A stretch of 56,165 bases of DNA from Beijerinckia sp. L45 (GTDB lineage Bacteria; Pseudomonadota; Alphaproteobacteria; Rhizobiales; Beijerinckiaceae): assembly GCF_009765775.1 (NCBI RefSeq), contig NZ_LMUU01000031.1:1-56165 (forward strand). The letters are read 5' to 3'. Below the pieces are notes generated by a model. The model saw only the letters and a program-made list of their open reading frames with translations, searched no databases and was not told where the DNA came from. This document shows, piece after piece, positions 1 to 56,165 of this stretch (positions are counted from its first letter, which is position 1; each line of letters starts with the position of its first letter). Both the position numbers and the translations under genes were made by a program.

Positions 1-448
1 TCTCGTCGTCTTCGGCGTCGCGATCGCGCTGATCGCCGCCAGTTTCTTCCTGTTCTACAAGACGCGTTTCGGCATGCAGGTTCGCGCCGTCATGCAGAAC
101 AAGGAAATCGCCTCCGCCTTCGGCATCAACGCCGATCGCGTCTACATGATCACCTTCGCGCTCGGCGCCGGCCTCGCCGGCGTTGCGGGCTCGTTGTTCG
201 GCGTTCTTGCGATCGTTCTGCCCAACATGGGTCAGAGCTACGTCGTTCAGGCGTTCCTCGTCGTGGTCGTCGGCGGCGGCACCATTCTCGGCAGCGTCGT
301 CGCATCGGGCTTGACCGGCGAACTGCAGTCCCTGTTCGCCTTCGCGACGAGCGACACGTTCGCCCGCTTTCTTTTGTACGTGCTGATCGTCGTCTTTCTC
401 CGCTTCAAGCCCAAGGGTCTGTTCGCGCCTTCGAAGGCCCGGCGATGA
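1..448 (+). CDS. Urea/short-chain-amide ABC transporter permease (UrtB/LivH type), C-terminal part
   Basis: Open reading frame enters from the left edge (frame 2) and ends at a TGA at 446-448, so only about the last 148 residues are visible. They contain the conserved permease segment with the RAV.QNKEIA..FGI cytoplasmic loop, followed by hydrophobic helices and the VVVVGGGTILGSV segment, typical of UrtB/LivH inner-membrane subunits; the C-terminal RFKPKGLF motif is the usual family ending. The stop overlaps the ATG of the next permease by 4 bases, so the two are translationally coupled. The UrtC/D/E-like character of the following genes points to urea or short amides rather than branched-chain amino acids as substrate; that is inference. 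The substrate-binding subunit must lie left of the window. Confidence 0.9.
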   Translation, partial: LVVFGVAIALIAASFFLFYKTRFGMQVRAVMQNKEIASAFGINADRVYMITFALGAGLAGVAGSLFGVLAIVLPNMGQSYVVQAFLVVVVGGGTILGSVVASGLTGELQSLFAFATSDTFARFLLYVLIVVFLRFKPKGLFAPSKARR

Positions 449-1593
449 GCGGCGTCGTTGCAAAGGCTCGTGTGGAAAAGGCTGGTATGACGAACCTCTA
501 TCATTCCAAGACCGCACAATGGGCGGTCTACGCGGTGTTCTTCGTCGCCGTCGGTGTCGTGCCCTTGATCACCAGCGACTCCTTCCTGCTGAACCAGTTT
601 GCTGTCTACGGCGTCTACGCGATGCTCGCCGTGTCGATCAGCCTCGGCTGGGGTTTTGGCGGCATTCTCAACCTCGGTCAGGGCATCGCCTTCGGGCTCG
701 CGGCCTACGGCATGGGCATGACCATGCAGATGCAGTCGCAGGATCCGGTGTCGAGCCCGATCCCGCCGTTCATGCTCAACAACAGCCTCGATCACCTGCC
801 GGCGCTGTGGGTACCGTTCTCGAACACGACCCTGGGCATTATTCTGGCGCTCGCGGTCCCCACTCTGTTCTATGTCATCTTCGGCACCCTCGTCTTCGCG
901 GCACGCGTGTCCGGTCCGTTCATCGCGATCATGACACTGGCCGTCCTCAGCGCGCTCAATACGCTGATCATCGACATGCAGCCCTATACCAACGGGGTGA
1001 ACGGCCTGACGCCGCCGTCGCCGCTGAAACTGTTCGGCGCGGACATCGACCCCTATGGCGCGACCAGCTACTGGATCGTGTTCGGATTGTTGGTGCTGAC
1101 GACCTGCGGCGCCAAGCTCCTCACGCAGAGCAAGTTCGGTCTCGTCACTCAAGCGTTGCGTGGCGATCCCGAGCGCGTACGCTTCCTCGGCTACAACGTC
1201 GCGGTCTACGAGACGGTGATCTATGCGATCTCGGGCTTCATCGCCGCCGTCGCCGGCTGCTGCTTCGTGATGCTGGTGCAATATGTTTCGCCAGCCCAGC
1301 TCGACACCAACTTTTCGATCGGCATGGTCATCTGGGTCGGCATTGGCGGGCGCTTCTCGCTGATCGGATCGATCATCGGCGCGCTGATGATCCAGGGCGG
1401 CCAGAGTTACCTCGGCGACCAGTTCCTCAATTCCTGGCTCCTGGTGCTCGGCGGCTTCTTCATCCTGGTCGTCCGTTTTCTGCCAAAGGGCCTGGCCGGA
1501 CTTCTCGAAACCGTTCTCGGCATGGTGGGCACCCGCCGCAGGTCATCGCCGCTGCCGCAGGCAGCCGGTGCTGCCGACATGCCAAGCCAGTAA
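445..1593 (+). CDS. Urea/short-chain-amide ABC transporter permease (UrtC/LivM type)
   Basis: A 382-residue integral membrane protein with about nine to ten hydrophobic segments. It shows the LivM-family permease pattern: an early YGVYAMLAVSISLGWGFGG helix, the AYGMGM loop, an extended periplasmic insert around residues 95-130, the NGVNGLT motif and the RGDPERVRFLGYN loop that contacts the ATPases. The insert and the NGVNGLT stretch resemble UrtC of urea transporters and the FmdE-type amide permease more than LivM of amino-acid systems. The ATG at 445 overlaps the previous gene by 4 bases; an internal ATG at 487 is a less likely start. The product should form the membrane channel with the upstream permease and be driven by the two ATPases downstream. 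Confidence 0.9.
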   Translation: MSGVVAKARVEKAGMTNLYHSKTAQWAVYAVFFVAVGVVPLITSDSFLLNQFAVYGVYAMLAVSISLGWGFGGILNLGQGIAFGLAAYGMGMTMQMQSQDPVSSPIPPFMLNNSLDHLPALWVPFSNTTLGIILALAVPTLFYVIFGTLVFAARVSGPFIAIMTLAVLSALNTLIIDMQPYTNGVNGLTPPSPLKLFGADIDPYGATSYWIVFGLLVLTTCGAKLLTQSKFGLVTQALRGDPERVRFLGYNVAVYETVIYAISGFIAAVAGCCFVMLVQYVSPAQLDTNFSIGMVIWVGIGGRFSLIGSIIGALMIQGGQSYLGDQFLNSWLLVLGGFFILVVRFLPKGLAGLLETVLGMVGTRRRSSPLPQAAGAADMPSQ

Positions 1594-1603
1594 GGGCGCG
1601 ACC

Positions 1604-2344
1604 ATGGGCGTTCTCGAGATCCACCACCTCAGCAAAAATTTTGGCGGCACGCAGGTCATCAATGACTTCAGCCTCAAGATCACCGAGCTCACGCTCTGCT
1701 GCCTCGTCGGCCCCAACGGTGCCGGTAAGACGACGACGATGGACCTGATCAGCGGCCGGCAGAAACCGTCGAGCGGGCAGATCGTGTTTCGCAACGACGA
1801 CATCACCGGGCTTGGCGAGCACGAGATCGCGCGCCGCGGCATCGGGCGCAAGTTTCAGGTGCCGGCGGTTTTCCGCGACCTCAGCGTGCGGCACAACCTC
1901 GAAGTCGCCTTCAGCCGCGAGACCAATCCGTTTCGCAACATGATGCATCGCAAGCCGAAAGGCCTGCGCGAAAAGCTCGACGAGGTCCTGCAACTGACCG
2001 GCCTCGGCAGCCGGCTCGAGACCGAGGCCGGCGTGCTTTCGCACGGCGAGACGCAATGGCTCGAGATCGGCATGGTGCTGATGCAGAACCCGTCGATCCT
2101 GCTGCTCGACGAGCCCGTCGCCGGCATGACCGAAAGCGAGATCGAGAACACCATCAAGATCTTCAATCGCTTGAAGAAAACCAACACGTTGATCGTCGTC
2201 GAACACGACATGGCCTTCGTCCGTGAAATCGCGGATGTGGTAACCGTCATGCATATGGGAAGCCTGTTGGCGCAGGGTACGATCGGCGAGGTCGAAGCCG
2301 ATCCCCGCGTGCGCGACGTCTATCTCGGCGATCCGGAGGACTGA
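1604..2344 (+). CDS. urtD: ABC transporter ATP-binding protein, UrtD type
   Basis: A 246-residue ATPase with Walker A GPNGAGKTT, the UrtD-like MDLISG and GIGRKFQ segments, a divergent signature (LSHGETQWLEIG instead of LSGGQ), Walker B ILLLDEPVAGM and a switch His in VVEHDM. The divergent LSHGE signature is a feature of the UrtD branch. The frame is open upstream to an ATG at 1568 inside the preceding gene, but the ATG at 1604 has an AAGG ribosome-binding site about 8 bases away and gives the usual family N-terminus (LEIHHLSKNFGG), so it is preferred. It overlaps the next ATPase gene by one base. It energises the amide/urea-type importer from the cytoplasmic face. Confidence 0.9.
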   Translation: MGVLEIHHLSKNFGGTQVINDFSLKITELTLCCLVGPNGAGKTTTMDLISGRQKPSSGQIVFRNDDITGLGEHEIARRGIGRKFQVPAVFRDLSVRHNLEVAFSRETNPFRNMMHRKPKGLREKLDEVLQLTGLGSRLETEAGVLSHGETQWLEIGMVLMQNPSILLLDEPVAGMTESEIENTIKIFNRLKKTNTLIVVEHDMAFVREIADVVTVMHMGSLLAQGTIGEVEADPRVRDVYLGDPED

Positions 2345-3045
2345 TGATGCTGCTCAGCCTGGACCAGGTCAGCTCGTATTACGGCAAGACGCCGATCCTG
2401 AAGGATCTGTCGTTCGAGCTCAAACAAGGCGACTGCCTTTGCGTGCTCGGGCGCAACGGCGTGGGCAAGACGACGCTGCTACGTACGATCATGGGTCTGA
2501 CCGATCGCATGGACGGCGCGATTCACGTCGCCGACGCTGATATCAGCAAGGCCCCGACGCACAAGCGCGCGACGCAGGGCCTTGGCTATATCCCGCAGGG
2601 GCGCCAGATCCTGCCGGCCTTTACGGTGCGCGAAAACATCTTGCTCGGGACATTCGCGCGCAACGACGGGCTGCAGGATGTTCCCGAACTCTGCCTCACG
2701 CTGTTCCCTTATCTCAGAGCGAATCTCGACAAGCGCGCCGGTCTTCTGTCCGGCGGACAGCAGCAGCAGTTGGCGATCGCCCGCGCGCTCGCCTCGGATC
2801 CGCGCATCCTTTTGCTCGACGAGCCGACCGAAGGCATCCAGCCAAACATCGTGCATGAGATCGGCCAGACCCTGCGCCGTCTCAACAAGGAATTCGGCAT
2901 CACGATGATCCTCACCGAGCAGCACATCAAGGTGGCGCGCAAGCTCGGTGATGCCTTCCTGATGATGGAGAACGGCCGCATCGTCGCGCGCGGCCCGATC
3001 GCCGAGATGACCGACGAACTCGTCACCCGACACATGACGATCTAA
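2344..3045 (+). CDS. urtE: ABC transporter ATP-binding protein, UrtE type
   Basis: A 233-residue ATPase with Walker A GRNGVGKTT, the Q-loop GYIPQGRQI, signature LSGGQQQQLAIARAL, Walker B ILLLDEPTEGIQPNIV and switch His TEQH. GRNGVGKTTLL together with DEPTEGIQP is very characteristic of UrtE, the second ATPase of urea transporters, and of FmdF in short-chain amide transporters. Two ATG codons in a row (2344 and 2347) can serve as start; the first overlaps the stop of urtD. The operon continues 19 bases later into the dimethylformamidase small subunit, which links this importer to an amide substrate. Confidence 0.9.
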   Translation: MMLLSLDQVSSYYGKTPILKDLSFELKQGDCLCVLGRNGVGKTTLLRTIMGLTDRMDGAIHVADADISKAPTHKRATQGLGYIPQGRQILPAFTVRENILLGTFARNDGLQDVPELCLTLFPYLRANLDKRAGLLSGGQQQQLAIARALASDPRILLLDEPTEGIQPNIVHEIGQTLRRLNKEFGITMILTEQHIKVARKLGDAFLMMENGRIVARGPIAEMTDELVTRHMTI

Positions 3046-3064
3046 CCCAGAGGAGCCTGCATCG

Positions 3065-3505
3065 ATGGAAGCCATACCTAAAAAGGGAACGCCGGAGCGC
3101 CAGCGTCTGATCGACGAGCACAAGGCCTGCATCGACTCGATGAAGGGCGTTGCCGGCTTCTCCGTTTTGAAATGCGGCGAGCCTGGCGACACGACCGTCG
3201 TCACCGGCGGCGTCCATGCCGATCCCGTCCTGAAGCGGATTCTCCTGCGCATGCGCGGCGAAAGTCCCAAGGGCAAGCTCGTCGTCATCTGCACCAAGAT
3301 CGAGAAGGAGTGGCGCATCGGCCGGCTCTCCGGCATCCGCGGCGTGCCGCCGGAATTCATCGACGACAAGATCTACGACGACGAGCAGGAAATCCAACAC
3401 GCGATCTTCCTGATCCGCCTCGACGAACTGCCCGAGACCTATGGCTTCCCGGAGGACTTCAACGAAGGCTGGAAGCGCAAGGACGACAACTGGCCGGTCA
3501 CCTGA
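3065..3505 (+). CDS. dmfA1: N,N-dimethylformamidase-like small (alpha) subunit
   Basis: A 146-residue protein preceded by a good ribosome-binding site (AGAGGAG, 3050-3056). Its second half matches the pattern I remember for the light chain of dimethylformamidase: ..EWRIGRLSGIRGVPPEF followed by an acidic stretch and the block E.QHAIFLIRLDEL, corresponding to YRIATI...LPEL...EEEAMHAVFLRRIED in the known enzyme. It is slightly longer than the roughly 132-residue characterised subunit. In the known enzyme the small subunit packs on the large one and has no catalytic residues of its own; the complex hydrolyses N,N-dimethylformamide to dimethylamine and formate. The large subunit follows 46 bases downstream. 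The true substrate here could be another N-substituted amide. Confidence 0.82.
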   Translation: MEAIPKKGTPERQRLIDEHKACIDSMKGVAGFSVLKCGEPGDTTVVTGGVHADPVLKRILLRMRGESPKGKLVVICTKIEKEWRIGRLSGIRGVPPEFIDDKIYDDEQEIQHAIFLIRLDELPETYGFPEDFNEGWKRKDDNWPVT

Positions 3506-3551
3506 TCAGGCCGGCATCAACCCACTATCATATGCGTTCGCGGAGCAAGAC

Positions 3552-5984
3552 ATGACATCCATGAGGCTGACCGGTTACGCTGACAAGTTCAGCGTGCATC
3601 CCGGCGATCCGATAAAATTCTACGTCAACTGCAATGGCCCGGCCGAGTACAAGGTCGAGATCGTGCACCTGATCAACGGCGATACCAATCCCCGTGGACC
3701 CGGCTACCTCGACAAGCCGGTCGCCGCGGACGTCAACAAGACGTATAAGGGTCGCAAACAGATCATCCACGGCGGTTCCTACGGTTATGTGCCGGACGCC
3801 AAGGCCTTCCACGTCGAAAGCTTCACGCTGCAGTGCTGGATCTGGCCGACCGCGCCGAAGACGCATCCGCGCTACTGGAAGCACGGCGCACAGGGCCTCG
3901 TCACCAAGTGGTCGAAGGATTGCGGCTACGGCCTCTTCGTCAACGAGGACGGCTGCCTCGAGTTGCGCATCAACGAGCATCGCATCACTACCGGCGTGCC
4001 GCTGCGCGATCACGCCTGGCATTTCTGCGCCGCGACCTTCGATGCCGCCACCGGTGATGTCGTCCTCTATCACGAGCCGCAGGTCGTCTATGCGCTCGAT
4101 CCCGTCATCGAGCCCGTCCGGCAGATCCTGAAGCTGGCGATCAGCCATGCGCCTGTTCCCGTCGGCATCGCCTGCTACGTCGAATCCCTTGCGCCGGACG
4201 ATGCACTCGCCGCCTCGTCGAAGCCGGCCGGCGTCGTCTTCGCCGGCAAGTACAATGGCAAGATCGACAGCCCGCGAATCTGCAAGGTCGCCCTGTCGCG
4301 CCAGGACATCGAGACGATGAAGCTCGGCGCTCAGCCCGGCCTTACCGAGCGCCGCAACAGCGGCCCGTCCGGTCGTCTGTCGGAAGTCATCGTCGCGGCG
4401 TGGAATTTCGGCAAGGGCATCGACACGATTGTCGCCAGCGATGAGGGGCCCTACCGCTTCGACGCGCAGCTGGTGAACTGCCCGAACCGCGCTATGACCG
4501 GCTATAATTGGGGCGGCACCAACTTCGACTGGAAACATGCGCCGCATGAATATGGTGCCATCAGCTTCCACGACGACGACGTCGACGATGCCCGCTGGAG
4601 CGCGGACTTCGAATGGTCAGTGCCAGAAACCGGCGTGAAAAGCCGCTTCTATGCCGCCAAGCTCACGACGTCGGAAGGCGACGAGGAGTTCATCCCGTTC
4701 TGGGTGGTTCCCCGCGTCGGGCAGGAGACGGCGAAGATCGCGGTCATGGTGCCGACGATCAGCTACATGGCCTATGCCAACGAGCATGTGGCCTGCAACG
4801 CCGGCGGCGCCGAGCTGTTCGTCTATCGCGTGCCGATCATGCAGCAGCAGAACATGTATCTCGCGGAACATCGCGAATACGGCGGCTCGATCTACGACAC
4901 GCATACGGACGGCACCGGCATTTCGATTTCGTCACGTCTGCGTCCGATCCTCTCCATCCGTCCGAAGTACGACCACTTCCTGGCGCAGGCGCCGTGGCAG
5001 TACCCAGCCGACCTCCACCTGATCTGCTGGCTGGAGACGATGGGCTACGACTACGACGTCTTCACCGACGAAGACATCACCTATGATGGTTTGGCGCGCA
5101 TCGAGAATTATAACGTCATCATCACCGGGTCGCATCCCGAACATAACAGCGGCCCGCAGCTCGATGCGCTGCACAACTACACGCAGCGTGGCGGACGCCT
5201 GATGTATATGGGCGCCGATGCCTGGTACTGGGTGCATTCCTACCACCCGGCCTATGAGAGCACGGGCCGTGGCGTCGTCACCGAAATGCGGCGCTGCGAA
5301 TCCGGCATCCGCACCTGGCGCGCCGATCCCGGTGAATATTATCACCAGGGCACCGGCGAACTCGGCGGCATGTGGCGCTTCCGGGGACGCTACCTGCACT
5401 CGGTGGCGGGCACCGGCATGTCGTCGGAGGGCTTCGACGTCTCGTCCTACTTCTCGCGGACGCCGGACAGTCTCGATCCTCGTGTGGCCTGGGCGTTCGA
5501 CGGCATCGGCTACGACGAAAAACTCGGCAATTTCGGTCTCGTCGGTGGTGGCGCTGCCGGTCTCGAACTCGACATCGTCGATACGATGCTGGGCTCGCCG
5601 CCGCACACCCTCGCCGTCGCGACGTCGGCGGGACGTCACACCGAAGCCTATCTGCTCGTCATGGAAGACTTCGGCTTCAACCAGCAGGGCCTCGATGGCA
5701 CCACGCATCCGCGCGTTCGCGCCGACATTGCCTTCCACGAGACGCCGAACGGGGGTGGCTGCTTTGCCTTCTCGTCGATCGCCTTCTGCGGCTCGTTGCC
5801 CTGGAACAACTGCGACAACAACATTTCGAAGCTCGTGAAAAATGTGCTCGATCGTTTTGCGGCAGACGGTCCTCTGCCCGCGCCGCCTGCCGACGCCATC
5901 AAGCATCGTGGCCGCGCGGACTACGATCCCACGCCGCCGGAACACCGCAGCCGCAAGGCCCGCGGCGAATTCCTGTCGGGCTGA
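3552..5984 (+). CDS. dmfA2: N,N-dimethylformamidase-like large (beta) subunit
   Basis: An 810-residue cytoplasmic protein. Residues about 80-240 form a LamG/concanavalin-like domain (ESFTLQCWIWPT, GLVTKWSKDCGYGLFV). The rest is the dimethylformamidase large-subunit C-terminal domain. Residues that in the Paracoccus enzyme form the 2-Tyr-1-carboxylate mononuclear iron site (recalled as Tyr399, Tyr440, Glu521, with His519 nearby) have plausible counterparts Tyr405 (PTISYMAY), Tyr448 (SIYDTHTDG) and His528/Glu530 (GSHPEH), at steadily increasing offsets of +6, +8 and +9. The enzyme is therefore probably active and would release formate and an amine from N-alkylformamides. The ATG at 3552 has GGAG 6 bases upstream; ATG 3561 is a weaker alternative. 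Length is about 50 residues above the known subunit. Confidence 0.88.
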   Translation: MTSMRLTGYADKFSVHPGDPIKFYVNCNGPAEYKVEIVHLINGDTNPRGPGYLDKPVAADVNKTYKGRKQIIHGGSYGYVPDAKAFHVESFTLQCWIWPTAPKTHPRYWKHGAQGLVTKWSKDCGYGLFVNEDGCLELRINEHRITTGVPLRDHAWHFCAATFDAATGDVVLYHEPQVVYALDPVIEPVRQILKLAISHAPVPVGIACYVESLAPDDALAASSKPAGVVFAGKYNGKIDSPRICKVALSRQDIETMKLGAQPGLTERRNSGPSGRLSEVIVAAWNFGKGIDTIVASDEGPYRFDAQLVNCPNRAMTGYNWGGTNFDWKHAPHEYGAISFHDDDVDDARWSADFEWSVPETGVKSRFYAAKLTTSEGDEEFIPFWVVPRVGQETAKIAVMVPTISYMAYANEHVACNAGGAELFVYRVPIMQQQNMYLAEHREYGGSIYDTHTDGTGISISSRLRPILSIRPKYDHFLAQAPWQYPADLHLICWLETMGYDYDVFTDEDITYDGLARIENYNVIITGSHPEHNSGPQLDALHNYTQRGGRLMYMGADAWYWVHSYHPAYESTGRGVVTEMRRCESGIRTWRADPGEYYHQGTGELGGMWRFRGRYLHSVAGTGMSSEGFDVSSYFSRTPDSLDPRVAWAFDGIGYDEKLGNFGLVGGGAAGLELDIVDTMLGSPPHTLAVATSAGRHTEAYLLVMEDFGFNQQGLDGTTHPRVRADIAFHETPNGGGCFAFSSIAFCGSLPWNNCDNNISKLVKNVLDRFAADGPLPAPPADAIKHRGRADYDPTPPEHRSRKARGEFLSG

Positions 5985-5996
5985 GGGATCGGACCC

Positions 5997-7037
5997 GTGC
6001 TGCACTCTTCCTTGGAGACGGGAGACGTCGCCCCCCAGCGGCCTTCCGTCTCCACGGACCGGACGATCCCGCAAGGGACCGTCCGGCTCCTTCCTCCGGC
6101 CGCGTTCCGGTCCCGCATCTTCCAGGCGGAGGAAGATGCGGCGATCTGGACGCGCGCCTGGGTCTGCGCCGGCTTCGCTGCGGAGATTCCGAACGCCGGG
6201 GATGTGCTGCCGTTCACCATCGGCACTCACGGCATTCACATCGAACGCCTCGCGGACGGATCCCTTGTCGGCCGGTTCAACAAGGCGCAGCACGGCGGCT
6301 GCCGCGCGGTCCCGCTGCAGTGCCAGACGGGCGCCAAGACGAAATGCTCGTTTACCGCCTGCGGCTACAGCCGGGACCGCCGTCCGATCGCGGCGGATGA
6401 CGTCAACCGCGAGGCGAGCCTCGACCAATATCTCGGCCTGAGGCCGGAGCGATTGCTGACGGTCCCCGTCAAGACCTGGGGCCCCCTGCTTCTGGTTCAG
6501 CTCGATCCGGAGGCCAAGACCGGTTTCGATTGGCCTTCGCCAGAGGTGGTGCTGAAAAATGCGTCCTTTGCAGAAAACGGCGCGATGGCAACGCGCTGGT
6601 TGGAACACGACGCCAATTGGAAGCATCTCGCGACATGCCTTGCCGATGGCGTGGTCGAAACCATGGGCGGAAGCCACGCCGTACGCGAAGGCGGCTCGGT
6701 TCTGCTCTATCCCAACGTCGTCATTCTTGCGGATCACACCGTTACGGCGGTAGTCATTCTTCAACCGACGGCCCTGGGGCGCACGCTGAGCCGCATCCGC
6801 TTGTTCGCTCGCGAGGCCTCGGCGCTGTGCGACGCGTCGGCGTGCGAGGCGATCCTTGCGACAATCGCAACGCGGGCCGCCGCAGCCGAAGCGCGGCAGC
6901 GCGACGCCATCGACGAGACGGCAGGCGATCCGATGCGCGCCTGGTTCGAGGCCAAAGTGTCGGCGGCCACCGACGCCTTGCATGACGAGGTTCAGACGGC
7001 CACGCTTTATCAGACACAAGACAAGGGAGGTTGGTGA
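5997..7037 (+). CDS. Degenerate Rieske-type oxygenase alpha-subunit homologue (pseudo-Rieske protein)
   Basis: A 346-residue protein starting at GTG 5997 behind GAGGGA. The N-terminal 190 residues follow the Rieske oxygenase alpha-subunit pattern closely (LPPAAFRSRIFQAEEDAAIWTRAW, then NAGDVLPFTIG), but the cluster motif is broken. The canonical C-x-H...C-x-x-H reads A97-x-H99...C117-x-x-T120, so one Cys and one His ligand are gone. In the catalytic half NWK is kept at 207-209, but the expected mononuclear-iron histidines are replaced (Val220 and about Gly225; a lone His227 is nearby). The C-terminal HDEVQTATLYQ segment is again family-like. It cannot be a normal Rieske oxygenase and is intact rather than frameshifted, so it probably has a structural or binding role. 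It begins 12 bases after the amidase gene and its stop overlaps the next start. Confidence 0.8.
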   Translation: MLHSSLETGDVAPQRPSVSTDRTIPQGTVRLLPPAAFRSRIFQAEEDAAIWTRAWVCAGFAAEIPNAGDVLPFTIGTHGIHIERLADGSLVGRFNKAQHGGCRAVPLQCQTGAKTKCSFTACGYSRDRRPIAADDVNREASLDQYLGLRPERLLTVPVKTWGPLLLVQLDPEAKTGFDWPSPEVVLKNASFAENGAMATRWLEHDANWKHLATCLADGVVETMGGSHAVREGGSVLLYPNVVILADHTVTAVVILQPTALGRTLSRIRLFAREASALCDASACEAILATIATRAAAAEARQRDAIDETAGDPMRAWFEAKVSAATDALHDEVQTATLYQTQDKGGW

Positions 7038-7726
7038 TGCCACGCGCTGTCCAGACGGCCACGGAAGATCGGTTGCGGGAGGCGGTGGCGGCCTTCGGGC
7101 GCGCCGACTACGACACGGCGCTTCCCATCTTTGAGCACGCCGCGGAATCCGGCAATCCTGATGCCCAGGCCTGGCTCGGCTCCTTCTATGCCAACGGCAC
7201 CGGGGTCGTGCCCTCGCTGGCGACGGCTTTCGCCTGGTACAGCAAGGCGGCCGAGCAAGGCCACGTACAGGCTGCGACCAACGTCGGCGCCATGCTCTCG
7301 ATGGGGCAGGGCGTGCCGCAGGACCGCACGGCCGGCGTCGCCTGGCTGCAGAAAGCAGCGGATGCCGGCGATGCGATGGCGCGTTACAATCTTGCGACGC
7401 TGTATGCCAAGGGCGGCGAGATCCCGCAGGACAATGCGCGCGCCGCAGAGCTCTACCGGCTTGCCGCGGAAACCGGACACTTCCCGTCTCAGGCGCGCCT
7501 CGGCCACCTCTACGCCAACGGCATCGGCGTCGCGAAGGACCGTGTCTCCGCCTTTGCCTGGCTGTCGCTTGCGGCCGGTCATGGCGTCGGCACGGCACTC
7601 AATGCGCTGGAGGGCCTGATCGCGCAAATGTCGGCGGAAGAGAAAGGCGCCGGTCAGGCGATGGCGCAGCGCTGGCGTGGTCGGTCCGGGCCAGGGCATG
7701 CCACGATCAACCCCGTGCCGGCCTGA
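7037..7726 (+). CDS. Sel1-repeat protein
   Basis: A 229-residue protein made of four to five Sel1-like alpha-helical repeats, each with the pattern A...YxxAAxxGxxxAQxxLGxxYxxGxGVxxD (for example AFAWYSKAAEQGHVQAATNVGAMLSMGQGV and the AELYRLAAETGHFPSQARLGHLYANGIGV unit, shown here as separate motifs). No signal peptide, so cytoplasmic. Sel1 arrays are protein-protein interaction scaffolds. The start ATG at 7037 overlaps the TGA of the pseudo-Rieske gene (TGATG) and has GGGAGG 6 bases upstream; TTG 7031 and GTG 7034 are in frame but poorer. Translational coupling suggests the product is needed in fixed ratio with the pseudo-Rieske protein, perhaps as its partner. Confidence 0.85.
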   Translation: MPRAVQTATEDRLREAVAAFGRADYDTALPIFEHAAESGNPDAQAWLGSFYANGTGVVPSLATAFAWYSKAAEQGHVQAATNVGAMLSMGQGVPQDRTAGVAWLQKAADAGDAMARYNLATLYAKGGEIPQDNARAAELYRLAAETGHFPSQARLGHLYANGIGVAKDRVSAFAWLSLAAGHGVGTALNALEGLIAQMSAEEKGAGQAMAQRWRGRSGPGHATINPVPA

Positions 7727-7730
7727 GCCA

Positions 7731-8039
7731 ATGGCTTACAGCGTCCAGCAAATCAAATTCGAACTGATCAGCTACGTCAAGGAGTTCGGCGCCGATTTCA
7801 CGGAGTGGTCGATCGGCCTCGCCGCTGACGCGCCGAAGGCGCTGTTCGAAATCAACAAGGTCGATGACGTCAACGACATGTGGCTGTGGAAGCCCGCCGT
7901 CACCAATGCCGCCGCCGTGATGATCTGCAACTGGATGACGGATCGGCAGAAGGCCCGCGCCGTTGCCGGCGACACCGACGGCGGGTCCTGCGTGTTCATG
8001 TTCAAGCGTCATCCCGCGGATCAGCCATCGGTAGCGTGA
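7731..8039 (+). CDS. Small protein of unknown function, last gene of the amidase operon
   Basis: A 102-residue soluble protein starting at ATG 7731, only 4 bases after the Sel1 gene. I do not recognise the family. It is acidic to neutral, has one hydrophobic stretch (NAAAVMICNWM, about residues 60-70) too short for a confident membrane helix, and is rich in Trp and Asp near the middle (DDVNDMWLWKP). An upstream in-frame ATG at 7677 lies inside the Sel1 gene and is unlikely to be used. Close spacing and normal codon use make it a real gene, probably working with the pseudo-Rieske and Sel1 proteins. Confidence 0.7.
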   Translation: MAYSVQQIKFELISYVKEFGADFTEWSIGLAADAPKALFEINKVDDVNDMWLWKPAVTNAAAVMICNWMTDRQKARAVAGDTDGGSCVFMFKRHPADQPSVA

Positions 8040-8631
8040 GAATGGCGAGGGATTGTCATTCCGTAAGCATCGCGGCTTTGCCGACCTGTGACAGCAGGCG
8101 GCAAGGGAAGCTTGAGAGCAACGCAGCTGCTTTCGAGCCTCGCGCGCGCCCAAGCCTGCATGACGGTGGATCGCCCGCCAAGGCTATCTGAGATCCGATC
8201 GATACCGGCTCGGGGATCACATAGGGGCGCGCGCGTCGACGCGGGCCGGATCTCCCGAAGGCGCGCACCGGCAGGCAGGCGAAGACGAAGGGCGAGCACA
8301 CCGTCGGGCACTCATACTCGGCGTCGGCCGCCGGACGCTAAGTCTCGCCGAGGCGATCGAGTTCGTCTGTTGTGAGGCGGCGTTCACGGGGAGCCTCGCG
8401 CTATTGCGCGAATCCAGCCATGTGTCGGTCCCGCGCGGCAAAAGCCCCGTTTTTCCTGCGAAGCCATACATGCTAGCGGTGGTGGCAAGACGGCGATTTG
8501 TCGGGTACGGGCACCGCTTCAAGCCCAGATCACTCTGTGCGATCATGCCGACGAGAAATTTTCGGGGTCCCTGTCCGAATGATAAAGTGCTTTATGCTGA
8601 GGCACGTAGATGATTCCTGGTCGGCTATCTC
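8040..8631. other. Intergenic region, 592 bases, no convincing gene
   Basis: Separates the end of the amidase operon from the GntR gene. Short open frames on both strands here have arginine-rich, low-complexity translations typical of chance frames in GC-rich DNA. The only structures seen are a 12-base palindrome CGCGTCGACGCG at 8232-8243, which can occur by chance at this GC content, a weak pair of half-sites (ATTTTCGG at 8558-8565 and CCGAAT at 8575-8580), and the dyad at 8582-8595 listed separately. Confidence 0.6.
8582..8595 (+). promoter_or_regulatory. Dyad ATAAAG-TG-CTTTAT upstream of gntR
   Basis: Perfect 6-base arms around a 2-base centre, 36 bases before the GntR start codon. Size, symmetry and AT content fit an operator for autoregulation by a GntR dimer. 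Inference from position and symmetry only. Confidence 0.4.
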
Positions 8632-9354
8632 ATGACGAACATTTCGCAGAAATCGGGGCTCCTGGACGAGCGGGACTCGCCCACCATTGCGACCACGACA
8701 CAGAACCGTCTTCGTGCCGACATCGTGGATTTGACCCTGAAACCGGGGCAGACCCTGCGGTTCGATTGGCTCCGCGAAAAATATCAGGTGAGTCTAAGCC
8801 CGTTACGCGAAGCGCTCATGCGCCTCATCGCGGAGGGTCTTGTTCTTCTGGAGGACCACCGGGGGTTTCGGGTGGCGCCGGTTTCGACGGAGCATCTGCT
8901 CGACCTGACCATGGTACGCAGCGAAATGGAGGCTCTGGCGATCAGCCTTTCGATCGAGAAGGGCGACGAGCACTGGGAATCCTTCGTGCTCGCGTCTTTG
9001 AACACGCTCTCGAAATATCCCGGGAAAAACGGTCGCGAATTATTCGATCCCGAATACGAGAAGCGGCATCGGACGTTTCATTATTCTCTTTACGCGGCCT
9101 GCGGGTCGCCGATCTTGCTCGCGACGCTGGCCCAGTTCAACAACCAGTGGGCGCGGTACAGACTGCTGTCCGGACGGTATATGAGCCGCGGACGCAATAT
9201 CGCACGCGAGCACGAGGATCTGAAGAAGGCCGTCCTGGCGCGTAACGCCGAGACGGCCACCCGCTTAATCCAGCGGCACATTTCCGCTTCTGCCGACTCG
9301 ATTCTCACATCGTCGGAACCGATCTTCGACAATTCGACAGAGATCTGGCCGTAG
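8632..9354 (+). CDS. GntR-family transcriptional regulator (FCD/FadR subfamily)
   Basis: A 240-residue DNA-binding regulator. Residues about 22-85 form the GntR winged helix-turn-helix (LRADIVDLTLKPGQTLRFDWLREKYQVSLSPLREALMRL split around the recognition helix), followed by GLVLLEDHRGFRVAPVS. Residues about 95-215 form the all-helical FCD effector domain with the metal-ligand pattern of the family (D..MVRSEMEALA, HRTFHYSLYAACGS, REHEDL, IQRHI). FCD regulators usually bind carboxylic acids or amino-acid-like ligands and repress catabolic genes. It lies between the amidase operon and the porin/LVIVD-CobW units, both candidates for its control. It has the general layout of CsiR-type members; the ligand cannot be told. 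Confidence 0.9.
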   Translation: MTNISQKSGLLDERDSPTIATTTQNRLRADIVDLTLKPGQTLRFDWLREKYQVSLSPLREALMRLIAEGLVLLEDHRGFRVAPVSTEHLLDLTMVRSEMEALAISLSIEKGDEHWESFVLASLNTLSKYPGKNGRELFDPEYEKRHRTFHYSLYAACGSPILLATLAQFNNQWARYRLLSGRYMSRGRNIAREHEDLKKAVLARNAETATRLIQRHISASADSILTSSEPIFDNSTEIWP

Positions 9355-9376
9355 ATCGATCGCTGCGTCGCGCCCA

Positions 9377-9395
9377 GTCCGGGATGGACCCGGAC
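9377..9395 (+). terminator. Hairpin just after gntR
   Basis: Arms GTCCGGG (9377-9383) and CCCGGAC (9389-9395) with a 5-base loop, 23 bases after the gntR stop. No T-run follows, so it may act only as a 3-prime stabilising or weak terminator hairpin. Confidence 0.35.
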
Positions 9396-9482
9396 GAGAC
9401 GCAAGGTTGCTGATGGCTGACATCGGTCGCGACGGTCGTCGGCTGACAAACGATCCGTCGGGAGTTCTTCGATTTTATGATC

Positions 9483-9509
9483 GGCGGCGTGGGCTCTTGT
9501 CACGCCGCC
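9483..9509. terminator. Hairpin between convergent gntR and porin genes
   Basis: Perfect 9-base arms GGCGGCGTG (9483-9491) and CACGCCGCC (9501-9509) around a 9-base loop, located in the convergent gap. On the minus strand the stem is followed by GATCATAAAATCG, moderately AT-rich. Position fits a bidirectional terminator. Confidence 0.5.
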
Positions 9510-9527
9510 TTCCATCATGATCGTCGG

Positions 9528-10985
9528 TTAGAACCCGAGCTTCGGCAGGCCGAGCGTTTCGGGGAAGAAGACAGAGATTGCGGCACCGACGAACAGGACG
9601 TGCGTATTGTTCGGGGAGGGCACAGCGACGTTCACCTGGTCGGGATTGACGATGTAGTCGAGGAAGGGCTTGAACGTCACGCCCGGCGCCAACGCCAGAC
9701 CGTAGTTCACTTCCACGGTCGTCTCGGCGCCATGGGATGTCGCGCCGAACCCACGTTTCTGCAGGGCGCTGTTGACGAAGTTCGTGTAGTCGGAATTGAG
9801 AAGGATGTACCCGACCGAGACGTTGAACTTGTCGTTCGGGCGCTCTGCAAACGGGCCTCTCCAGACGAAGCCGCCGTAAAAAGCGTCGTCGATGATCGGG
9901 TTGCCCGTCGTGATCAGGTTGGCGTCGACGAAGAGCGTGATCCCGCGCTCCGACGTCATATCGGGGCGATAGACCACTTTCTGGGCCTGCATCCACATCT
10001 CGCTCTTGCCATGATCGACCTTCGCGGTGCCGCCGAAGAGTCCGCGATTGCGATTGCTGCTGTTCTGCAGCGGGTCGCTGTAGTCGCCCGTGTCATAGAG
10101 CGCGCCGATATCGATCGTGGTTGGATAGGGATCGTTTTTGTAGGATGTCCGATAGCCGAACTGCGCCGGGATGGTCACGCCCCGCGCACGGTCGAAGCCC
10201 CAATCGGGGCCGGGCCAATTGTAGTGCCCTGTCGTGGCGAGCGACGGCTCGTCTTCATAGGCGGCGATATTGAAGAAGAAGTTTTTAGGGAGCTGGGTCT
10301 GCGTGACGAGCCCCCACGACGACGTCAGATAGCTCGGGTAGCCCCTGACCCCGTTGAAGGCGGACGGTGCGGCGCAGAGCGAGAACACGAACTCGCAATA
10401 GAGATCGGTGGTGTCGAACTCCGTTCCCGTCGGGACGCGGCCGACGCGGACGTCGAACCTGTGGTCGAAAAACGATTGCTCGTAGGAGAGTTCGTTGAGC
10501 CGCGACGCCGCGGGGCCACTGAAAACCTTGTTGTTGGCGTAGTTGCTTCCGGAGTAGGGCAGGAAAGGAAGACCGTTCAGGTCGTTGGCCAGGAAATGGA
10601 CCGAACCGCCCTGAATGCCCGCGATGCGATTCATGTCGAGGTCGAAGCCGAGCGTGGTGAAGCCCTCATAGAGCGAGCCGCGTTTCAATCCGCCGCTGAC
10701 GTTCGAGAACTCCTCGTTGAAGGTTCGTCCGGTAACATAGATGCCGTAGTCGGCAAGGCTCTTGCCGATCTTTTCGCCTACAGGCCGCAGATTGAAAAAA
10801 TAGCCTTGGCCTGTCCCGGCATTCGGCAAGGGCAGCGCCGGAGTCGGTGATTGTGTGAGGGGCGACGCCGTCGTCCCGACGTCGGTCCGCTGTTGTGCGA
10901 AAGCGCTTGTGTTGGTCAATGTCGCGGTCGCCATCAAAGCAGCTGCAACGCCGACTCCGCCGATTGTGGTCCAAAGTTTTTGCAT
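9528..10985 (-). CDS. OprB-family outer-membrane porin
   Basis: A 485-residue protein with a Sec signal peptide (MQKLWTTIGGVGVAAALMATATLTNTSAFAQ) and then a beta-barrel pattern with alternating aromatic/polar strands and Gly-Asn-Asp turns. The motifs RGSLYEGFTTLGFDLDMNRIAG and FRxGRV..GTEFDTTDLYCEF are typical of the carbohydrate-selective OprB family. The frame is open 7 codons further upstream, but ATG 10985 directly precedes the signal peptide and has GGGGGA 4 bases away. It is a clear paralogue of the porin at 32919-34361, sharing most motifs. OprB proteins allow passive diffusion of sugars and other small polar solutes; here an amide or N-compound is a reasonable substrate guess. It has a long upstream region with hairpins and a large inverted repeat. 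Confidence 0.88.
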   Translation of the reverse strand: MQKLWTTIGGVGVAAALMATATLTNTSAFAQQRTDVGTTASPLTQSPTPALPLPNAGTGQGYFFNLRPVGEKIGKSLADYGIYVTGRTFNEEFSNVSGGLKRGSLYEGFTTLGFDLDMNRIAGIQGGSVHFLANDLNGLPFLPYSGSNYANNKVFSGPAASRLNELSYEQSFFDHRFDVRVGRVPTGTEFDTTDLYCEFVFSLCAAPSAFNGVRGYPSYLTSSWGLVTQTQLPKNFFFNIAAYEDEPSLATTGHYNWPGPDWGFDRARGVTIPAQFGYRTSYKNDPYPTTIDIGALYDTGDYSDPLQNSSNRNRGLFGGTAKVDHGKSEMWMQAQKVVYRPDMTSERGITLFVDANLITTGNPIIDDAFYGGFVWRGPFAERPNDKFNVSVGYILLNSDYTNFVNSALQKRGFGATSHGAETTVEVNYGLALAPGVTFKPFLDYIVNPDQVNVAVPSPNNTHVLFVGAAISVFFPETLGLPKLGF

Positions 10986-11055
10986 ACGTCCCCCATCCGG
11001 GTTCATACTGCTTGCCAGTATGTCCCGCGTGCCCAGTCATTCGTGGAAATCCGCA

Positions 11056-11103
11056 GCCGCACCGTGCGGCCGCATGTGTCGGCGAGCCCTCACCCCCGTG
11101 AGG
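11056..11103 (-). promoter_or_regulatory. Two GC hairpins in the probable porin leader
   Basis: Arms GCCGCAC/GTGCGGC (11056-11062 and 11064-11070, 1-base centre) and CCTCAC/GTGAGG (11088-11093 and 11098-11103, 4-base loop), about 70-120 bases before the porin ATG on the minus strand. If transcription starts near the large inverted repeat they would lie in the 5-prime leader. Confidence 0.35.
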
Positions 11104-11158
11104 TGACTCGACATCGCGGCTGTTGCCAACCAAGATGCTCCGACATCAAACTGAAGTC

Positions 11159-11192
11159 GATTTTCGAATATTACACACTATATTCGAAAATC
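11159..11192. promoter_or_regulatory. Large inverted repeat (GATTTTCGAATA ... TATTCGAAAATC), probable operator
   Basis: Perfect 12-base arms at 11159-11170 and 11181-11192 with a 10-base spacer, embedded in otherwise GC-rich DNA, about 175 bases before the porin start. The half-site TTTTCGAATA recurs at 13688-13719 in front of the LVIVD-cobW pair, which argues for a specific regulator rather than chance. Confidence 0.65.
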
Positions 11193-11220
11193 AAGCGGGC
11201 TTTGCATAAATCGCTGAAGC

Positions 11221-11236
11221 TGGCACGGAAATTGCA
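11221..11236 (+). promoter_or_regulatory. Consensus sigma-54 promoter TGGCACG-N4-TTGCA
   Basis: TGGCACG at 11221-11227, four bases, then TTGCA at 11232-11236: GG and GC are separated by exactly 10 bases. This is the textbook RpoN consensus. It points rightward, with a predicted start near 11247, into the antisense strand of the CobW gene; no plus-strand gene follows until 14002. A dyad ACATCA-TG-TGATGT (11236-11249) covers the predicted start. Confidence 0.6.
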
Positions 11237-11289
11237 CATCATGTGATGTCGCTGCAGGGCTCGTTCGCCGGGATCGCATGACCGACAAC

Positions 11290-12315
<1,026 letters not shown>

Positions 12316-12325
12316 CGATGCGGCC

Positions 12326-13564
12326 TCAAAAATCCATTTCTAAGATGTAGACGCCACCGGCGTGCCGGTCGACCGCGTAGACGATGCCGCGCTCGTCGAT
12401 GTGGACGTCGTTGATCTGGATCGAGCCCGTCGGCGCGCCCGTCGGGGCCGGCGGGATGAAGTGCGCGATTTCCTTCGGCTGATAGGGATTGGAAATGTCG
12501 TAGGCGCGTAGACCCGCGTTGAAGAAGGTTCCGACGATCACCTGATCAGAAAACCAGGAAGTCTTGACCGGCGTGTTCTCGTGCAGGTTATGCGCTCCCA
12601 TGCGGCCGCCGCGCTTTGCGAACTTGGCATAGTCCGGCGGCGGGAACGTGGCGATCGGCACCGGATTGGTCTCGTCGCGCGCATCGAGCACCCAGACGAG
12701 CTTCGGATAATCGGCGCCGTCATCGAGCACGGACTCATCGGTGACGATCAGCAGACCGCGATCGAACAGCGGCAGCGCGGTGTGGGTGAAGCCCGCATAA
12801 GGCGGTGAGTTGTCCCAGCGCGAGATGACCTTGGGGTTACTTTTGTCGGCGATGTCCATGATGAACATGCCGGCGTCGAGATAGCCGAGGTAGCAGCGGT
12901 CCGGGCGTTGCGGATAGACATTGGTGTTGTGAGCCCGGAAGCCGGAGTCCGAGCCGGCCGGATGGCGTTTTGGTTGTGGCGCGGTGTCGCCCACGCGCGT
13001 GCCCGGCAGCCACCAGCGGCCGGCTTCCACGGGCTTCGCCGGGTTGCGCACGTCGATGATCCGATAGCACTGGTCGTCCAGCACGTTGTGCGGCACGAAA
13101 TCCGGCGCGCCCGACGCCATGTGGACGAATTCGCCGTCGCAGAACCAAAGCTGGTGCACGCCGCGCGACGCCGCGCCGTCGGTGCTCATGAAGGCGATCG
13201 ACTTCGGGCTCTCCGGCACCGAGATGTCCCAGAGTTCAAGGCCGGTGCCCGTCATCCCGGGCTTCTGCGCCTGATAGGCGACGGCCATCACGTCGCCGGT
13301 CACCTCCAGCGAGTTGGAGCGCAGGTAGGAGTGCGGCAGAGCCGTCTGGACCACAACCTTCGGGTTCTTCGGGTCGGTGACGTCGAGGCCGGTGAAATTC
13401 TTGGGGGCGCTCTCATGGGCCAGCCACAGGATGCGGCGGCCGTCCTTTGCGATCTGCACGGACACGCCTTCGCCGACGCCGCCGAAGCCGCCGAGTTGAT
13501 GATTGGCCAGCAGCTTGAAATTGAGGGTCGATCCCTGGTCGCCGGGAAGTACGGATATGGTCAT
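12326..13564 (-). CDS. LVIVD-repeat beta-propeller protein
   Basis: A 412-residue protein built of repeated blade-like units that end in phrases such as GLDVTDPKNPKVV, LWDISVPESPKSI, IIDVRNPAKPVEAG, IMDIADKSNPKVI, VLDARDETNPVPI and AYDISNPYQPKEI. This DxxNPxxP pattern is the LVIVD repeat, expected to form a beta-propeller. No signal peptide is visible, so it is probably cytoplasmic. Biochemical role of the family is unknown to me; conserved His residues (VHQLW, HNTNVYP, GFTHTALP, AHNLHEN) could bind metal in the propeller centre. First gene of a two-gene operon with the CobW GTPase, which strengthens a metal connection. ATG 13564 has AAGGAAA upstream. Confidence 0.8.
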   Translation of the reverse strand: MTISVLPGDQGSTLNFKLLANHQLGGFGGVGEGVSVQIAKDGRRILWLAHESAPKNFTGLDVTDPKNPKVVVQTALPHSYLRSNSLEVTGDVMAVAYQAQKPGMTGTGLELWDISVPESPKSIAFMSTDGAASRGVHQLWFCDGEFVHMASGAPDFVPHNVLDDQCYRIIDVRNPAKPVEAGRWWLPGTRVGDTAPQPKRHPAGSDSGFRAHNTNVYPQRPDRCYLGYLDAGMFIMDIADKSNPKVISRWDNSPPYAGFTHTALPLFDRGLLIVTDESVLDDGADYPKLVWVLDARDETNPVPIATFPPPDYAKFAKRGGRMGAHNLHENTPVKTSWFSDQVIVGTFFNAGLRAYDISNPYQPKEIAHFIPPAPTGAPTGSIQINDVHIDERGIVYAVDRHAGGVYILEMDF

Positions 13565-14001
13565 CGGACGCTTGTTTCCTTGGAGTCCAGGTTGGCGCGC
13601 CTTGCCATGACGAAGCCGGGCGCCCCGTCATGGTCTGCTTGGTCCGGGTTTTGGATATGAGGAGGGCGACCAACGCAAGACGTGCCTATTTTCGAATATC
13701 CTATTCGACTTTCGAAAATGTGCCAAGTATGGTCGATCGGCGGGTTTGAAGGCTGGTCGCGTTCCTGACCTCCGCGGCGGTAAATCGGTGGCAGCGGTGA
13801 AGACGGCTGCTCGGCCTCATCCTGCTGCAAAATGCCGGTTTGAAGCACACCGATGGACGGCGCCGGGTCTCGTCGGGTCGAGGGGAGAAGAAGCCGCCAG
13901 CTGCCGCTCATCCGAAGTGTGGTAGCGAACGTTTCGCGCGCCACTCGGACTGGTCTATCCCTGCCCTAACCATGTTCACTCATCATGGAAATTCCAAGCG
14001 C
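13565..14001. other. Intergenic region between divergent LVIVD and aldo/keto reductase genes
   Basis: A 437-base divergent gap. Apart from the overlapping inverted repeats at 13688-13719 no coding or structured feature is convincing; an open frame through the right part reads into the reductase from upstream but has an arginine-rich, non-family translation. Confidence 0.6.
13688..13719. promoter_or_regulatory. Nested inverted repeats sharing the TTTTCGAATA half-site
   Basis: ATTTTCGAA (13688-13696) pairs with TTCGAAAAT (13711-13719), and nested inside TCGAATA (13692-13698) pairs with TATTCGA (13702-13708) across 3 bases. The half-site equals that of the inverted repeat at 11159-11192. It lies 124 bases upstream of the LVIVD start on the minus strand and could also affect the plus-strand reductase. 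Confidence 0.6.
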
Positions 14002-14847
14002 ATGACTTCAAAAGCTTTCACGATCTCCGCTCACGGTGCCCAGATGCCGGCGATCGGCTTCGGCACCATGGACTTTCCCTCGCGCGGTGCCGAACTGGTC
14101 GCCCATGCCATCCAGTCGGGATACCGCCTGATCGACACGGCGCGCAAATACGGCACGGAAGAGCAGGTGGGCGAAGGCATTCGTGCCAGCGGGATCGCCC
14201 GCGAAGACTTGTGGATCACCACGAAGGTGACCGAGCTTAACGCACGCGAGCTTGATTTCTTGATCTCGGCCGAAACCAGCCTGAAGGCGATGGGTGTCGG
14301 CTATGTCGACCTGCTGCTGGTGCATTGGCCGCAACCCGGGGTGCCGTTCGCCGAGACGCTGGGCGCGCTCGCCAGGGCCAAGCGCGGCGGCATCGCCAGG
14401 CATATAGGCGTGTCGAACTTTACGATCGCCATGCTGGAGCAGGCGGTCAAGGTGTGCCCTGAGCCGCTGCTCACCAATCAGGTCGAGTATCATGCCTATC
14501 TCCCACAAACGGCCATGCTGGCGGCCCTGAAGCGGCATGGCATGATCCTCACCGCCTATTGCCCAGTCGCGCGCGGCCAACTGTTGGACGATCCGGTCAT
14601 CACCGAAATCGCGAAAATTCGCGGCAAGACCACGGCCCAGGTCGCGCTGCGTTGGCTGGTGCAGCAGCCGTTGGTTGCCGCCGTGCCGCGCGCGCTGAGC
14701 GAGGCGCATATCGATCAGAATCTCGACATTTTCGACTTTGCGCTCGACGAGGCGGAGATGGCGCTGATCGCGACGCTGCGCGCCAAGCAGTTGCGCCTCG
14801 TCAACCCGCCGGAGCGCGCGCCGGCATGGGATCTCGAAACGCTCTGA
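14002..14847 (+). CDS. Aldo/keto reductase
   Basis: A 281-residue NADPH-dependent TIM-barrel reductase. The family tetrad is visible: Asp in LIDTA, Tyr in RKYGTE, Lys in WITTKV and His in LLVHWPQPG; the later motifs HIGVSNFTIAML, LTNQVEYHAYLPQ and YCPVARGQL are also canonical. It should reduce small aldehydes or ketones to alcohols. The frame is open from 13840, but residues before ATG 14002 do not look like protein and the family N-terminus begins at MTSKAF, so 14002 is chosen; ATG 13972 is an alternative. It sits alone on the plus strand ahead of an MFS transporter, with a 93-base gap. Confidence 0.88.
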   Translation: MTSKAFTISAHGAQMPAIGFGTMDFPSRGAELVAHAIQSGYRLIDTARKYGTEEQVGEGIRASGIAREDLWITTKVTELNARELDFLISAETSLKAMGVGYVDLLLVHWPQPGVPFAETLGALARAKRGGIARHIGVSNFTIAMLEQAVKVCPEPLLTNQVEYHAYLPQTAMLAALKRHGMILTAYCPVARGQLLDDPVITEIAKIRGKTTAQVALRWLVQQPLVAAVPRALSEAHIDQNLDIFDFALDEAEMALIATLRAKQLRLVNPPERAPAWDLETL

Positions 14848-14940
14848 GCCGACGTCAGCCGGACGCGCCGGCGCTTTTCATCATCCGATCGCGGGGGATC
14901 TTGCGTTCGTGGTCCATCCACCGTTCCGGAGTCTCACCGA

Positions 14941-16203
14941 ATGCAAAGCCTGCCGCGCCTGTCGACAAAATTCGCCCTGATCTCGTTCCTGCTGGTCTGC
15001 CTGACCTACGTCGTCAACGCGATGGATCGCAGCGTTTTTCCGGTGCTCCTGCCGGCCGTCGCGAAGGAATATAGTTTCCCGCTTGCGACCGGCGGATTGT
15101 TGGCGACTCTGTTCACGCTCGGGCTCGGCATCGCCGGTATTCCCGGCGGCTTCCTGTTCGATCGGCTGTCGCGCCGGGCCGTCGCGGCCCTGGGTATCGT
15201 GATTTATTCGGTCTGCACCATCCTGACCTGCGTCTCGATCGGCTTCTACGACATGGCCGCCTATCGCGTCGTGTCGGGCGTCGGCGAGGCGCTGCAAAAC
15301 GTTGCGATTTTCACCATTGCCGGCACGTATTTCCTGAGCAACCGCACGCTGGCACTCGGCGTGCTCAACGTGGCCTATGGCGCGGGGTCCTTCATCGGGC
15401 CGCGCTGGGGCAGCGCGCTGATGATCGAATCCGGCAATTGGCATGTCCCGATGTATGTCTTCGGGGTGGTGGGGCTGATCGGCGCCGCCATCGTGATGCT
15501 CTTGGTGTCGCGGCGGTTCTCCGAACAGACCGGGGTGGTGGCCCTGCGCGATAGCGTCGAGGAAAGCCATATCCCGGCGCGCCTTCTCAACTGTAACACC
15601 GTTCTGCTGGCGCTGGTCTCCGTTGGTGCCGGCCTCGCCAATTTTGGTTACGTCGGGCTCTATCCGACATTTCTGCGTACCGCGCTGCATTTCTCGGCGC
15701 AGGACGCGGCCGCCGCGGCCAGCATGTATGGCGTCGGCGCGCTGATGGGGATCCCCGTCGGCTACCTCGCCGACCGCATCAATCAGAAGGCGTTGCATCT
15801 GTTCGCGCTGGTTATGCTGGGCACCGTCGCCTACGCGATCTTCAATCTCGCGACCAGTTTCGCGGCGCAGGAGTGGTTGGCGTTCGGCGAGGGCATGGCG
15901 GCAAGCGCCATCCTCTACGTCAACGGCTACTCTTTGATGCAACGGTCGGTGCGCGCCAGCATGGTCGGCCGGGCCTCCGGCCTCTACATTTGCTGCTACT
16001 ATACCGCGGCAGCCGTCTCCGGCTATTGTTTCGCCTCGCTGAAAGTCGTCTTCGACAATTGGGGAACGGCCGCGCTGGTGTTGATGTCCGGGCAATTGGT
16101 CATCGCGTTCATCTTGATGTCGTTCTTCGACACGACGCGGATCGCCAACCGTCCGAAAGCGGCGGCAGCGCCCCTGGCCAAAGGTGACGCCGAAGCAGTT
16201 TGA
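14941..16203 (+). CDS. MFS transporter
   Basis: A 420-residue integral membrane protein with about 12 hydrophobic helices. The signature loop between helices 2 and 3 is GGFLFDRLSRRAVAALG, and an equivalent GYLADRINQKALH lies between helices 8 and 9, typical of the major facilitator superfamily. It has a GGAG ribosome-binding site before ATG 14941. It should move a small solute with protons. Because the acetamidase/formamidase-like gene follows 93 bases later on the same strand, uptake of an amide or organic acid is plausible, but no sequence feature sets the substrate. Confidence 0.85.
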   Translation: MQSLPRLSTKFALISFLLVCLTYVVNAMDRSVFPVLLPAVAKEYSFPLATGGLLATLFTLGLGIAGIPGGFLFDRLSRRAVAALGIVIYSVCTILTCVSIGFYDMAAYRVVSGVGEALQNVAIFTIAGTYFLSNRTLALGVLNVAYGAGSFIGPRWGSALMIESGNWHVPMYVFGVVGLIGAAIVMLLVSRRFSEQTGVVALRDSVEESHIPARLLNCNTVLLALVSVGAGLANFGYVGLYPTFLRTALHFSAQDAAAAASMYGVGALMGIPVGYLADRINQKALHLFALVMLGTVAYAIFNLATSFAAQEWLAFGEGMAASAILYVNGYSLMQRSVRASMVGRASGLYICCYYTAAAVSGYCFASLKVVFDNWGTAALVLMSGQLVIAFILMSFFDTTRIANRPKAAAAPLAKGDAEAV

Positions 16204-16296
16204 AGAGGCAGCCGGATGCTCTGATGCCAAAGCACGTCACGAGTGCTTCGGCGTGTCGGGTGAGGGTGACCAACGCATTGCCGCAAGGATTATTTG

Positions 16297-17241
16297 ATGG
16301 CCCACCATCGTCTCGACGCCGGCCCTGATACAGTCCATTGGGGCTACCTCGACGCGGCTCTCCCGCCGGTCCTGGCGATCGATTCCGGCGACACCGTCTT
16401 CGTGACGACGGCGAGCGGAAGCCCTGACCAGCTACCGACAGAGGACGGCTTCTCGGTTCGCGACGGACTGCGGGCGATCCACGCCACCGTCGAGCAGCGC
16501 CTGGGGCCGCACATCCTCAACGGCCCCATCTTCGTTCGCGGCGCGGAGCCAGGTGACGCTCTCCGCGTGACGATCGTGGATGTTTCGCTCGCCGACGACT
16601 GGGGCTACAATCTTATCGCGCCGGACAAGGGTCTGCTGCCGGACGATTTTCCGGTCGGCGGCGTGATCCACCTCGGGATCGATCGGATTAACGGCCGGAT
16701 CGTTACGCCCTGGGGCATCACCATCCCCGCGCGCCCGTTCTTCGGGGTCATCGGGACGGCGCCCGCACCCGAAGAAGGCGCGGTCACATCTGTCGTGCCC
16801 GGCTCCTTCGGCGGCAACATCGACAACAAGGAGCTGACGGCGGGATCGGTGTTGTATCTGCCGGTCGCCACGCCCGGCGGTCTCCTCTCGGTCGGCGACG
16901 GACACGCCGCTCAAGGGGACGGCGAGGTCTGCCTGACCGCCGTGGAAACGGGGCTCGCCGGCACGCTGCAGATCGATCTCCTAAAGGGCGCAGACCTATC
17001 CGCGCCCTATGCCGAGACCAAGACGCATCTGATTGCGATGGCGTTCGACGACGATTTCGACGAAGCCGTCCGGACCGGGGTGCGCCGCATGATCGTCCTG
17101 ATCTGCAACGCCAGCACATTGTCCCCCGATCAAGCGTATCGGCTCTGCAGCATCGCCGCCGATGTGAGGATCACGCAGGTGGTCAATCGGAAACGCGGCG
17201 TTCATGTCATGCTGCCTCTCGAGCTGTTACGAAACGCATAA
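16297..17241 (+). CDS. Acetamidase/formamidase family protein
   Basis: A 314-residue cytoplasmic enzyme of the FmdA/AmdA family. Recognisable elements are HWGYLDAALPPVLAIDSGD near the start, GPIFVRGAEPGDALRV (about residues 75-90), PGSFGGNIDNKELTAGS and LYLPVATPGGLLSVGDGHAAQGDGEV (both family hallmarks, shown as motifs). Such enzymes hydrolyse short amides such as formamide or acetamide to ammonia and the acid. ATG 16297 has AAGGA 7 bases upstream; TTG 16294 is in frame but less likely. Length is typical of the shorter bacterial branch. Its presence close to the dimethylformamidase-like operon supports a short-amide utilisation theme. Confidence 0.88.
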   Translation: MAHHRLDAGPDTVHWGYLDAALPPVLAIDSGDTVFVTTASGSPDQLPTEDGFSVRDGLRAIHATVEQRLGPHILNGPIFVRGAEPGDALRVTIVDVSLADDWGYNLIAPDKGLLPDDFPVGGVIHLGIDRINGRIVTPWGITIPARPFFGVIGTAPAPEEGAVTSVVPGSFGGNIDNKELTAGSVLYLPVATPGGLLSVGDGHAAQGDGEVCLTAVETGLAGTLQIDLLKGADLSAPYAETKTHLIAMAFDDDFDEAVRTGVRRMIVLICNASTLSPDQAYRLCSIAADVRITQVVNRKRGVHVMLPLELLRNA

Positions 17242-17331
17242 CGTGCCCGCCGCTTCGGTCTTTGCCGGCCGTTGCGCAAGGTCCCGTTGATCGATGGTGG
17301 CAGTCTTCGCCCTACGGCAAGACCTTATGAT

Positions 17332-18528
17332 CTATGGCTCGCTTCCGTAGTAGGCCAGGGCAAGCGCCGGAAAAATCAGGCCTGTCAGGCATAAGCCGGT
17401 CCAGCCGCCAAAGGCATAGGCGTAGCCAGACACCAGCGACCCCACGGCGCCTGCCACGAAGAAGGACGCGAGATAGAGACCATTCAGGCGTCCACGCAGC
17501 TCGGATCCCAAAGCGAACAGCGCGCGCTGTCCGACCACCAAGTTTGCGGCGACGGCCATGTCGATCAAAAGCGCAGCGACGACCAGAAGCGGCCAGGAGT
17601 CATAAAGACCGCCGACCAGCGCTATCAATAATGCCGCAAGGGTCCCCAAAAGGCCGAGGCGCGTGATCAGGGCCGACTTTCCTTGATCCGCGGCATGGCC
17701 GGCGTAGGGGGACGCGATGGCCCCGGCCGCTCCGATCAGCGCGAAGATACCGATACCGATCTGGCTGAACCCGAATTTCGGTGTCGCCAAAAATATCGGG
17801 ACGGTTGTCCAGAACATGCTGAAGGCCGCAAAAAGCCCGCCCTGGTAGGCCCCACGACGATGCAGAACCTTGGTCTTGAGCAAGAGCGGACCCAAGGAGC
17901 CAAGGGTCTGAAGGTATGTCATGCCCTTCGGACGACGCTCGGGCAGCGTGCGGAAGAGAAGTACGACCAGAAGCAGGACGGCGACGGCCGACAGCTCGAA
18001 AATCGTGCGGTGCCCGGCAAAATGCGCGACGAAGCTCGCCGCCGGGCGTGACAGCATGATGCCGAAGAACAGGCCGCTGGTCACCGTGCCGACGACGCGC
18101 CCCCGGGATGCATCGGGCGCGAGATGGCCGGCGAAGGGCACGATGACCTGGACCATGCTGGCGCTGATCCCGACCAGGAGCGAAGCCGCGAGGAACATCG
18201 GAATGGTCGGCGCCGCGGCTTCACAGACGAGCGCGATGGCGAGAATCGACAGCATGCCCAGGATGAGCCTGCGATTTTCGACGATGTCGGCAAGCGGCAC
18301 GACAAGCAGCAGGCCGCACGCGTAACCCATCTGCGTCAGGGTCACGAGCAGGCCCGCTGAGGCCACCGGCATCCCGAAATCCTCACTGATGAGGCCGACC
18401 AGAGGCTGGACGTAATAGATGTTGGCGACGACGACGCCGCACGCGAGCGAGAGAATGAAGATGAGCGCCCGAGAAATCATCGGCCGGTCGGCATCGTCCA
18501 AAGGGGCAGGCGTCAAGACTTGGGTCAT
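17332..18528 (-). CDS. MFS transporter (YNFM-like)
   Basis: A 398-residue 12-helix major facilitator. The beginning (IFILSLACGVVVANIYYVQPLVG, then ASAGLLVTLTQMGYACGLLLVVPLADIVENR) matches the YNFM/YfmI-like branch, where an N-terminal NIYYxQPL motif is common. The frame is open 52 codons further upstream but that part is arginine- and alanine-rich without membrane character, so ATG 18528 is preferred, although no strong ribosome-binding site precedes it. Convergent with the acetamidase gene. Members export or import diverse small molecules; the substrate cannot be predicted. Confidence 0.85.
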   Translation of the reverse strand: MTQVLTPAPLDDADRPMISRALIFILSLACGVVVANIYYVQPLVGLISEDFGMPVASAGLLVTLTQMGYACGLLLVVPLADIVENRRLILGMLSILAIALVCEAAAPTIPMFLAASLLVGISASMVQVIVPFAGHLAPDASRGRVVGTVTSGLFFGIMLSRPAASFVAHFAGHRTIFELSAVAVLLLVVLLFRTLPERRPKGMTYLQTLGSLGPLLLKTKVLHRRGAYQGGLFAAFSMFWTTVPIFLATPKFGFSQIGIGIFALIGAAGAIASPYAGHAADQGKSALITRLGLLGTLAALLIALVGGLYDSWPLLVVAALLIDMAVAANLVVGQRALFALGSELRGRLNGLYLASFFVAGAVGSLVSGYAYAFGGWTGLCLTGLIFPALALAYYGSEP

Positions 18529-18859
18529 TGGGGCTCGTGTTTTCGGTGGTTCGCGGTTGACGCCATGGATCGCCAATGCGGCGGCCCCTCCCACCGCGGC
18601 TTCGGTTGCCCGACGCAGGGCGCGTCGATCCGATCGTGCGATGCAACGCGGGCTGATGAAGGCGGAGATGGCGACGCTGTTCACCGCACGTTGAGACGCG
18701 GATCAAGCGGTCTTTCCTGCTTTGTCTAAGGCGCGCCAGCCACAGCGTCTACCCGCGTGTCCTCGGCGAAAACGCAGGTCAGATCAGCCAAATCCTCTTG
18801 ACAGGCTGGCGGCCGGACGACCGTTCGTGCGTCGAACCAACGGCTAAGGTTCGATCGAA

Positions 18860-18901
18860 TGCATAATGCAGACAGTTCGCCATTTTGATAGGCAATTTGC
18901 C
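18860..18901. promoter_or_regulatory. Two small palindromes TGCATAATGCA and GGCAATTTGCC
   Basis: TGCAT-A-ATGCA at 18860-18870 and GGCAA-T-TTGCC at 18891-18901, each with 5-base perfect arms and a single central base, 20 bases apart. Similar design suggests transcription-factor sites; each alone could occur by chance. Confidence 0.3.
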
Positions 18902-18918
18902 GCCAATATGGGCCGCAT

Positions 18919-18939
18919 ATGTATACATGTTCGTTGACA
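18919..18939 (+). promoter_or_regulatory. GntR-type operator ATGTATACAT with adjoining TTGACA -35 box
   Basis: ATGTATACAT (18919-18928) is a perfect 10-base palindrome matching the TGTATACA core known for FCD-type GntR regulators. Six bases on lies TTGACA (18934-18939), a perfect -35 hexamer; the matching -10 falls in the hairpin at 18944-18965 and is weak. The GntR gene at 30686 at the other end of the block is the natural candidate regulator; that link is inference. Confidence 0.5.
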
Positions 18940-18943
18940 TTAA

Positions 18944-18965
18944 GCCAAACTGTACTCAGTTTGGC
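18944..18965 (+). promoter_or_regulatory. 9-base inverted repeat before the first gene of the block
   Basis: GCCAAACTG (18944-18952), TACT loop, CAGTTTGGC (18957-18965): perfect arms, ending 21 bases before the chosen start codon. Either an operator over the -10 region or a hairpin in the leader that covers the start of the message. Confidence 0.5.
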
Positions 18966-18986
18966 GCATCAACCAGTGGGTGCTCT

Positions 18987-20216
18987 ATGTTGACTGCCGA
19001 TGACACGATCGAACAGGTAACCGCGGACAAGTCTGCGCACTACGAGCCTTACGGCTGGCATCACTGGCCGCAATATCCCTGGTTCTCCTATCAGCTCCGG
19101 CGCGGCCTCGGCGAAACCCAGGAAGGCGGCGGCGGCGTCAGCGAGGTTTTGCGCACCGCCTCGCGCATCGTCGCCGGCGACCTCGAAAGCTGGCATCATG
19201 AATGGCTTGCAGTCGCGGAGCGCAATCGGCAGCGCGGCCTGAGCGAAGAAGCCGCCGGCCACGTCCGCACCGCGATGAACTGCTACCTTCGCGCCGCCAA
19301 CCACTATCGTCAGGCCGAGTTTTTTCTGGAGCCGACGGATCCACGGCGGCTGAAAACCTTCGAGCTGATGGAATCCTGCAGCCATCGCTTCCTCGCCAAT
19401 CTCAATCCGTCCGGCGAGGTCGTCGACATTCCTTTTGAAGACGGTAAGCCGATCTGCGGCTACTTCGTGCGCGCGCCATTTCCCGGCGACCGGCTTCCGG
19501 TTCTGATCTGCATGGGCGGTCTCGATTCCATCAAGGACGAGATGTGGTTCATGCAGGCCCATGGCTGCCTGCAGCGCGGCATCTCGGTTCTGATGATCGA
19601 CGGTCCCGGCCAGGGCGGCACGCTACGCCGCCACGGCATCGTCAGCCGCCCCGATACCGAAGTCCCGATCGCGGCCTGCATCGACTGGCTCGTTGCGCGA
19701 AGCGATGTCGACCCGTCACGGATCGCCGTGTGCGGCTCCTCGATGGGCGGCTATTACGCAGCCCGCGCCGGCTGCTACGAGCCGCGCCTCGCCGCCGCGA
19801 TCTCGCACGGCGCTGTCTACGACGTGCACGAGATGTGGGGCCAGAAAGACGAGAATTTTGGGCTCGCGATGCACATCAAGTGGGTCTTGGGCGCCAAGAC
19901 CATGGATGAAGCTCATGGAATCATGAAAAACTTCACGCTCGAGGGTCATCTCGATCACATGAAGTGCCCGTTCCTGATCGTCCACGGCGGCCACGACGTG
20001 CTGACGGTCGCCCAGGCGAGCCGGGCTCATGATTACGCGAAATCCAAGGGTGTGGACGTGACGCTGCGCATCGTCGATCCGGAAGAGACCGGTGCCGAGC
20101 ATTGCCAGCACGATCATCCGACCATCGGGCAGGAACTCATCAGTGATTGGCTGGCCGACCGCTTCGGCATCGACCAGCGGGCGGTGGTGAAGACCGGCTG
20201 GAACCCTCTGATCTAG
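18987..20216 (+). CDS. Alpha/beta hydrolase, 2,6-dihydroxypseudooxynicotine hydrolase-like
   Basis: A 409-residue protein with a helical N-terminal half and a C-terminal alpha/beta hydrolase domain. Catalytic residues are visible: nucleophile Ser252 in CGSSMGGYY, acid Asp337 in HGGHDVL and base His372 in TGAEHCQHD. The oxyanion region MGGLDSIKDEMW and the DGPGQG turn match the FrsA-like/pseudooxynicotine hydrolase family, which cleaves carbon-carbon bonds of 1,3-diketone-type intermediates in nicotine breakdown. ATG 18987 gives the family-like N-terminus; the frame is open to 18885 but that stretch overlaps the operator region. First gene of the catabolic block; the next gene starts 11 bases later. 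Exact substrate unknown; an acyl chain on an N-heterocycle is a reasonable guess. Confidence 0.82.
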   Translation: MLTADDTIEQVTADKSAHYEPYGWHHWPQYPWFSYQLRRGLGETQEGGGGVSEVLRTASRIVAGDLESWHHEWLAVAERNRQRGLSEEAAGHVRTAMNCYLRAANHYRQAEFFLEPTDPRRLKTFELMESCSHRFLANLNPSGEVVDIPFEDGKPICGYFVRAPFPGDRLPVLICMGGLDSIKDEMWFMQAHGCLQRGISVLMIDGPGQGGTLRRHGIVSRPDTEVPIAACIDWLVARSDVDPSRIAVCGSSMGGYYAARAGCYEPRLAAAISHGAVYDVHEMWGQKDENFGLAMHIKWVLGAKTMDEAHGIMKNFTLEGHLDHMKCPFLIVHGGHDVLTVAQASRAHDYAKSKGVDVTLRIVDPEETGAEHCQHDHPTIGQELISDWLADRFGIDQRAVVKTGWNPLI

Positions 20217-20227
20217 GAGACGCGGCT

Positions 20228-20881
20228 TTGAATCTCGGTGTCAGTCAGCCCAAGGCGGCGGTGGTCGCGATCGACCTTCATCGCGGCCATCTCGACATGG
20301 CGGTGGCGACCATGCCGACCTCGCCCGAGGTGGCGAAGCAGGTCATCGCCGCGAACCTTCGCCTGTTCACGTGGGCGCGCGGCGCCGGCATTCCCGTGAT
20401 CCATGTGATGACGCAATATCGCGACGCCGCGGAGATCGCCTGCAATCCATTCTGGCGGACGCGCGCGGAGGATCCGACCGCGACGCGCAAGAACGTCCTG
20501 CGCCACAACGTGGCGGGCATGCCCGGTGTGGAAGTCATGCCGGAGCTTTTTGACGCGAGCTGCGATCTCCTCGTCGCCACCAAGAAGCGCTACGATTGCT
20601 TTATCGGAACGGACCTCGAGTTCACCTTGCGCGCGCATGGCATCAACGTGCTGATCATCACCGGCGTCAACACGAATTCCTGCGTGCTCGCCACGACGAC
20701 GGCGGCGAATGTGCGCGACTATTCCGTGATCGTCGCCAAGGACTGCGTCGAGACGATGGATGGCCCGGCCCTCCACGAAGCCGGACTCCTCTGCATCGCC
20801 ACGGCCTTCGGGATCGTCGCCGACACCAATACGATCATGACCCTGCCGGCTTTTGCGCCGCCACCGCAGCCGGCCGCCTGA
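20228..20881 (+). CDS. Isochorismatase-fold cysteine hydrolase (N-carbamoylsarcosine amidase / maleamate amidase type)
   Basis: A 217-residue cytoplasmic enzyme. The catalytic triad of the family is present: Asp16 (VVAIDLHRGH), Lys119 (TKKRYDCF) and Cys152 (NTNSCVLATTTAA), with the usual cis-peptide turn before Cys. Related enzymes hydrolyse N-carbamoylsarcosine, maleamate, nicotinamide or ureidoacrylate, releasing ammonia or carbamate. The start is TTG 20228, placed 7-8 bases after a clear AGGAG (20216-20220); the frame runs further left only inside the previous gene. In this block it is well placed to deamidate a half-amide made by the PuuE/imidase-like enzymes. Confidence 0.85.
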   Translation: MNLGVSQPKAAVVAIDLHRGHLDMAVATMPTSPEVAKQVIAANLRLFTWARGAGIPVIHVMTQYRDAAEIACNPFWRTRAEDPTATRKNVLRHNVAGMPGVEVMPELFDASCDLLVATKKRYDCFIGTDLEFTLRAHGINVLIITGVNTNSCVLATTTAANVRDYSVIVAKDCVETMDGPALHEAGLLCIATAFGIVADTNTIMTLPAFAPPPQPAA

Positions 20882-20906
20882 ACCCAATCCAACCTTCGAG
20901 TTCGTC

Positions 20907-21611
20907 TTGACCTTGCCGCTACCCTTGCCCGTCGTTCCCCAGCCTTCGCTTCCCATCGCAGGCTCCGCCGACCGTTTTCCGATCCGCCGCATCTATTGTG
21001 TCGGCCGCAACTACGTCGATCACATTCGCGAGATGAAGGAAGGCGACGAGCGCGATCCGCCGTTCTTTTTCCAGAAGCCGAGCGACGCGATCGTCGAGGA
21101 TGGTGGCGTCGTCGCGTATCCCGCGGATACCGAAGATTTTCAGTTCGAGATCGAACTTGTCGTTGCGCTGGGCGCAGGTGGTCGGGATCTGACGAAGGCA
21201 CAGGCGCTCGACGCCGTCTTCGGCTACGCCGTCGGACTCGACTTGACGCGTCGCGACCAGCAGCGCGACATGCGCGCGAAGATGCTACCTTGGGAGCGCG
21301 GCAAGGCGTTCGATGCTTCGGCCCCGTGCGGCGCGATCGTGCCGGTGAGCGCTATCGGCCATCCCGCGAAGGGATCGATTACCCTCGACGTCGACGGGGC
21401 GCCGCGGCAGAGCGGGGATATCGCGCATATGATCTGGAACGTCCCCGAAATCATCGCCAACCTCTCGGCCTCCTACGCGCTGGCGCCCGGCGACCTGATC
21501 ATGACGGGAACGCCCGCCGGTGTCGGTCCCGTGCGTCCCGGCGAGACGATGCATGGGCGGGTCGAAGGCGTCGGCACCATCACCATCACCGTTGCACCGT
21601 GCGAGGCCTGA
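20907..21611 (+). CDS. Fumarylacetoacetate hydrolase family protein (fumarylpyruvate hydrolase-like)
   Basis: About 234 residues with the FAH fold: IRRIYCVGRNYVDHIREM at the start, PPFFFQKPSDAIV, the metal-binding ExE (FQFEIELVVAL) plus Asp in GYAVGLDLTRRDQQ, and PGDLIMTGTPAGVGPV near the end. This pattern is closest to fumarylpyruvate or acylpyruvate hydrolases, which split a C-C bond with Mg2+ or Mn2+ to give pyruvate and a dicarboxylate. The exact start is uncertain: the frame is open from 20853, overlapping the amidase gene; TTG 20907 fits the family N-terminus better but lacks a strong ribosome-binding site. The next gene begins 2 bases after its stop. Confidence 0.85.
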   Translation: MTLPLPLPVVPQPSLPIAGSADRFPIRRIYCVGRNYVDHIREMKEGDERDPPFFFQKPSDAIVEDGGVVAYPADTEDFQFEIELVVALGAGGRDLTKAQALDAVFGYAVGLDLTRRDQQRDMRAKMLPWERGKAFDASAPCGAIVPVSAIGHPAKGSITLDVDGAPRQSGDIAHMIWNVPEIIANLSASYALAPGDLIMTGTPAGVGPVRPGETMHGRVEGVGTITITVAPCEA

Positions 21612-21613
21612 TC

Positions 21614-22507
21614 ATGTTGCCGACCGAACGTCTGTCCTATTCGGCGATCACCGAACGCCCGGCGCTGAAACTGCCGGACGGTGCGCGCATGGCCGTCTGG
21701 GTGATCGTCAATATCGAGGAATGGGACCCTAAGGAAACCATGCCGCGCACGGTGTTGACCCCGCCTGCCGGCGGCGCGCCGATGCCGGACGTTCCGAACT
21801 GGGCCTGGCACGAATATGGCAATCGCGTCGGCTTCTGGCGCATGCTGAAGGTGCTGGATCAGCATGGGATTAAGGCGGTGCTCGCCATCAACGGCAAGGC
21901 GATCGCGACCTACGAGCCGATCGCGCGCGCAGCCCACGAGCGTGGCTGGGAATTCGTCGGCCACGGCTTCGGCCAGAAGAACATGCAGAAAGTGCCGGAC
22001 GAACGCGAGGACATCCGCAAGACCAAGGATGCGATCCGTGCGTTCACTGGGCGCGATCCGCGCGGCTGGTTGGGCCCGGGCCTGACGGAGACCTGGGAGA
22101 CGCCGGACATTCTCGTCGAAGAAGGCTTCGACTACGTCTGCGACTGGGTTCTCGACGACGAGCCCGTCGTGCTGAAGACCCGCACGAAGCCGATCGTCAA
22201 CATCCCCTATACCCAGGAATGCAACGACGTCGCGATGATGCTGATCCAGCATCACAAGGCGTCGGAATACTACGACCGCGCCGTCGACCAGTTCGACCAG
22301 ATCTACGGGGACTCGGAAGACTCGGCGCGCGTCCTTGCCCTCGTCGTCCATCCCTACATCATGGGGGCGCCGCATCGCCTAAAGCACTTCGCTCGCGTGT
22401 TCGACCATATCGCGCAGCACAAGGACGTCGTCTATCGCACCGGCGGCGAGATCTACGATTGGTTTCTCGGCCAACGCCCCGACGCGCTTGCGGCGCCAAA
22501 GCCCTAG
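21614..22507 (+). CDS. Polysaccharide-deacetylase-fold hydrolase, PuuE/cyclic-imidase-like (copy 1)
   Basis: A 297-residue cytoplasmic protein. The motifs MAVWVIVNIEEW, PDVPNWAWHEYGNRVGFWRML, VLAINGKAI, EFVGHGFGQ, GPGLTETWETPDIL and ALVVHPYIMG are those of the PuuE branch of the NodB fold, which includes allantoinase PuuE and the cyclic imide hydrolase of Pseudomonas, and not those of sugar deacetylases, whose TFDD metal motif is replaced by NIEEW. The likely reaction is hydrolytic opening of a cyclic imide or ureide to a half-amide. A paralogue of identical length and roughly half identical sequence lies at 29755-30648. ATG 21614 follows the FAH stop by 2 bases, and the transporter permease follows by 2 bases. 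Confidence 0.82.
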   Translation: MLPTERLSYSAITERPALKLPDGARMAVWVIVNIEEWDPKETMPRTVLTPPAGGAPMPDVPNWAWHEYGNRVGFWRMLKVLDQHGIKAVLAINGKAIATYEPIARAAHERGWEFVGHGFGQKNMQKVPDEREDIRKTKDAIRAFTGRDPRGWLGPGLTETWETPDILVEEGFDYVCDWVLDDEPVVLKTRTKPIVNIPYTQECNDVAMMLIQHHKASEYYDRAVDQFDQIYGDSEDSARVLALVVHPYIMGAPHRLKHFARVFDHIAQHKDVVYRTGGEIYDWFLGQRPDALAAPKP

Positions 22508-22509
22508 CG

Positions 22510-23367
22510 ATGAACCAGACCCTTCTGCAACTCCTCAACGGCCTGACCTTCGCGGCGCTGCTCTTCATCGTCGCGTCGGGGTTCACGCTGATCTTCGGCC
22601 TGTTGCGGATCGTCAATCTGGCGCATGGCGCGCTGTATCTGTTCGGCGGCCTGGTCGGCTATACCGCCGCCACCGCTACCGGCAGCTATGTCCTCGGCAT
22701 TCTTGCGGCGATGGCCGTCGTCGCGCTCCTCGGGCTCGTCATCGACGCGGGCCTATTGCGCTTCGTCCGTGGCAACGAGCTTCGGCAGGTGCTGCTCACC
22801 CTGGGGATCGCCTTCATCCTCAACGACCTCGTCCTGGTGCTGTGGGGCGGCGACACCTACACGGTCCCGATCCCGGACATGCTGCGCGGCGCGGCGCGGT
22901 TCGGCCACATCTTCTACCCAAAATACCGGCTCTTCGTTCTCGCGCTCGGCGTCGCGATCTTTGGCCTGCTGTGGCTGCTGCTGAACCGCACGCGGCTCGG
23001 CGCGCTCATCCGCGCCGGCGTCGACGATCCTGAGATGGTCGAGGCGATGGGGATCAACATCCGCCGCGTCTTTCTCGGCACCTTCATGCTGGGCGCCGCG
23101 CTCGCCGGCCTCGGCGGCGTGGTCGGTGGCGCGTTCCTGACACTCTACCCCAGCGCCGATGCCGAGATCCTGGTGTTCTCGCTGGCCGTGGTGATCATCG
23201 GCGGCCGTGGCAGTCTCGCCGGCGCCGCGGTCGGTGCGCTACTCGTCGGGTTGCTCAATTCGTTCGGACAAGTGTGGTTTCCCGAACTGTCCTACTTCGT
23301 GATCTTTGGCCCGATGGCGCTGATCCTCGCGTTTCGCCCGCTGGGCCTCTTTGGCAGGGCCACCTGA
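22510..23367 (+). CDS. Branched-chain-type ABC transporter permease (LivH family)
   Basis: A 285-residue integral membrane protein with about eight hydrophobic helices. The motifs LIFGLLRIVNLAHGALYLFGG, the GVDDPEMVEAMGINIRRV coupling loop and VVIIGGRGSLAGAAVGALLVG are standard for LivH. The first reads on directly from the imidase-like gene (2-base gap) and its stop overlaps the next ATG (TGATG). Together with the following four genes it makes a complete five-component importer placed inside a catabolic block, so it most likely brings in the block's substrate rather than leucine or isoleucine; that is inference. Confidence 0.9.
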   Translation: MNQTLLQLLNGLTFAALLFIVASGFTLIFGLLRIVNLAHGALYLFGGLVGYTAATATGSYVLGILAAMAVVALLGLVIDAGLLRFVRGNELRQVLLTLGIAFILNDLVLVLWGGDTYTVPIPDMLRGAARFGHIFYPKYRLFVLALGVAIFGLLWLLLNRTRLGALIRAGVDDPEMVEAMGINIRRVFLGTFMLGAALAGLGGVVGGAFLTLYPSADAEILVFSLAVVIIGGRGSLAGAAVGALLVGLLNSFGQVWFPELSYFVIFGPMALILAFRPLGLFGRAT

Positions 23368-24344
23368 TGTCGACGCCGCTCGTTTCCGCCTTGCCGCCTG
23401 TCGATCGCGCCGCCCCGACCAAGCGCGTGCTAGTATGGCTTTGTATCGTGCTCGCGGCGCTTCTGGCACTGCCGCTGCTTTTGCCGGGCTACCAGATCTC
23501 CATCGCCACGCAGATCCTGATCTTCAGCATCCTGGCGATGTCGATCGATATCCTCGCCGGATTCGTCGGTCGCACGCCGCTCGGGCACGGCGCGATCTTC
23601 GGCGTGTCGACCTATGTCGTCATCTACTGGACGGCGTCGCTCGGCGGATCGCTGTGGGTCGGCATGGGGCTCGGCATCCTCGCCGCCACGCTACTTGCCG
23701 CCGTCTTCGCGCTGCTCGCGATCCGCACCTCCGGCGTCTACTTTCTTCTGCTGACGCTGGCGCTCGGCATGATCGTCTGGGGGGTGTGCCTGCGCTCGAC
23801 CGGCATCACCGGTGGCGAGAACGGCCTGCGCGGCATTGGCCGCCCAGGCTTCCTCGTCGATCACGTGCATTTCTACTACGCTATTCTGCTCGTCACGGTG
23901 CCGGTCACCTGGATCATCTGGCGCTTCGTGCATTCGCCGTTCGGCCTGACCATGCGCGGGATTCGCGAAAGCGAGAGCCGGATGCGGAGCCTCGGATATA
24001 ACGTCCCGCTGCATCTGTTCCTGGCCTTCGTGGCCTCGGGCTTCGTCGCCGGCATCGCCGGCGCTCTCTACGCCGTCTTCAACGATTTCGTCAGCCCCTC
24101 GACGGTCCAGCTGTCGCAATCGGTCTCGGCGCTGCTGATGGCGATCACAGGCGGCGTCGGCACGTTGTTCGGCGCCTTTGTCGGGGCCACCGCGATCATC
24201 CTTCTCGAGAACGTCGTCAGCGTCTTCACCGCGCGCTGGCCGAGCGTTCTCGGCCTGACCTTCGTGCTGATCATGATTTTTGCGCCGGAAGGCATCGTCG
24301 GGCGCGCCCGCATCCTGCTCGCCAAGCGCCGCCGCCGCTCATAG
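23367..24344 (+). CDS. Branched-chain-type ABC transporter permease (LivM family)
   Basis: A 325-residue membrane protein with about nine helices. LivM hallmarks are SILAMSIDILAGFVGRTPLGHGAIFG, the RTSGVYFLLLTLALGMI helix, TGGENGLRGI and the GIRESESRMRSLGYNV cytoplasmic loop. ATG 23367 overlaps the stop of the LivH gene; the upstream open frame belongs to another reading of that gene. Ends in a basic tail (KRRRRS) on the cytoplasmic side. Partner of the LivH-type permease. Confidence 0.9.
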   Translation: MSTPLVSALPPVDRAAPTKRVLVWLCIVLAALLALPLLLPGYQISIATQILIFSILAMSIDILAGFVGRTPLGHGAIFGVSTYVVIYWTASLGGSLWVGMGLGILAATLLAAVFALLAIRTSGVYFLLLTLALGMIVWGVCLRSTGITGGENGLRGIGRPGFLVDHVHFYYAILLVTVPVTWIIWRFVHSPFGLTMRGIRESESRMRSLGYNVPLHLFLAFVASGFVAGIAGALYAVFNDFVSPSTVQLSQSVSALLMAITGGVGTLFGAFVGATAIILLENVVSVFTARWPSVLGLTFVLIMIFAPEGIVGRARILLAKRRRRS

Positions 24345-24359
24345 ACAGAGGAACACATC

Positions 24360-25619
24360 ATGGATCGCAGACGCTTTCTCGAAATCACCAGCCTGATGCT
24401 GGCCGGCGGCACCAGCGCTCTTGCCAGCGCGCGCGAAGCGCAGGCCGAGTCCGCCCCGATCCGCATCGGCCTGCTGGCACCGCTGACCGGGGTCGTGGCG
24501 GCCGGCGGCAAGGAGATCGTCAACGGCTTTACGATGTTCTGGGACAGCATCGGCAATCAGGTCGGCGGCCGTAAGGTCGAGATCATCGTCGAGGACGATG
24601 CGTCCAATCCCGACACCGCGCTGCAGAAGGCCCGCCGCCTCGTCGAGCAGGGCAAGGTCGACATGCTGTTCGGCAATCTTCTTGCGAATACCGGGCTTGC
24701 GGTGGCGAATTACGTCAAGGGCAACGGCGAGCCCTATTTCATTCCGGTGATTGCCGCCGACACGCTGACGCAGGGCGGCCGCATCCCGAACGTGATCCGC
24801 GCCGGCGGCTATACCGCCAGCCAGTTCTCTCGGCCACTCGCCGACTGGGCCCTCAAGCAGGGCTACAAGAAGGTGGCGACGGTCAGCCAGGATTATACGT
24901 TTGGCCACGAACAATGCGGCGGCTTCGCCCAGACCTTCACCGAAGGTGGCGGCGAAATCCTGTTGCAGCTCTGGCATCCGCTGAACACGTCGGATTTCAG
25001 TCCCTACCTCGGCCAGCTTTCGAGCCTGGGCGTCGACGCGATCTTCGCCATGGAGACCGGCGCCGATTCCGCGCGCCTCATTCAGCAATATACGAATTTC
25101 GGCCTGAAGGGTCAGATCCCCCTGTTGGGCGCGCAGAACGCCACGGACCAGTCCGTCATCCGTACGATGGGCGCGGAATGCGAGGGGATCGTCACCTCGG
25201 CGCAGTTCGCAGAAGGCGCCGACCTTCCGGCGACACAGGCCTTCGTCAAAGCCTACAGCGCCAAGTTCGGCAAGATCCCTTCGCTCTATGCGTTCTCGCA
25301 TTACGTCGGCGCGATGTGGGTGGCCAAAGCGATCGAGACGATCGGCGGCAAGGTCGACGATCGCAAGCTGTTCCTCGAGACCGTGCTGAAGACCGATCTT
25401 CCCAACAGCCCGCTCGGCAAGCCGGTCCACTTCGATGCCTACGGCAACCCGGTGTACGACGTGTTCATTCGCAAGGTGGTGAAGAACGCCGACGGCAAGT
25501 ACTGGAACGTCCCGGTCGATACCTATCCGCAGGTCTCACAGTTCTGGAAGTATGATCCCGCGACCTACATGAAGCAGCCCGCCTATTCGCGCGACTTCCA
25601 GGGGATCAAGAAGCGGTGA
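24360..25619 (+). CDS. ABC transporter substrate-binding protein (LivK type), Tat-exported
   Basis: A 419-residue periplasmic receptor of type I fold. The N-terminus MDRRRFLEITSLMLAGGTSALASAREAQA has a twin-arginine pattern (RRRFLE) and a probable cleavage after AQA. The mature part shows PIRIGLLAPLTGVVAAGGKEIVNG, VEIIVEDDASNPDTALQKARRLVEQ and AIFAMETGADSARLIQQYTNFG, typical of LivK-like proteins. Ribosome-binding site AGAGGAA lies 8 bases upstream. It should capture the substrate in the periplasm and hand it to the two permeases upstream. Tat export suggests folding before export, unusual but known in this family. Confidence 0.9.
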   Translation: MDRRRFLEITSLMLAGGTSALASAREAQAESAPIRIGLLAPLTGVVAAGGKEIVNGFTMFWDSIGNQVGGRKVEIIVEDDASNPDTALQKARRLVEQGKVDMLFGNLLANTGLAVANYVKGNGEPYFIPVIAADTLTQGGRIPNVIRAGGYTASQFSRPLADWALKQGYKKVATVSQDYTFGHEQCGGFAQTFTEGGGEILLQLWHPLNTSDFSPYLGQLSSLGVDAIFAMETGADSARLIQQYTNFGLKGQIPLLGAQNATDQSVIRTMGAECEGIVTSAQFAEGADLPATQAFVKAYSAKFGKIPSLYAFSHYVGAMWVAKAIETIGGKVDDRKLFLETVLKTDLPNSPLGKPVHFDAYGNPVYDVFIRKVVKNADGKYWNVPVDTYPQVSQFWKYDPATYMKQPAYSRDFQGIKKR

Positions 25620-25658
25620 CGCGCGCGGACCCCATACGCGTGACCGAAGAGGTCGGCC

Positions 25659-26417
25659 GTGCCCGATAGCATCCTGACCCTGGATGGCGTCGGCGTCCGG
25701 TTCGGCGGCCTCAAGGCCGTCGACGACGTGTCGTTGTGCGTGAAGCGCGGCGAGCGGCGCGCCATCATCGGCCCCAACGGTGCCGGCAAAACGACTCTGT
25801 TCAACGCGATCAGCGGCGTCATCCGGCCGACCTCGGGCCGCGTGACGTTCGAGGGCCGCGATGTGACATCCGCACCGCCGCATCGCCGCGCCGCCGCCGG
25901 CATCAGCCGGACGTTCCAGATTACCAACCTGTTTCCGAGCCTGACGGTTCGCGAAAACATGGAGCTTGCGATCTGGGGCCTGGTCGCTCGCAAGTTCTCC
26001 TTCTTCGGTTCGCGCAAGTTGACCGCGGGCGAGGACGCACGGGCGAAGCGTGCGCTGGAACTGGCCCGTCTCGGCGCCCGTGCCGACGTCCTTGTCAGCG
26101 CCTTGTCCTACGGCGAGCAGCGCCAACTCGAACTGGCGATGACGCTTGCAACGAGTCCCAAGATGCTGCTCCTCGACGAACCCGCTGCCGGCCTGTCGCC
26201 GTCCGAACGGATCATCGTCGCCGACGTCATCCGCGCGTTGCCGACGGATCTCACCATCATCCTCATCGAACACGACATGGATCTCGTGCTGTCGCTGGTC
26301 GATTGGGTGACCTGCCTGAGCAACGGCCGCTTTCTCGCCGAGGGGGCACCGGCCGAGATCCGCACCAATGCCGACATCCAGGACGTCTACCTAGGCCGAG
26401 CGCGCCCCCATGCTTGA
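25659..26417 (+). CDS. ABC transporter ATP-binding protein (LivG family)
   Basis: A 252-residue ATPase starting at GTG 25659. It has Walker A GPNGAGKTT, the LivG insert GISRTFQITNLFPSLTVREN, a variant signature LSYGEQRQLELAM, Walker B MLLLDEPAAGLSPSE and switch His LIEHDM. It overlaps the next ATPase gene by 8 bases. A 39-base gap separates it from the binding-protein gene. Confidence 0.9.
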   Translation: MPDSILTLDGVGVRFGGLKAVDDVSLCVKRGERRAIIGPNGAGKTTLFNAISGVIRPTSGRVTFEGRDVTSAPPHRRAAAGISRTFQITNLFPSLTVRENMELAIWGLVARKFSFFGSRKLTAGEDARAKRALELARLGARADVLVSALSYGEQRQLELAMTLATSPKMLLLDEPAAGLSPSERIIVADVIRALPTDLTIILIEHDMDLVLSLVDWVTCLSNGRFLAEGAPAEIRTNADIQDVYLGRARPHA

Positions 26418-27114
26418 GATCCGCGACCTTCATTGTTCTTACGGCGACGCCCAGGTGGTGCATGGCGCGTCCCTGACCGTCGGCGACCGCGAAGTCGTCG
26501 CGCTTCTCGGGCGCAACGGCATGGGCAAGACCACCTTGGTCCGCTCGATCATGGGCCTGACGTCCCCGCAGGTTCGCGCCGGCACGATCACCTGGATGGG
26601 TGACGCGCTGCTTGGTTTGAAAGCCCATGAGATCGCCGGTCGCAAGATCGCGCTCGTGCCGCAGGGCCGCCGCCTGTTTCCGTCACTGACGGTGACCGAG
26701 CATCTCACGATGCTCAAGCCGATCCGCACCAAGACGGGATGGACGGCGGATCGGATTTTTGGCCTGTTCCCGCGCCTCGCGGAGCGTCGCATGAACCGCG
26801 GCAACCAGCTCTCGGGCGGTGAGCGCGGCATGCTGGCGGTCGGCCGGGCGCTGATGCTGGATCCCGAACTGATCCTGATGGACGAGCCCTCCGAAGGTTT
26901 GGCACCGATCATGGTGCAGCACCTCGAGGGGATCATTGCGCAACTGAAGGCGGAGGGCCTTGGCATCCTGCTCGTCGAACAGAACCTCTACAGCGCGCTC
27001 GCCGTAGCGGATCGCGTCTACGTGCTCGAAACCGGCAAGATCGTCTATGAGGCGCAGGCCGAAGCGATCGCCAAGACGCCGGATATTCTCACCCGTTTCC
27101 TTGGGGTGCACTGA
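26410..27114 (+). CDS. ABC transporter ATP-binding protein (LivF family)
   Basis: A 234-residue ATPase: Walker A GRNGMGKTT, Q-loop ALVPQGRRLFPSLTV, signature LSGGERGMLAVGRAL, Walker B LILMDEPSEGLAPIMV, and switch region LVEQNL, where Gln replaces the usual His as in other LivF proteins. Start ATG 26410 overlaps the LivG gene. It completes the transporter; the following 128-base gap carries a terminator-like stem. Confidence 0.9.
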   Translation: MLEIRDLHCSYGDAQVVHGASLTVGDREVVALLGRNGMGKTTLVRSIMGLTSPQVRAGTITWMGDALLGLKAHEIAGRKIALVPQGRRLFPSLTVTEHLTMLKPIRTKTGWTADRIFGLFPRLAERRMNRGNQLSGGERGMLAVGRALMLDPELILMDEPSEGLAPIMVQHLEGIIAQLKAEGLGILLVEQNLYSALAVADRVYVLETGKIVYEAQAEAIAKTPDILTRFLGVH

Positions 27115-27189
27115 AACAATCATCGTCACTGGCGCAGCGGGACCGCAGATGCGGCGCACCGCACGTCTGAACCTTTGTCGAAGGTCGCG

Positions 27190-27232
27190 CTTCACGGCAT
27201 ATGCGCGGCGCCGCCCAGTGAAGATTATTTTT
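27190..27232 (+). terminator. Terminator-like stem before the aldehyde dehydrogenase gene
   Basis: CTTCAC (27190-27195) pairs with GTGAAG (27218-27223), extended by an inner GGC/GCC pair, and is directly followed by ATTATTTTT (27224-27232). It could end the transporter transcript partially or act as an attenuator; the next gene starts 10 bases later, so read-through is also likely. Confidence 0.4.
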
Positions 27233-27242
27233 GAAAGAAGCC

Positions 27243-28748
27243 ATGAACACAATGAACGTCAAACCGCTAGGACTATACATCGACGGCCGCTTCCAGCCTG
27301 CTTCGACGGGCCGGACGATCCGCGTCGAGAATCCAAAGGACCGCAGCGTCGTCGCAGAGGTCGAAGAAGGCGATGCCTCGGACATCGAGAAAGCGCTCGA
27401 TGCCGCGACGCGCGCCTTCGCAGTCTGGTCCGCCGTGCAGCCCGCCGAGCGCGGCAACATCATGCACCGCGCCGCCGATCTTCTGGAAAAACGCCTGCCG
27501 GATCTCGTCACGATCGAGGTCGACCAGATCGGGCGCCCGCGGCGCGAAATGGAAGCGCAGCTCGGCCGCCTGCCGGAGTGGTTCCGCTATTTCGGCGCCG
27601 TGGCGCGGACGCATGAGGATACCGTGCCACCTTTCGGCGGCGCCTTCCTCAACTACACCCGGCGCGTGCCGCTCGGCGTCGTGGGGCACATCACCCCCTG
27701 GAACCATCCGCTCCTCATTCTCACCAAGAAGATCGCGCCGGCAATGGCCGCCGGCAACGCCATCGTCGTCAAACCGAGCGAACTGGCGCCGATCACGCCG
27801 CTTTTGCTCGGCGACATCTTTAAGGAGGCCGGTGTTCCCGACGGCGTCTACAATGTCGTGCCGGGCTACGGCGCCACTGCCGGTCTCGCGCTGACCTCGA
27901 GCCCGCGCATCGCCAAGATCGATCTCACCGGCGGCACCGAAACCGGAAAGACGGTCGCGTCGCTCGCCGCACGCAACCTGACGCGCGTCGCCGCCGAGCT
28001 CGGCGGCAAGGCCAATGTCATCGCCTTTGCCGACGTCCCCGTCGATCGATGCGTGGCGGCGACGCTGTTCGCCTCCTTCATCGCTTCCGGTCAGACTTGC
28101 GTGCAGGGATCGCGGCTCCTGGTCCATCGCTCGATCCACGATGCCGTCGTGGCCGAACTCGTGCGCCGCACCAACGCGATCCGCCTCGGCGATCCGCAGG
28201 ACCGCATGACCCAGATGGGCCCGCTCGTCTCGGAGAAACAGCGTGCGCTCGTCGAACGTTATGTCGCGATCGGCGTGGCCGAAGGCGCGACGCTCGCGGC
28301 TGGCGGCCGCCGTCCCGACGGTGCCGCGTTCGATGGCGGCTACTACCATCTTCCAACGATCTTCACCGATGTGCGCAACGACATGCGGATCGCCCAGGAG
28401 GAAATCTTTGGACCGGTCGTCTGCGTCATCCCCTTCGATACGGAGGAGGAGGCGATCGCGCTGGCCAACGGTACGGAGTTCGGGCTCGCCAATTCGATCT
28501 GGACGCGTGACATCACCCGCGCGCATCGCGTCGCCCATCAGCTGCAGAGCGGCATCACCTGGATTAACGACCATCACCGGATCGATCCATGCTCGCCCTG
28601 GGGCGGGTTCAAGATGAGCGGGCTCGGGCGCGAAAACGGCCTCGTCGCCTACGAAGAATACACCCAGATCCAGAACATCATCGTCAATCTCTCGGATGCG
28701 CCCTTCGACTGGTACGCCGACGACGCGACAGAAAAGCGCTACAGCTGA
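27243..28748 (+). CDS. NAD(P)-dependent aldehyde dehydrogenase
   Basis: A 501-residue enzyme of the aldehyde dehydrogenase superfamily. Catalytic Cys286 (SGQTCVQGSRL) and general base Glu252 (AAELGGKANVI) are in place; the cofactor motif LTGGTETGKTV and the NHPLLILTKKIAPAMAAGNAIVVKPSE stretch are normal, as is EEIFGPVVCVIPF. ATG 27243 follows GAAAGAAG at short spacing; ATG 27252 is an alternative. It oxidises an aldehyde intermediate to the acid; similar enzymes accept hydroxymuconic or carboxymuconate semialdehydes, which would fit the ACMSD-like gene that follows after 1 base. Confidence 0.88.
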   Translation: MNTMNVKPLGLYIDGRFQPASTGRTIRVENPKDRSVVAEVEEGDASDIEKALDAATRAFAVWSAVQPAERGNIMHRAADLLEKRLPDLVTIEVDQIGRPRREMEAQLGRLPEWFRYFGAVARTHEDTVPPFGGAFLNYTRRVPLGVVGHITPWNHPLLILTKKIAPAMAAGNAIVVKPSELAPITPLLLGDIFKEAGVPDGVYNVVPGYGATAGLALTSSPRIAKIDLTGGTETGKTVASLAARNLTRVAAELGGKANVIAFADVPVDRCVAATLFASFIASGQTCVQGSRLLVHRSIHDAVVAELVRRTNAIRLGDPQDRMTQMGPLVSEKQRALVERYVAIGVAEGATLAAGGRRPDGAAFDGGYYHLPTIFTDVRNDMRIAQEEIFGPVVCVIPFDTEEEAIALANGTEFGLANSIWTRDITRAHRVAHQLQSGITWINDHHRIDPCSPWGGFKMSGLGRENGLVAYEEYTQIQNIIVNLSDAPFDWYADDATEKRYS

Positions 28749-28749
28749 C

Positions 28750-29739
28750 ATGACCATCGACATTCACAGCCACGTAATCCCCGAGCGCGTGGTCGACGCC
28801 ATCACCGCCGATCCCGCGCGCTTCCAGGCGCGCGTCGAAGGCGTGGGCGACGCCCGCAAGATCGTGCACGATCAAGGCTACGTCTATCCGCTCGCACCCG
28901 AGTTCCACCTTACCGACGCCAAGCTCGAGTCGATGGATCGCAAACGGATCGACGTCTCCGTCATCTCGCCGGCACCGCCCATGTTCTACTATTGGGCCGA
29001 TGCCGATCTTGCGCTGGCCGCCGCGCAACTCGTCAACGACGGCGTCGCCGACATGGTGGCGGACAAGCCGAGCCGGCTCCGCGGCATGGCAACGGTGCCG
29101 ATGCAGCATCCGGACGCGGCCGTTGCGGAACTCGAGCGCGTCGTCAAGGAGCACGGGTTCAAGGCGGTGGAGATCGGCACCTCGATCGAGGGCGCACAAC
29201 TCGCCGAGACGCGCTTTCGCCCGGTGCTGCGCCGCGCCGCAGAACTCGGCGCTTTCGTCTTCGCCCATCCCTATTACGTCGGCGCGAAAGCCGGGCTGGA
29301 AGACTATTATCTGACCAACCTGCTGGGAAACCCCTTCGATACCACGGTGATGCTGTCACACCTGATGTTTTCCGGCGCGCTCGACGACCTTCCCGATCTG
29401 AAGATCGTGCTGGCGCATGGCGGCGGCTTTCTGCCCTATCAGATCGGCCGGCTCGTTCACGGCCACAAGGTCCGCAGCGAAACCAAGGCGAAGACGGCGT
29501 CCTCGCCCAAGGACCTGCTCAAGCGCATCTATTTCGACAGCCTAGTCTTCGATCCGCAGGCGCTGCGCTACTTGATCGATCTTGTCGGGGCCGATCATAT
29601 CTGCATCGGGACCGACTCGCCGTTCGATATGGCGGACCAGGCCCCGTTGCAGACCATCGCAAACGTTCCTGGGATCACGCCTGATGAAACCAAGTGCCTG
29701 TGCTGCGGCACTGCGCTCACCTTGCTCCGCGAAGCTTAA
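28750..29739 (+). CDS. Amidohydrolase/decarboxylase, ACMSD-like
   Basis: A 329-residue TIM-barrel metal enzyme. Metal ligands follow the ACMSD pattern: His6 and His8 (DIHSHV), His173 (FVFAHPYY) and Asp289 (CIGTDSPFDM); VLAHGGGFLPYQIGRL holds the conserved His-Gly-Gly segment. The family contains 2-amino-3-carboxymuconate-6-semialdehyde decarboxylase and related non-oxidative decarboxylases or hydrolases. Directly coupled to the aldehyde dehydrogenase gene (1-base gap). In tryptophan and nitroaromatic catabolism an ACMSD works just before a semialdehyde dehydrogenase; the same pairing here suggests a ring-cleavage-type product as substrate. Start ATG 28750 gives the normal N-terminus. Confidence 0.85.
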   Translation: MTIDIHSHVIPERVVDAITADPARFQARVEGVGDARKIVHDQGYVYPLAPEFHLTDAKLESMDRKRIDVSVISPAPPMFYYWADADLALAAAQLVNDGVADMVADKPSRLRGMATVPMQHPDAAVAELERVVKEHGFKAVEIGTSIEGAQLAETRFRPVLRRAAELGAFVFAHPYYVGAKAGLEDYYLTNLLGNPFDTTVMLSHLMFSGALDDLPDLKIVLAHGGGFLPYQIGRLVHGHKVRSETKAKTASSPKDLLKRIYFDSLVFDPQALRYLIDLVGADHICIGTDSPFDMADQAPLQTIANVPGITPDETKCLCCGTALTLLREA

Positions 29740-29754
29740 GCAGAGGATTACTCG

Positions 29755-30648
29755 ATGACCCAGGATCTTGGCGGCAGCGTCCGCAACCGATTGGATTATA
29801 CGCCGATCCACAAGCGGCCCAAGCTGCGTCTGCCCGGCGACGCGCGCGTGGCCGTCTGGACCATCGTCAACGTCGAGAATTGGAGTTCGACAGGGCCAAT
29901 GCCACGCGCGGTTCTGCCGCCGCCGATGGGGCAGGCGCTGCTCCCCGACATTCCGAACTGGGCCTGGCACGAGTACGGGATGCGCGTCGGCTTCTGGCGC
30001 TTCCTCGAAGCTCTCGGGTCACGCGGTCTTAAGGCGACGTTCGCGGTCAACGGAACGGCGCTGGACGTCTACCGCGAGGCCTGCGAAGCGGCGCGTGAGG
30101 CCGGCTGGGACTTCATGGGGCACGGCTTCATCCAGAAGCCGATGCACAAGGTGGACGACCAGAAGGCCGCCATCGCCGCCACAATAGCCGCGATCAAGGA
30201 ATTCACCGGCAATCCCCCGCGCGGCTGGGAAAGCCCCGGCTTGACGGAAACGGACGAGACGCTTGATCTGCTCGCCGAGGCCGGCATCGAATATGTCGCG
30301 GACTGGGTACTGGACGAGCAGCCCGTGTCGCTACGCACGCGCGCCGGCTCGATCGTATCGGTCCCGTATACCGTCGAAATTAACGACGTCGTGATCAGCG
30401 CCGTGCAGCAGCAACCCTCCGACGAGATTTTTCGGCGCGGGCGCGACCAGTTCGATCGGCTCTATCTCGACGGAGCAAGTGCGCCGCGGGTCATGGCGAT
30501 CTCCATCCACCCCTATCTCACCGGCGTGCCACATCGCATCAAGTACCTGGAGATGCTCTACGACTACATCCTCGGGCACGAGGGTGTCGTGATGTGGACC
30601 GGCGCGGAGATTCTGGACTGGTATCGTTCACAGACGGTGGCAACGTAA
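29755..30648 (+). CDS. Polysaccharide-deacetylase-fold hydrolase, PuuE/cyclic-imidase-like (copy 2)
   Basis: A 297-residue paralogue of the protein at 21614-22507, about half identical by eye over its full length. Shared motifs: VAVWTIVNVENW, PDIPNWAWHEYGMRVGFWR, FAVNGTAL, FMGHGFIQKPMHKV, PRGWESPGLTETDET and SIHPYLTGVPHRIKYL. As in copy 1, the metal-binding TFDD of true sugar deacetylases is absent. Probably opens a related cyclic amide or ureide, or both copies form a mixed oligomer. Starts 15 bases after the ACMSD-like gene and is the last gene of the plus-strand block. No strong terminator is visible in the 37 bases before the convergent GntR gene. Confidence 0.82.
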   Translation: MTQDLGGSVRNRLDYTPIHKRPKLRLPGDARVAVWTIVNVENWSSTGPMPRAVLPPPMGQALLPDIPNWAWHEYGMRVGFWRFLEALGSRGLKATFAVNGTALDVYREACEAAREAGWDFMGHGFIQKPMHKVDDQKAAIAATIAAIKEFTGNPPRGWESPGLTETDETLDLLAEAGIEYVADWVLDEQPVSLRTRAGSIVSVPYTVEINDVVISAVQQQPSDEIFRRGRDQFDRLYLDGASAPRVMAISIHPYLTGVPHRIKYLEMLYDYILGHEGVVMWTGAEILDWYRSQTVAT

Positions 30649-30685
30649 CGTCACGTCGCCACGGCGCCGCCGGATCAACCAACCG

Positions 30686-31462
30686 CTACAGCAGCCATTG
30701 CGCGTGGGTTTCGTCCGCAGGGTCGTCCTTTTTCGCGGCGCTCGCGAGCGCCGCCACTCGCATCAAGGATGCTTTCAAACTGACGATATGGGCGCGCATC
30801 AGCGTCTCGGCGGCCTTCGGCTCGCGGAGGAGTACGGCGTGATAGATCTTGTGATGGTTCTCGTGACGGCGACGGATATCGGGAAGGTCGAATCCCACGA
30901 CGTTGTGGGTCAACGTCTGGGGGATGCGGTTGCACAAGCGCAGGACGTCGGCGAGCAGTCGGGAGTCGGCGGCCTGTTGCAGCGCCAGGTGGAACTGCAC
31001 GTTGATCGCGGAATAACGGCTGCGACAGTCAGGCGGCGTCGGCGACAGCGCCAGCAGTTCGTCGCCAAGGTACAAGGCCTCGCGCATGGCGAGATCCTGC
31101 TCCGCGCTGAGACCACGCTCTGCTGCCAGCCGGCAGATGAGGCCTTCGCTCAGCGCGCGCATTTCAAAGGCGTCGCCGATTTCGCCCATGCTGAAGGCAC
31201 GGACGACGAAGCCGCGGTTTGGCTGATGATCAAGCAGGCCTTCGCCAGCGAGCGTTTGCAGCGCGGCGCGGATCGGCGTCCGCGACACCGACAGAGACCG
31301 CGCAAGTTGCACTTCGTTGATGCGGCTGTCCGCGGGCAGTTTGCCGTCCAAAAGAGCAGCGCGCACGCTTTCGGTCACCTGCAACGCCCGCGTCCGGGCA
31401 TGGAGCGCTAGTGAGACGGGCTCCTCGGACGAGGCGGTCTGCACGGCAGCTTTCGACGTCAT
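30686..31462 (-). CDS. GntR-family transcriptional regulator (FCD subfamily)
   Basis: A 258-residue regulator. The winged helix-turn-helix spans about residues 30-95 (VTESVRAALLDGKL, NEVQLARSLSVSRTPIRAALQTLAGEGLL, NRGFVVRAF) and the FCD domain about 100-225 with conserved D..EMRALSEGLICRLAA, NVQFHLALQQAAD, HHKIYHAVLL and MRAHIVSLK metal-ligand positions. The start ATG 31462 has a strong ribosome-binding site (GAAGGGG); an upstream in-frame ATG is weaker. It is convergent with the catabolic block and divergent from the binding-protein gene, a position typical for the local repressor. A dyad lies in its own promoter region. Confidence 0.9.
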   Translation of the reverse strand: MTSKAAVQTASSEEPVSLALHARTRALQVTESVRAALLDGKLPADSRINEVQLARSLSVSRTPIRAALQTLAGEGLLDHQPNRGFVVRAFSMGEIGDAFEMRALSEGLICRLAAERGLSAEQDLAMREALYLGDELLALSPTPPDCRSRYSAINVQFHLALQQAADSRLLADVLRLCNRIPQTLTHNVVGFDLPDIRRRHENHHKIYHAVLLREPKAAETLMRAHIVSLKASLMRVAALASAAKKDDPADETHAQWLL

Positions 31463-31476
31463 CGCACCCCTTCTCC

Positions 31477-31488
31477 CTGTGAACACAG
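31477..31488. promoter_or_regulatory. Dyad CTGTG-AA-CACAG before the GntR gene
   Basis: Five-base perfect arms with a 2-base centre, 15 bases upstream of the GntR start codon on the minus strand; candidate autoregulatory site. Confidence 0.3.
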
Positions 31489-31566
31489 TATTCTCTTCCT
31501 CATGCCACCCTTCGCCGAAAGAGGCCAGCCATCAAAAAAACGCTGTTGCCTCAAGGTGCATACACT

Positions 31567-31584
31567 TTGGCACGATCCCTGCGA
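31567..31584 (+). promoter_or_regulatory. Sigma-54 promoter ahead of the binding-protein gene
   Basis: TTGGCACG-ATCC-CTGC: GG at 31569-31570 and GC at 31581-31582 are separated by exactly 10 bases and the -24 element is a full TGGCACG. Predicted transcription start near 31594, 67 bases before the coding start. RpoN dependence would fit nitrogen control. Confidence 0.6.
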
Positions 31585-31660
31585 CAGTGTGTACGAAGTG
31601 TCGTGAATCGTCCACGATCGGGCAACACACCCTCGATCTGGTCACCAAAGGTTTATCCTC

Positions 31661-32770
31661 GTGTCTGCAATTCGCCATCCCCGGCCCACTCTGGATTTTA
31701 CAATCGGAACGCGCTCGGCGCTGAAGCCGGTCCCCGCGGGGCGCTGCCTGCGGAAGCGAGGCTCGCTGATTCGCCGTCTGTTCGCTGCGGTGCTTCTGGC
31801 CTCGGCGGTCCAGACCCCGGCCTCGGCGGAGACGCCAGCGACGAAGCTGACGGTCAATGTCTTCCCTGGCGGCTTCAACTGGCCGCTGTTCGTCGCGCGC
31901 GACAAGGGATTTTTCGCCGCACGCGGCCTCGAAATCGAGGTCCAGCCGACGACGGGATCGATAGCGCAAATGTCCGGACTCGCCACCGGCAAGTTCGATA
32001 TCGCGATGACGGCGATCGACAACATTGTCGCCTACGTTGAAGGGCAGGGTGACGCCTCCGTCGGCAAGCAATCGGATTTCGTTGCCGTCATGGGCAGTGA
32101 CAGCGGCTTTCTCAGTGTCGTCAGTGCGCCGGCGATCCCGACCTTTGAAAAACTTCGCGGCCAGACACTGTCGGTCGACGCGCGAAGCACGGGCTACGCC
32201 TTCGTCTTTTTCGACATGCTGGCACGCGAAGGTTTGAAGGCCACCGACTACACCATCGTTCCTGTTGGCGGCATGACGCAACGCTGGACGGCGATGAAGC
32301 AGGGTCAGCAGGTCGCAACCATCCTCTCCACGCCTTACGATATCCTGGCCAAGGCCGAAGGCTTTCATCAGCTCGGCTGGGCCACGCATACGATCGGGCC
32401 GTACCAGGGCAACGTCGCCGCGACCAAGCGGCCCTGGGCTGAAGCGCATCGTCCGCAGCTCGTCGCCTACATCCGCGCTTATGCCGCCGCGATCGATTGG
32501 CTCTACGAGCCGAAGAACCATGACGAGGCGATCAAGATTCTGCGCGCCAACCTGCCGTCGATGTCGGAACAGCTCGCCCAACAAACCTACGGCGAGCTGC
32601 TCGATCCCAAGGATGGCTTCTTTCGCCAGGCGAAGGTCGACGCCGAAGGCGTGCGAACCGTGCTCCGGCTGCGCAGCCAGTATCTGCCGGGAAGCCCGCA
32701 GCTTAGCGATGCGAGCCGGTACTACGACGCGAGTTTCTGGTCCGACGCCATGACGCCGAGCGTCAAGTAG
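31661..32770 (+). CDS. ABC transporter substrate-binding protein, NMT1/THI5-like
   Basis: A 369-residue periplasmic binding protein of type II fold. After a signal segment (RGSLIRRLFAAVLLASAVQTPASA) the mature protein begins KLTVNVFPGGFNWPLFVARDKGFFAARGLEIEV, a pattern shared by NMT1/SsuA-like receptors for thiamine precursors, sulfonates and nitrogenous bases. Later segments GQTLSVDARSTGYAFVFFDML and PLVAYIRAYAAAIDWLYE-like helices also fit. The GTG at 31661, with AAAGG 9 bases upstream, gives about 35 residues before the hydrophobic signal, longer than usual, so the true start may lie further in. No permease or ATPase gene is adjacent; it is followed by an OprB porin. Confidence 0.82.
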   Translation: MSAIRHPRPTLDFTIGTRSALKPVPAGRCLRKRGSLIRRLFAAVLLASAVQTPASAETPATKLTVNVFPGGFNWPLFVARDKGFFAARGLEIEVQPTTGSIAQMSGLATGKFDIAMTAIDNIVAYVEGQGDASVGKQSDFVAVMGSDSGFLSVVSAPAIPTFEKLRGQTLSVDARSTGYAFVFFDMLAREGLKATDYTIVPVGGMTQRWTAMKQGQQVATILSTPYDILAKAEGFHQLGWATHTIGPYQGNVAATKRPWAEAHRPQLVAYIRAYAAAIDWLYEPKNHDEAIKILRANLPSMSEQLAQQTYGELLDPKDGFFRQAKVDAEGVRTVLRLRSQYLPGSPQLSDASRYYDASFWSDAMTPSVK

Positions 32771-32918
32771 GACGCCGATCCGGCCAGAGGCGGGCGCTCG
32801 CCGATGCGGTGAGCGGCAATCGACGGCCGTTTGCCGAAAACCGTCGCGCCTCGGGGGAGGCGCCAGGATCCACTGCCCGACCCTCTTGGTCGGGACGAGA
32901 CTCAACGAGGGGATAGCC

Positions 32919-34361
32919 ATGCAACCAAATGCTCGCCTTTACGGTGCCGCGATCGCGGCGGCCGCCTTCTGCTTCAGTTTTGGTGCGCATGCGCAGCAAG
33001 CTTCCGACAAGGGGACCAATGCCTCGCCTTTGACGAAACCGATCGCGCCGGCCTTGCCGTTGCCGGATCAGGGCACGTCGCAAGGCTACCTCTTCAACCT
33101 GCGGCCGCTTGGCGAAGATTTCGGCAAGAAGTTGGCCGACCACGGAATCTATTTGACTGGCCGTACGTTCAACGAAGGCTTTGCCAACGTCAGCGGCGGC
33201 ATCAAGCGCGGCAGCCTCTACGAAGGCTTTACCGCCTTCGGTGTCGATCTCGACATGAACCGGATCGCCGGAATCCACGGCGGCTCGATCCATTTGCTTC
33301 TCGACGATCTCAACGGCCAGCCGTTCCTCGGCTATTCCGGCAGCGCCTACATCAACAACAAAGTGTTCGGCGGAACGGCGGCGGCGCGCCTCAACGAACT
33401 CTCCTACGAGCAGAGCCTGTTCAACGACAAGCTCGACGTTCGCTTCGGCCGCGTCACGGTGGGCACCGAGTTCGATACGTCCGAAATCTATTGCGAATTC
33501 GTCACCGCGCTGTGCGCCACGCCATCCGGCTATTCCTTTACCAAGGGCTATCCCTCCTACCTGACGTCATCGACGGCGATCGTTGGGCAGCTGACCTTGC
33601 CGAATTCGTTTTATCTCAATGCCGGCGCTTACGAAGACGAGCCTGCGCTCGCGCAGCAGCATCACTTCAACTGGCCGGGACGCGACTGGGATCCGAGCCT
33701 GTTTCGCGGCGTCACCGTTCCCGTGCAGTTCGGCTACCGCACGAACTACAACAACGATCCCTATCCCCGCTCCTATGATATCGGCGCGTTCTATGACACG
33801 GGCGATTATACCGATCCGCTGTTGAACACGGCGGGCTTGAACCGGGTGAGGAATGGCGGCGTCGCCAAGCTGGATCACGGCAAAAGTTCGGTCTGGGCGC
33901 AAGCGCAGCAGGTGGTCTGGCGCCCCGACATGACGTCGAAGCGGGGCATCACCGTATTCGGCGCTGCCAACGTCGTGACAAGCGGCCAGACCAATATCCG
34001 GGACACCATTTTCGCCGGCTTTTCCTGGGCTGGCCCGATGGAATCGCGACCCAACGACAAGCTGAACTTTGTCGCGCAATATGTCAGCCTCAACGATGCC
34101 TATACGACTTTCGTCGACTCCACCCTGCAGAAGGGAGGGGTCAGCAGCACCGTCAGCAACGACGAGTCGTTCATCGAGCTGAACTATGGAATCGCGCTGG
34201 CGCCGGGTATCGCTTTCAAGCCGTTCATCGACGTGATCTTCAATCCGGATCAGGTCGGCATCGCAAAGCCCTCGGCGACCAACACGCATGCCCTGTTCGT
34301 CGGTGCCGCGTTCTCCATGTTCTTCGCGGACGCGCTCGGCTTGCCGAAACTGTCGCGCTAA
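32919..34361 (+). CDS. OprB-family outer-membrane porin (second copy)
   Basis: A 480-residue protein with a Sec signal (MQPNARLYGAAIAAAAFCFSFGAHAQ) and an OprB barrel. It shares with the porin at 9528-10985 the blocks GYLFNLRPLGEDFGKKLADHGIYLTGRTFNEGFANVSGG, RGSLYEGFTAFGVDLDMNRIAG and VTVGTEFDTSEIYCEF, here split as separate motifs. ATG 32919 lies 5 bases after GAGGGGA. The gap after the binding-protein gene is about 150 bases, so the two are probably co-transcribed from the sigma-54 promoter and form an outer-membrane/periplasm uptake pair. A strong hairpin follows 55 bases after the stop. Confidence 0.88.
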   Translation: MQPNARLYGAAIAAAAFCFSFGAHAQQASDKGTNASPLTKPIAPALPLPDQGTSQGYLFNLRPLGEDFGKKLADHGIYLTGRTFNEGFANVSGGIKRGSLYEGFTAFGVDLDMNRIAGIHGGSIHLLLDDLNGQPFLGYSGSAYINNKVFGGTAAARLNELSYEQSLFNDKLDVRFGRVTVGTEFDTSEIYCEFVTALCATPSGYSFTKGYPSYLTSSTAIVGQLTLPNSFYLNAGAYEDEPALAQQHHFNWPGRDWDPSLFRGVTVPVQFGYRTNYNNDPYPRSYDIGAFYDTGDYTDPLLNTAGLNRVRNGGVAKLDHGKSSVWAQAQQVVWRPDMTSKRGITVFGAANVVTSGQTNIRDTIFAGFSWAGPMESRPNDKLNFVAQYVSLNDAYTTFVDSTLQKGGVSSTVSNDESFIELNYGIALAPGIAFKPFIDVIFNPDQVGIAKPSATNTHALFVGAAFSMFFADALGLPKLSR

Positions 34362-34415
34362 GGGGGCTGGTCAGTCCGGTGCTTTCCGCCTGAGCGGTGA
34401 GCCCCACGTATTCGC

Positions 34416-34445
34416 AGCGCGCTGACTGTACCCAGTCAGCGCGCT
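34416..34445 (+). terminator. Strong hairpin downstream of the second porin
   Basis: Perfect 13-base arms AGCGCGCTGACTG (34416-34428) and CAGTCAGCGCGCT (34433-34445) around TACC, then TACTTTCG. Only a short T-rich tail, but the stem is the most stable seen in the window and marks the end of the catabolic island. Confidence 0.65.
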
Positions 34446-34627
34446 TACTTTCGAAGGGCGTGCCACGTCTGAAATCAAGATCGCGATCAAGGGCTTCTTG
34501 TTTATCGCCGCAACTGCGCCCCGTTGAAATGTGACATGGGTCGCGGGCCGCATCTGTCGTTCGCCTTCTATGCGCCCGGCCGTTATCAGAACGACCATCA
34601 TATCGGGATCGCGACGTGCCGACCGCC

Positions 34628-35896
34628 TTATGGAAAGAGGGCAGGGGTGTTGCGCACCCGCAAAACCGCAATGCTCGCGATCCAGCATCCGATGAGGACA
34701 ACAAGCTCCGAGGCGAAAAGTCCGACCATCGAAACCGCAACCGATTGGGTCACGACGAGAAACGCAACCAGGGGGACACCCACTCCCGCGCCGATGATCG
34801 ACACGATCGCGATCTGCTTGAAGTCGCGGGTGGCCTCCAACAGGATTTTTGGAGCCGCGGAGAGCAGGGCCGCCGTCGCGATGCACGAGAGTTCGAGCGT
34901 GATCAGAGACAGCGAGCTTCCCGTGAAGCGCCCGGCGAAAAGACGATTACGCAGAAAAGGATAGGCGATCGCCAGGGTCACCTCGTAGGCGGCGCACGCC
35001 GCCAGAATGCCAAGCGACATGGTGATCAACAAGGACAGCACCTTGCGGGACCTCGGCCCCTGCAGGATCCGCGCGAGTTCCGGCTGCGTCATGTTTGCGA
35101 GGGCGATCGCCGCCAAACGAAGCGGCGACAGGATCGCGGTCATTGCGGCGATCGGAGCATAGGCGGCGGGGCCGGCCAGCACGGCGATGACCAGGGTCGG
35201 ACCCTGAGACTGAATGGTAGCCGATGTGACGCTGACGATCGACCAGGACAACGATGGCAGCAATTTCGTAAAACGCAGGCGGATGCTCTTGCGCAGCGAA
35301 AGCCGAACCGGTTGACGCAAAAGCATCAACGCGACGGCGATACCAGCGAGGTGTGCAGCGGTCAGCGCTATAAACACGTCGCGCAGGACATCGGACGTGT
35401 CGGCGCGCAGGATAATCGGAACACACAAGCCTGTTGCAACCAGGGCGAAGGCAAAATCGCCGGCGGTCGCCAGCACCGCGCGTTGTTGCGCAAATAACGC
35501 CATGCGGACATAGCTGCGCAGGGCCGACATGCCGATAAACGCGCCTGCAGCGATGGCGCACGAGAGACCTGCAAGCGCGAATATAGTTGCACTAAGAATA
35601 GCGCAACCAAAGGCGAAGGCCGCAGCGCCGGACCCGAAACTGACGGCATAGGCACGTGCCGCACTTTCTCTCCGGCACTGCGGCACAAACGTGCAGACCG
35701 CGATGCCGAACAGCGTCCGCATGTAGATGGCGGCGAGCCCACTGATCAGAACGATGATCGCGAATTCGCCGTAGCTTTGGTCGGGAATGGAACGGGCCAG
35801 AGCGATATTGAGCCCGAACGCCAGCGCGCTTTGCAGGCCTTCTCCACCGAGCATGATGGCGAAGCGCCAACCGAGCCTGCTCAATATTTCGATCAA
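34628..35896 (-). CDS. Polysaccharide flippase (Wzx-like, MATE/MOP superfamily)
   Basis: A 422-residue protein with about 12 hydrophobic helices and few loops. The N-terminal GGEGLQSALAFGLNIALARSIPDQSYGEFAIIVLISG has the pattern of O-antigen/exopolysaccharide flippases. It should turn lipid-linked repeat units across the inner membrane. Start TTG 35896 overlaps the stop of the glycosyltransferase gene (TTGA), so both are coupled on the minus strand. Part of the exopolysaccharide locus. Confidence 0.8.
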   Translation of the reverse strand: MIEILSRLGWRFAIMLGGEGLQSALAFGLNIALARSIPDQSYGEFAIIVLISGLAAIYMRTLFGIAVCTFVPQCRRESAARAYAVSFGSGAAAFAFGCAILSATIFALAGLSCAIAAGAFIGMSALRSYVRMALFAQQRAVLATAGDFAFALVATGLCVPIILRADTSDVLRDVFIALTAAHLAGIAVALMLLRQPVRLSLRKSIRLRFTKLLPSLSWSIVSVTSATIQSQGPTLVIAVLAGPAAYAPIAAMTAILSPLRLAAIALANMTQPELARILQGPRSRKVLSLLITMSLGILAACAAYEVTLAIAYPFLRNRLFAGRFTGSSLSLITLELSCIATAALLSAAPKILLEATRDFKQIAIVSIIGAGVGVPLVAFLVVTQSVAVSMVGLFASELVVLIGCWIASIAVLRVRNTPALFP

Positions 35897-37056
35897 GCCG
35901 CCCGTCCCGAAGCGTCGGAGGGCGTCGACACACGAACAAGGCCCGGCCTACTTTCGAGCATCGTTCGAAGTCTGGCCTGGATGGCGTGTGAGGCCACGGC
36001 CTCGCTGAACAAAGCATCGTAGCGTGCCCGTCCCGCTTCGGGAAAGCTCGCCCACGAGGCGGGATTCTCGATCAGAACCTCGAGTGCCGCGGCGAGGGCA
36101 GTCGCCGATCCCGGCTCGACCAACCATCCGGTCTTCCCGTCGGCGACGACTTCCACGAGGCCGCCGATGGCCGAGGCTACCGGCGGCCGCCCGAAGGCCA
36201 TGGCTTCGATCGCGACGCGCCCGAGCGATTCCGGCAAGCGCGAGGGCACCGCGACGACATCGGCCCAGCGATAAAGCGATGCCGGGTCCGCCACGAAGGG
36301 TTGAAGAGAAACTGTCTTATCGAGGCCCGCATCCTGGATCATCGTGGCAAGCTGGGCTTCGCGTTGCGGGTCCTCGAAGGCGCTTCCCACGATCCGAACT
36401 TCTGGGCGCATCGCAACGTCCAACCTTGCCAAAGCCTCGATCAGAACCTCTTGCCCCTTGATTCGGCTGATCCGTCCCAGCATCAGAAGGCGAAGCGGCC
36501 GCGACCCGTCGTATGTCATCGGTTCGGCGCGGGGCGGCCCGGCGACGCCATTGTAGATGACGCCGGATATCACGCTTGCGGGAAGATCGAATGCACTCCG
36601 GCTCGACTGCGAATTGAAGATGACCTCCGCCTTGCTCCAGCGGATGCATGCCCGAAGGATCGCCAGGACGGCGCCTTGCGGCAGTTCGTGAACGTGGATG
36701 ATGGCGCGCCCCGGCCGGAAACGCGCGGCGAGCATGTAGTCGGCGAGCACCGTCGTATTCAGGTAGACGAGATCGCTATACTTCATCCGCTTAAAGGCCC
36801 GCAGGATGGCGCGGGGAAGGCGCAACAGGTCGCGGGTTAACAACCGAAGAAGGTCGCGGCGGCGGAGGACCCAGACCGGCTCGATCACAATGCGCGACGC
36901 GGCACCGTGAAGCAGGGCCTCGATCGGACCGTGCCGGGGCAACACAACGTCGATTTGTGCATCGGGAAAGCCGGCGCGTATCGCCTCTACGCTCTCGATG
37001 AAGCTTCGATCCGACCCGTAGAGTTCGTAGCCCTGATGCACGCAGGTAATGCGCAT
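35893..37056 (-). CDS. Glycosyltransferase family 4
   Basis: A 387-residue GT-B enzyme. The C-terminal donor-binding domain has RPLRLLMLGRISRIKGQEVLIEALARL, the ExxxxxxxE motif (PESLGRVAIEAMAFGRPPVAS) and GLVEVVADGKTGWLVEPG, all classic for GT4. The N-terminal acceptor domain starts with MRITCVHQGYELYGSDRSFIES, a Gly-rich turn used in this family. It adds a sugar from a nucleotide donor to the lipid-linked unit on the cytoplasmic face. No strong ribosome-binding site before ATG 37056. Divergent from the next glycosyltransferase. Confidence 0.88.
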   Translation of the reverse strand: MRITCVHQGYELYGSDRSFIESVEAIRAGFPDAQIDVVLPRHGPIEALLHGAASRIVIEPVWVLRRRDLLRLLTRDLLRLPRAILRAFKRMKYSDLVYLNTTVLADYMLAARFRPGRAIIHVHELPQGAVLAILRACIRWSKAEVIFNSQSSRSAFDLPASVISGVIYNGVAGPPRAEPMTYDGSRPLRLLMLGRISRIKGQEVLIEALARLDVAMRPEVRIVGSAFEDPQREAQLATMIQDAGLDKTVSLQPFVADPASLYRWADVVAVPSRLPESLGRVAIEAMAFGRPPVASAIGGLVEVVADGKTGWLVEPGSATALAAALEVLIENPASWASFPEAGRARYDALFSEAVASHAIQARLRTMLESRPGLVRVSTPSDASGRAA

Positions 37057-37087
37057 TCACGTAATCTCGGTGGAGGTAAGCAACCCA

Positions 37088-37108
37088 AGGTGGCGCTGCC
37101 TGCCACCT
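37088..37108. promoter_or_regulatory. Dyad AGGTGGC/GCCACCT in the divergent glycosyltransferase gap
   Basis: Seven-base perfect arms (37088-37094 and 37102-37108) with a 7-base spacer, in the 107-base gap between two divergent glycosyltransferase genes. Candidate shared operator. Confidence 0.35.
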
Positions 37109-37163
37109 AGAAGACTACAACCTTAGCGGAAGGCAAGGGAAAGGTCGGCATCCTCTGAAGCCT

Positions 37164-38426
37164 GTGGCCGCTCGCATGCGTGGTTCCGGGCCGTTCTCGT
37201 TCGACCATCGATGCGCTAAGACTTGGCCGAGCTGCCGATCGCGCGGCGATCGCTCGTTCAAACCTCGCGCGACACGACGAATTCAATCGGGGACGGCCGT
37301 CATCACGCAGCGATCAGTCGTCATTATGGGAACGAGGGGCATTCCGGGGGCCCATGGCGGGTTTGAGACCTTCGCCGAGCACCTCAGCCTGTTTCTCGTG
37401 GCACGCGGCTGGCGGGTTGCCGTGTATTGTCAGATCGATGGGGGCGCCGTCTCGCGGCGCCAATGGATCGACGACTGGAAGGGCGTCGAGCGCATCAACA
37501 TTGCGGTCACCACGAAGGGCCCGCTGGGAACGCTCGATTTCGACTGGCGCTGCATCCGCGATGCCATGTCCCGCGACAGCGTCTGCCTCGTGCTTGGCTA
37601 TAATTCCGCAGTGTTCCTGCCGTTTCTTCGATGGAAGAAGCGCCGGATCCTGACCAACATGGATGGACTGGAATGGCGCCGGCAGAAGTGGAGCCGTCCG
37701 GTCCGCGGGTGGTTCTGGGTCAATGAGTGGATCGCTGCCTGGGTCTCGCACAAGCTGGTCGCGGATCATCCGGCGATCGCCGATCACCTCGCGTCGCGCC
37801 GGTCTCGCAACGGGATCGTAATGATCCCATACGGCGGTGTCCCCATCGAAGCCGCCGATCCCGCTCTGCTCGCCGTACGCGACCTTGTTGCCGATCGATA
37901 CCTGACTTCGATCGCGCGGATCGAACCGGAAAATAATATCCTCGAAATTGTCCAAGCCTTCTCGCGTCGGGTGCGCGGTGCGAAGCTCGCCGTCCTCGGC
38001 ACGATGCATGAGGGCAATGCCTATCATCGCGCGGTCAAGGCCGCAGCGGGTCCCGAGGTTTCGTTCCTCGGTCCCATCTACGATCAAGACGCGCTGCGGT
38101 GCCTGCGTTTCCATGCGCGGGCCTACGTCCATGGCCATTCGGCCGGCGGTACGAACCCGTCTCTGGTCGAAGCGCTTTGGGCCGGCAATGCCGTCATCGC
38201 TCATGACAACGGGTTCAATCGTTGGACCGCCGGCGCGGCGCAGTTCTATTTCAAGGATGTCGCCGGTTGTGACGCTGCAATCTCGTCGATCCTCGATAAC
38301 GACAAACTTGTTGTCCCCGCACGCCTTGCCGCGCGCGCGCGGGCCCGGCAAGCGTTCGCCTGGCCGGACGTCCTGGCGGCCTACGAACGTGAGTTGCTAG
38401 CCCTCGGTCATGGCCATGAGGCCTGA
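37164..38426 (+). CDS. Glycosyltransferase with DUF1972-type N-terminus
   Basis: A GT-B glycosyltransferase. The segment SVVIMGTRGIPGAHGGFETFAEHL at about residues 51-74 is the hallmark of the DUF1972 rhamnosyl/glycosyltransferase group, with TNMDGLEWRRQKWSRPVR, YLTSIARIEPENNILEIVQAF and SAGGTNPSLVEALWAGNAVIAHDNGFNR following. The family normally starts close to SVVIMG, but no ATG, GTG or TTG lies in frame just before it; the nearest are GTG 37164 and ATG 37176, which add about 50 arginine-rich residues of doubtful nature. The start is therefore uncertain. Its end overlaps the GH5 gene by 17 bases. Confidence 0.82.
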   Translation: MAARMRGSGPFSFDHRCAKTWPSCRSRGDRSFKPRATRRIQSGTAVITQRSVVIMGTRGIPGAHGGFETFAEHLSLFLVARGWRVAVYCQIDGGAVSRRQWIDDWKGVERINIAVTTKGPLGTLDFDWRCIRDAMSRDSVCLVLGYNSAVFLPFLRWKKRRILTNMDGLEWRRQKWSRPVRGWFWVNEWIAAWVSHKLVADHPAIADHLASRRSRNGIVMIPYGGVPIEAADPALLAVRDLVADRYLTSIARIEPENNILEIVQAFSRRVRGAKLAVLGTMHEGNAYHRAVKAAAGPEVSFLGPIYDQDALRCLRFHARAYVHGHSAGGTNPSLVEALWAGNAVIAHDNGFNRWTAGAAQFYFKDVAGCDAAISSILDNDKLVVPARLAARARARQAFAWPDVLAAYERELLALGHGHEA

Positions 38427-39678
38427 CGGCGTCTCACGGCGCGACGCGCTGCTGTTGACCGGATCGGTCTTCGCGGCCGGCCTCGAACCGGGCGTGGCGG
38501 CTGGAAGCGCCGCGACGAAACCGGCTGCCTTCAGGCGGGGGGTCAACACGTTTCCCTGGTTCTCGCTGACGCGCGAATTTCACGCGCCGCGAACCGACTA
38601 TGCCTGGCCGCCATTTCAGGAGGAGAGGGCCGTGCCGCGACCAGAGGATCTTCGGCGTCTCGCCGACGCCGGCTTCGACTTCGTGCGGATCCCGGTCGAT
38701 CCGGGCCCGTTTCTCGATGCGCGCGACGGTCACCGCAAGCGTCTGATGGCATCGTTGTTCGATGCGGTCCGGGCGGCGCAAGGCGCCGGCCTCGGTGTCG
38801 TCGTCAACATCCAAGCGAACGATGCGACGCACTACTATCGGTCCGCCAACCTGATCGCGGCGATCGATGCGCCGCTCTTCGCCGCCTATCGCAGCTTCGT
38901 CGTGGCCTGCGCGGAGGGCTTGGCCCCGATGGGGCCGCGCATCGCCTTGGAGCCGGTGAACGAACCGCCGAAGGCGTGCGGTTCAGAGACGTGGCTGGCG
39001 GTTCAGAGCAACCTGTTTGCGGCTGTTCGGGCTCGGGCACCGGCGCTCACCTTGGTAGCGACGGGGTCGTGCGGCAGCATGGTCAGCGGTCTGACGGCGC
39101 TGGACCCCAAGCCGCTGGCTGCCTTCGCACCCCTGCTTTTCACCTTCCACTTCTACGAACCGTATCTTTTCAGCCATCAGGGAGCGCCTTGGATGCAGGA
39201 GCCGGTATACCGCGCCTTGAACGCGGTGCCGTGGCCCGGATCGGCAGGCTCGCTCGAACAGACCTTGAGCGCGGTAAAGTCGCGCATGGAATTGGATGCC
39301 GGCCGCTCTCCAGCAGAGAAGCGGGAGGCCTTGGCCATCACCGAGCGGCTGATGCGCCAGTATTTCGAGGCCAATCCGGGCGTCGGCTTTCTCGCGCTTT
39401 ACTTCGATCAGGTCAGCGCCTGGGTGCGGGCTCACGCTATTCCGAGAGACCAGGTGCTGATGGGGGAGTTCGGCGCCGTAAAGACCTGGGGCACGATCGT
39501 CGGTGCTTCTCCGGCGGATCGTGTCCGTTATGTCCGCGATGTTCGCGAGGCGGCCGAAGCGCGCGGGTTCGGCTGGGCTTTCTGGAACCTCTTCGACAGT
39601 ATGGGTCTGATGGACGATACGTCCCGTGCCTTCGATGCGGACATCATCCGGGCGCTCGGATTGCGGAGCTCGCCCTGA
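38410..39678 (+). CDS. Glycoside hydrolase family 5 (endoglucanase-like), Tat-exported
   Basis: A 422-residue secreted hydrolase. The N-terminus has a twin-arginine signal (SRRDALLLTGSVFAAGLEPGVAAG). The catalytic pair is Glu185 in ALEPVNEPPKA (acid/base) and Glu353 in LMGEFGAV (nucleophile); HFYEPYLFSHQGAPWM and GWAFWNLFDSMG are further GH5 landmarks. It probably trims or releases the polysaccharide made by this locus, as cellulase-like enzymes do in many exopolysaccharide clusters. ATG 38410 and 38416 are both possible. Its last 151 bases overlap the convergent ligase/polymerase frame. Confidence 0.86.
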   Translation: MAMRPDGVSRRDALLLTGSVFAAGLEPGVAAGSAATKPAAFRRGVNTFPWFSLTREFHAPRTDYAWPPFQEERAVPRPEDLRRLADAGFDFVRIPVDPGPFLDARDGHRKRLMASLFDAVRAAQGAGLGVVVNIQANDATHYYRSANLIAAIDAPLFAAYRSFVVACAEGLAPMGPRIALEPVNEPPKACGSETWLAVQSNLFAAVRARAPALTLVATGSCGSMVSGLTALDPKPLAAFAPLLFTFHFYEPYLFSHQGAPWMQEPVYRALNAVPWPGSAGSLEQTLSAVKSRMELDAGRSPAEKREALAITERLMRQYFEANPGVGFLALYFDQVSAWVRAHAIPRDQVLMGEFGAVKTWGTIVGASPADRVRYVRDVREAAEARGFGWAFWNLFDSMGLMDDTSRAFDADIIRALGLRSSP

Positions 39679-40946
39679 TCGCGACGAAACAGCACCAGCA
39701 TCATCAAGGCGAATTTTGCGAGCAGGGTCGACTTGCTGCCGAGGCTCTCGAACGTGTTGATCACGATCAGAAACCCCAGCATCGGCAAGGCCATCCCGGG
39801 CCTGGACGAGCGTGTCAGTTCGTAAAGGAAGAAGCCGAGTGCGACCATCATGAGCGCGGTGAGGATCGCACCCTGATACAGGATCGTGCGGACGATAGGG
39901 TTTTCGATCCCTGACATCAGTCCGTTGACCCGGCGCAGACTCTCGACGAGGCCCTGATCCGGACCGATCAGCAGATCGGCCAGCGGAATTTGCTGGAGGA
40001 GCGTCAGCATATCGACACGCGCATTCGCGCTGCCGCCATCGGACGCGAAGCGGTCCAGGATGGCATCGAAGAACCCGCCTGAAACTAGGCCGATTATGAC
40101 GATGGGAGCCGCGGTAGCGATCAGAAGGGCGACGACCACCCCGCCGATCGGAATGCGGTGCGATCGGACGGCTCTCGCGAAGAGAAATAATCCTTGAACG
40201 CCGCCAAGGACCACGGTCGTCACGAGCGCGGAGCGTCCGCCGAAGACTACAAGGGCGAGAAACTCGACAAGAATGATGCTGCCTTTGACGCCCGGCGACA
40301 GCCGTCCGCCGCCGGCAAGAAGCGCCAGGATATAGAAGGACGTGATTGTCGCATTGCCGAGCGGATGGCCTTGAAGCGCGGTCGATCGCGTATCCGTCAC
40401 TAGCAGGGCACCGTCGAAGCGGTACGGGAAATAGAGATGCTTGGTGCCGAATTCGACCAGCCCGAGAAGTGCGTTTGCGACCATTGCGGCGTGGATGACG
40501 ATCTCGATACGGGCGCGTGTCGGCGTGTCCGATTTTGCGAACAAGCCGACGGCCAGCGCCGCCAGCATGTAGGTCTCGCGCGTGCCGGCCATGCCCGGGC
40601 CGGCATTGACGACGATGTCGACGAACAGAACGATCGTCGCCATCAGAAGCAGGAATGCGGCGGGTCGATAACGCGCCAGCTCGACGCCGAAGGCGACGGG
40701 GTTTCCGGCCTCGATCGCAGCGATCGCGAAAGCGGCGACGACGAGGTAGGTGCCAGGGTGAATTTTGCTGGCGGCGCTGCCGGTCAGGCCTTCGTAGTTG
40801 ATCCCGACAAGCCAGAGCATGCCGCCCGAGACTGTGTAGAGGACCAGGACGCTGAAGACGAAGAGATGTGAGGGGATGGTGGCGATCGGTGTCAGACCGC
40901 GCGCGGTCTGGAGGATACGCCTGTCGACCGGGTGCGCGCGTTCCAC
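39528..40946 (-). CDS. O-antigen ligase / Wzy-type polymerase-like membrane protein
   Basis: A 472-residue protein with 10 or more hydrophobic segments and a large central periplasmic loop containing TDTRSTALQGHPLGNATITSFYILALLAGG, a pattern typical of the Wzy_C/O-antigen ligase family. It would polymerise or ligate repeat units in the periplasm. The start is set at GTG 40946, 9 bases after the Wzc-like gene with AGGG 7 bases upstream; the open frame beyond it is only the shadow of that gene. The last 50 residues (after about LVLFRRDQGELRNP) lose membrane character, lie inside the GH5 gene on the other strand and may be a read-through extension. Confidence 0.8.
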   Translation of the reverse strand: MERAHPVDRRILQTARGLTPIATIPSHLFVFSVLVLYTVSGGMLWLVGINYEGLTGSAASKIHPGTYLVVAAFAIAAIEAGNPVAFGVELARYRPAAFLLLMATIVLFVDIVVNAGPGMAGTRETYMLAALAVGLFAKSDTPTRARIEIVIHAAMVANALLGLVEFGTKHLYFPYRFDGALLVTDTRSTALQGHPLGNATITSFYILALLAGGGRLSPGVKGSIILVEFLALVVFGGRSALVTTVVLGGVQGLFLFARAVRSHRIPIGGVVVALLIATAAPIVIIGLVSGGFFDAILDRFASDGGSANARVDMLTLLQQIPLADLLIGPDQGLVESLRRVNGLMSGIENPIVRTILYQGAILTALMMVALGFFLYELTRSSRPGMALPMLGFLIVINTFESLGSKSTLLAKFALMMLVLFRRDQGELRNPSARMMSASKARDVSSIRPILSKRFQKAQPNPRASAASRTSRT

Positions 40947-40954
40947 GTCAGGCC

Positions 40955-43117
40955 CTAAGCGGGGTCGACAAGAATGGCCGCCGAGATCGAGCGGCCGCAC
41001 GCATCGGAAATGGCTTCGCTTGCCGTGGCAACATCGCGCTGCGGGGTCACGCCACGGACGGCCACGAACAGGATTTGGTCGACGCACGCCGCCAGAGGCG
41101 CCGCCCACAAGTTATCGGTCAGTGCGCCCCCGTCGAAAACGATGAAATCGAAGTCATGCGCCGCAACCTGCATGAAGTCGTCGATCGTTCGTTCGCGCAG
41201 CGTGGAGGCCGCTCCTGTGTCGGCACGTCCGACACCGAGCCGCTGAACGCCGGGCGCGTTCCGACGATTCAAAGTGGTTTTGAGACTGCAATCGCCACGC
41301 AAAACGTCGAGAAACCCGTCGGCGTCATGGGGCCCCGCCTCGAAATCGGCATCGATCAAGAGAACCGAAATGGCAAAAGCCGAGGCGACCGAGGCCAAGC
41401 CGGCTGTTACGTCAGTGCGCGCCTTGCTGTCGTGAGAGACGGAAGTGACGAAGAGCGTATGGAGCGTCGTCGCCTCGCGCAACTCGGGCAAGGGGCCGAA
41501 AAGGCGACTGAGCGCCAATCCCAAGGCGTTGCTTTGCGGCGAGGCTGGACGGGCCACACGCCGCAGGCTCGGCCAACCCGATATGCGTTGCGTTTGCGAT
41601 GGCAGAACCCCCACGAGGGGCGCGCCTGTCGTGTGCTGGATATGCGCAAGCGACAGGATCGTTGGCCTCAAGAACTCGAGAAGGAAAGCGAGCGTCGCTC
41701 CGAGTCCGATGCCGCCGATCAACGCCCCGAGCATGATGAAGCCTCGGGCCGGCCAGCTGGCCTGATCCGGCGGAACGGCCTTGGAAAGAATCCGTGTGTT
41801 CGATGTATCGATGCCGGATTGCTCGCCGGTCTCCTCCGCCCTGCTTAAAAAGGACTGATAGAGGGCGCGGCGCGTGGAGGCTTCCGCATTGAGTTCCCGC
41901 AGCTTCACCGACGCGTCACCGCTGACGATCGTCTTCTTTTTCAAGGAGTCGAGGCTTTGATCCAGAGCGCGTTCGTTCTTCTGGGCTCGATCGAGTTCGG
42001 AATGCGCGGAGCGAGCCAGTCGCTCGAGTTCGGTGCCGATAGCGGATCGGGCTTGGCGGACCTCTGCGACGAGCGCGATGAGATCGGGATAGCGATCGCC
42101 ATAGCGCGTCCGCATGTCGGATTCCCGCCTGAGGAGATCGGCATAGGACGCGCGGAGCTGTGTGATCACGGTGGACTGAACCGCCTCCGGGATCGCTCCT
42201 TTATCCAGACCGCTGCGGCGAAGAGCGTCGATCTGCTCGGCGCGGACGCGGAGTTCTGCGGTCTTTGCGCGTGCATTGTTGAGCTGCGCGTTGGTGTCGC
42301 CGAGCTGTTGATCGCTGAGCAATTGCCTGTCCGTGCCGATCAGATCATGCGCGGCCTTGTAGGTCTCGACCTTGTCTTCCGCAGCTTTGACCTGCGCGCG
42401 GAGATCGTCGAGGTGGGCCGCTAAAGCTTCCGAGGCTCTTGTCGACGACCGCGCGCGCGACTGGACCTGATCGTTCACGTAGGCTTCGGCAATCGCATCT
42501 GCGATTTTGGCGGCGAGGTCCGCTGAATAGGCCGTAAAGATGATGTCGACGATGAATTCGCGGTCGGCGCGCTTCAAGGCCAGATGGGCGCGGAGCACCT
42601 TCAGGGCTCGATTGACGGAGGCGTTCGGATCCGTCGCGTCGCTCGACCCCGACAGCCGTTGCATCACGGACGAGAGAATGCCTGGTTTCACCGCGCCATA
42701 ATCGGGCTCGTGATCAAGCCCGAGCTTTTGGATGGCTTGGATCAGAACGGTATCCGAGCCGATCACACGGGCTTGGCTCTCGACTTGGATGACGCCACCA
42801 TCAGCCGCGAGGCTGTCGGGATTGACATCCTTTGTGACGATCTGGCGCCCGCGCGGATCGATGAGGAGCTGAGCTGAGGCCGTGAACTGCGATTTCGTCG
42901 TCAGAACGTAGGCCGACGCTGCAAGGACGCAGATCGCGAACGCGGCGCAGACCCATGCGCGGCGGCACCATAGAATCCGCCAGAGATCCGCAATATCAAC
43001 AGCCCCGGCAAACGACGAAGGGGCCTGATCTTCTGCGACGTCCATAGGGCTGTACGGGATTGGAGCCTCGATGCTGGATCGCCAGTTGGCCGCCAACCCT
43101 CGGAGATCTTGCGTCAA
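40955..43117 (-). CDS. Wzc/GumC-like chain-length determinant with degenerate kinase domain
   Basis: A 720-residue inner-membrane protein. Wzz domain from about residue 40 with helix RRAWVCAAFAICVLAASAYVLTT, a long coiled-coil region (about 190-400), GNVR-like segment and second helix GFIMLGALIGGIGLGATLAFLLEFL near 470. The C-terminal part (about 550-720) has the BY-kinase fold outline with Walker A-prime LLIDADFE and Walker B FIVFDGGAL, but the P-loop reads TSVSHDSKARTDV (Lys565) instead of PGEGKST, and there is no tyrosine-rich tail. It likely controls chain length without kinase activity. Starts at TTG 43117 or ATG 43045. Upstream of and co-transcribed with the polymerase. Confidence 0.85.
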   Translation of the reverse strand: MTQDLRGLAANWRSSIEAPIPYSPMDVAEDQAPSSFAGAVDIADLWRILWCRRAWVCAAFAICVLAASAYVLTTKSQFTASAQLLIDPRGRQIVTKDVNPDSLAADGGVIQVESQARVIGSDTVLIQAIQKLGLDHEPDYGAVKPGILSSVMQRLSGSSDATDPNASVNRALKVLRAHLALKRADREFIVDIIFTAYSADLAAKIADAIAEAYVNDQVQSRARSSTRASEALAAHLDDLRAQVKAAEDKVETYKAAHDLIGTDRQLLSDQQLGDTNAQLNNARAKTAELRVRAEQIDALRRSGLDKGAIPEAVQSTVITQLRASYADLLRRESDMRTRYGDRYPDLIALVAEVRQARSAIGTELERLARSAHSELDRAQKNERALDQSLDSLKKKTIVSGDASVKLRELNAEASTRRALYQSFLSRAEETGEQSGIDTSNTRILSKAVPPDQASWPARGFIMLGALIGGIGLGATLAFLLEFLRPTILSLAHIQHTTGAPLVGVLPSQTQRISGWPSLRRVARPASPQSNALGLALSRLFGPLPELREATTLHTLFVTSVSHDSKARTDVTAGLASVASAFAISVLLIDADFEAGPHDADGFLDVLRGDCSLKTTLNRRNAPGVQRLGVGRADTGAASTLRERTIDDFMQVAAHDFDFIVFDGGALTDNLWAAPLAACVDQILFVAVRGVTPQRDVATASEAISDACGRSISAAILVDPA

Positions 43118-43261
43118 GTTGCGGAGACCCCAATGTCAGGTACGCCAGAATGGTTAACAAGTTTCTAAGCGGACGACAATGCAAGTTGTGTCTATGATCT
43201 GATACACGCGATTGAGGTAAAGCGGCACTATTGAATTACCTGTGCCAATCGCTGTAAGGGC

Positions 43262-44785
43262 TTGATCAAGGTTCGGTCTATTGGAGATCTCGGCTTGCAT
43301 CTGACGGTTCGCTTCGACGGTACCGTAGTGCGGCCTTGGCATCTCCGACTTCTTGAACGTCTGTCGGAAAGGCCCGGCTGCGTCGTCTCGATCGACGCCA
43401 GGCCAGGGCCGGGCGCCTTGCCGACGAACGCGGATCTGTTATTTCGGATCGAGGCAGCTTTTTTTGGCCGCTCGAAGTCTGCTTTCGGCTTGCCAAAGCC
43501 TCTCGCAGATCGGCCGAACGATGCGACGCCTGTCGATCTCATCCTCGATCTCTGTGGCGACGTCGTCCGGGCTGACTGCGAGGTTTGGCTTTTGTGCTTC
43601 GATGATCAGGCAGGCGAGCAAGCTCTGCTTCCGTCTCTTATCGCCGACCGCGCCCCGGTAGCGACCGTTCGTCGACCCGACGGAACCGTTGTAGCCACGG
43701 GGCGCCTCGCAGCAGCCGGCAAGGGCAAGCTTTTCAAAGCTTACGAAACGTGTCTGATTCGGACCGTGACGCTCATCATGGCGGCGTTGGACGGCGCCGC
43801 ATCGAAGACCGTACCGGCCTTGCCCGATCAAGAATTACCGGCGTTCGTGGCGGATCGGCTGAACTCTTGGGACGTGATCCGAAGGGTGACGACGATGTTC
43901 GGCCGTCAGGTCGCACGGCGACTGTACACCATCGCCTATGACACGCCGCACTGGCGTGTCGGTTGGCGGCAGACGGGCCCCGACCTTTTCGATCTCGGAA
44001 GTCGTCCCGAGCATGGGTGGCGGGCTCTGCCTGACGACGGATCACGCTTCTATGCCGATCCGTTTCCGATCGACTATCGCGGCGCGGTGACGCTGTTTGT
44101 CGAGGATTTTTCGCACAGCACCCAGAAAGGCATCATTTCAGCCGTCACGTTTGGCGCAGACGGACCGATCGGGAGACCGGAACCGGTCCTCGAACGCGAC
44201 TATCATCTGTCCTATCCCTTCGTGTTCGAACAGGACGGTGAGGTCTGGATGATCCCGGAGTCCTGCGCGGCGCGCTCCATCGATCTTTATCGGGCGACGG
44301 CGTTCCCCGCAGGATGGGTCAAGGACAGCACGCTTGTCGCGAATATCGTGGCAAGCGATGCCACCGTCCAGAAGATACGGGACCGGTGGTGGATGTTCGC
44401 GACGGTCCGGGACGAGGGGGGCGACCACTCCGACACATTGCATCTGTGGTCTGCGGAAGACTTCCGCGGGCCGTGGATCGCGCATGCACGGAACCCAGTG
44501 CTCATCGATATCGCGTCGGCGCGCCCGGCGGGACGTCTCACCGAACGGGACGGCGCGATCTTCCGCCCCGTCCAGGATTGCCGGTACGGTTATGGCCAGG
44601 CTTTGGCGATCGCCCGTATCACGAAACTCGACGACGAGGGTTTCGAACAGACCATCGAGGCGCGAATGCAGGCGGGGCCGCACTGGCGCGGGAGCCGCCT
44701 GCACACGCTGAACGGCGCCGGCGGATTCGAGTTCATCGATGGCTCCGGGCGGTCGCGCAATCGTCTCTTGCCTGGTCGCTCCTAA
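43262..44785 (+). CDS. Beta-propeller protein of the exopolysaccharide locus (GINT1-N/GH43-like)
   Basis: A 507-residue protein without signal peptide. Residues about 230-490 show repeated blade-like units with D/E-rich turns: GSRFYADPFPIDYRGAVTLFVEDF, SYPFVFEQDGEVWMIPES, VQKIRDRWWMFATVRDEGG and DGAIFRPVQDCRYGYGQALAIARI, resembling the five-bladed propeller of GH43 and of the GINT1 N-terminal domain found in glycosyltransferase-linked proteins. The first 220 residues (FDGTVVRPWHLRLLERL, RPDGTVVATGRLAA) match nothing I recognise with certainty; a formyltransferase-like fold has been proposed for some relatives. TTG 43262 directly follows TAAGGG; the start is uncertain. Probably modifies or trims a sugar intermediate in the cytoplasm. 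Confidence 0.65.
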   Translation: MIKVRSIGDLGLHLTVRFDGTVVRPWHLRLLERLSERPGCVVSIDARPGPGALPTNADLLFRIEAAFFGRSKSAFGLPKPLADRPNDATPVDLILDLCGDVVRADCEVWLLCFDDQAGEQALLPSLIADRAPVATVRRPDGTVVATGRLAAAGKGKLFKAYETCLIRTVTLIMAALDGAASKTVPALPDQELPAFVADRLNSWDVIRRVTTMFGRQVARRLYTIAYDTPHWRVGWRQTGPDLFDLGSRPEHGWRALPDDGSRFYADPFPIDYRGAVTLFVEDFSHSTQKGIISAVTFGADGPIGRPEPVLERDYHLSYPFVFEQDGEVWMIPESCAARSIDLYRATAFPAGWVKDSTLVANIVASDATVQKIRDRWWMFATVRDEGGDHSDTLHLWSAEDFRGPWIAHARNPVLIDIASARPAGRLTERDGAIFRPVQDCRYGYGQALAIARITKLDDEGFEQTIEARMQAGPHWRGSRLHTLNGAGGFEFIDGSGRSRNRLLPGRS

Positions 44786-44814
44786 AGACTACGGGACATC
44801 CGCAATGCGACCGC

Positions 44815-45951
44815 TCAATCAGCGGGCGATGACTTCGTCGAGCCAAAGGCCCGCCTGCGCAGCTTCTCGATCCGCAAGCGCTGCGGCAGTGTTTTCAGGC
44901 CGCGATAGATCCGCTCCAAGGCCAGGGCCACTGCACCCGCAAGGCTTCGTGCGCCCACCATCGAGTCCAGGCTGACGCTTTGGGTCGCAAAGCGATGCTT
45001 GAAGTCTTCTTCGCCGAACAGAAAATCGATCGTCTTCGACCCGTGATCGATCGACCATTTGATGTAGTCCATCATCAAGACAACGCCGGGCGAACCCTTT
45101 TGGAAGTCGGCATCGTATGCGGTCACGAATGCCATCATCGTATCGCCTTTGACGAAGTTGACCGAGGCGGCGACGATGAGTCCATCACACTCCAGAACGA
45201 AGATCCGCAGCACGCCCACCGCTGCCAGAATTTCGACAAGCGTGGTCAACGTCGTGGACGCATCGTCGAAGAGGGGGGTCTTCTGTGCCGCGTCCTTCTG
45301 GCGCTTCAGCGCCGACAGGCGCTTGACGATGGGCGCGAGCGGCTCGCTCGGGTCGACAAGTCTGAAGCCCGTTGTGCCGCGCTCGCCAAGATAAGACAGA
45401 CCGCGCCGATAGTTTTGACGGGCTTTTTTGGTTTGGGCTTGAAACCAGGCATCGCCCGTCGGCCAAGGTCCGCAGACACGAAGACTAGCGTCACGACGAT
45501 GATATGGACGTAATTTCTGACTTGCCGATCGCTCTCCAGTCAGGATTTGCGCTTTCGCTTCCGGTAGAAGGCGATTGAGATAAACAATGTCGAAGCCGCC
45601 TGCCGACCAAACCTTGTCCCAGAGGGTCCGGATCAAGGTTCGATCGAGTTCCGGGTTTACGAGACCATCGGCGTAATCGACATAATCCTTCGCGGCCCAT
45701 TCCACCACTCGAAAGCCGCTCCGGCGTTTAGACGCGAGCGGCAGGATCGCGTCCAGGGTCGCGGCGTCCCGCCATGCGAGGACGATGTTGAGTTTGCGGT
45801 TCTTGCGATCGGGAATCGTCTCCCACCAGGTCATGACCCAGTCGTGGCGTTGGAAGACGTAGCTGTCTGTCCGCAACCAGAGATCTGTCCACGCCGGCCC
45901 GATCTCGATCAACCGCTCGGTCGTTTCGACGATCTCGATCCGATGCAGCAT
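44815..45951 (-). CDS. GNAT-type acyltransferase, CelD/BcsL family
   Basis: A 378-residue cytoplasmic protein of the Acetyltransf_6 (FemAB-like double GNAT) family: SYVFQRHDWVMTWWETI near the start, QTKKARQNYRRGLSYLGERG in the middle and ASVNFVKGDTMMAFVTAYDADFQKGSPGVVLMMDYIKWSI late, all common landmarks. Members acylate sugars in exopolysaccharide and cellulose loci. ATG 45951 starts 12 bases after the stop of the fatty-acid-hydroxylase gene; a TTG at 45966 overlaps that stop and is less likely. Convergent with the beta-propeller gene. Confidence 0.82.
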   Translation of the reverse strand: MLHRIEIVETTERLIEIGPAWTDLWLRTDSYVFQRHDWVMTWWETIPDRKNRKLNIVLAWRDAATLDAILPLASKRRSGFRVVEWAAKDYVDYADGLVNPELDRTLIRTLWDKVWSAGGFDIVYLNRLLPEAKAQILTGERSASQKLRPYHRRDASLRVCGPWPTGDAWFQAQTKKARQNYRRGLSYLGERGTTGFRLVDPSEPLAPIVKRLSALKRQKDAAQKTPLFDDASTTLTTLVEILAAVGVLRIFVLECDGLIVAASVNFVKGDTMMAFVTAYDADFQKGSPGVVLMMDYIKWSIDHGSKTIDFLFGEEDFKHRFATQSVSLDSMVGARSLAGAVALALERIYRGLKTLPQRLRIEKLRRRAFGSTKSSPAD

Positions 45952-45962
45952 TGTCGGGCCGC

Positions 45963-46949
45963 TCAAGGCAAAACCTTGTCGTTCGGCCGCGTGTTGCGCG
46001 CCACAAAAGACGATGCGATGTGGCCCCCCATTTTCTTGAGAGGAAGCAGATATAGGCCGAACAGCGATTGATAGGCATCCACGTCGCGGTCGATGAGACC
46101 AAAGGTGAAGGCCTCTTCAGGCTCTGGAATGCATTGGGTACCAAACAAACGATCCCAGAACGAGAACAGCAATCCAAAATTCTTGTCGTAATGCTTCGGG
46201 TTGGTGCTGTGGTGAAGTTGATGCCAATGCGGGCACAAGACCACATGGTTGATCGACCCAAACGAGATCCGAAGGTGGGTGTGGCGGACGAAGTCCATCA
46301 TCAGAATATTGCGCATGACGTAAACGTTGATGCCGAAGATCGTCACTTCGACGGGATCGAGCGCGATCAAAGTCCAGATTCCGAAGCAGAGTCCGGGAAT
46401 CAGACCGTCCCAGGCGCGGTTCATCAGTTCGTCGAGGGGATGGACGCGATCCTTCGTGATCCCGACCATGACTTCCGCCGAGTGATGGACCTTATGCAGC
46501 TCCCACAGAAACGGAATGCGATGTTGCGCGACGTGATAAAGATAATAGGAAATATCGTAGGCCACCAGCATCGTAACCGTAAAAACGACGATCGTCGCGG
46601 GACCCGGTGGTCCCGGAACAATCGGGTCGTGAATGCCAAGAACGGCTTGACCGACAAATCTGGTGCAATAGGCGACGGCACTGACAAAGACCGCTCCGGC
46701 GGGAATGAATAGAAATGGCGTCATCAGCCGCTTCGTCAGCCAGAACGCAAAGTCGGCTTTGGCCGATGCCGTCGTCAGGACGTCTCGGGGAAACATGAAC
46801 GTCAGGAATTCACGTGGCGATCGCTCCCCGCCGTTTTTCCAATAGGCGACCCCTGCGCAAACGAAGGCCGTCGCCAAAAGCAGCAGCATCGCTGCGAGGC
46901 TTTCAAACGATAGACGCTTCGATATCATCTCGACGAACGTGTTCGACAT
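45963..46949 (-). CDS. Sterol desaturase / fatty acid hydroxylase superfamily membrane protein
   Basis: A 328-residue protein with about five hydrophobic helices and the eight-histidine di-iron signature of the superfamily: YHVAQHR, HKVHHS and HWHQLHHS, plus FVRHTH in the loop. Such enzymes hydroxylate or desaturate lipid chains at the membrane. Embedded between exopolysaccharide genes and coupled to the acyltransferase gene, it may modify the lipid carrier or an acyl decoration of the polymer; inference. TAGGA lies 6 bases before ATG 46949. Confidence 0.85.
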   Translation of the reverse strand: MSNTFVEMISKRLSFESLAAMLLLLATAFVCAGVAYWKNGGERSPREFLTFMFPRDVLTTASAKADFAFWLTKRLMTPFLFIPAGAVFVSAVAYCTRFVGQAVLGIHDPIVPGPPGPATIVVFTVTMLVAYDISYYLYHVAQHRIPFLWELHKVHHSAEVMVGITKDRVHPLDELMNRAWDGLIPGLCFGIWTLIALDPVEVTIFGINVYVMRNILMMDFVRHTHLRISFGSINHVVLCPHWHQLHHSTNPKHYDKNFGLLFSFWDRLFGTQCIPEPEEAFTFGLIDRDVDAYQSLFGLYLLPLKKMGGHIASSFVARNTRPNDKVLP

Positions 46950-47411
46950 GTCGATCCTAATTCGAATTCACACTACCTGTCGCGACAGCTGATCGCCTCA
47001 ACAAGAGGCTCCAAATAATCTTACGCCGCCGGCACCTTTTGAAGGCGATGCTCGCGCTGTGATACCCGTCTTTCATCGCGCTCGCGGTCGGCGCGGATCG
47101 TCCTTCTAAACATTATCCCAGCGCAATGGGCAGTCTTACAAAAAGTTTACCTTAGAGCTGATTCGTGTAAAGGCGCGAACCGCGAATATTATCATGGCGT
47201 TATATGTTTGGTGAAGACGCGTTCCGGAGCGGAGCAAAGCGATACGACCGCTTTTGTGTTTGAAGTCTAAGATTTTACATGGTCTGGCGGGGGCGCGACG
47301 ATCTGTTGTGCCTGCTTACTGGACAAGACCCTGAAACTTGAACGATCCACGACCGCGGTCGGCCTTTACCCGCTGGATCACCGTTCCGATGACCAACCCG
47401 GTGTCCGTCGT
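46950..47411. other. Divergent AT-rich gap between lipid hydroxylase and GNAT genes
   Basis: A 462-base gap, more AT-rich than its surroundings, presumably holding promoters for both sides. Apart from the palindromes at 46959-46988 no feature stands out. From 47271 the frame of the following gene is already open but has no ATG, GTG or TTG until 47412. Confidence 0.55.
46959..46988. promoter_or_regulatory. Palindromes AATTCGAATT and CTGTCGCGACAG
   Basis: AATTCGAATT at 46959-46968 and the 12-base perfect palindrome CTGTCGCGACAG at 46977-46988, both 10-40 bases upstream of the hydroxylase start on the minus strand. Possible operator pair. Confidence 0.35.
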
Positions 47412-48491
47412 TTGCGCAAACAGGATATTCCCGGTCTTTGTGACTTGTTCGCGGCGGCGTTCCGCAGCGGATCGGTCATCCGCCGTGATGCTGTCGCGCT
47501 CGCGCTCGAACGAACCTATCTCACCTCCCCGGGCGATCGCCTGCAACCGGCGTCGCTGGTCGACGTCGGTGCCGACGGGACCATCGACGCGTTCATGGGG
47601 ATCGTCACGCTGTCCGCCAGGCTCGGTGACAGGCCGTTGCGCGTCGGCATTCTCGGCAATTTCATGGCTCGCGACTCCAACCGGGCCAAAGCTGCGGTCC
47701 GACTTGCCCGGGCCACGACCACCGAGGATTTCGACCTCGTCTTTACGGATACGGCAAACCAGATCTCTCTCGGAATAACCCGTGCGCTCAAATACGCGGT
47801 CCTGCCGCTGCACAGCCTCGAATGGGTCAAAATCCTGCGTCCGGTCGAGACCAGCACGTTTCTCGTCGGGCGACGCATACCAGGTCTCGTGCGGGCCCTT
47901 GCACCGATCGCGCGGTTTCTCGATCGTGGCGCGCGGCGTCTGGCGTTCGCGTCTCTGCCGGCTCCAGAGCGAGGCGCGGTCACGGATGTCGCGATCTCGC
48001 ACCTCGAGTTTGCCGACGCGGCGCTGGCCCTGGTCGAGCGGTTCCGCTTTCATCCCGACTGGAGCGAGCGGACGGAACTGCTTTGGCTTCTCGAGCAAGC
48101 CTCCCGCAAGACTCGCAACGGGCCCTTGAATGTCCGGAAAGTCGTGGACCCCCAGGGGAAGACGTTGGGGCTGTACCTTCTCTACGCCAGGGCCGGCGCG
48201 GCAGCCCATGCGCTCCAGATCCTGTCGATCCGCAACCATGAGCTTTCGGTGCTTGGCGCCGTGATGAAAAGGGCCGATGCGATCGGCGCCGTCGCAGTCC
48301 GCGGATCGGCCAATCCCCATGTGCTGGGCGGCCTGATGCGACAACGCGGCATCTTCTATCATCACGTCGCTGCGGCGACGAGTTTTTCACGGGATCCCGA
48401 GATCGCCGCCGCGCTGGCCGGCAACGACAGCGTGATCGGCGGCCTGCTCGGCGAAACCTGGACCCAGCTCTCGACGGAAGACTTTCGTTGA
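47412..48491 (+). CDS. GNAT-like acyltransferase of the exopolysaccharide locus
   Basis: About 359 residues. The opening RKQDIPGLCDLFAAAFR is the typical first helix of a GNAT domain, followed by a small beta sheet (FMGIVTLSARLGDRPLRVGILGNFMA) in which an acyl-CoA binding turn is plausible; the second half (GLYLLYARAGAAAHALQILSI) looks like a second, weaker GNAT repeat. It may acylate sugars like its neighbour at 44815. The start is doubtful: TTG 47412 cuts the first strand short, while the frame continues upstream as PGVRRL without any usual start codon. Confidence 0.65.
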   Translation: MRKQDIPGLCDLFAAAFRSGSVIRRDAVALALERTYLTSPGDRLQPASLVDVGADGTIDAFMGIVTLSARLGDRPLRVGILGNFMARDSNRAKAAVRLARATTTEDFDLVFTDTANQISLGITRALKYAVLPLHSLEWVKILRPVETSTFLVGRRIPGLVRALAPIARFLDRGARRLAFASLPAPERGAVTDVAISHLEFADAALALVERFRFHPDWSERTELLWLLEQASRKTRNGPLNVRKVVDPQGKTLGLYLLYARAGAAAHALQILSIRNHELSVLGAVMKRADAIGAVAVRGSANPHVLGGLMRQRGIFYHHVAAATSFSRDPEIAAALAGNDSVIGGLLGETWTQLSTEDFR

Positions 48492-48540
48492 ACCCTTGAT
48501 GACCCCGCGTGATTCTGACCACGCCGTTTTAGTCCTCAGA

Positions 48541-50007
48541 TCATAGAGCGTTTTCAAAAGCCTTCGGCGAGAATGCCGTTTGAACGATGATCCTCAGATC
48601 GAGACTCATTGACCAATTGTCGACGTAGTAAAGGTCATGTTCGATACGCTTCTGGATCATGCTCGCGGTGAGGATAGGGCCGCGCAAGCCGTTGACTTGC
48701 GCCCACCCTGTGATGCCGGGTTTCATATTGTGGCGCCTGGCATAGTTGGCGATCGTGGTCTCGAACTGCTGATCATGCGCGAGCGCATGAGGGCGAGGCC
48801 CGACAAGCGACATCTCGCCGTGAAGCACGTTTACCAGTTGGGGAAGTTCGTCGATATTGTACCGACGCATGAAGCGTCCCACGCGCGTGATGCGCCGATC
48901 GCCGCGTTCGGCCTGACGGACGTCGCGACCGTCTTCCAGCGTGCTCATGGAGCGAAACTTGACGATGCGGAAAGGCTCCTGATTGAATCCATAGCGGCGT
49001 TGAAAAAACAGGACCGGCCCCTTGCTTTCGAGCTTGATGGCCAAGGCGACGAGAGCGAACAATGGCGATAGGGCAGCCAGCAGGGCCAGCGCCCCCAACA
49101 CGTCGAAAAGCCGCTTGATCGCGACTTCCGCTCGCGTCAACGGTTGGCGTACGAGGTTCAGGCCCGCGAAGGATCCAATCCGACTGAAGCGAACGTCGCC
49201 AAAACGCGACAAGGCCCGTTCGAGCCCGAGATGGACGGCCGCCGGAACGCGTTTGAACGCTTCGACGCATCCATCGATCGCCTCTTCTTGCGACCACGGC
49301 AGGAGAATGAAGACATCGTCCGGGCGCAGCATCCGTGCAGATGCCGCGGCTAAGGCGAGGTCGTCAGCCATGGTCGTCGGCCCACGCAGTACTGAGGCGC
49401 CGACCAGGACGCCTGCCGTCCAAGGATCGTTTTGTGTCGTGAAGCGCGTGATCTCGTCTTCCCCGCCGACGAGGAAGATGCGCTGAGCCGTTGCGGTATC
49501 CAGCCGATCGTTTCGCTTGAGGCCGACAACGACGAAGCTGCGGAAGGCGAGAATCGTCCCGAAGCCTGTGCCATATAAGAGCGTCATCGTCGCACGAGAA
49601 AACAGGTCGGTCGTCTTTGTCGTGAACACGAGAACGAGCGCGGTCACGAACGTCACGTTCCAGATCAGGAAGGCGCGCCGTGCATGACCGGAGAAGGTGC
49701 GATAGCGCCTGATATCGTAGTCTTCGCGCAAGATCGCTGTGATGACGAATATGATCCCGAGACAGAAGCCCGTCCCGGCGAAGAACAGCGTCATGCCCGC
49801 CGTCTGATAAAGCAGTTCGTGGTAGGCGTAGCCGACGAGGCCCGCGCTGAGGGTGATCGCCGCGAGATCGACGAGTGCTGCGGTCACGGCAAACCGCGCA
49901 CGCACGCGCGCGGGACTAAGTCTTGTTTTGCCCCGCCTTAACGCGCCAAAGGTGGTCGCTGCAGGCCGCAATGCCCCACGATGGAGCACAGGTGGATCGA
50001 AATACAA
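48541..50007 (-). CDS. Undecaprenyl-phosphate sugar phosphotransferase (WbaP/WcaJ-like)
   Basis: A 488-residue membrane enzyme that starts polysaccharide synthesis by moving a sugar phosphate from a UDP-sugar to undecaprenyl phosphate. The N-terminal third has four to five helices, then a nucleotide-fold segment (RIFLVGGEDEITRF), then the catalytic domain: KRLFDVLGALALLAALSPLFALVALAIKLESKGPVLFFQRRYG, FRIVKFRSM, RRYNIDELPQLVNVLHGEMSLVGPRP and KPGITGWAQVNG. TTG 50007 follows GAGAGGG at 5 bases. It lies at the outer end of the exopolysaccharide locus. Confidence 0.92.
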   Translation of the reverse strand: MYFDPPVLHRGALRPAATTFGALRRGKTRLSPARVRARFAVTAALVDLAAITLSAGLVGYAYHELLYQTAGMTLFFAGTGFCLGIIFVITAILREDYDIRRYRTFSGHARRAFLIWNVTFVTALVLVFTTKTTDLFSRATMTLLYGTGFGTILAFRSFVVVGLKRNDRLDTATAQRIFLVGGEDEITRFTTQNDPWTAGVLVGASVLRGPTTMADDLALAAASARMLRPDDVFILLPWSQEEAIDGCVEAFKRVPAAVHLGLERALSRFGDVRFSRIGSFAGLNLVRQPLTRAEVAIKRLFDVLGALALLAALSPLFALVALAIKLESKGPVLFFQRRYGFNQEPFRIVKFRSMSTLEDGRDVRQAERGDRRITRVGRFMRRYNIDELPQLVNVLHGEMSLVGPRPHALAHDQQFETTIANYARRHNMKPGITGWAQVNGLRGPILTASMIQKRIEHDLYYVDNWSMSLDLRIIVQTAFSPKAFENAL

Positions 50008-50925
50008 AACGCCCTCTCAACAGGCAATGCGAGTTGTCTCAAAAATCAACGCTTTGGCCGAAATCCGACACGCGCGCGTTCTTCCAAGCAAGCGAACGGC
50101 CACCAGGAAAGCCCGCGGGCGACGTAAAGGCCCTGACCGCAGGGTTAATAGGCATAAACCATGGTGTCGAGTCGCCTTTTGGTGCCCAAGAGGTGTTTCT
50201 CTCGGGATAAAGCTGATTGATTGGTCGAGTGCGCCTTTCCGCACCTTACAGCCGGCACCAAAATGGGTAATGCCTTTGGATTGGAGCAGCCGCCTGTAGA
50301 TGCCCGTCCCAAGTCGATGATTTTGCAGTCGCTTATCATTGTGCCGATGTAACGCGACGACGCCTGCCAATGATGACGTGCACGCCCTTAGATCTCTTGA
50401 ATCAATTACTTGCCTATTTCTGGTCGGGTGGTGGGTGGCTCGAGAAGTCGCCGAGAGCCTATGGTGGGTCCGGACGAGTTTGAAGCTTTTCCCGCGGCAC
50501 ACGGAATACCGGTGCCCACCGTCTCGATCCGAGGAACGAGGGGATCTCGATCGAGCCCTCGGTGAACCTGCCGATCGTCGATGGCGGGAAACGGACGGCG
50601 CTCGAACGCGTCACTGTGGTCCGCGACGGGGCTCCGACGCAGTATCGTGGCCGAGTCCCGCAGGCGGTCCAGGAGGTCGAGAATGCCCTTGCCGTCGCTC
50701 GCTCACGCGCATCGCTGAGCTAGGCAGCACGGTATTCCACGTCGCGACGCCGCATGGTTTCGGGAGACGCGTTGCCGGCACCTCGGGCAAGCTGAGCTTC
50801 CGTCCGTGCGGCCGCGTCCGGCAATACGCCTTATATCGAAGGGATCACTGGAAGCCTAATGTCGCCGGCCTCCGACCGCCGATCCTTGAGTCGCTTCAAT
50901 CGCTGGACTACCGGAAGGAATCCCT
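50008..50925. other. Long gap with a decayed gene remnant
   Basis: 918 bases without an intact gene between the sugar transferase and the oxidoreductase. The left half shows no recognisable feature; the right half contains the efflux-protein remnant listed next. A long plus-strand frame here has an arginine-rich, non-family translation. Confidence 0.6.
50526..50723 (+). pseudogene. Remnant of an outer-membrane efflux protein (NodT/TolC family)
   Basis: In one frame, ending at a TAG at 50721-50723, the translation contains SIEPSVNLPIVDGGKR and later QAVQEVENALAVARSR. These are the two conserved blocks near the C-terminus of NodT-type outer-membrane factors (PSLPIFDGG...R and Q.REVEDALA). The fragment is about 65 residues of a normal 450-500, has no start and a slightly earlier piece (VPTVSIRGT) continues in another frame, so it is a frameshifted, truncated relic. 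No matching RND pump genes are nearby. Confidence 0.5.
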
Positions 50926-51972
50926 ATGCTCGCACGCGTCCGAGACCCCGTCCGTGTCGGCCTGATTGGATACGGCTTCTCAGGTCGGACGTTCCATGCC
51001 CCGCTCATCCAGTCCGTGCCCGGCCTCAGGCTTTGCCTTGTCGGATCAAGCGACGCCGGAAAGGTGCGCGCCGATCTGCCGGGCATGGCCGTCGCGGTTG
51101 ATCCGATGGCGATCGCATCGTCGACGGACATCGACCTCGTCGTCATTGCAACACCCAATGACACGCATGCGCCGCTCGCCCAAGCTGCGTTGATGGCTGG
51201 CAAGCATGTCGTCATCGACAAGCCGTTCGCTCTGGATCTTGGCGAGGCCCGGAGCCTCATCGCCACCGCTGTCAGATGCGATCGCTTGCTTTCGGTGTTC
51301 CACAACCGCCGTTGGGACAGTGACTACCTAAGCGTCAAGGACGCCATCGCGGATGGCGTCGTCGGAACGGTCAAGGTCTTCGAGTCCCGCATCGATCGCT
51401 TCCGCCCGCAGGTCAGGGACCGGTGGCGCGAACGCGGTGGTTGCGGCGGTGGTCTGCTGTTTGACCTGGGCCCGCACCTGATCGATCAGGCCCTACAGCT
51501 CTTCGGCCTTCCCGACCGGATCGATGCCGATATGGCGACGCTTCGCACCGGGGCCCTGACGGACGACTGGTTTCATGTCGTATTCGACTATCCGGCCCTT
51601 AGGGCCGTACTCCAGGCCAGCATTCTGACTGCCGGGGGGACGTCACGCTTCGTCGTCCACGGTGATGCAGGCACGATTGTAAAGCCCAAAGCCGACATCC
51701 AGGAGCAACAATTGCTTGCCGGCATGAAGCCAGCCGCCGCCGGATGGGGCGAAGATCCGGATCCGCTGATCGTCTACGATGGTGAAGGCAATCGACGAGC
51801 TTTTGCGGCGTCGAACGGGGACCAGCGCCTCTTCTACGTCGGGATAGCGGACACCTTGCTGAGAGGCGCACCGAGCCCGGTTCCGCCGACCGAGGCAATC
51901 GAAGTCATGGCGTGTCTCGAGGCGGCGCTGGAATCCGCTCGAAGCCACGCGTCGATCGTTCCTACGCCTTAG
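50926..51972 (+). CDS. Gfo/Idh/MocA-family oxidoreductase
   Basis: A 348-residue NAD(P)-dependent dehydrogenase. Rossmann motif RVGLIGYGFSGRTFH near the start, VVIATPNDTHAPLAQAALMAGKHVVIDKPFA with the conserved EKP-like Lys (here DKP) and the C-terminal alpha/beta domain with GGGLLFDLGPHLIDQALQLFG. Members oxidise sugar or inositol hydroxyls, among other reactions. GGAAGGA lies about 7 bases before ATG 50926. Stands alone; neighbours do not define a pathway. Confidence 0.88.
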   Translation: MLARVRDPVRVGLIGYGFSGRTFHAPLIQSVPGLRLCLVGSSDAGKVRADLPGMAVAVDPMAIASSTDIDLVVIATPNDTHAPLAQAALMAGKHVVIDKPFALDLGEARSLIATAVRCDRLLSVFHNRRWDSDYLSVKDAIADGVVGTVKVFESRIDRFRPQVRDRWRERGGCGGGLLFDLGPHLIDQALQLFGLPDRIDADMATLRTGALTDDWFHVVFDYPALRAVLQASILTAGGTSRFVVHGDAGTIVKPKADIQEQQLLAGMKPAAAGWGEDPDPLIVYDGEGNRRAFAASNGDQRLFYVGIADTLLRGAPSPVPPTEAIEVMACLEAALESARSHASIVPTP

Positions 51973-52061
51973 CTTTTGAGGCCGGGACGAGCCGCCGCGG
52001 ACCGATCTTGAAAATGACGGGCCCTTCGTCCGGACGTGCGTCAAGGACACATGGACATTTT

Positions 52062-52883
52062 TTATGGGCCGCCGCAGCCATCGAGCGCTACCAGCGCATC
52101 CGCGATGCCGGGGATCAGGAATGTTGCCGGGGCCGCCTCCTTGCCGTCGAAGGCCAGCGCGATCGCGCCGGCGCGGGCGAAGTCGGGCAGCGACGCCGCC
52201 GGGAAGACCGCCGCGAGATAGGGGCCCGTTTTCGCGGCGTGCCAGGCGACGAGCGGCTTGATCGCGGTCTGATCGAGGTGCGTCGTCACGAGCACCACGG
52301 AGTTTTCATTCCAGGCCCAACCGTCGTGCTGCAAGGTTACAGCAATCGCGCCCTGGACCTTGCCGAGAAAGATGCCGGTCGGGTGGCCTTCGTCGCCATA
52401 GGCATAGGTGATGGTGCAGTCGCGGGTGTCGACGGTCCAGCCACCGACCAGCGCGCTCGACCCGCCGGATGCGACCTGCGCCGCGTCCTCCCATTCGGCC
52501 GTCGGGCGTTCGGTGACGAAGGAGTCGACGTAGCTCGAAAAGCTCTGCGCGATGGTCGTGCAGAAGTTGGCGTTGGCGGCGATCAGCGGGTCGATCTTGG
52601 CCTGGGTCCGGGCCTTGTAGGCGGCGACTTCGGCCGCCGACGACTTGGATTTCTTGATCAACGCTTCGAGCTTTTGCGCGATGGCTGCGGTCTGGGCCGG
52701 CGTCGCGACCACGCCGCAGGCGGCGGCCTCGTAGCGCAGCGCCAACCCGGCGCCGAGCAACTGGTAGACGGTGCTGCTTTGGGATCGCTTGGGTGCAGGC
52801 GCATCGGCGGCGCCCTGCGCATGAGCATGGGCCGACAGCATCAAGCAGCCGACGGTCGCGATCCCAAGGCGTCGTCCGATCAT
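52062..52883 (-). CDS. Secreted protein of unknown function
   Basis: A 273-residue protein with a clear Sec signal peptide (MIGRRLGIATVGCLMLSAHAHAQ). I recognise no family. The mature part has a helical, Ala/Lys-rich region (residues about 60-115, AALIKKSKSSAAEVAAYKA-like) and a later portion with aromatic strands (LQHDGWAWNENSVVLVTTHLDQT). Three Cys are scattered in it. ATG 52883 has GGGAGG 5 bases upstream, better than the longer frame from 52946. Convergent with the oxidoreductase gene. Confidence 0.75.
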   Translation of the reverse strand: MIGRRLGIATVGCLMLSAHAHAQGAADAPAPKRSQSSTVYQLLGAGLALRYEAAACGVVATPAQTAAIAQKLEALIKKSKSSAAEVAAYKARTQAKIDPLIAANANFCTTIAQSFSSYVDSFVTERPTAEWEDAAQVASGGSSALVGGWTVDTRDCTITYAYGDEGHPTGIFLGKVQGAIAVTLQHDGWAWNENSVVLVTTHLDQTAIKPLVAWHAAKTGPYLAAVFPAASLPDFARAGAIALAFDGKEAAPATFLIPGIADALVALDGCGGP

Positions 52884-53105
52884 CGTGCCCTCCCAAGCCT
52901 TCGGTCTACGGTTGAACGGGATCGTGCAGCGGCGATAGGGTGACACGCGCCGCGCAGGCGAAAATCCAACGAATTGCGTACGATGTGGTTTTTAGGGCAT
53001 GGCATGCCCGTTTGATTGAGCTTTGCCCGCCCATGGCGTAGAGCAGGGCCGAAGCCGTTCAAAAGCCGCGCAAGAGGCTGCAGTTCGATCGAAAGAGACC
53101 AAGTC

Positions 53106-53336
53106 ATGGTGGATAGACCTCGCCGCCCGGTCAGCGCGGTGGATGCCGCGGAAGCCGTGTTCAAGCCGGCCCCCAAGGTGGCGCCGCCCGTCGTGTTGCC
53201 GCGCGCGATCCCCGGCGCCAAAGAACTCGTCTCGCTGCGGATCGACCAGGACGTGCTGGAGCATTTTCAGGAGCAGGGGCCGGGCTGGCAGGATCGGCTC
53301 AATGCGGCACTGCGGAAGGCGATCGGTTTTGACTAA
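53106..53336 (+). CDS. BrnA-like small protein (antitoxin family), without BrnT partner
   Basis: A 76-residue protein whose C-terminal half (VSLRIDQDVLEHFQEQGPGWQDRLNAALRKA) matches the ribbon-helix-helix-like BrnA antitoxin pattern. In standard systems the toxin brnT lies directly upstream; the 222 bases before this gene contain no such frame. Its last bases overlap the start of the oxygenase gene, so the two are translationally coupled. It may now act as a DNA-binding autoregulator of that gene, an inference from context. Confidence 0.65.
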   Translation: MVDRPRRPVSAVDAAEAVFKPAPKVAPPVVLPRAIPGAKELVSLRIDQDVLEHFQEQGPGWQDRLNAALRKAIGFD

Positions 53337-54057
53337 GGCAACCAGCTTGTTCGAAGACGTGCGCGCGGCGGTCGACACCAGTGGCTTCGCCTTCGTCCAT
53401 GCCAAAGAGATGGCCGCGCTTCTGGCGATCGGCGAGGATGGGCTCATCGGCTTCGCGGTCAGCTGGGACGATCTCGGCGAAGACCGTCACATGGCCGATG
53501 GCGGGCGCTATCGTCGCCGCCGTCACGCGACCTTCGATGTGTCGGCCGAGGCGGTCACCCGCCGCCCGCACCAGCCGCACTACCAGGGCACCGACTTCAA
53601 CCCGCTGAACGGCGGCATCGAGCGCTGGTTCGAGCCGGTGCGTGACGATGTCGCGGCGCATCCGGCGATGCAGGCGGTGCTTGCGACCTGCTATGACCTG
53701 TTCGACGCGCTCACCCCGGTCGCTGATCAGCCGGACTCGTGGTTCGTCGAGGTGCATCAGTTTCGTATTGAAGCGAGCACCGACGGCGCGGGCCAGCCGA
53801 CGCCGGAAGGTGCGCATCGCGACGGCGTCGACTGGGTTCTTGTGATGCTCCTGGCGCGCGACAACATCGCCAGCGGCGTGACGACGATCAGCGATCTCGA
53901 CCGTAAGCCCTTGGGGTCCTTCACACTGACCGAGCCGCTCGACTCCGCCATCGTAAACGACGCGCGGGTATTCCACGGCGTCACCGCCGTCGAGCCGCTG
54001 GACCCCGCGCAGACGGCGCACCGCGACGTGCTCGTGGTGACCTTCCGCCGAAACTGA
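53329..54057 (+). CDS. 2-oxoglutarate/Fe(II)-dependent dioxygenase family protein (PF10014 type)
   Basis: A 242-residue cytoplasmic enzyme. The iron facial triad is visible as His163-x-Asp165 (GAHRDGVDW) and distal His216 (ARVFHGVTAV), with an Arg in the final strand (LVVTFRR) for 2-oxoglutarate. WFVEVHQFRI before the triad is also typical. This family includes amino-acid hydroxylases such as L-isoleucine hydroxylase. Start TTG 53329 lies inside the BrnA-like gene, behind GGAAGG at about 9 bases. Substrate unknown. Confidence 0.8.
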   Translation: MTKATSLFEDVRAAVDTSGFAFVHAKEMAALLAIGEDGLIGFAVSWDDLGEDRHMADGGRYRRRRHATFDVSAEAVTRRPHQPHYQGTDFNPLNGGIERWFEPVRDDVAAHPAMQAVLATCYDLFDALTPVADQPDSWFVEVHQFRIEASTDGAGQPTPEGAHRDGVDWVLVMLLARDNIASGVTTISDLDRKPLGSFTLTEPLDSAIVNDARVFHGVTAVEPLDPAQTAHRDVLVVTFRRN

Positions 54058-54136
54058 GCCGTGCGGCCCGCGCCGCGCGATTAAACCGCATTGCCAGGGC
54101 TTCCCGCTTCAGGCGTGATCGAAGCCACGCCGGAGC

Positions 54137-54433
54137 ATGGTCGTGGGGCATACTGTCAAACTCAAATCGCTGATCACCCGGATCAACCGCCACTTGGTCA
54201 AGACCCAGGAGCGGCTGTGCAAGGCGCGCCCCAACGAGGTCGAGGCGCTTGGCGAATATTATCTGGTCGATGGCGCACAGAAGGCGATCTGCCGTTGCCG
54301 CCTGGAGCCGATCGCTTTCGCCGCGGAACGCCGCATTTTGATGCCGGACGACATCGTCGAGGTCGCGACGGCGCCTGTGGTCGAGGCCGAGGCGATGGCT
54401 CTCGCGCGACTGACAAAAACACGGAAATTCTGA
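54137..54433 (+). CDS. Small conserved-looking protein of unknown function
   Basis: A 98-residue soluble protein. The central part, LITRINRHLVKTQERLCKARPNEVEALGEYYLVD, resembles a group of small proteobacterial proteins of unknown role in which a helix INR.L is followed by GDYYxxD and a short strand. No signal or membrane segment. ATG 54137 has GGAG very close; GTG 54143 is another possible start. Reasonably likely to be real, given the coherent helix-strand pattern. Confidence 0.55.
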   Translation: MVVGHTVKLKSLITRINRHLVKTQERLCKARPNEVEALGEYYLVDGAQKAICRCRLEPIAFAAERRILMPDDIVEVATAPVVEAEAMALARLTKTRKF

Positions 54434-54540
54434 GGCGCTGCAATCCCGAGACGCTGGGTCGTCCGGCCGGATCGCGCTTTCCGGCTTGCGGAGACCGCGC
54501 AACACGGCTTCCGTATGGCATCCGCTTCGGGGACATTGAG

Positions 54541-55467
54541 ATGAAGCTCGCAGTCCTGCTCGTGCTCTGCGCCCTCGTCATCGTGGCGGCAGCCGGCCTA
54601 TGGCTCTACACGCCCGACAAGCCGCGAGCGGCGCTCGAGGCGGCATACCATATCGCGCCCACCGGCTATCGCGATATCGCCGGGATGCGCATGCGCCTGG
54701 CGGACAGCGGTCCCAAACGCGCCCCCGCGCTGATCCTGCTGCACGGCTTCGGCTCCAGCCTCGAAACCTGGGACGCCTGGGTCAAATCGTTAGCCGCCGA
54801 TTTTCGGGTGATCCGTTTCGACTGGCCCGGCTTCGGACTGACCGGCCCCGATCCCACCGGCGATTACAGCGACGCTCGCAGCCTTCAGATTCTGGCGGCG
54901 GTGATGGATGCCCTCGGCATCGACCGCGCGAGCCTGATCGGCAATTCCATCGGCGGCAAGCTGGCCTGGATGTTCGCTGCCAAAAACCCGGCGCGGGTCG
55001 ACAGGCTGGTGCTGGTTTCGCCCGACGGCTTTGCCAGCCCCGGCTTCGACTACGGCAAAAAGCCCGAGGTGCCGCTGATGGTCCGGGCGCTGCCCTATAC
55101 GCTGCCGGCCTTCATGGTGCGGGCCAGCATGAGCCCGGCCTTCGGCGACCCCACGCGGATGGACGAGGCCCTCGTCGCGCGCTATCGCGATTTCATGCTG
55201 GCGCCGGGCGTGCGGCCGGCGATGATCGCGCGCATGGAGCAAGTGACGATGGTGCCCCCGGAGCCCCTGCTGCGCGGCGTAAGGGCGCCGACCCTGCTGC
55301 TGTGGGGCGAGAAGGACGGCATGATCCCCGTCGCCAACGCCGCCGACTATCTGCGGACAATGCCCGATGCCAGGCTCGCCGCGCTGCCCGGCCTCGGCCA
55401 CGTCCCACAGGAAGAGGCGCCGGCTCTGTCGCTGAAGCCGGTGCTCGATTTTTTGCGCGCGCCCTGA
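54541..55467 (+). CDS. Alpha/beta hydrolase with N-terminal membrane anchor
   Basis: A 308-residue alpha/beta hydrolase. MKLAVLLVLCALVIVAAAGLWLY is a signal anchor or uncleaved signal. The catalytic domain has the oxyanion LLHGFGSSLETW, nucleophile Ser136 in LIGNSIGGKLA, an acid in LLLWGEKDGMIP and base His in LPGLGHVPQEE. Such enzymes hydrolyse esters or lactones, usually on the periplasmic side when anchored this way. ATG 54541 is used; the frame is open much further upstream but there overlaps the small gene at 54137 in another frame. Confidence 0.85.
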   Translation: MKLAVLLVLCALVIVAAAGLWLYTPDKPRAALEAAYHIAPTGYRDIAGMRMRLADSGPKRAPALILLHGFGSSLETWDAWVKSLAADFRVIRFDWPGFGLTGPDPTGDYSDARSLQILAAVMDALGIDRASLIGNSIGGKLAWMFAAKNPARVDRLVLVSPDGFASPGFDYGKKPEVPLMVRALPYTLPAFMVRASMSPAFGDPTRMDEALVARYRDFMLAPGVRPAMIARMEQVTMVPPEPLLRGVRAPTLLLWGEKDGMIPVANAADYLRTMPDARLAALPGLGHVPQEEAPALSLKPVLDFLRAP

Positions 55468-55471
55468 AGGG

Positions 55472-56165
55472 TCAGGTCCGCTGCATTGCGGCTTTGACCT
55501 TCTCCGGCAGGAACGGCACGGAGCGCATGCGCGCGCCGGCCGCATCGAACACCGCGTTGGCGATCGCCGCGGGGACGATCGAGGCGGAGGGCTCACCACC
55601 GCCCCACGGCACTTCGTGCGGCCGATCGATCAGGTCCATGACCACCTCCGGCACCTCCGGAAAGGTCAAGATCGGATAGCTCGACCAGTCGAGGCTCGTC
55701 ACGTGCGAGCGGTCGAAGGTTATCTGCTCCTTGAGCGTGCGGCTGACCGTCTGGATGACGTTGCCTTCGAGCTGGTTGCTGATGCCGTCAGGATTGATGA
55801 TCTGCCCGCAATCCTGGACGACGAAGAAGCGCACGACGCGCACGGCCCCGGTCGCCTTGTCCACCTCGACGTCGGCGACGCCGCCGACATAAGTGCGCAC
55901 CAGTTCGTATTTCACGTAGGACATGCCGCGCCCGAACACCGCGGTGCCGGTCGGCTCGCGCTTGGCCGCGCCGGGTTTCCATGCCGCGAGCTTTTGCAGC
56001 CGATCCAACAGCTCCAGACCGCGCGGATCCTTCAATACGCGCCGATGATAGTCGAACGGATCGACGCCGGCGGCCACCGCCAGCTCGTCCATAAAGCTCT
56101 CGTTGGCGTAGGTGTTCTGTAGCCGGCCCGGCGTGCGGATCCACGACGGCTTGAACGGCGTCGTC
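55472..56165 (-). CDS. Molybdenum hydroxylase large subunit (IorB/CoxL-like), C-terminal part
   Basis: Frame enters from the right edge on the minus strand and stays open to its stop at 55472; about 230 residues are visible. Segments RTPGRLQNTYANESFMDELA, GVADVEVDKATGAVRVVRFFVVQDCGQIINPDG and LIDRPHEVPWGGGEPSASIVPAAIANAVFDAAG, with the conserved GxGE-like turn (GGGEPS) that positions the catalytic Glu, are typical of the molybdopterin-binding subunit of xanthine-dehydrogenase-family enzymes, including isoquinoline oxidoreductase IorB. It hydroxylates N-heterocycles or aldehydes. The rest and the Fe-S subunit lie outside. Confidence 0.88.
   Translation of the reverse strand, partial: TTPFKPSWIRTPGRLQNTYANESFMDELAVAAGVDPFDYHRRVLKDPRGLELLDRLQKLAAWKPGAAKREPTGTAVFGRGMSYVKYELVRTYVGGVADVEVDKATGAVRVVRFFVVQDCGQIINPDGISNQLEGNVIQTVSRTLKEQITFDRSHVTSLDWSSYPILTFPEVPEVVMDLIDRPHEVPWGGGEPSASIVPAAIANAVFDAAGARMRSVPFLPEKVKAAMQRT

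Follow-up and report, generated by a model that had tools for sequence, protein, structure and literature searches.

Downstream of a gene pair resembling N,N-dimethylformamidase (DMFase), the genome of Beijerinckia sp. L45 carries an intact reading frame that resembles a Rieske oxygenase alpha subunit and lacks residues by which such enzymes hold iron. The locus raises the question of what a former oxygenase does beside a hydrolase. We addressed this question in a 56,165-nucleotide stretch of DNA (contig NZ_LMUU01000031.1, forward strand; here called the window), in which the frame, designated pR, belongs to a cassette of five genes:

3065..3505 (+), dmfA1: DMFase-like small subunit; weak match to 6lvb_B (E 0.0067)
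3552..5984 (+), dmfA2: large subunit; inferred start at ATG 3552; Pfam DMFA2_C (E 1.1e-84)
5997..7037 (+), pR: Rieske-oxygenase-fold protein with a putatively rebuilt ligand set
7037..7726 (+), sel1: Sel1-repeat protein; Pfam Sel1 (E 6.7e-35); its start overlaps the pR stop
7731..8039 (+), sm: cassette-conserved protein of ~102 aa with no Pfam or NCBIfam match

The pR frame (5997-7037) starts with a GTG 12 bases after the dmfA2 stop, with GAGGG 9 bases 5' of the GTG (read by eye). It encodes 346 aa with 0 internal stops, and its own stop overlaps the sel1 ATG at 7037 (TGATG). An earlier sequence-only reading had described an uninterrupted frame set tightly between an amidase gene and a Sel1 gene, and both descriptions are borne out. 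Between 2900 and 8300, no promoter-like sites were found, and terminator-like sites numbered 4, compared with a shuffle mean of 2.9 (sd 1.8). We found no description of pR among the papers listed by one open-access library without preprints.

By sequence alone, the likeness of pR to Rieske oxygenases is weak. The window protein scored below the gathering cut-off of Pfam Ring_hydroxyl_A (PF00848; E 0.098, 13 bits against 24.9), had no match to PF00355 in the Pfam scan, and matched NCBIfam GbcA at E 1.8e-9, far under the cut-off. Among 70 pR members scanned against Pfam at E <= 0.01, PF00848 matched 24 and PF00355 matched 2. When modeled using AlphaFold2 (window protein and 69 homologues; pLDDT 82, pTM 0.86), pR is predicted to have the two-domain fold of an alpha subunit, as judged by comparison with VIA. 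Two solved structures tied as its best matches, terephthalate dioxygenase 7vju_E (VIA Z 23.6, rmsd 3.1, 278 residues) and carnitine monooxygenase CntA 6y8s (Z 23.3, rmsd 3.2, 277 residues). With a Foldseek E of 3.3e-12, the model thus supports the whole-length likeness to Rieske alpha subunits that had been noticed by eye. The motif loops are modeled at lower confidence, averaging 80, 67, 70, and 81 over successive blocks of ten residues between positions 91 and 130.

The ligand set of Rieske clusters is textbook knowledge, and we compared pR with true Rieske proteins at these positions. The comparators (n = 17) were taken from the fetched loci and aligned with 15 of 72 pR rows; L013 and L020, which gave no blast hit, and L006, with a frame of >700 aa, were left out, and the Rieske protein of L137 stood outside the alignment, its canonical motif being read separately. 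Columns 97, 99, 117, and 120 hold C/H/C/H in 17/17 true Rieske proteins and A/H/C/T in the window pR. The cluster motif therefore reads as the sequence-only reading had it, FNK-A97-Q-H99 ... K-C117-S-F-T120, and its Val/Gly at the mononuclear iron site is likewise confirmed: both His of NWK-x(10)-H-x4-H are replaced, by V220 and G225 (numbering by eye). No family-invariant His occurs in this segment among the 72 pR members. An orthologue with the full C-x-H / C-x2-H motif, which would speak against that reading, was looked for, and 0/72 members are canonical. The segments concerned are as follows:

6228..6239 (+): codons 78 through 81, with H78 and H81 invariant (72/72 members)
6285..6362 (+): rebuilt motif A97-x-H99-x2-C102-x6-C109-x7-C117-x2-T120-x-C122, with H99, C102, C109, C117, and C122 in 72/72 members
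6615..6671 (+): remains of the mononuclear-iron segment, with NWK kept and its two His changed to V220 and G225

Set beside the Rieske oxygenases TPADO, CntA, and GbcA, pR is alike in its fold over residues 14-329 and in its NWK motif, and its H99 and C117 align with a His and a Cys ligand, respectively. It is unlike them in lacking the first Cys ligand, the second His ligand, and both mononuclear-iron His, and in having new invariant residues at C102, C109, C122, H78, and H81. True Rieske proteins have Cys at column 109 in 2/17 cases and at columns 102 and 122 in 0/17. Since pR departs from both ligand patterns yet shares the fold, we regard it as a variant of the Rieske-oxygenase fold and not as a member of the enzyme family.

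In all 72 aligned members, the invariant Cys residues are exactly 102, 109, 117, and 122, and the invariant His residues exactly 78, 81, and 99; the remaining Cys and His of the window protein are all variable. Five of these seven residues sit in the old cluster loops, where G100, G101, R103, P106, Q108, and G112 are also invariant. The 72 members share 31 invariant positions, 5 of which lie past residue 200. The former catalytic domain retains W208, K209, P239, Q256, and R266 in every member. The view of pR as an inactivated oxygenase thus stands as regards the lost ligands and falls short as regards simple loss, because a new invariant His/Cys set occupies the same loops.

Whether the A97 and T120 changes are themselves conserved in orthologues had been posed as a check on the sequence-only reading. 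They were identical, together with H99, C117, C102, C109, and C122, in 71/71 rows of the first homologue alignment. The 72-row set was obtained by dropping one duplicate (L002, of L086) and adding the pR of genome G345, found through DmfA2, and that of plasmid pAMI5 from Paracoccus aminophilus JCM 7686. The former has Tyr and Leu at 94 and 96 and keeps the rest of the motif. The latter has Val97 and Leu120, so these are not conserved residues, and it keeps H99, C102, C109, C117, and C122. The old ligand positions drift, and a different Cys/His set is fixed in pR. With 97 and 120 free to change and the new set retained, the alignment suggests a rebuilt putative metal site rather than a dead domain.

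The dN/dS of pR was 0.10-0.28 in 13/13 close pairs, two of them separated by very little divergence (dS 0.018). The range for dmfA2 was 0.02-0.11, and pR evolves faster. Frame breaks or a dN/dS near 1 had been named as marks of a pseudogene, and neither was seen. Collectively, these data support the view that pR descends from a Rieske oxygenase, is no longer an oxygenase, is conserved under purifying selection, and is fixed beside a DMFase-like enzyme.

The homologues came mainly from a search of species-representative genomes, which yielded 69 pR loci with 38-56% identity in the best segment. Many hosts are methylotrophs, such as Methylocella, Methylobacterium, Methylorubrum, Methylopila, Hyphomicrobium, Ancylobacter, and Methyloversatilis; others are Rhodopseudomonas, Bradyrhizobium, Mesorhizobium, and metagenome-assembled alpha- and gammaproteobacteria. 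This set is biased, because two of the six search peptides (FNKAQHGG and TKCSFTAC) came from the motif. The test was repeated with DmfA2-anchored searches, a profile search of the phylum, and a plasmid search. Eight of the ten DmfA2-anchored genomes are apparently among the 69 loci, and G345 and G551 seem new; the motif therefore draws its fully independent support mainly from G345, G551, and pAMI5. The pR profile found pR-type matches in 2/398 genomes of the phylum (the window's own at 390 bits, the other at 472), and the next three matches, at 76-87 bits, carry canonical Rieske ligands. Among plasmids at E <= 1e-20, pR matched one record, pAMI5, and DmfA2 matched 66.

The pAMI5 copy was found by whole-protein tblastn, at a locus running from JCM7686_RS20365 to RS23675. 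The order dmfA1-dmfA2-pR-sm is the same as in the window. In contrast to the window, sel1 was not found in a 30-kb stretch, a gene for an AmiS/UreI-family transporter follows, and a urtA-like gene is encoded upstream on the opposite strand, with urtC, D, and E not annotated there. This pR (L170 16574-17554) is annotated as 'biphenyl 2,3-dioxygenase', though the Rieske ligands are missing. The terms urea and urease are absent from the main text of PMC4543880.

The linkage of pR to its neighbors is nearly complete among the 69 loci. All five cassette genes occur in 66/69, and the remaining 3/69 are without one outer gene at a contig end, the missing gene being dmfA1 at L043 and L050 and sm at L045. 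Of the complete loci, 51 are arranged dmfA1-dmfA2-pR-sel1-sm and 15 dmfA1-dmfA2-pR-sm-sel1; sel1 comes directly after pR in 53/69 and after sm in 16/69. A role of the Sel1 protein as the essential partner of pR is weakened by this variable order and by the 30-kb pAMI5 stretch in which sel1 was not found. There, sm is kept. The sm protein gave only weak RidA/YjgF-like and DegV-like fold matches (best Foldseek E 0.083; VIA Z 4.0, rmsd 3.8, 70 residues).

Searches that started from DmfA2 led back to pR. Clade-type DmfA2 (74-75% identical) is present in 4 of 385 class genomes besides the window genome, and pR adjoins it in 4/4. In a family sample (148 genomes of the family of a Methylobacterium), 6/6 clade-type DmfA2 (81-90%) are accompanied by a motif-bearing pR. 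All 10 cassette-clade DmfA2 reached through DmfA2 itself are thus adjoined by pR. No pR was found in 16 longer regions around non-clade DmfA2 (up to 47% identity; a partial fragment 54%), nor in the non-clade loci L095-L119 and L146-L159 (1.5 kb a side), where L105, which shares its contig with L137, gave one weak match of 18 bits. In a tree of 42 DmfA2, which included 25 of 70 cassette DmfA2, those of pAMI5 and G345, and those of 15/16 non-clade regions (without L128), the 27 cassette members fell on one side of a branch with support of 100/100. The pAMI5 protein is drawn deepest, on a long branch.

Near non-clade dmfA2, the regions L130, L136, and L137 (3/16) encode Rieske proteins with canonical ligands, a possible source of pR. 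The window genome has a second, non-cassette DmfA2 (G000 C257 9848-12148, 39% identity) with no pR beside it (L139).

The window DmfA2 aligned almost end-to-end with 6lvb_A (E 3e-155), with Tyr, Tyr, and Glu at Y399, Y440, and E521. These positions are the 2 Tyr and 1 Glu that bind iron in 6lvb according to PMC7686228, so the iron ligands of DMFase are present in the window protein. The cassette DmfA2 is therefore like that of the Paracoccus DmfA1-DmfA2 enzyme (6lvb; pAMI2) in its iron ligands and unlike it in being grouped apart from the 15 non-cassette proteins tested and in having pR and sm adjoining. The clade DmfA1 also has an additional segment bearing C22 and C37 (present in at least 67/68 rows) and a C-terminal extension. 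When 12 non-clade DmfA1 were compared with 10 from the clade, the segment was absent in nine of the non-clade proteins and shorter in three; these 12 have a Cys in the C22 column in one case and at C37 in none. The clade-specific insert and tail could form a contact surface for the added proteins.

Degradation of DMF itself is a disfavored role. According to PMC4543880, growth of P. aminophilus on DMF depends on a DMFase encoded by another plasmid, pAMI2, and tblastn of the plasmids gave no pR match on pAMI2. Together these make a DMF role unlikely, and the split of DmfA2 in the tree points the same way.

The genes around the cassette suggest other substrates. Upstream in the window, at 445..3045 (+), lies the end of a urea-type ABC transporter operon, and an apparent preceding permease gene is visible by eye at the contig start:

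445-1593 (+), urtC: assigned via the homologue in L033, 320 bits (NCBIfam cut-off 296.2)
1568-2344 (+), urtD: NCBIfam 312.2 bits (cut-off 304.1)
2344-3045 (+), urtE: NCBIfam 295.9 bits (cut-off 285.8)

Within the fetched 8-kb flanks of the 69 loci, which are cut and in which strand and distance vary, urtE was found in 54, urtC in 49, urtD in 48, and a urtA-like gene in 47. A ureC gene lies within the flank in 19/69 loci, and an aliphatic-amidase-like gene (that of L022; NCBIfam PRK13286) in the fetched stretch of 4/69. The company of the cassette is that of urea or short amides.

A search with Methylocella tundrae ureC in 11 cassette genomes found a copy 74-95% identical in 10, and each of these genomes has one or two further ureC of ordinary type (54-58%). 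A Hyphomicrobium genome (G444) was the one of the 11 with no ureC of this second clade. The two ureC of the window genome (G000 C99, C177) are 91% and 57% identical to that of M. tundrae, and the second-clade ureC of G345 is only 62% identical. At E <= 1e-230, the second urease clade was present in 5/5 clade-DmfA2 genomes of the class sample and in 4/380 others. Read by eye, one second-clade urease keeps the usual urease metal-site motifs. This clade may act on substituted ureas, and its link to the cassette may reflect shared ancestry.

Elsewhere in the window are genes for a CobW-family GTPase at 11290-12315 (-) and a short FmdA-like protein at 16294-17241 (+; 75.8 bits against a cut-off of 500). 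Neighbor cluster representatives from L061, L027, and L065 had no family match, in a clustering of neighbor proteins that contains many antisense clusters.

We propose, with a probability of roughly 0.5, that pR is a non-oxygenase protein of the Rieske fold that serves as a metal-binding subunit or maturation partner of a urea- or amide-linked, DMFase-like hydrolase; the proposal draws on alignments, gene order, and predicted structure. The pR lineage began as a Rieske oxygenase alpha subunit and ceased to be an oxygenase, with the fold kept in the model and the catalytic iron site gone. Its gene is passed on together with dmfA1-dmfA2 and sm, in most cases also with sel1, and mostly behind a urea-type ABC transporter. 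The new Cys and His residues would bind metal, either as a Cys/His Fe-S cluster or as zinc. The protein may be a bound subunit of the DMFase-like iron hydrolase or its maturation partner, in which case it would load iron or protect the Tyr2-Glu iron site. The substrate of the hydrolase would be a urea- or amide-type compound. More tentatively, a Cys4/His Fe-S cluster could occupy the old Rieske loops and pR could physically complete the urea-linked iron hydrolase. The re-use of an oxygenase scaffold as a cofactor-bearing hydrolase subunit is part of this Fe-S reading and is put forward just as tentatively. NirD offers a partial precedent. By the usual description it is a Rieske-fold subunit without ligands beside a larger enzyme, as pR may be, and it differs from pR in consisting of the Rieske domain only and, to our knowledge, in having no replacement Cys set.

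The main rival is that pR is a purely structural subunit, with a metal-free Rieske domain whose cysteines form disulfides or an interface. The original ligands are indeed lost, the clade-specific DmfA1 insert and tail suggest extra contacts, and no ferredoxin or reductase was found among the small selection of neighbor proteins scanned. However, disulfides are unusual in the cytoplasm, and 4 Cys and 3 His are strictly invariant, five of them in the old loops with G100, G101, R103, P106, Q108, and G112, a pattern more suggestive of a metal site. We consider a metal-free pR possible and, on balance, improbable. Another reading, one form of the sequence-only proposal, casts pR as a sensor of redox state or substrate by which the hydrolase is switched; it would fit the fixed linkage of pR to the enzyme and a rebuilt Cys/His site that could sense oxygen or redox state. 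Nevertheless, no signaling domain was matched in Pfam or NCBIfam, the old catalytic domain is poorly conserved, with 5 of the 31 invariant positions beyond residue 200, and nothing indicates a ligand. A sensor is thus unlikely.

Could pR still catalyze a reaction or carry electrons through a new cluster, so that the DmfA complex is not a plain hydrolase? The Rieske oxygenase fold is kept, and W208, K209, P239, Q256, and R266 remain invariant in the old catalytic domain. Yet both mononuclear-iron His are gone, and the five-gene cassette is without a reductase or ferredoxin gene, which makes this reading very unlikely. The idea of a decaying Rieske oxygenase pseudogene carried along by the operon, to which two iron sites without their ligands and evolution faster than that of dmfA2 might point, was rejected as barely credible in view of the 31 invariant positions in 72 members (taken as open frames) and a dN/dS of 0.10-0.28 in every one of the 13 pairs, including the two that differ very little (dS 0.018).

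A conserved lineage that has exchanged its Rieske ligands for another set in those loops would illustrate the re-tooling of a redox domain. The DMFase-like iron hydrolase, the urea-type transporter, and the second urease clade point to a urea- or amide-related pathway, for which we found no description in the open-access library searched, which is without preprints. Since the family has been annotated as a dioxygenase at least once, such annotation would mislead the reconstruction of pathways in methylotrophs.
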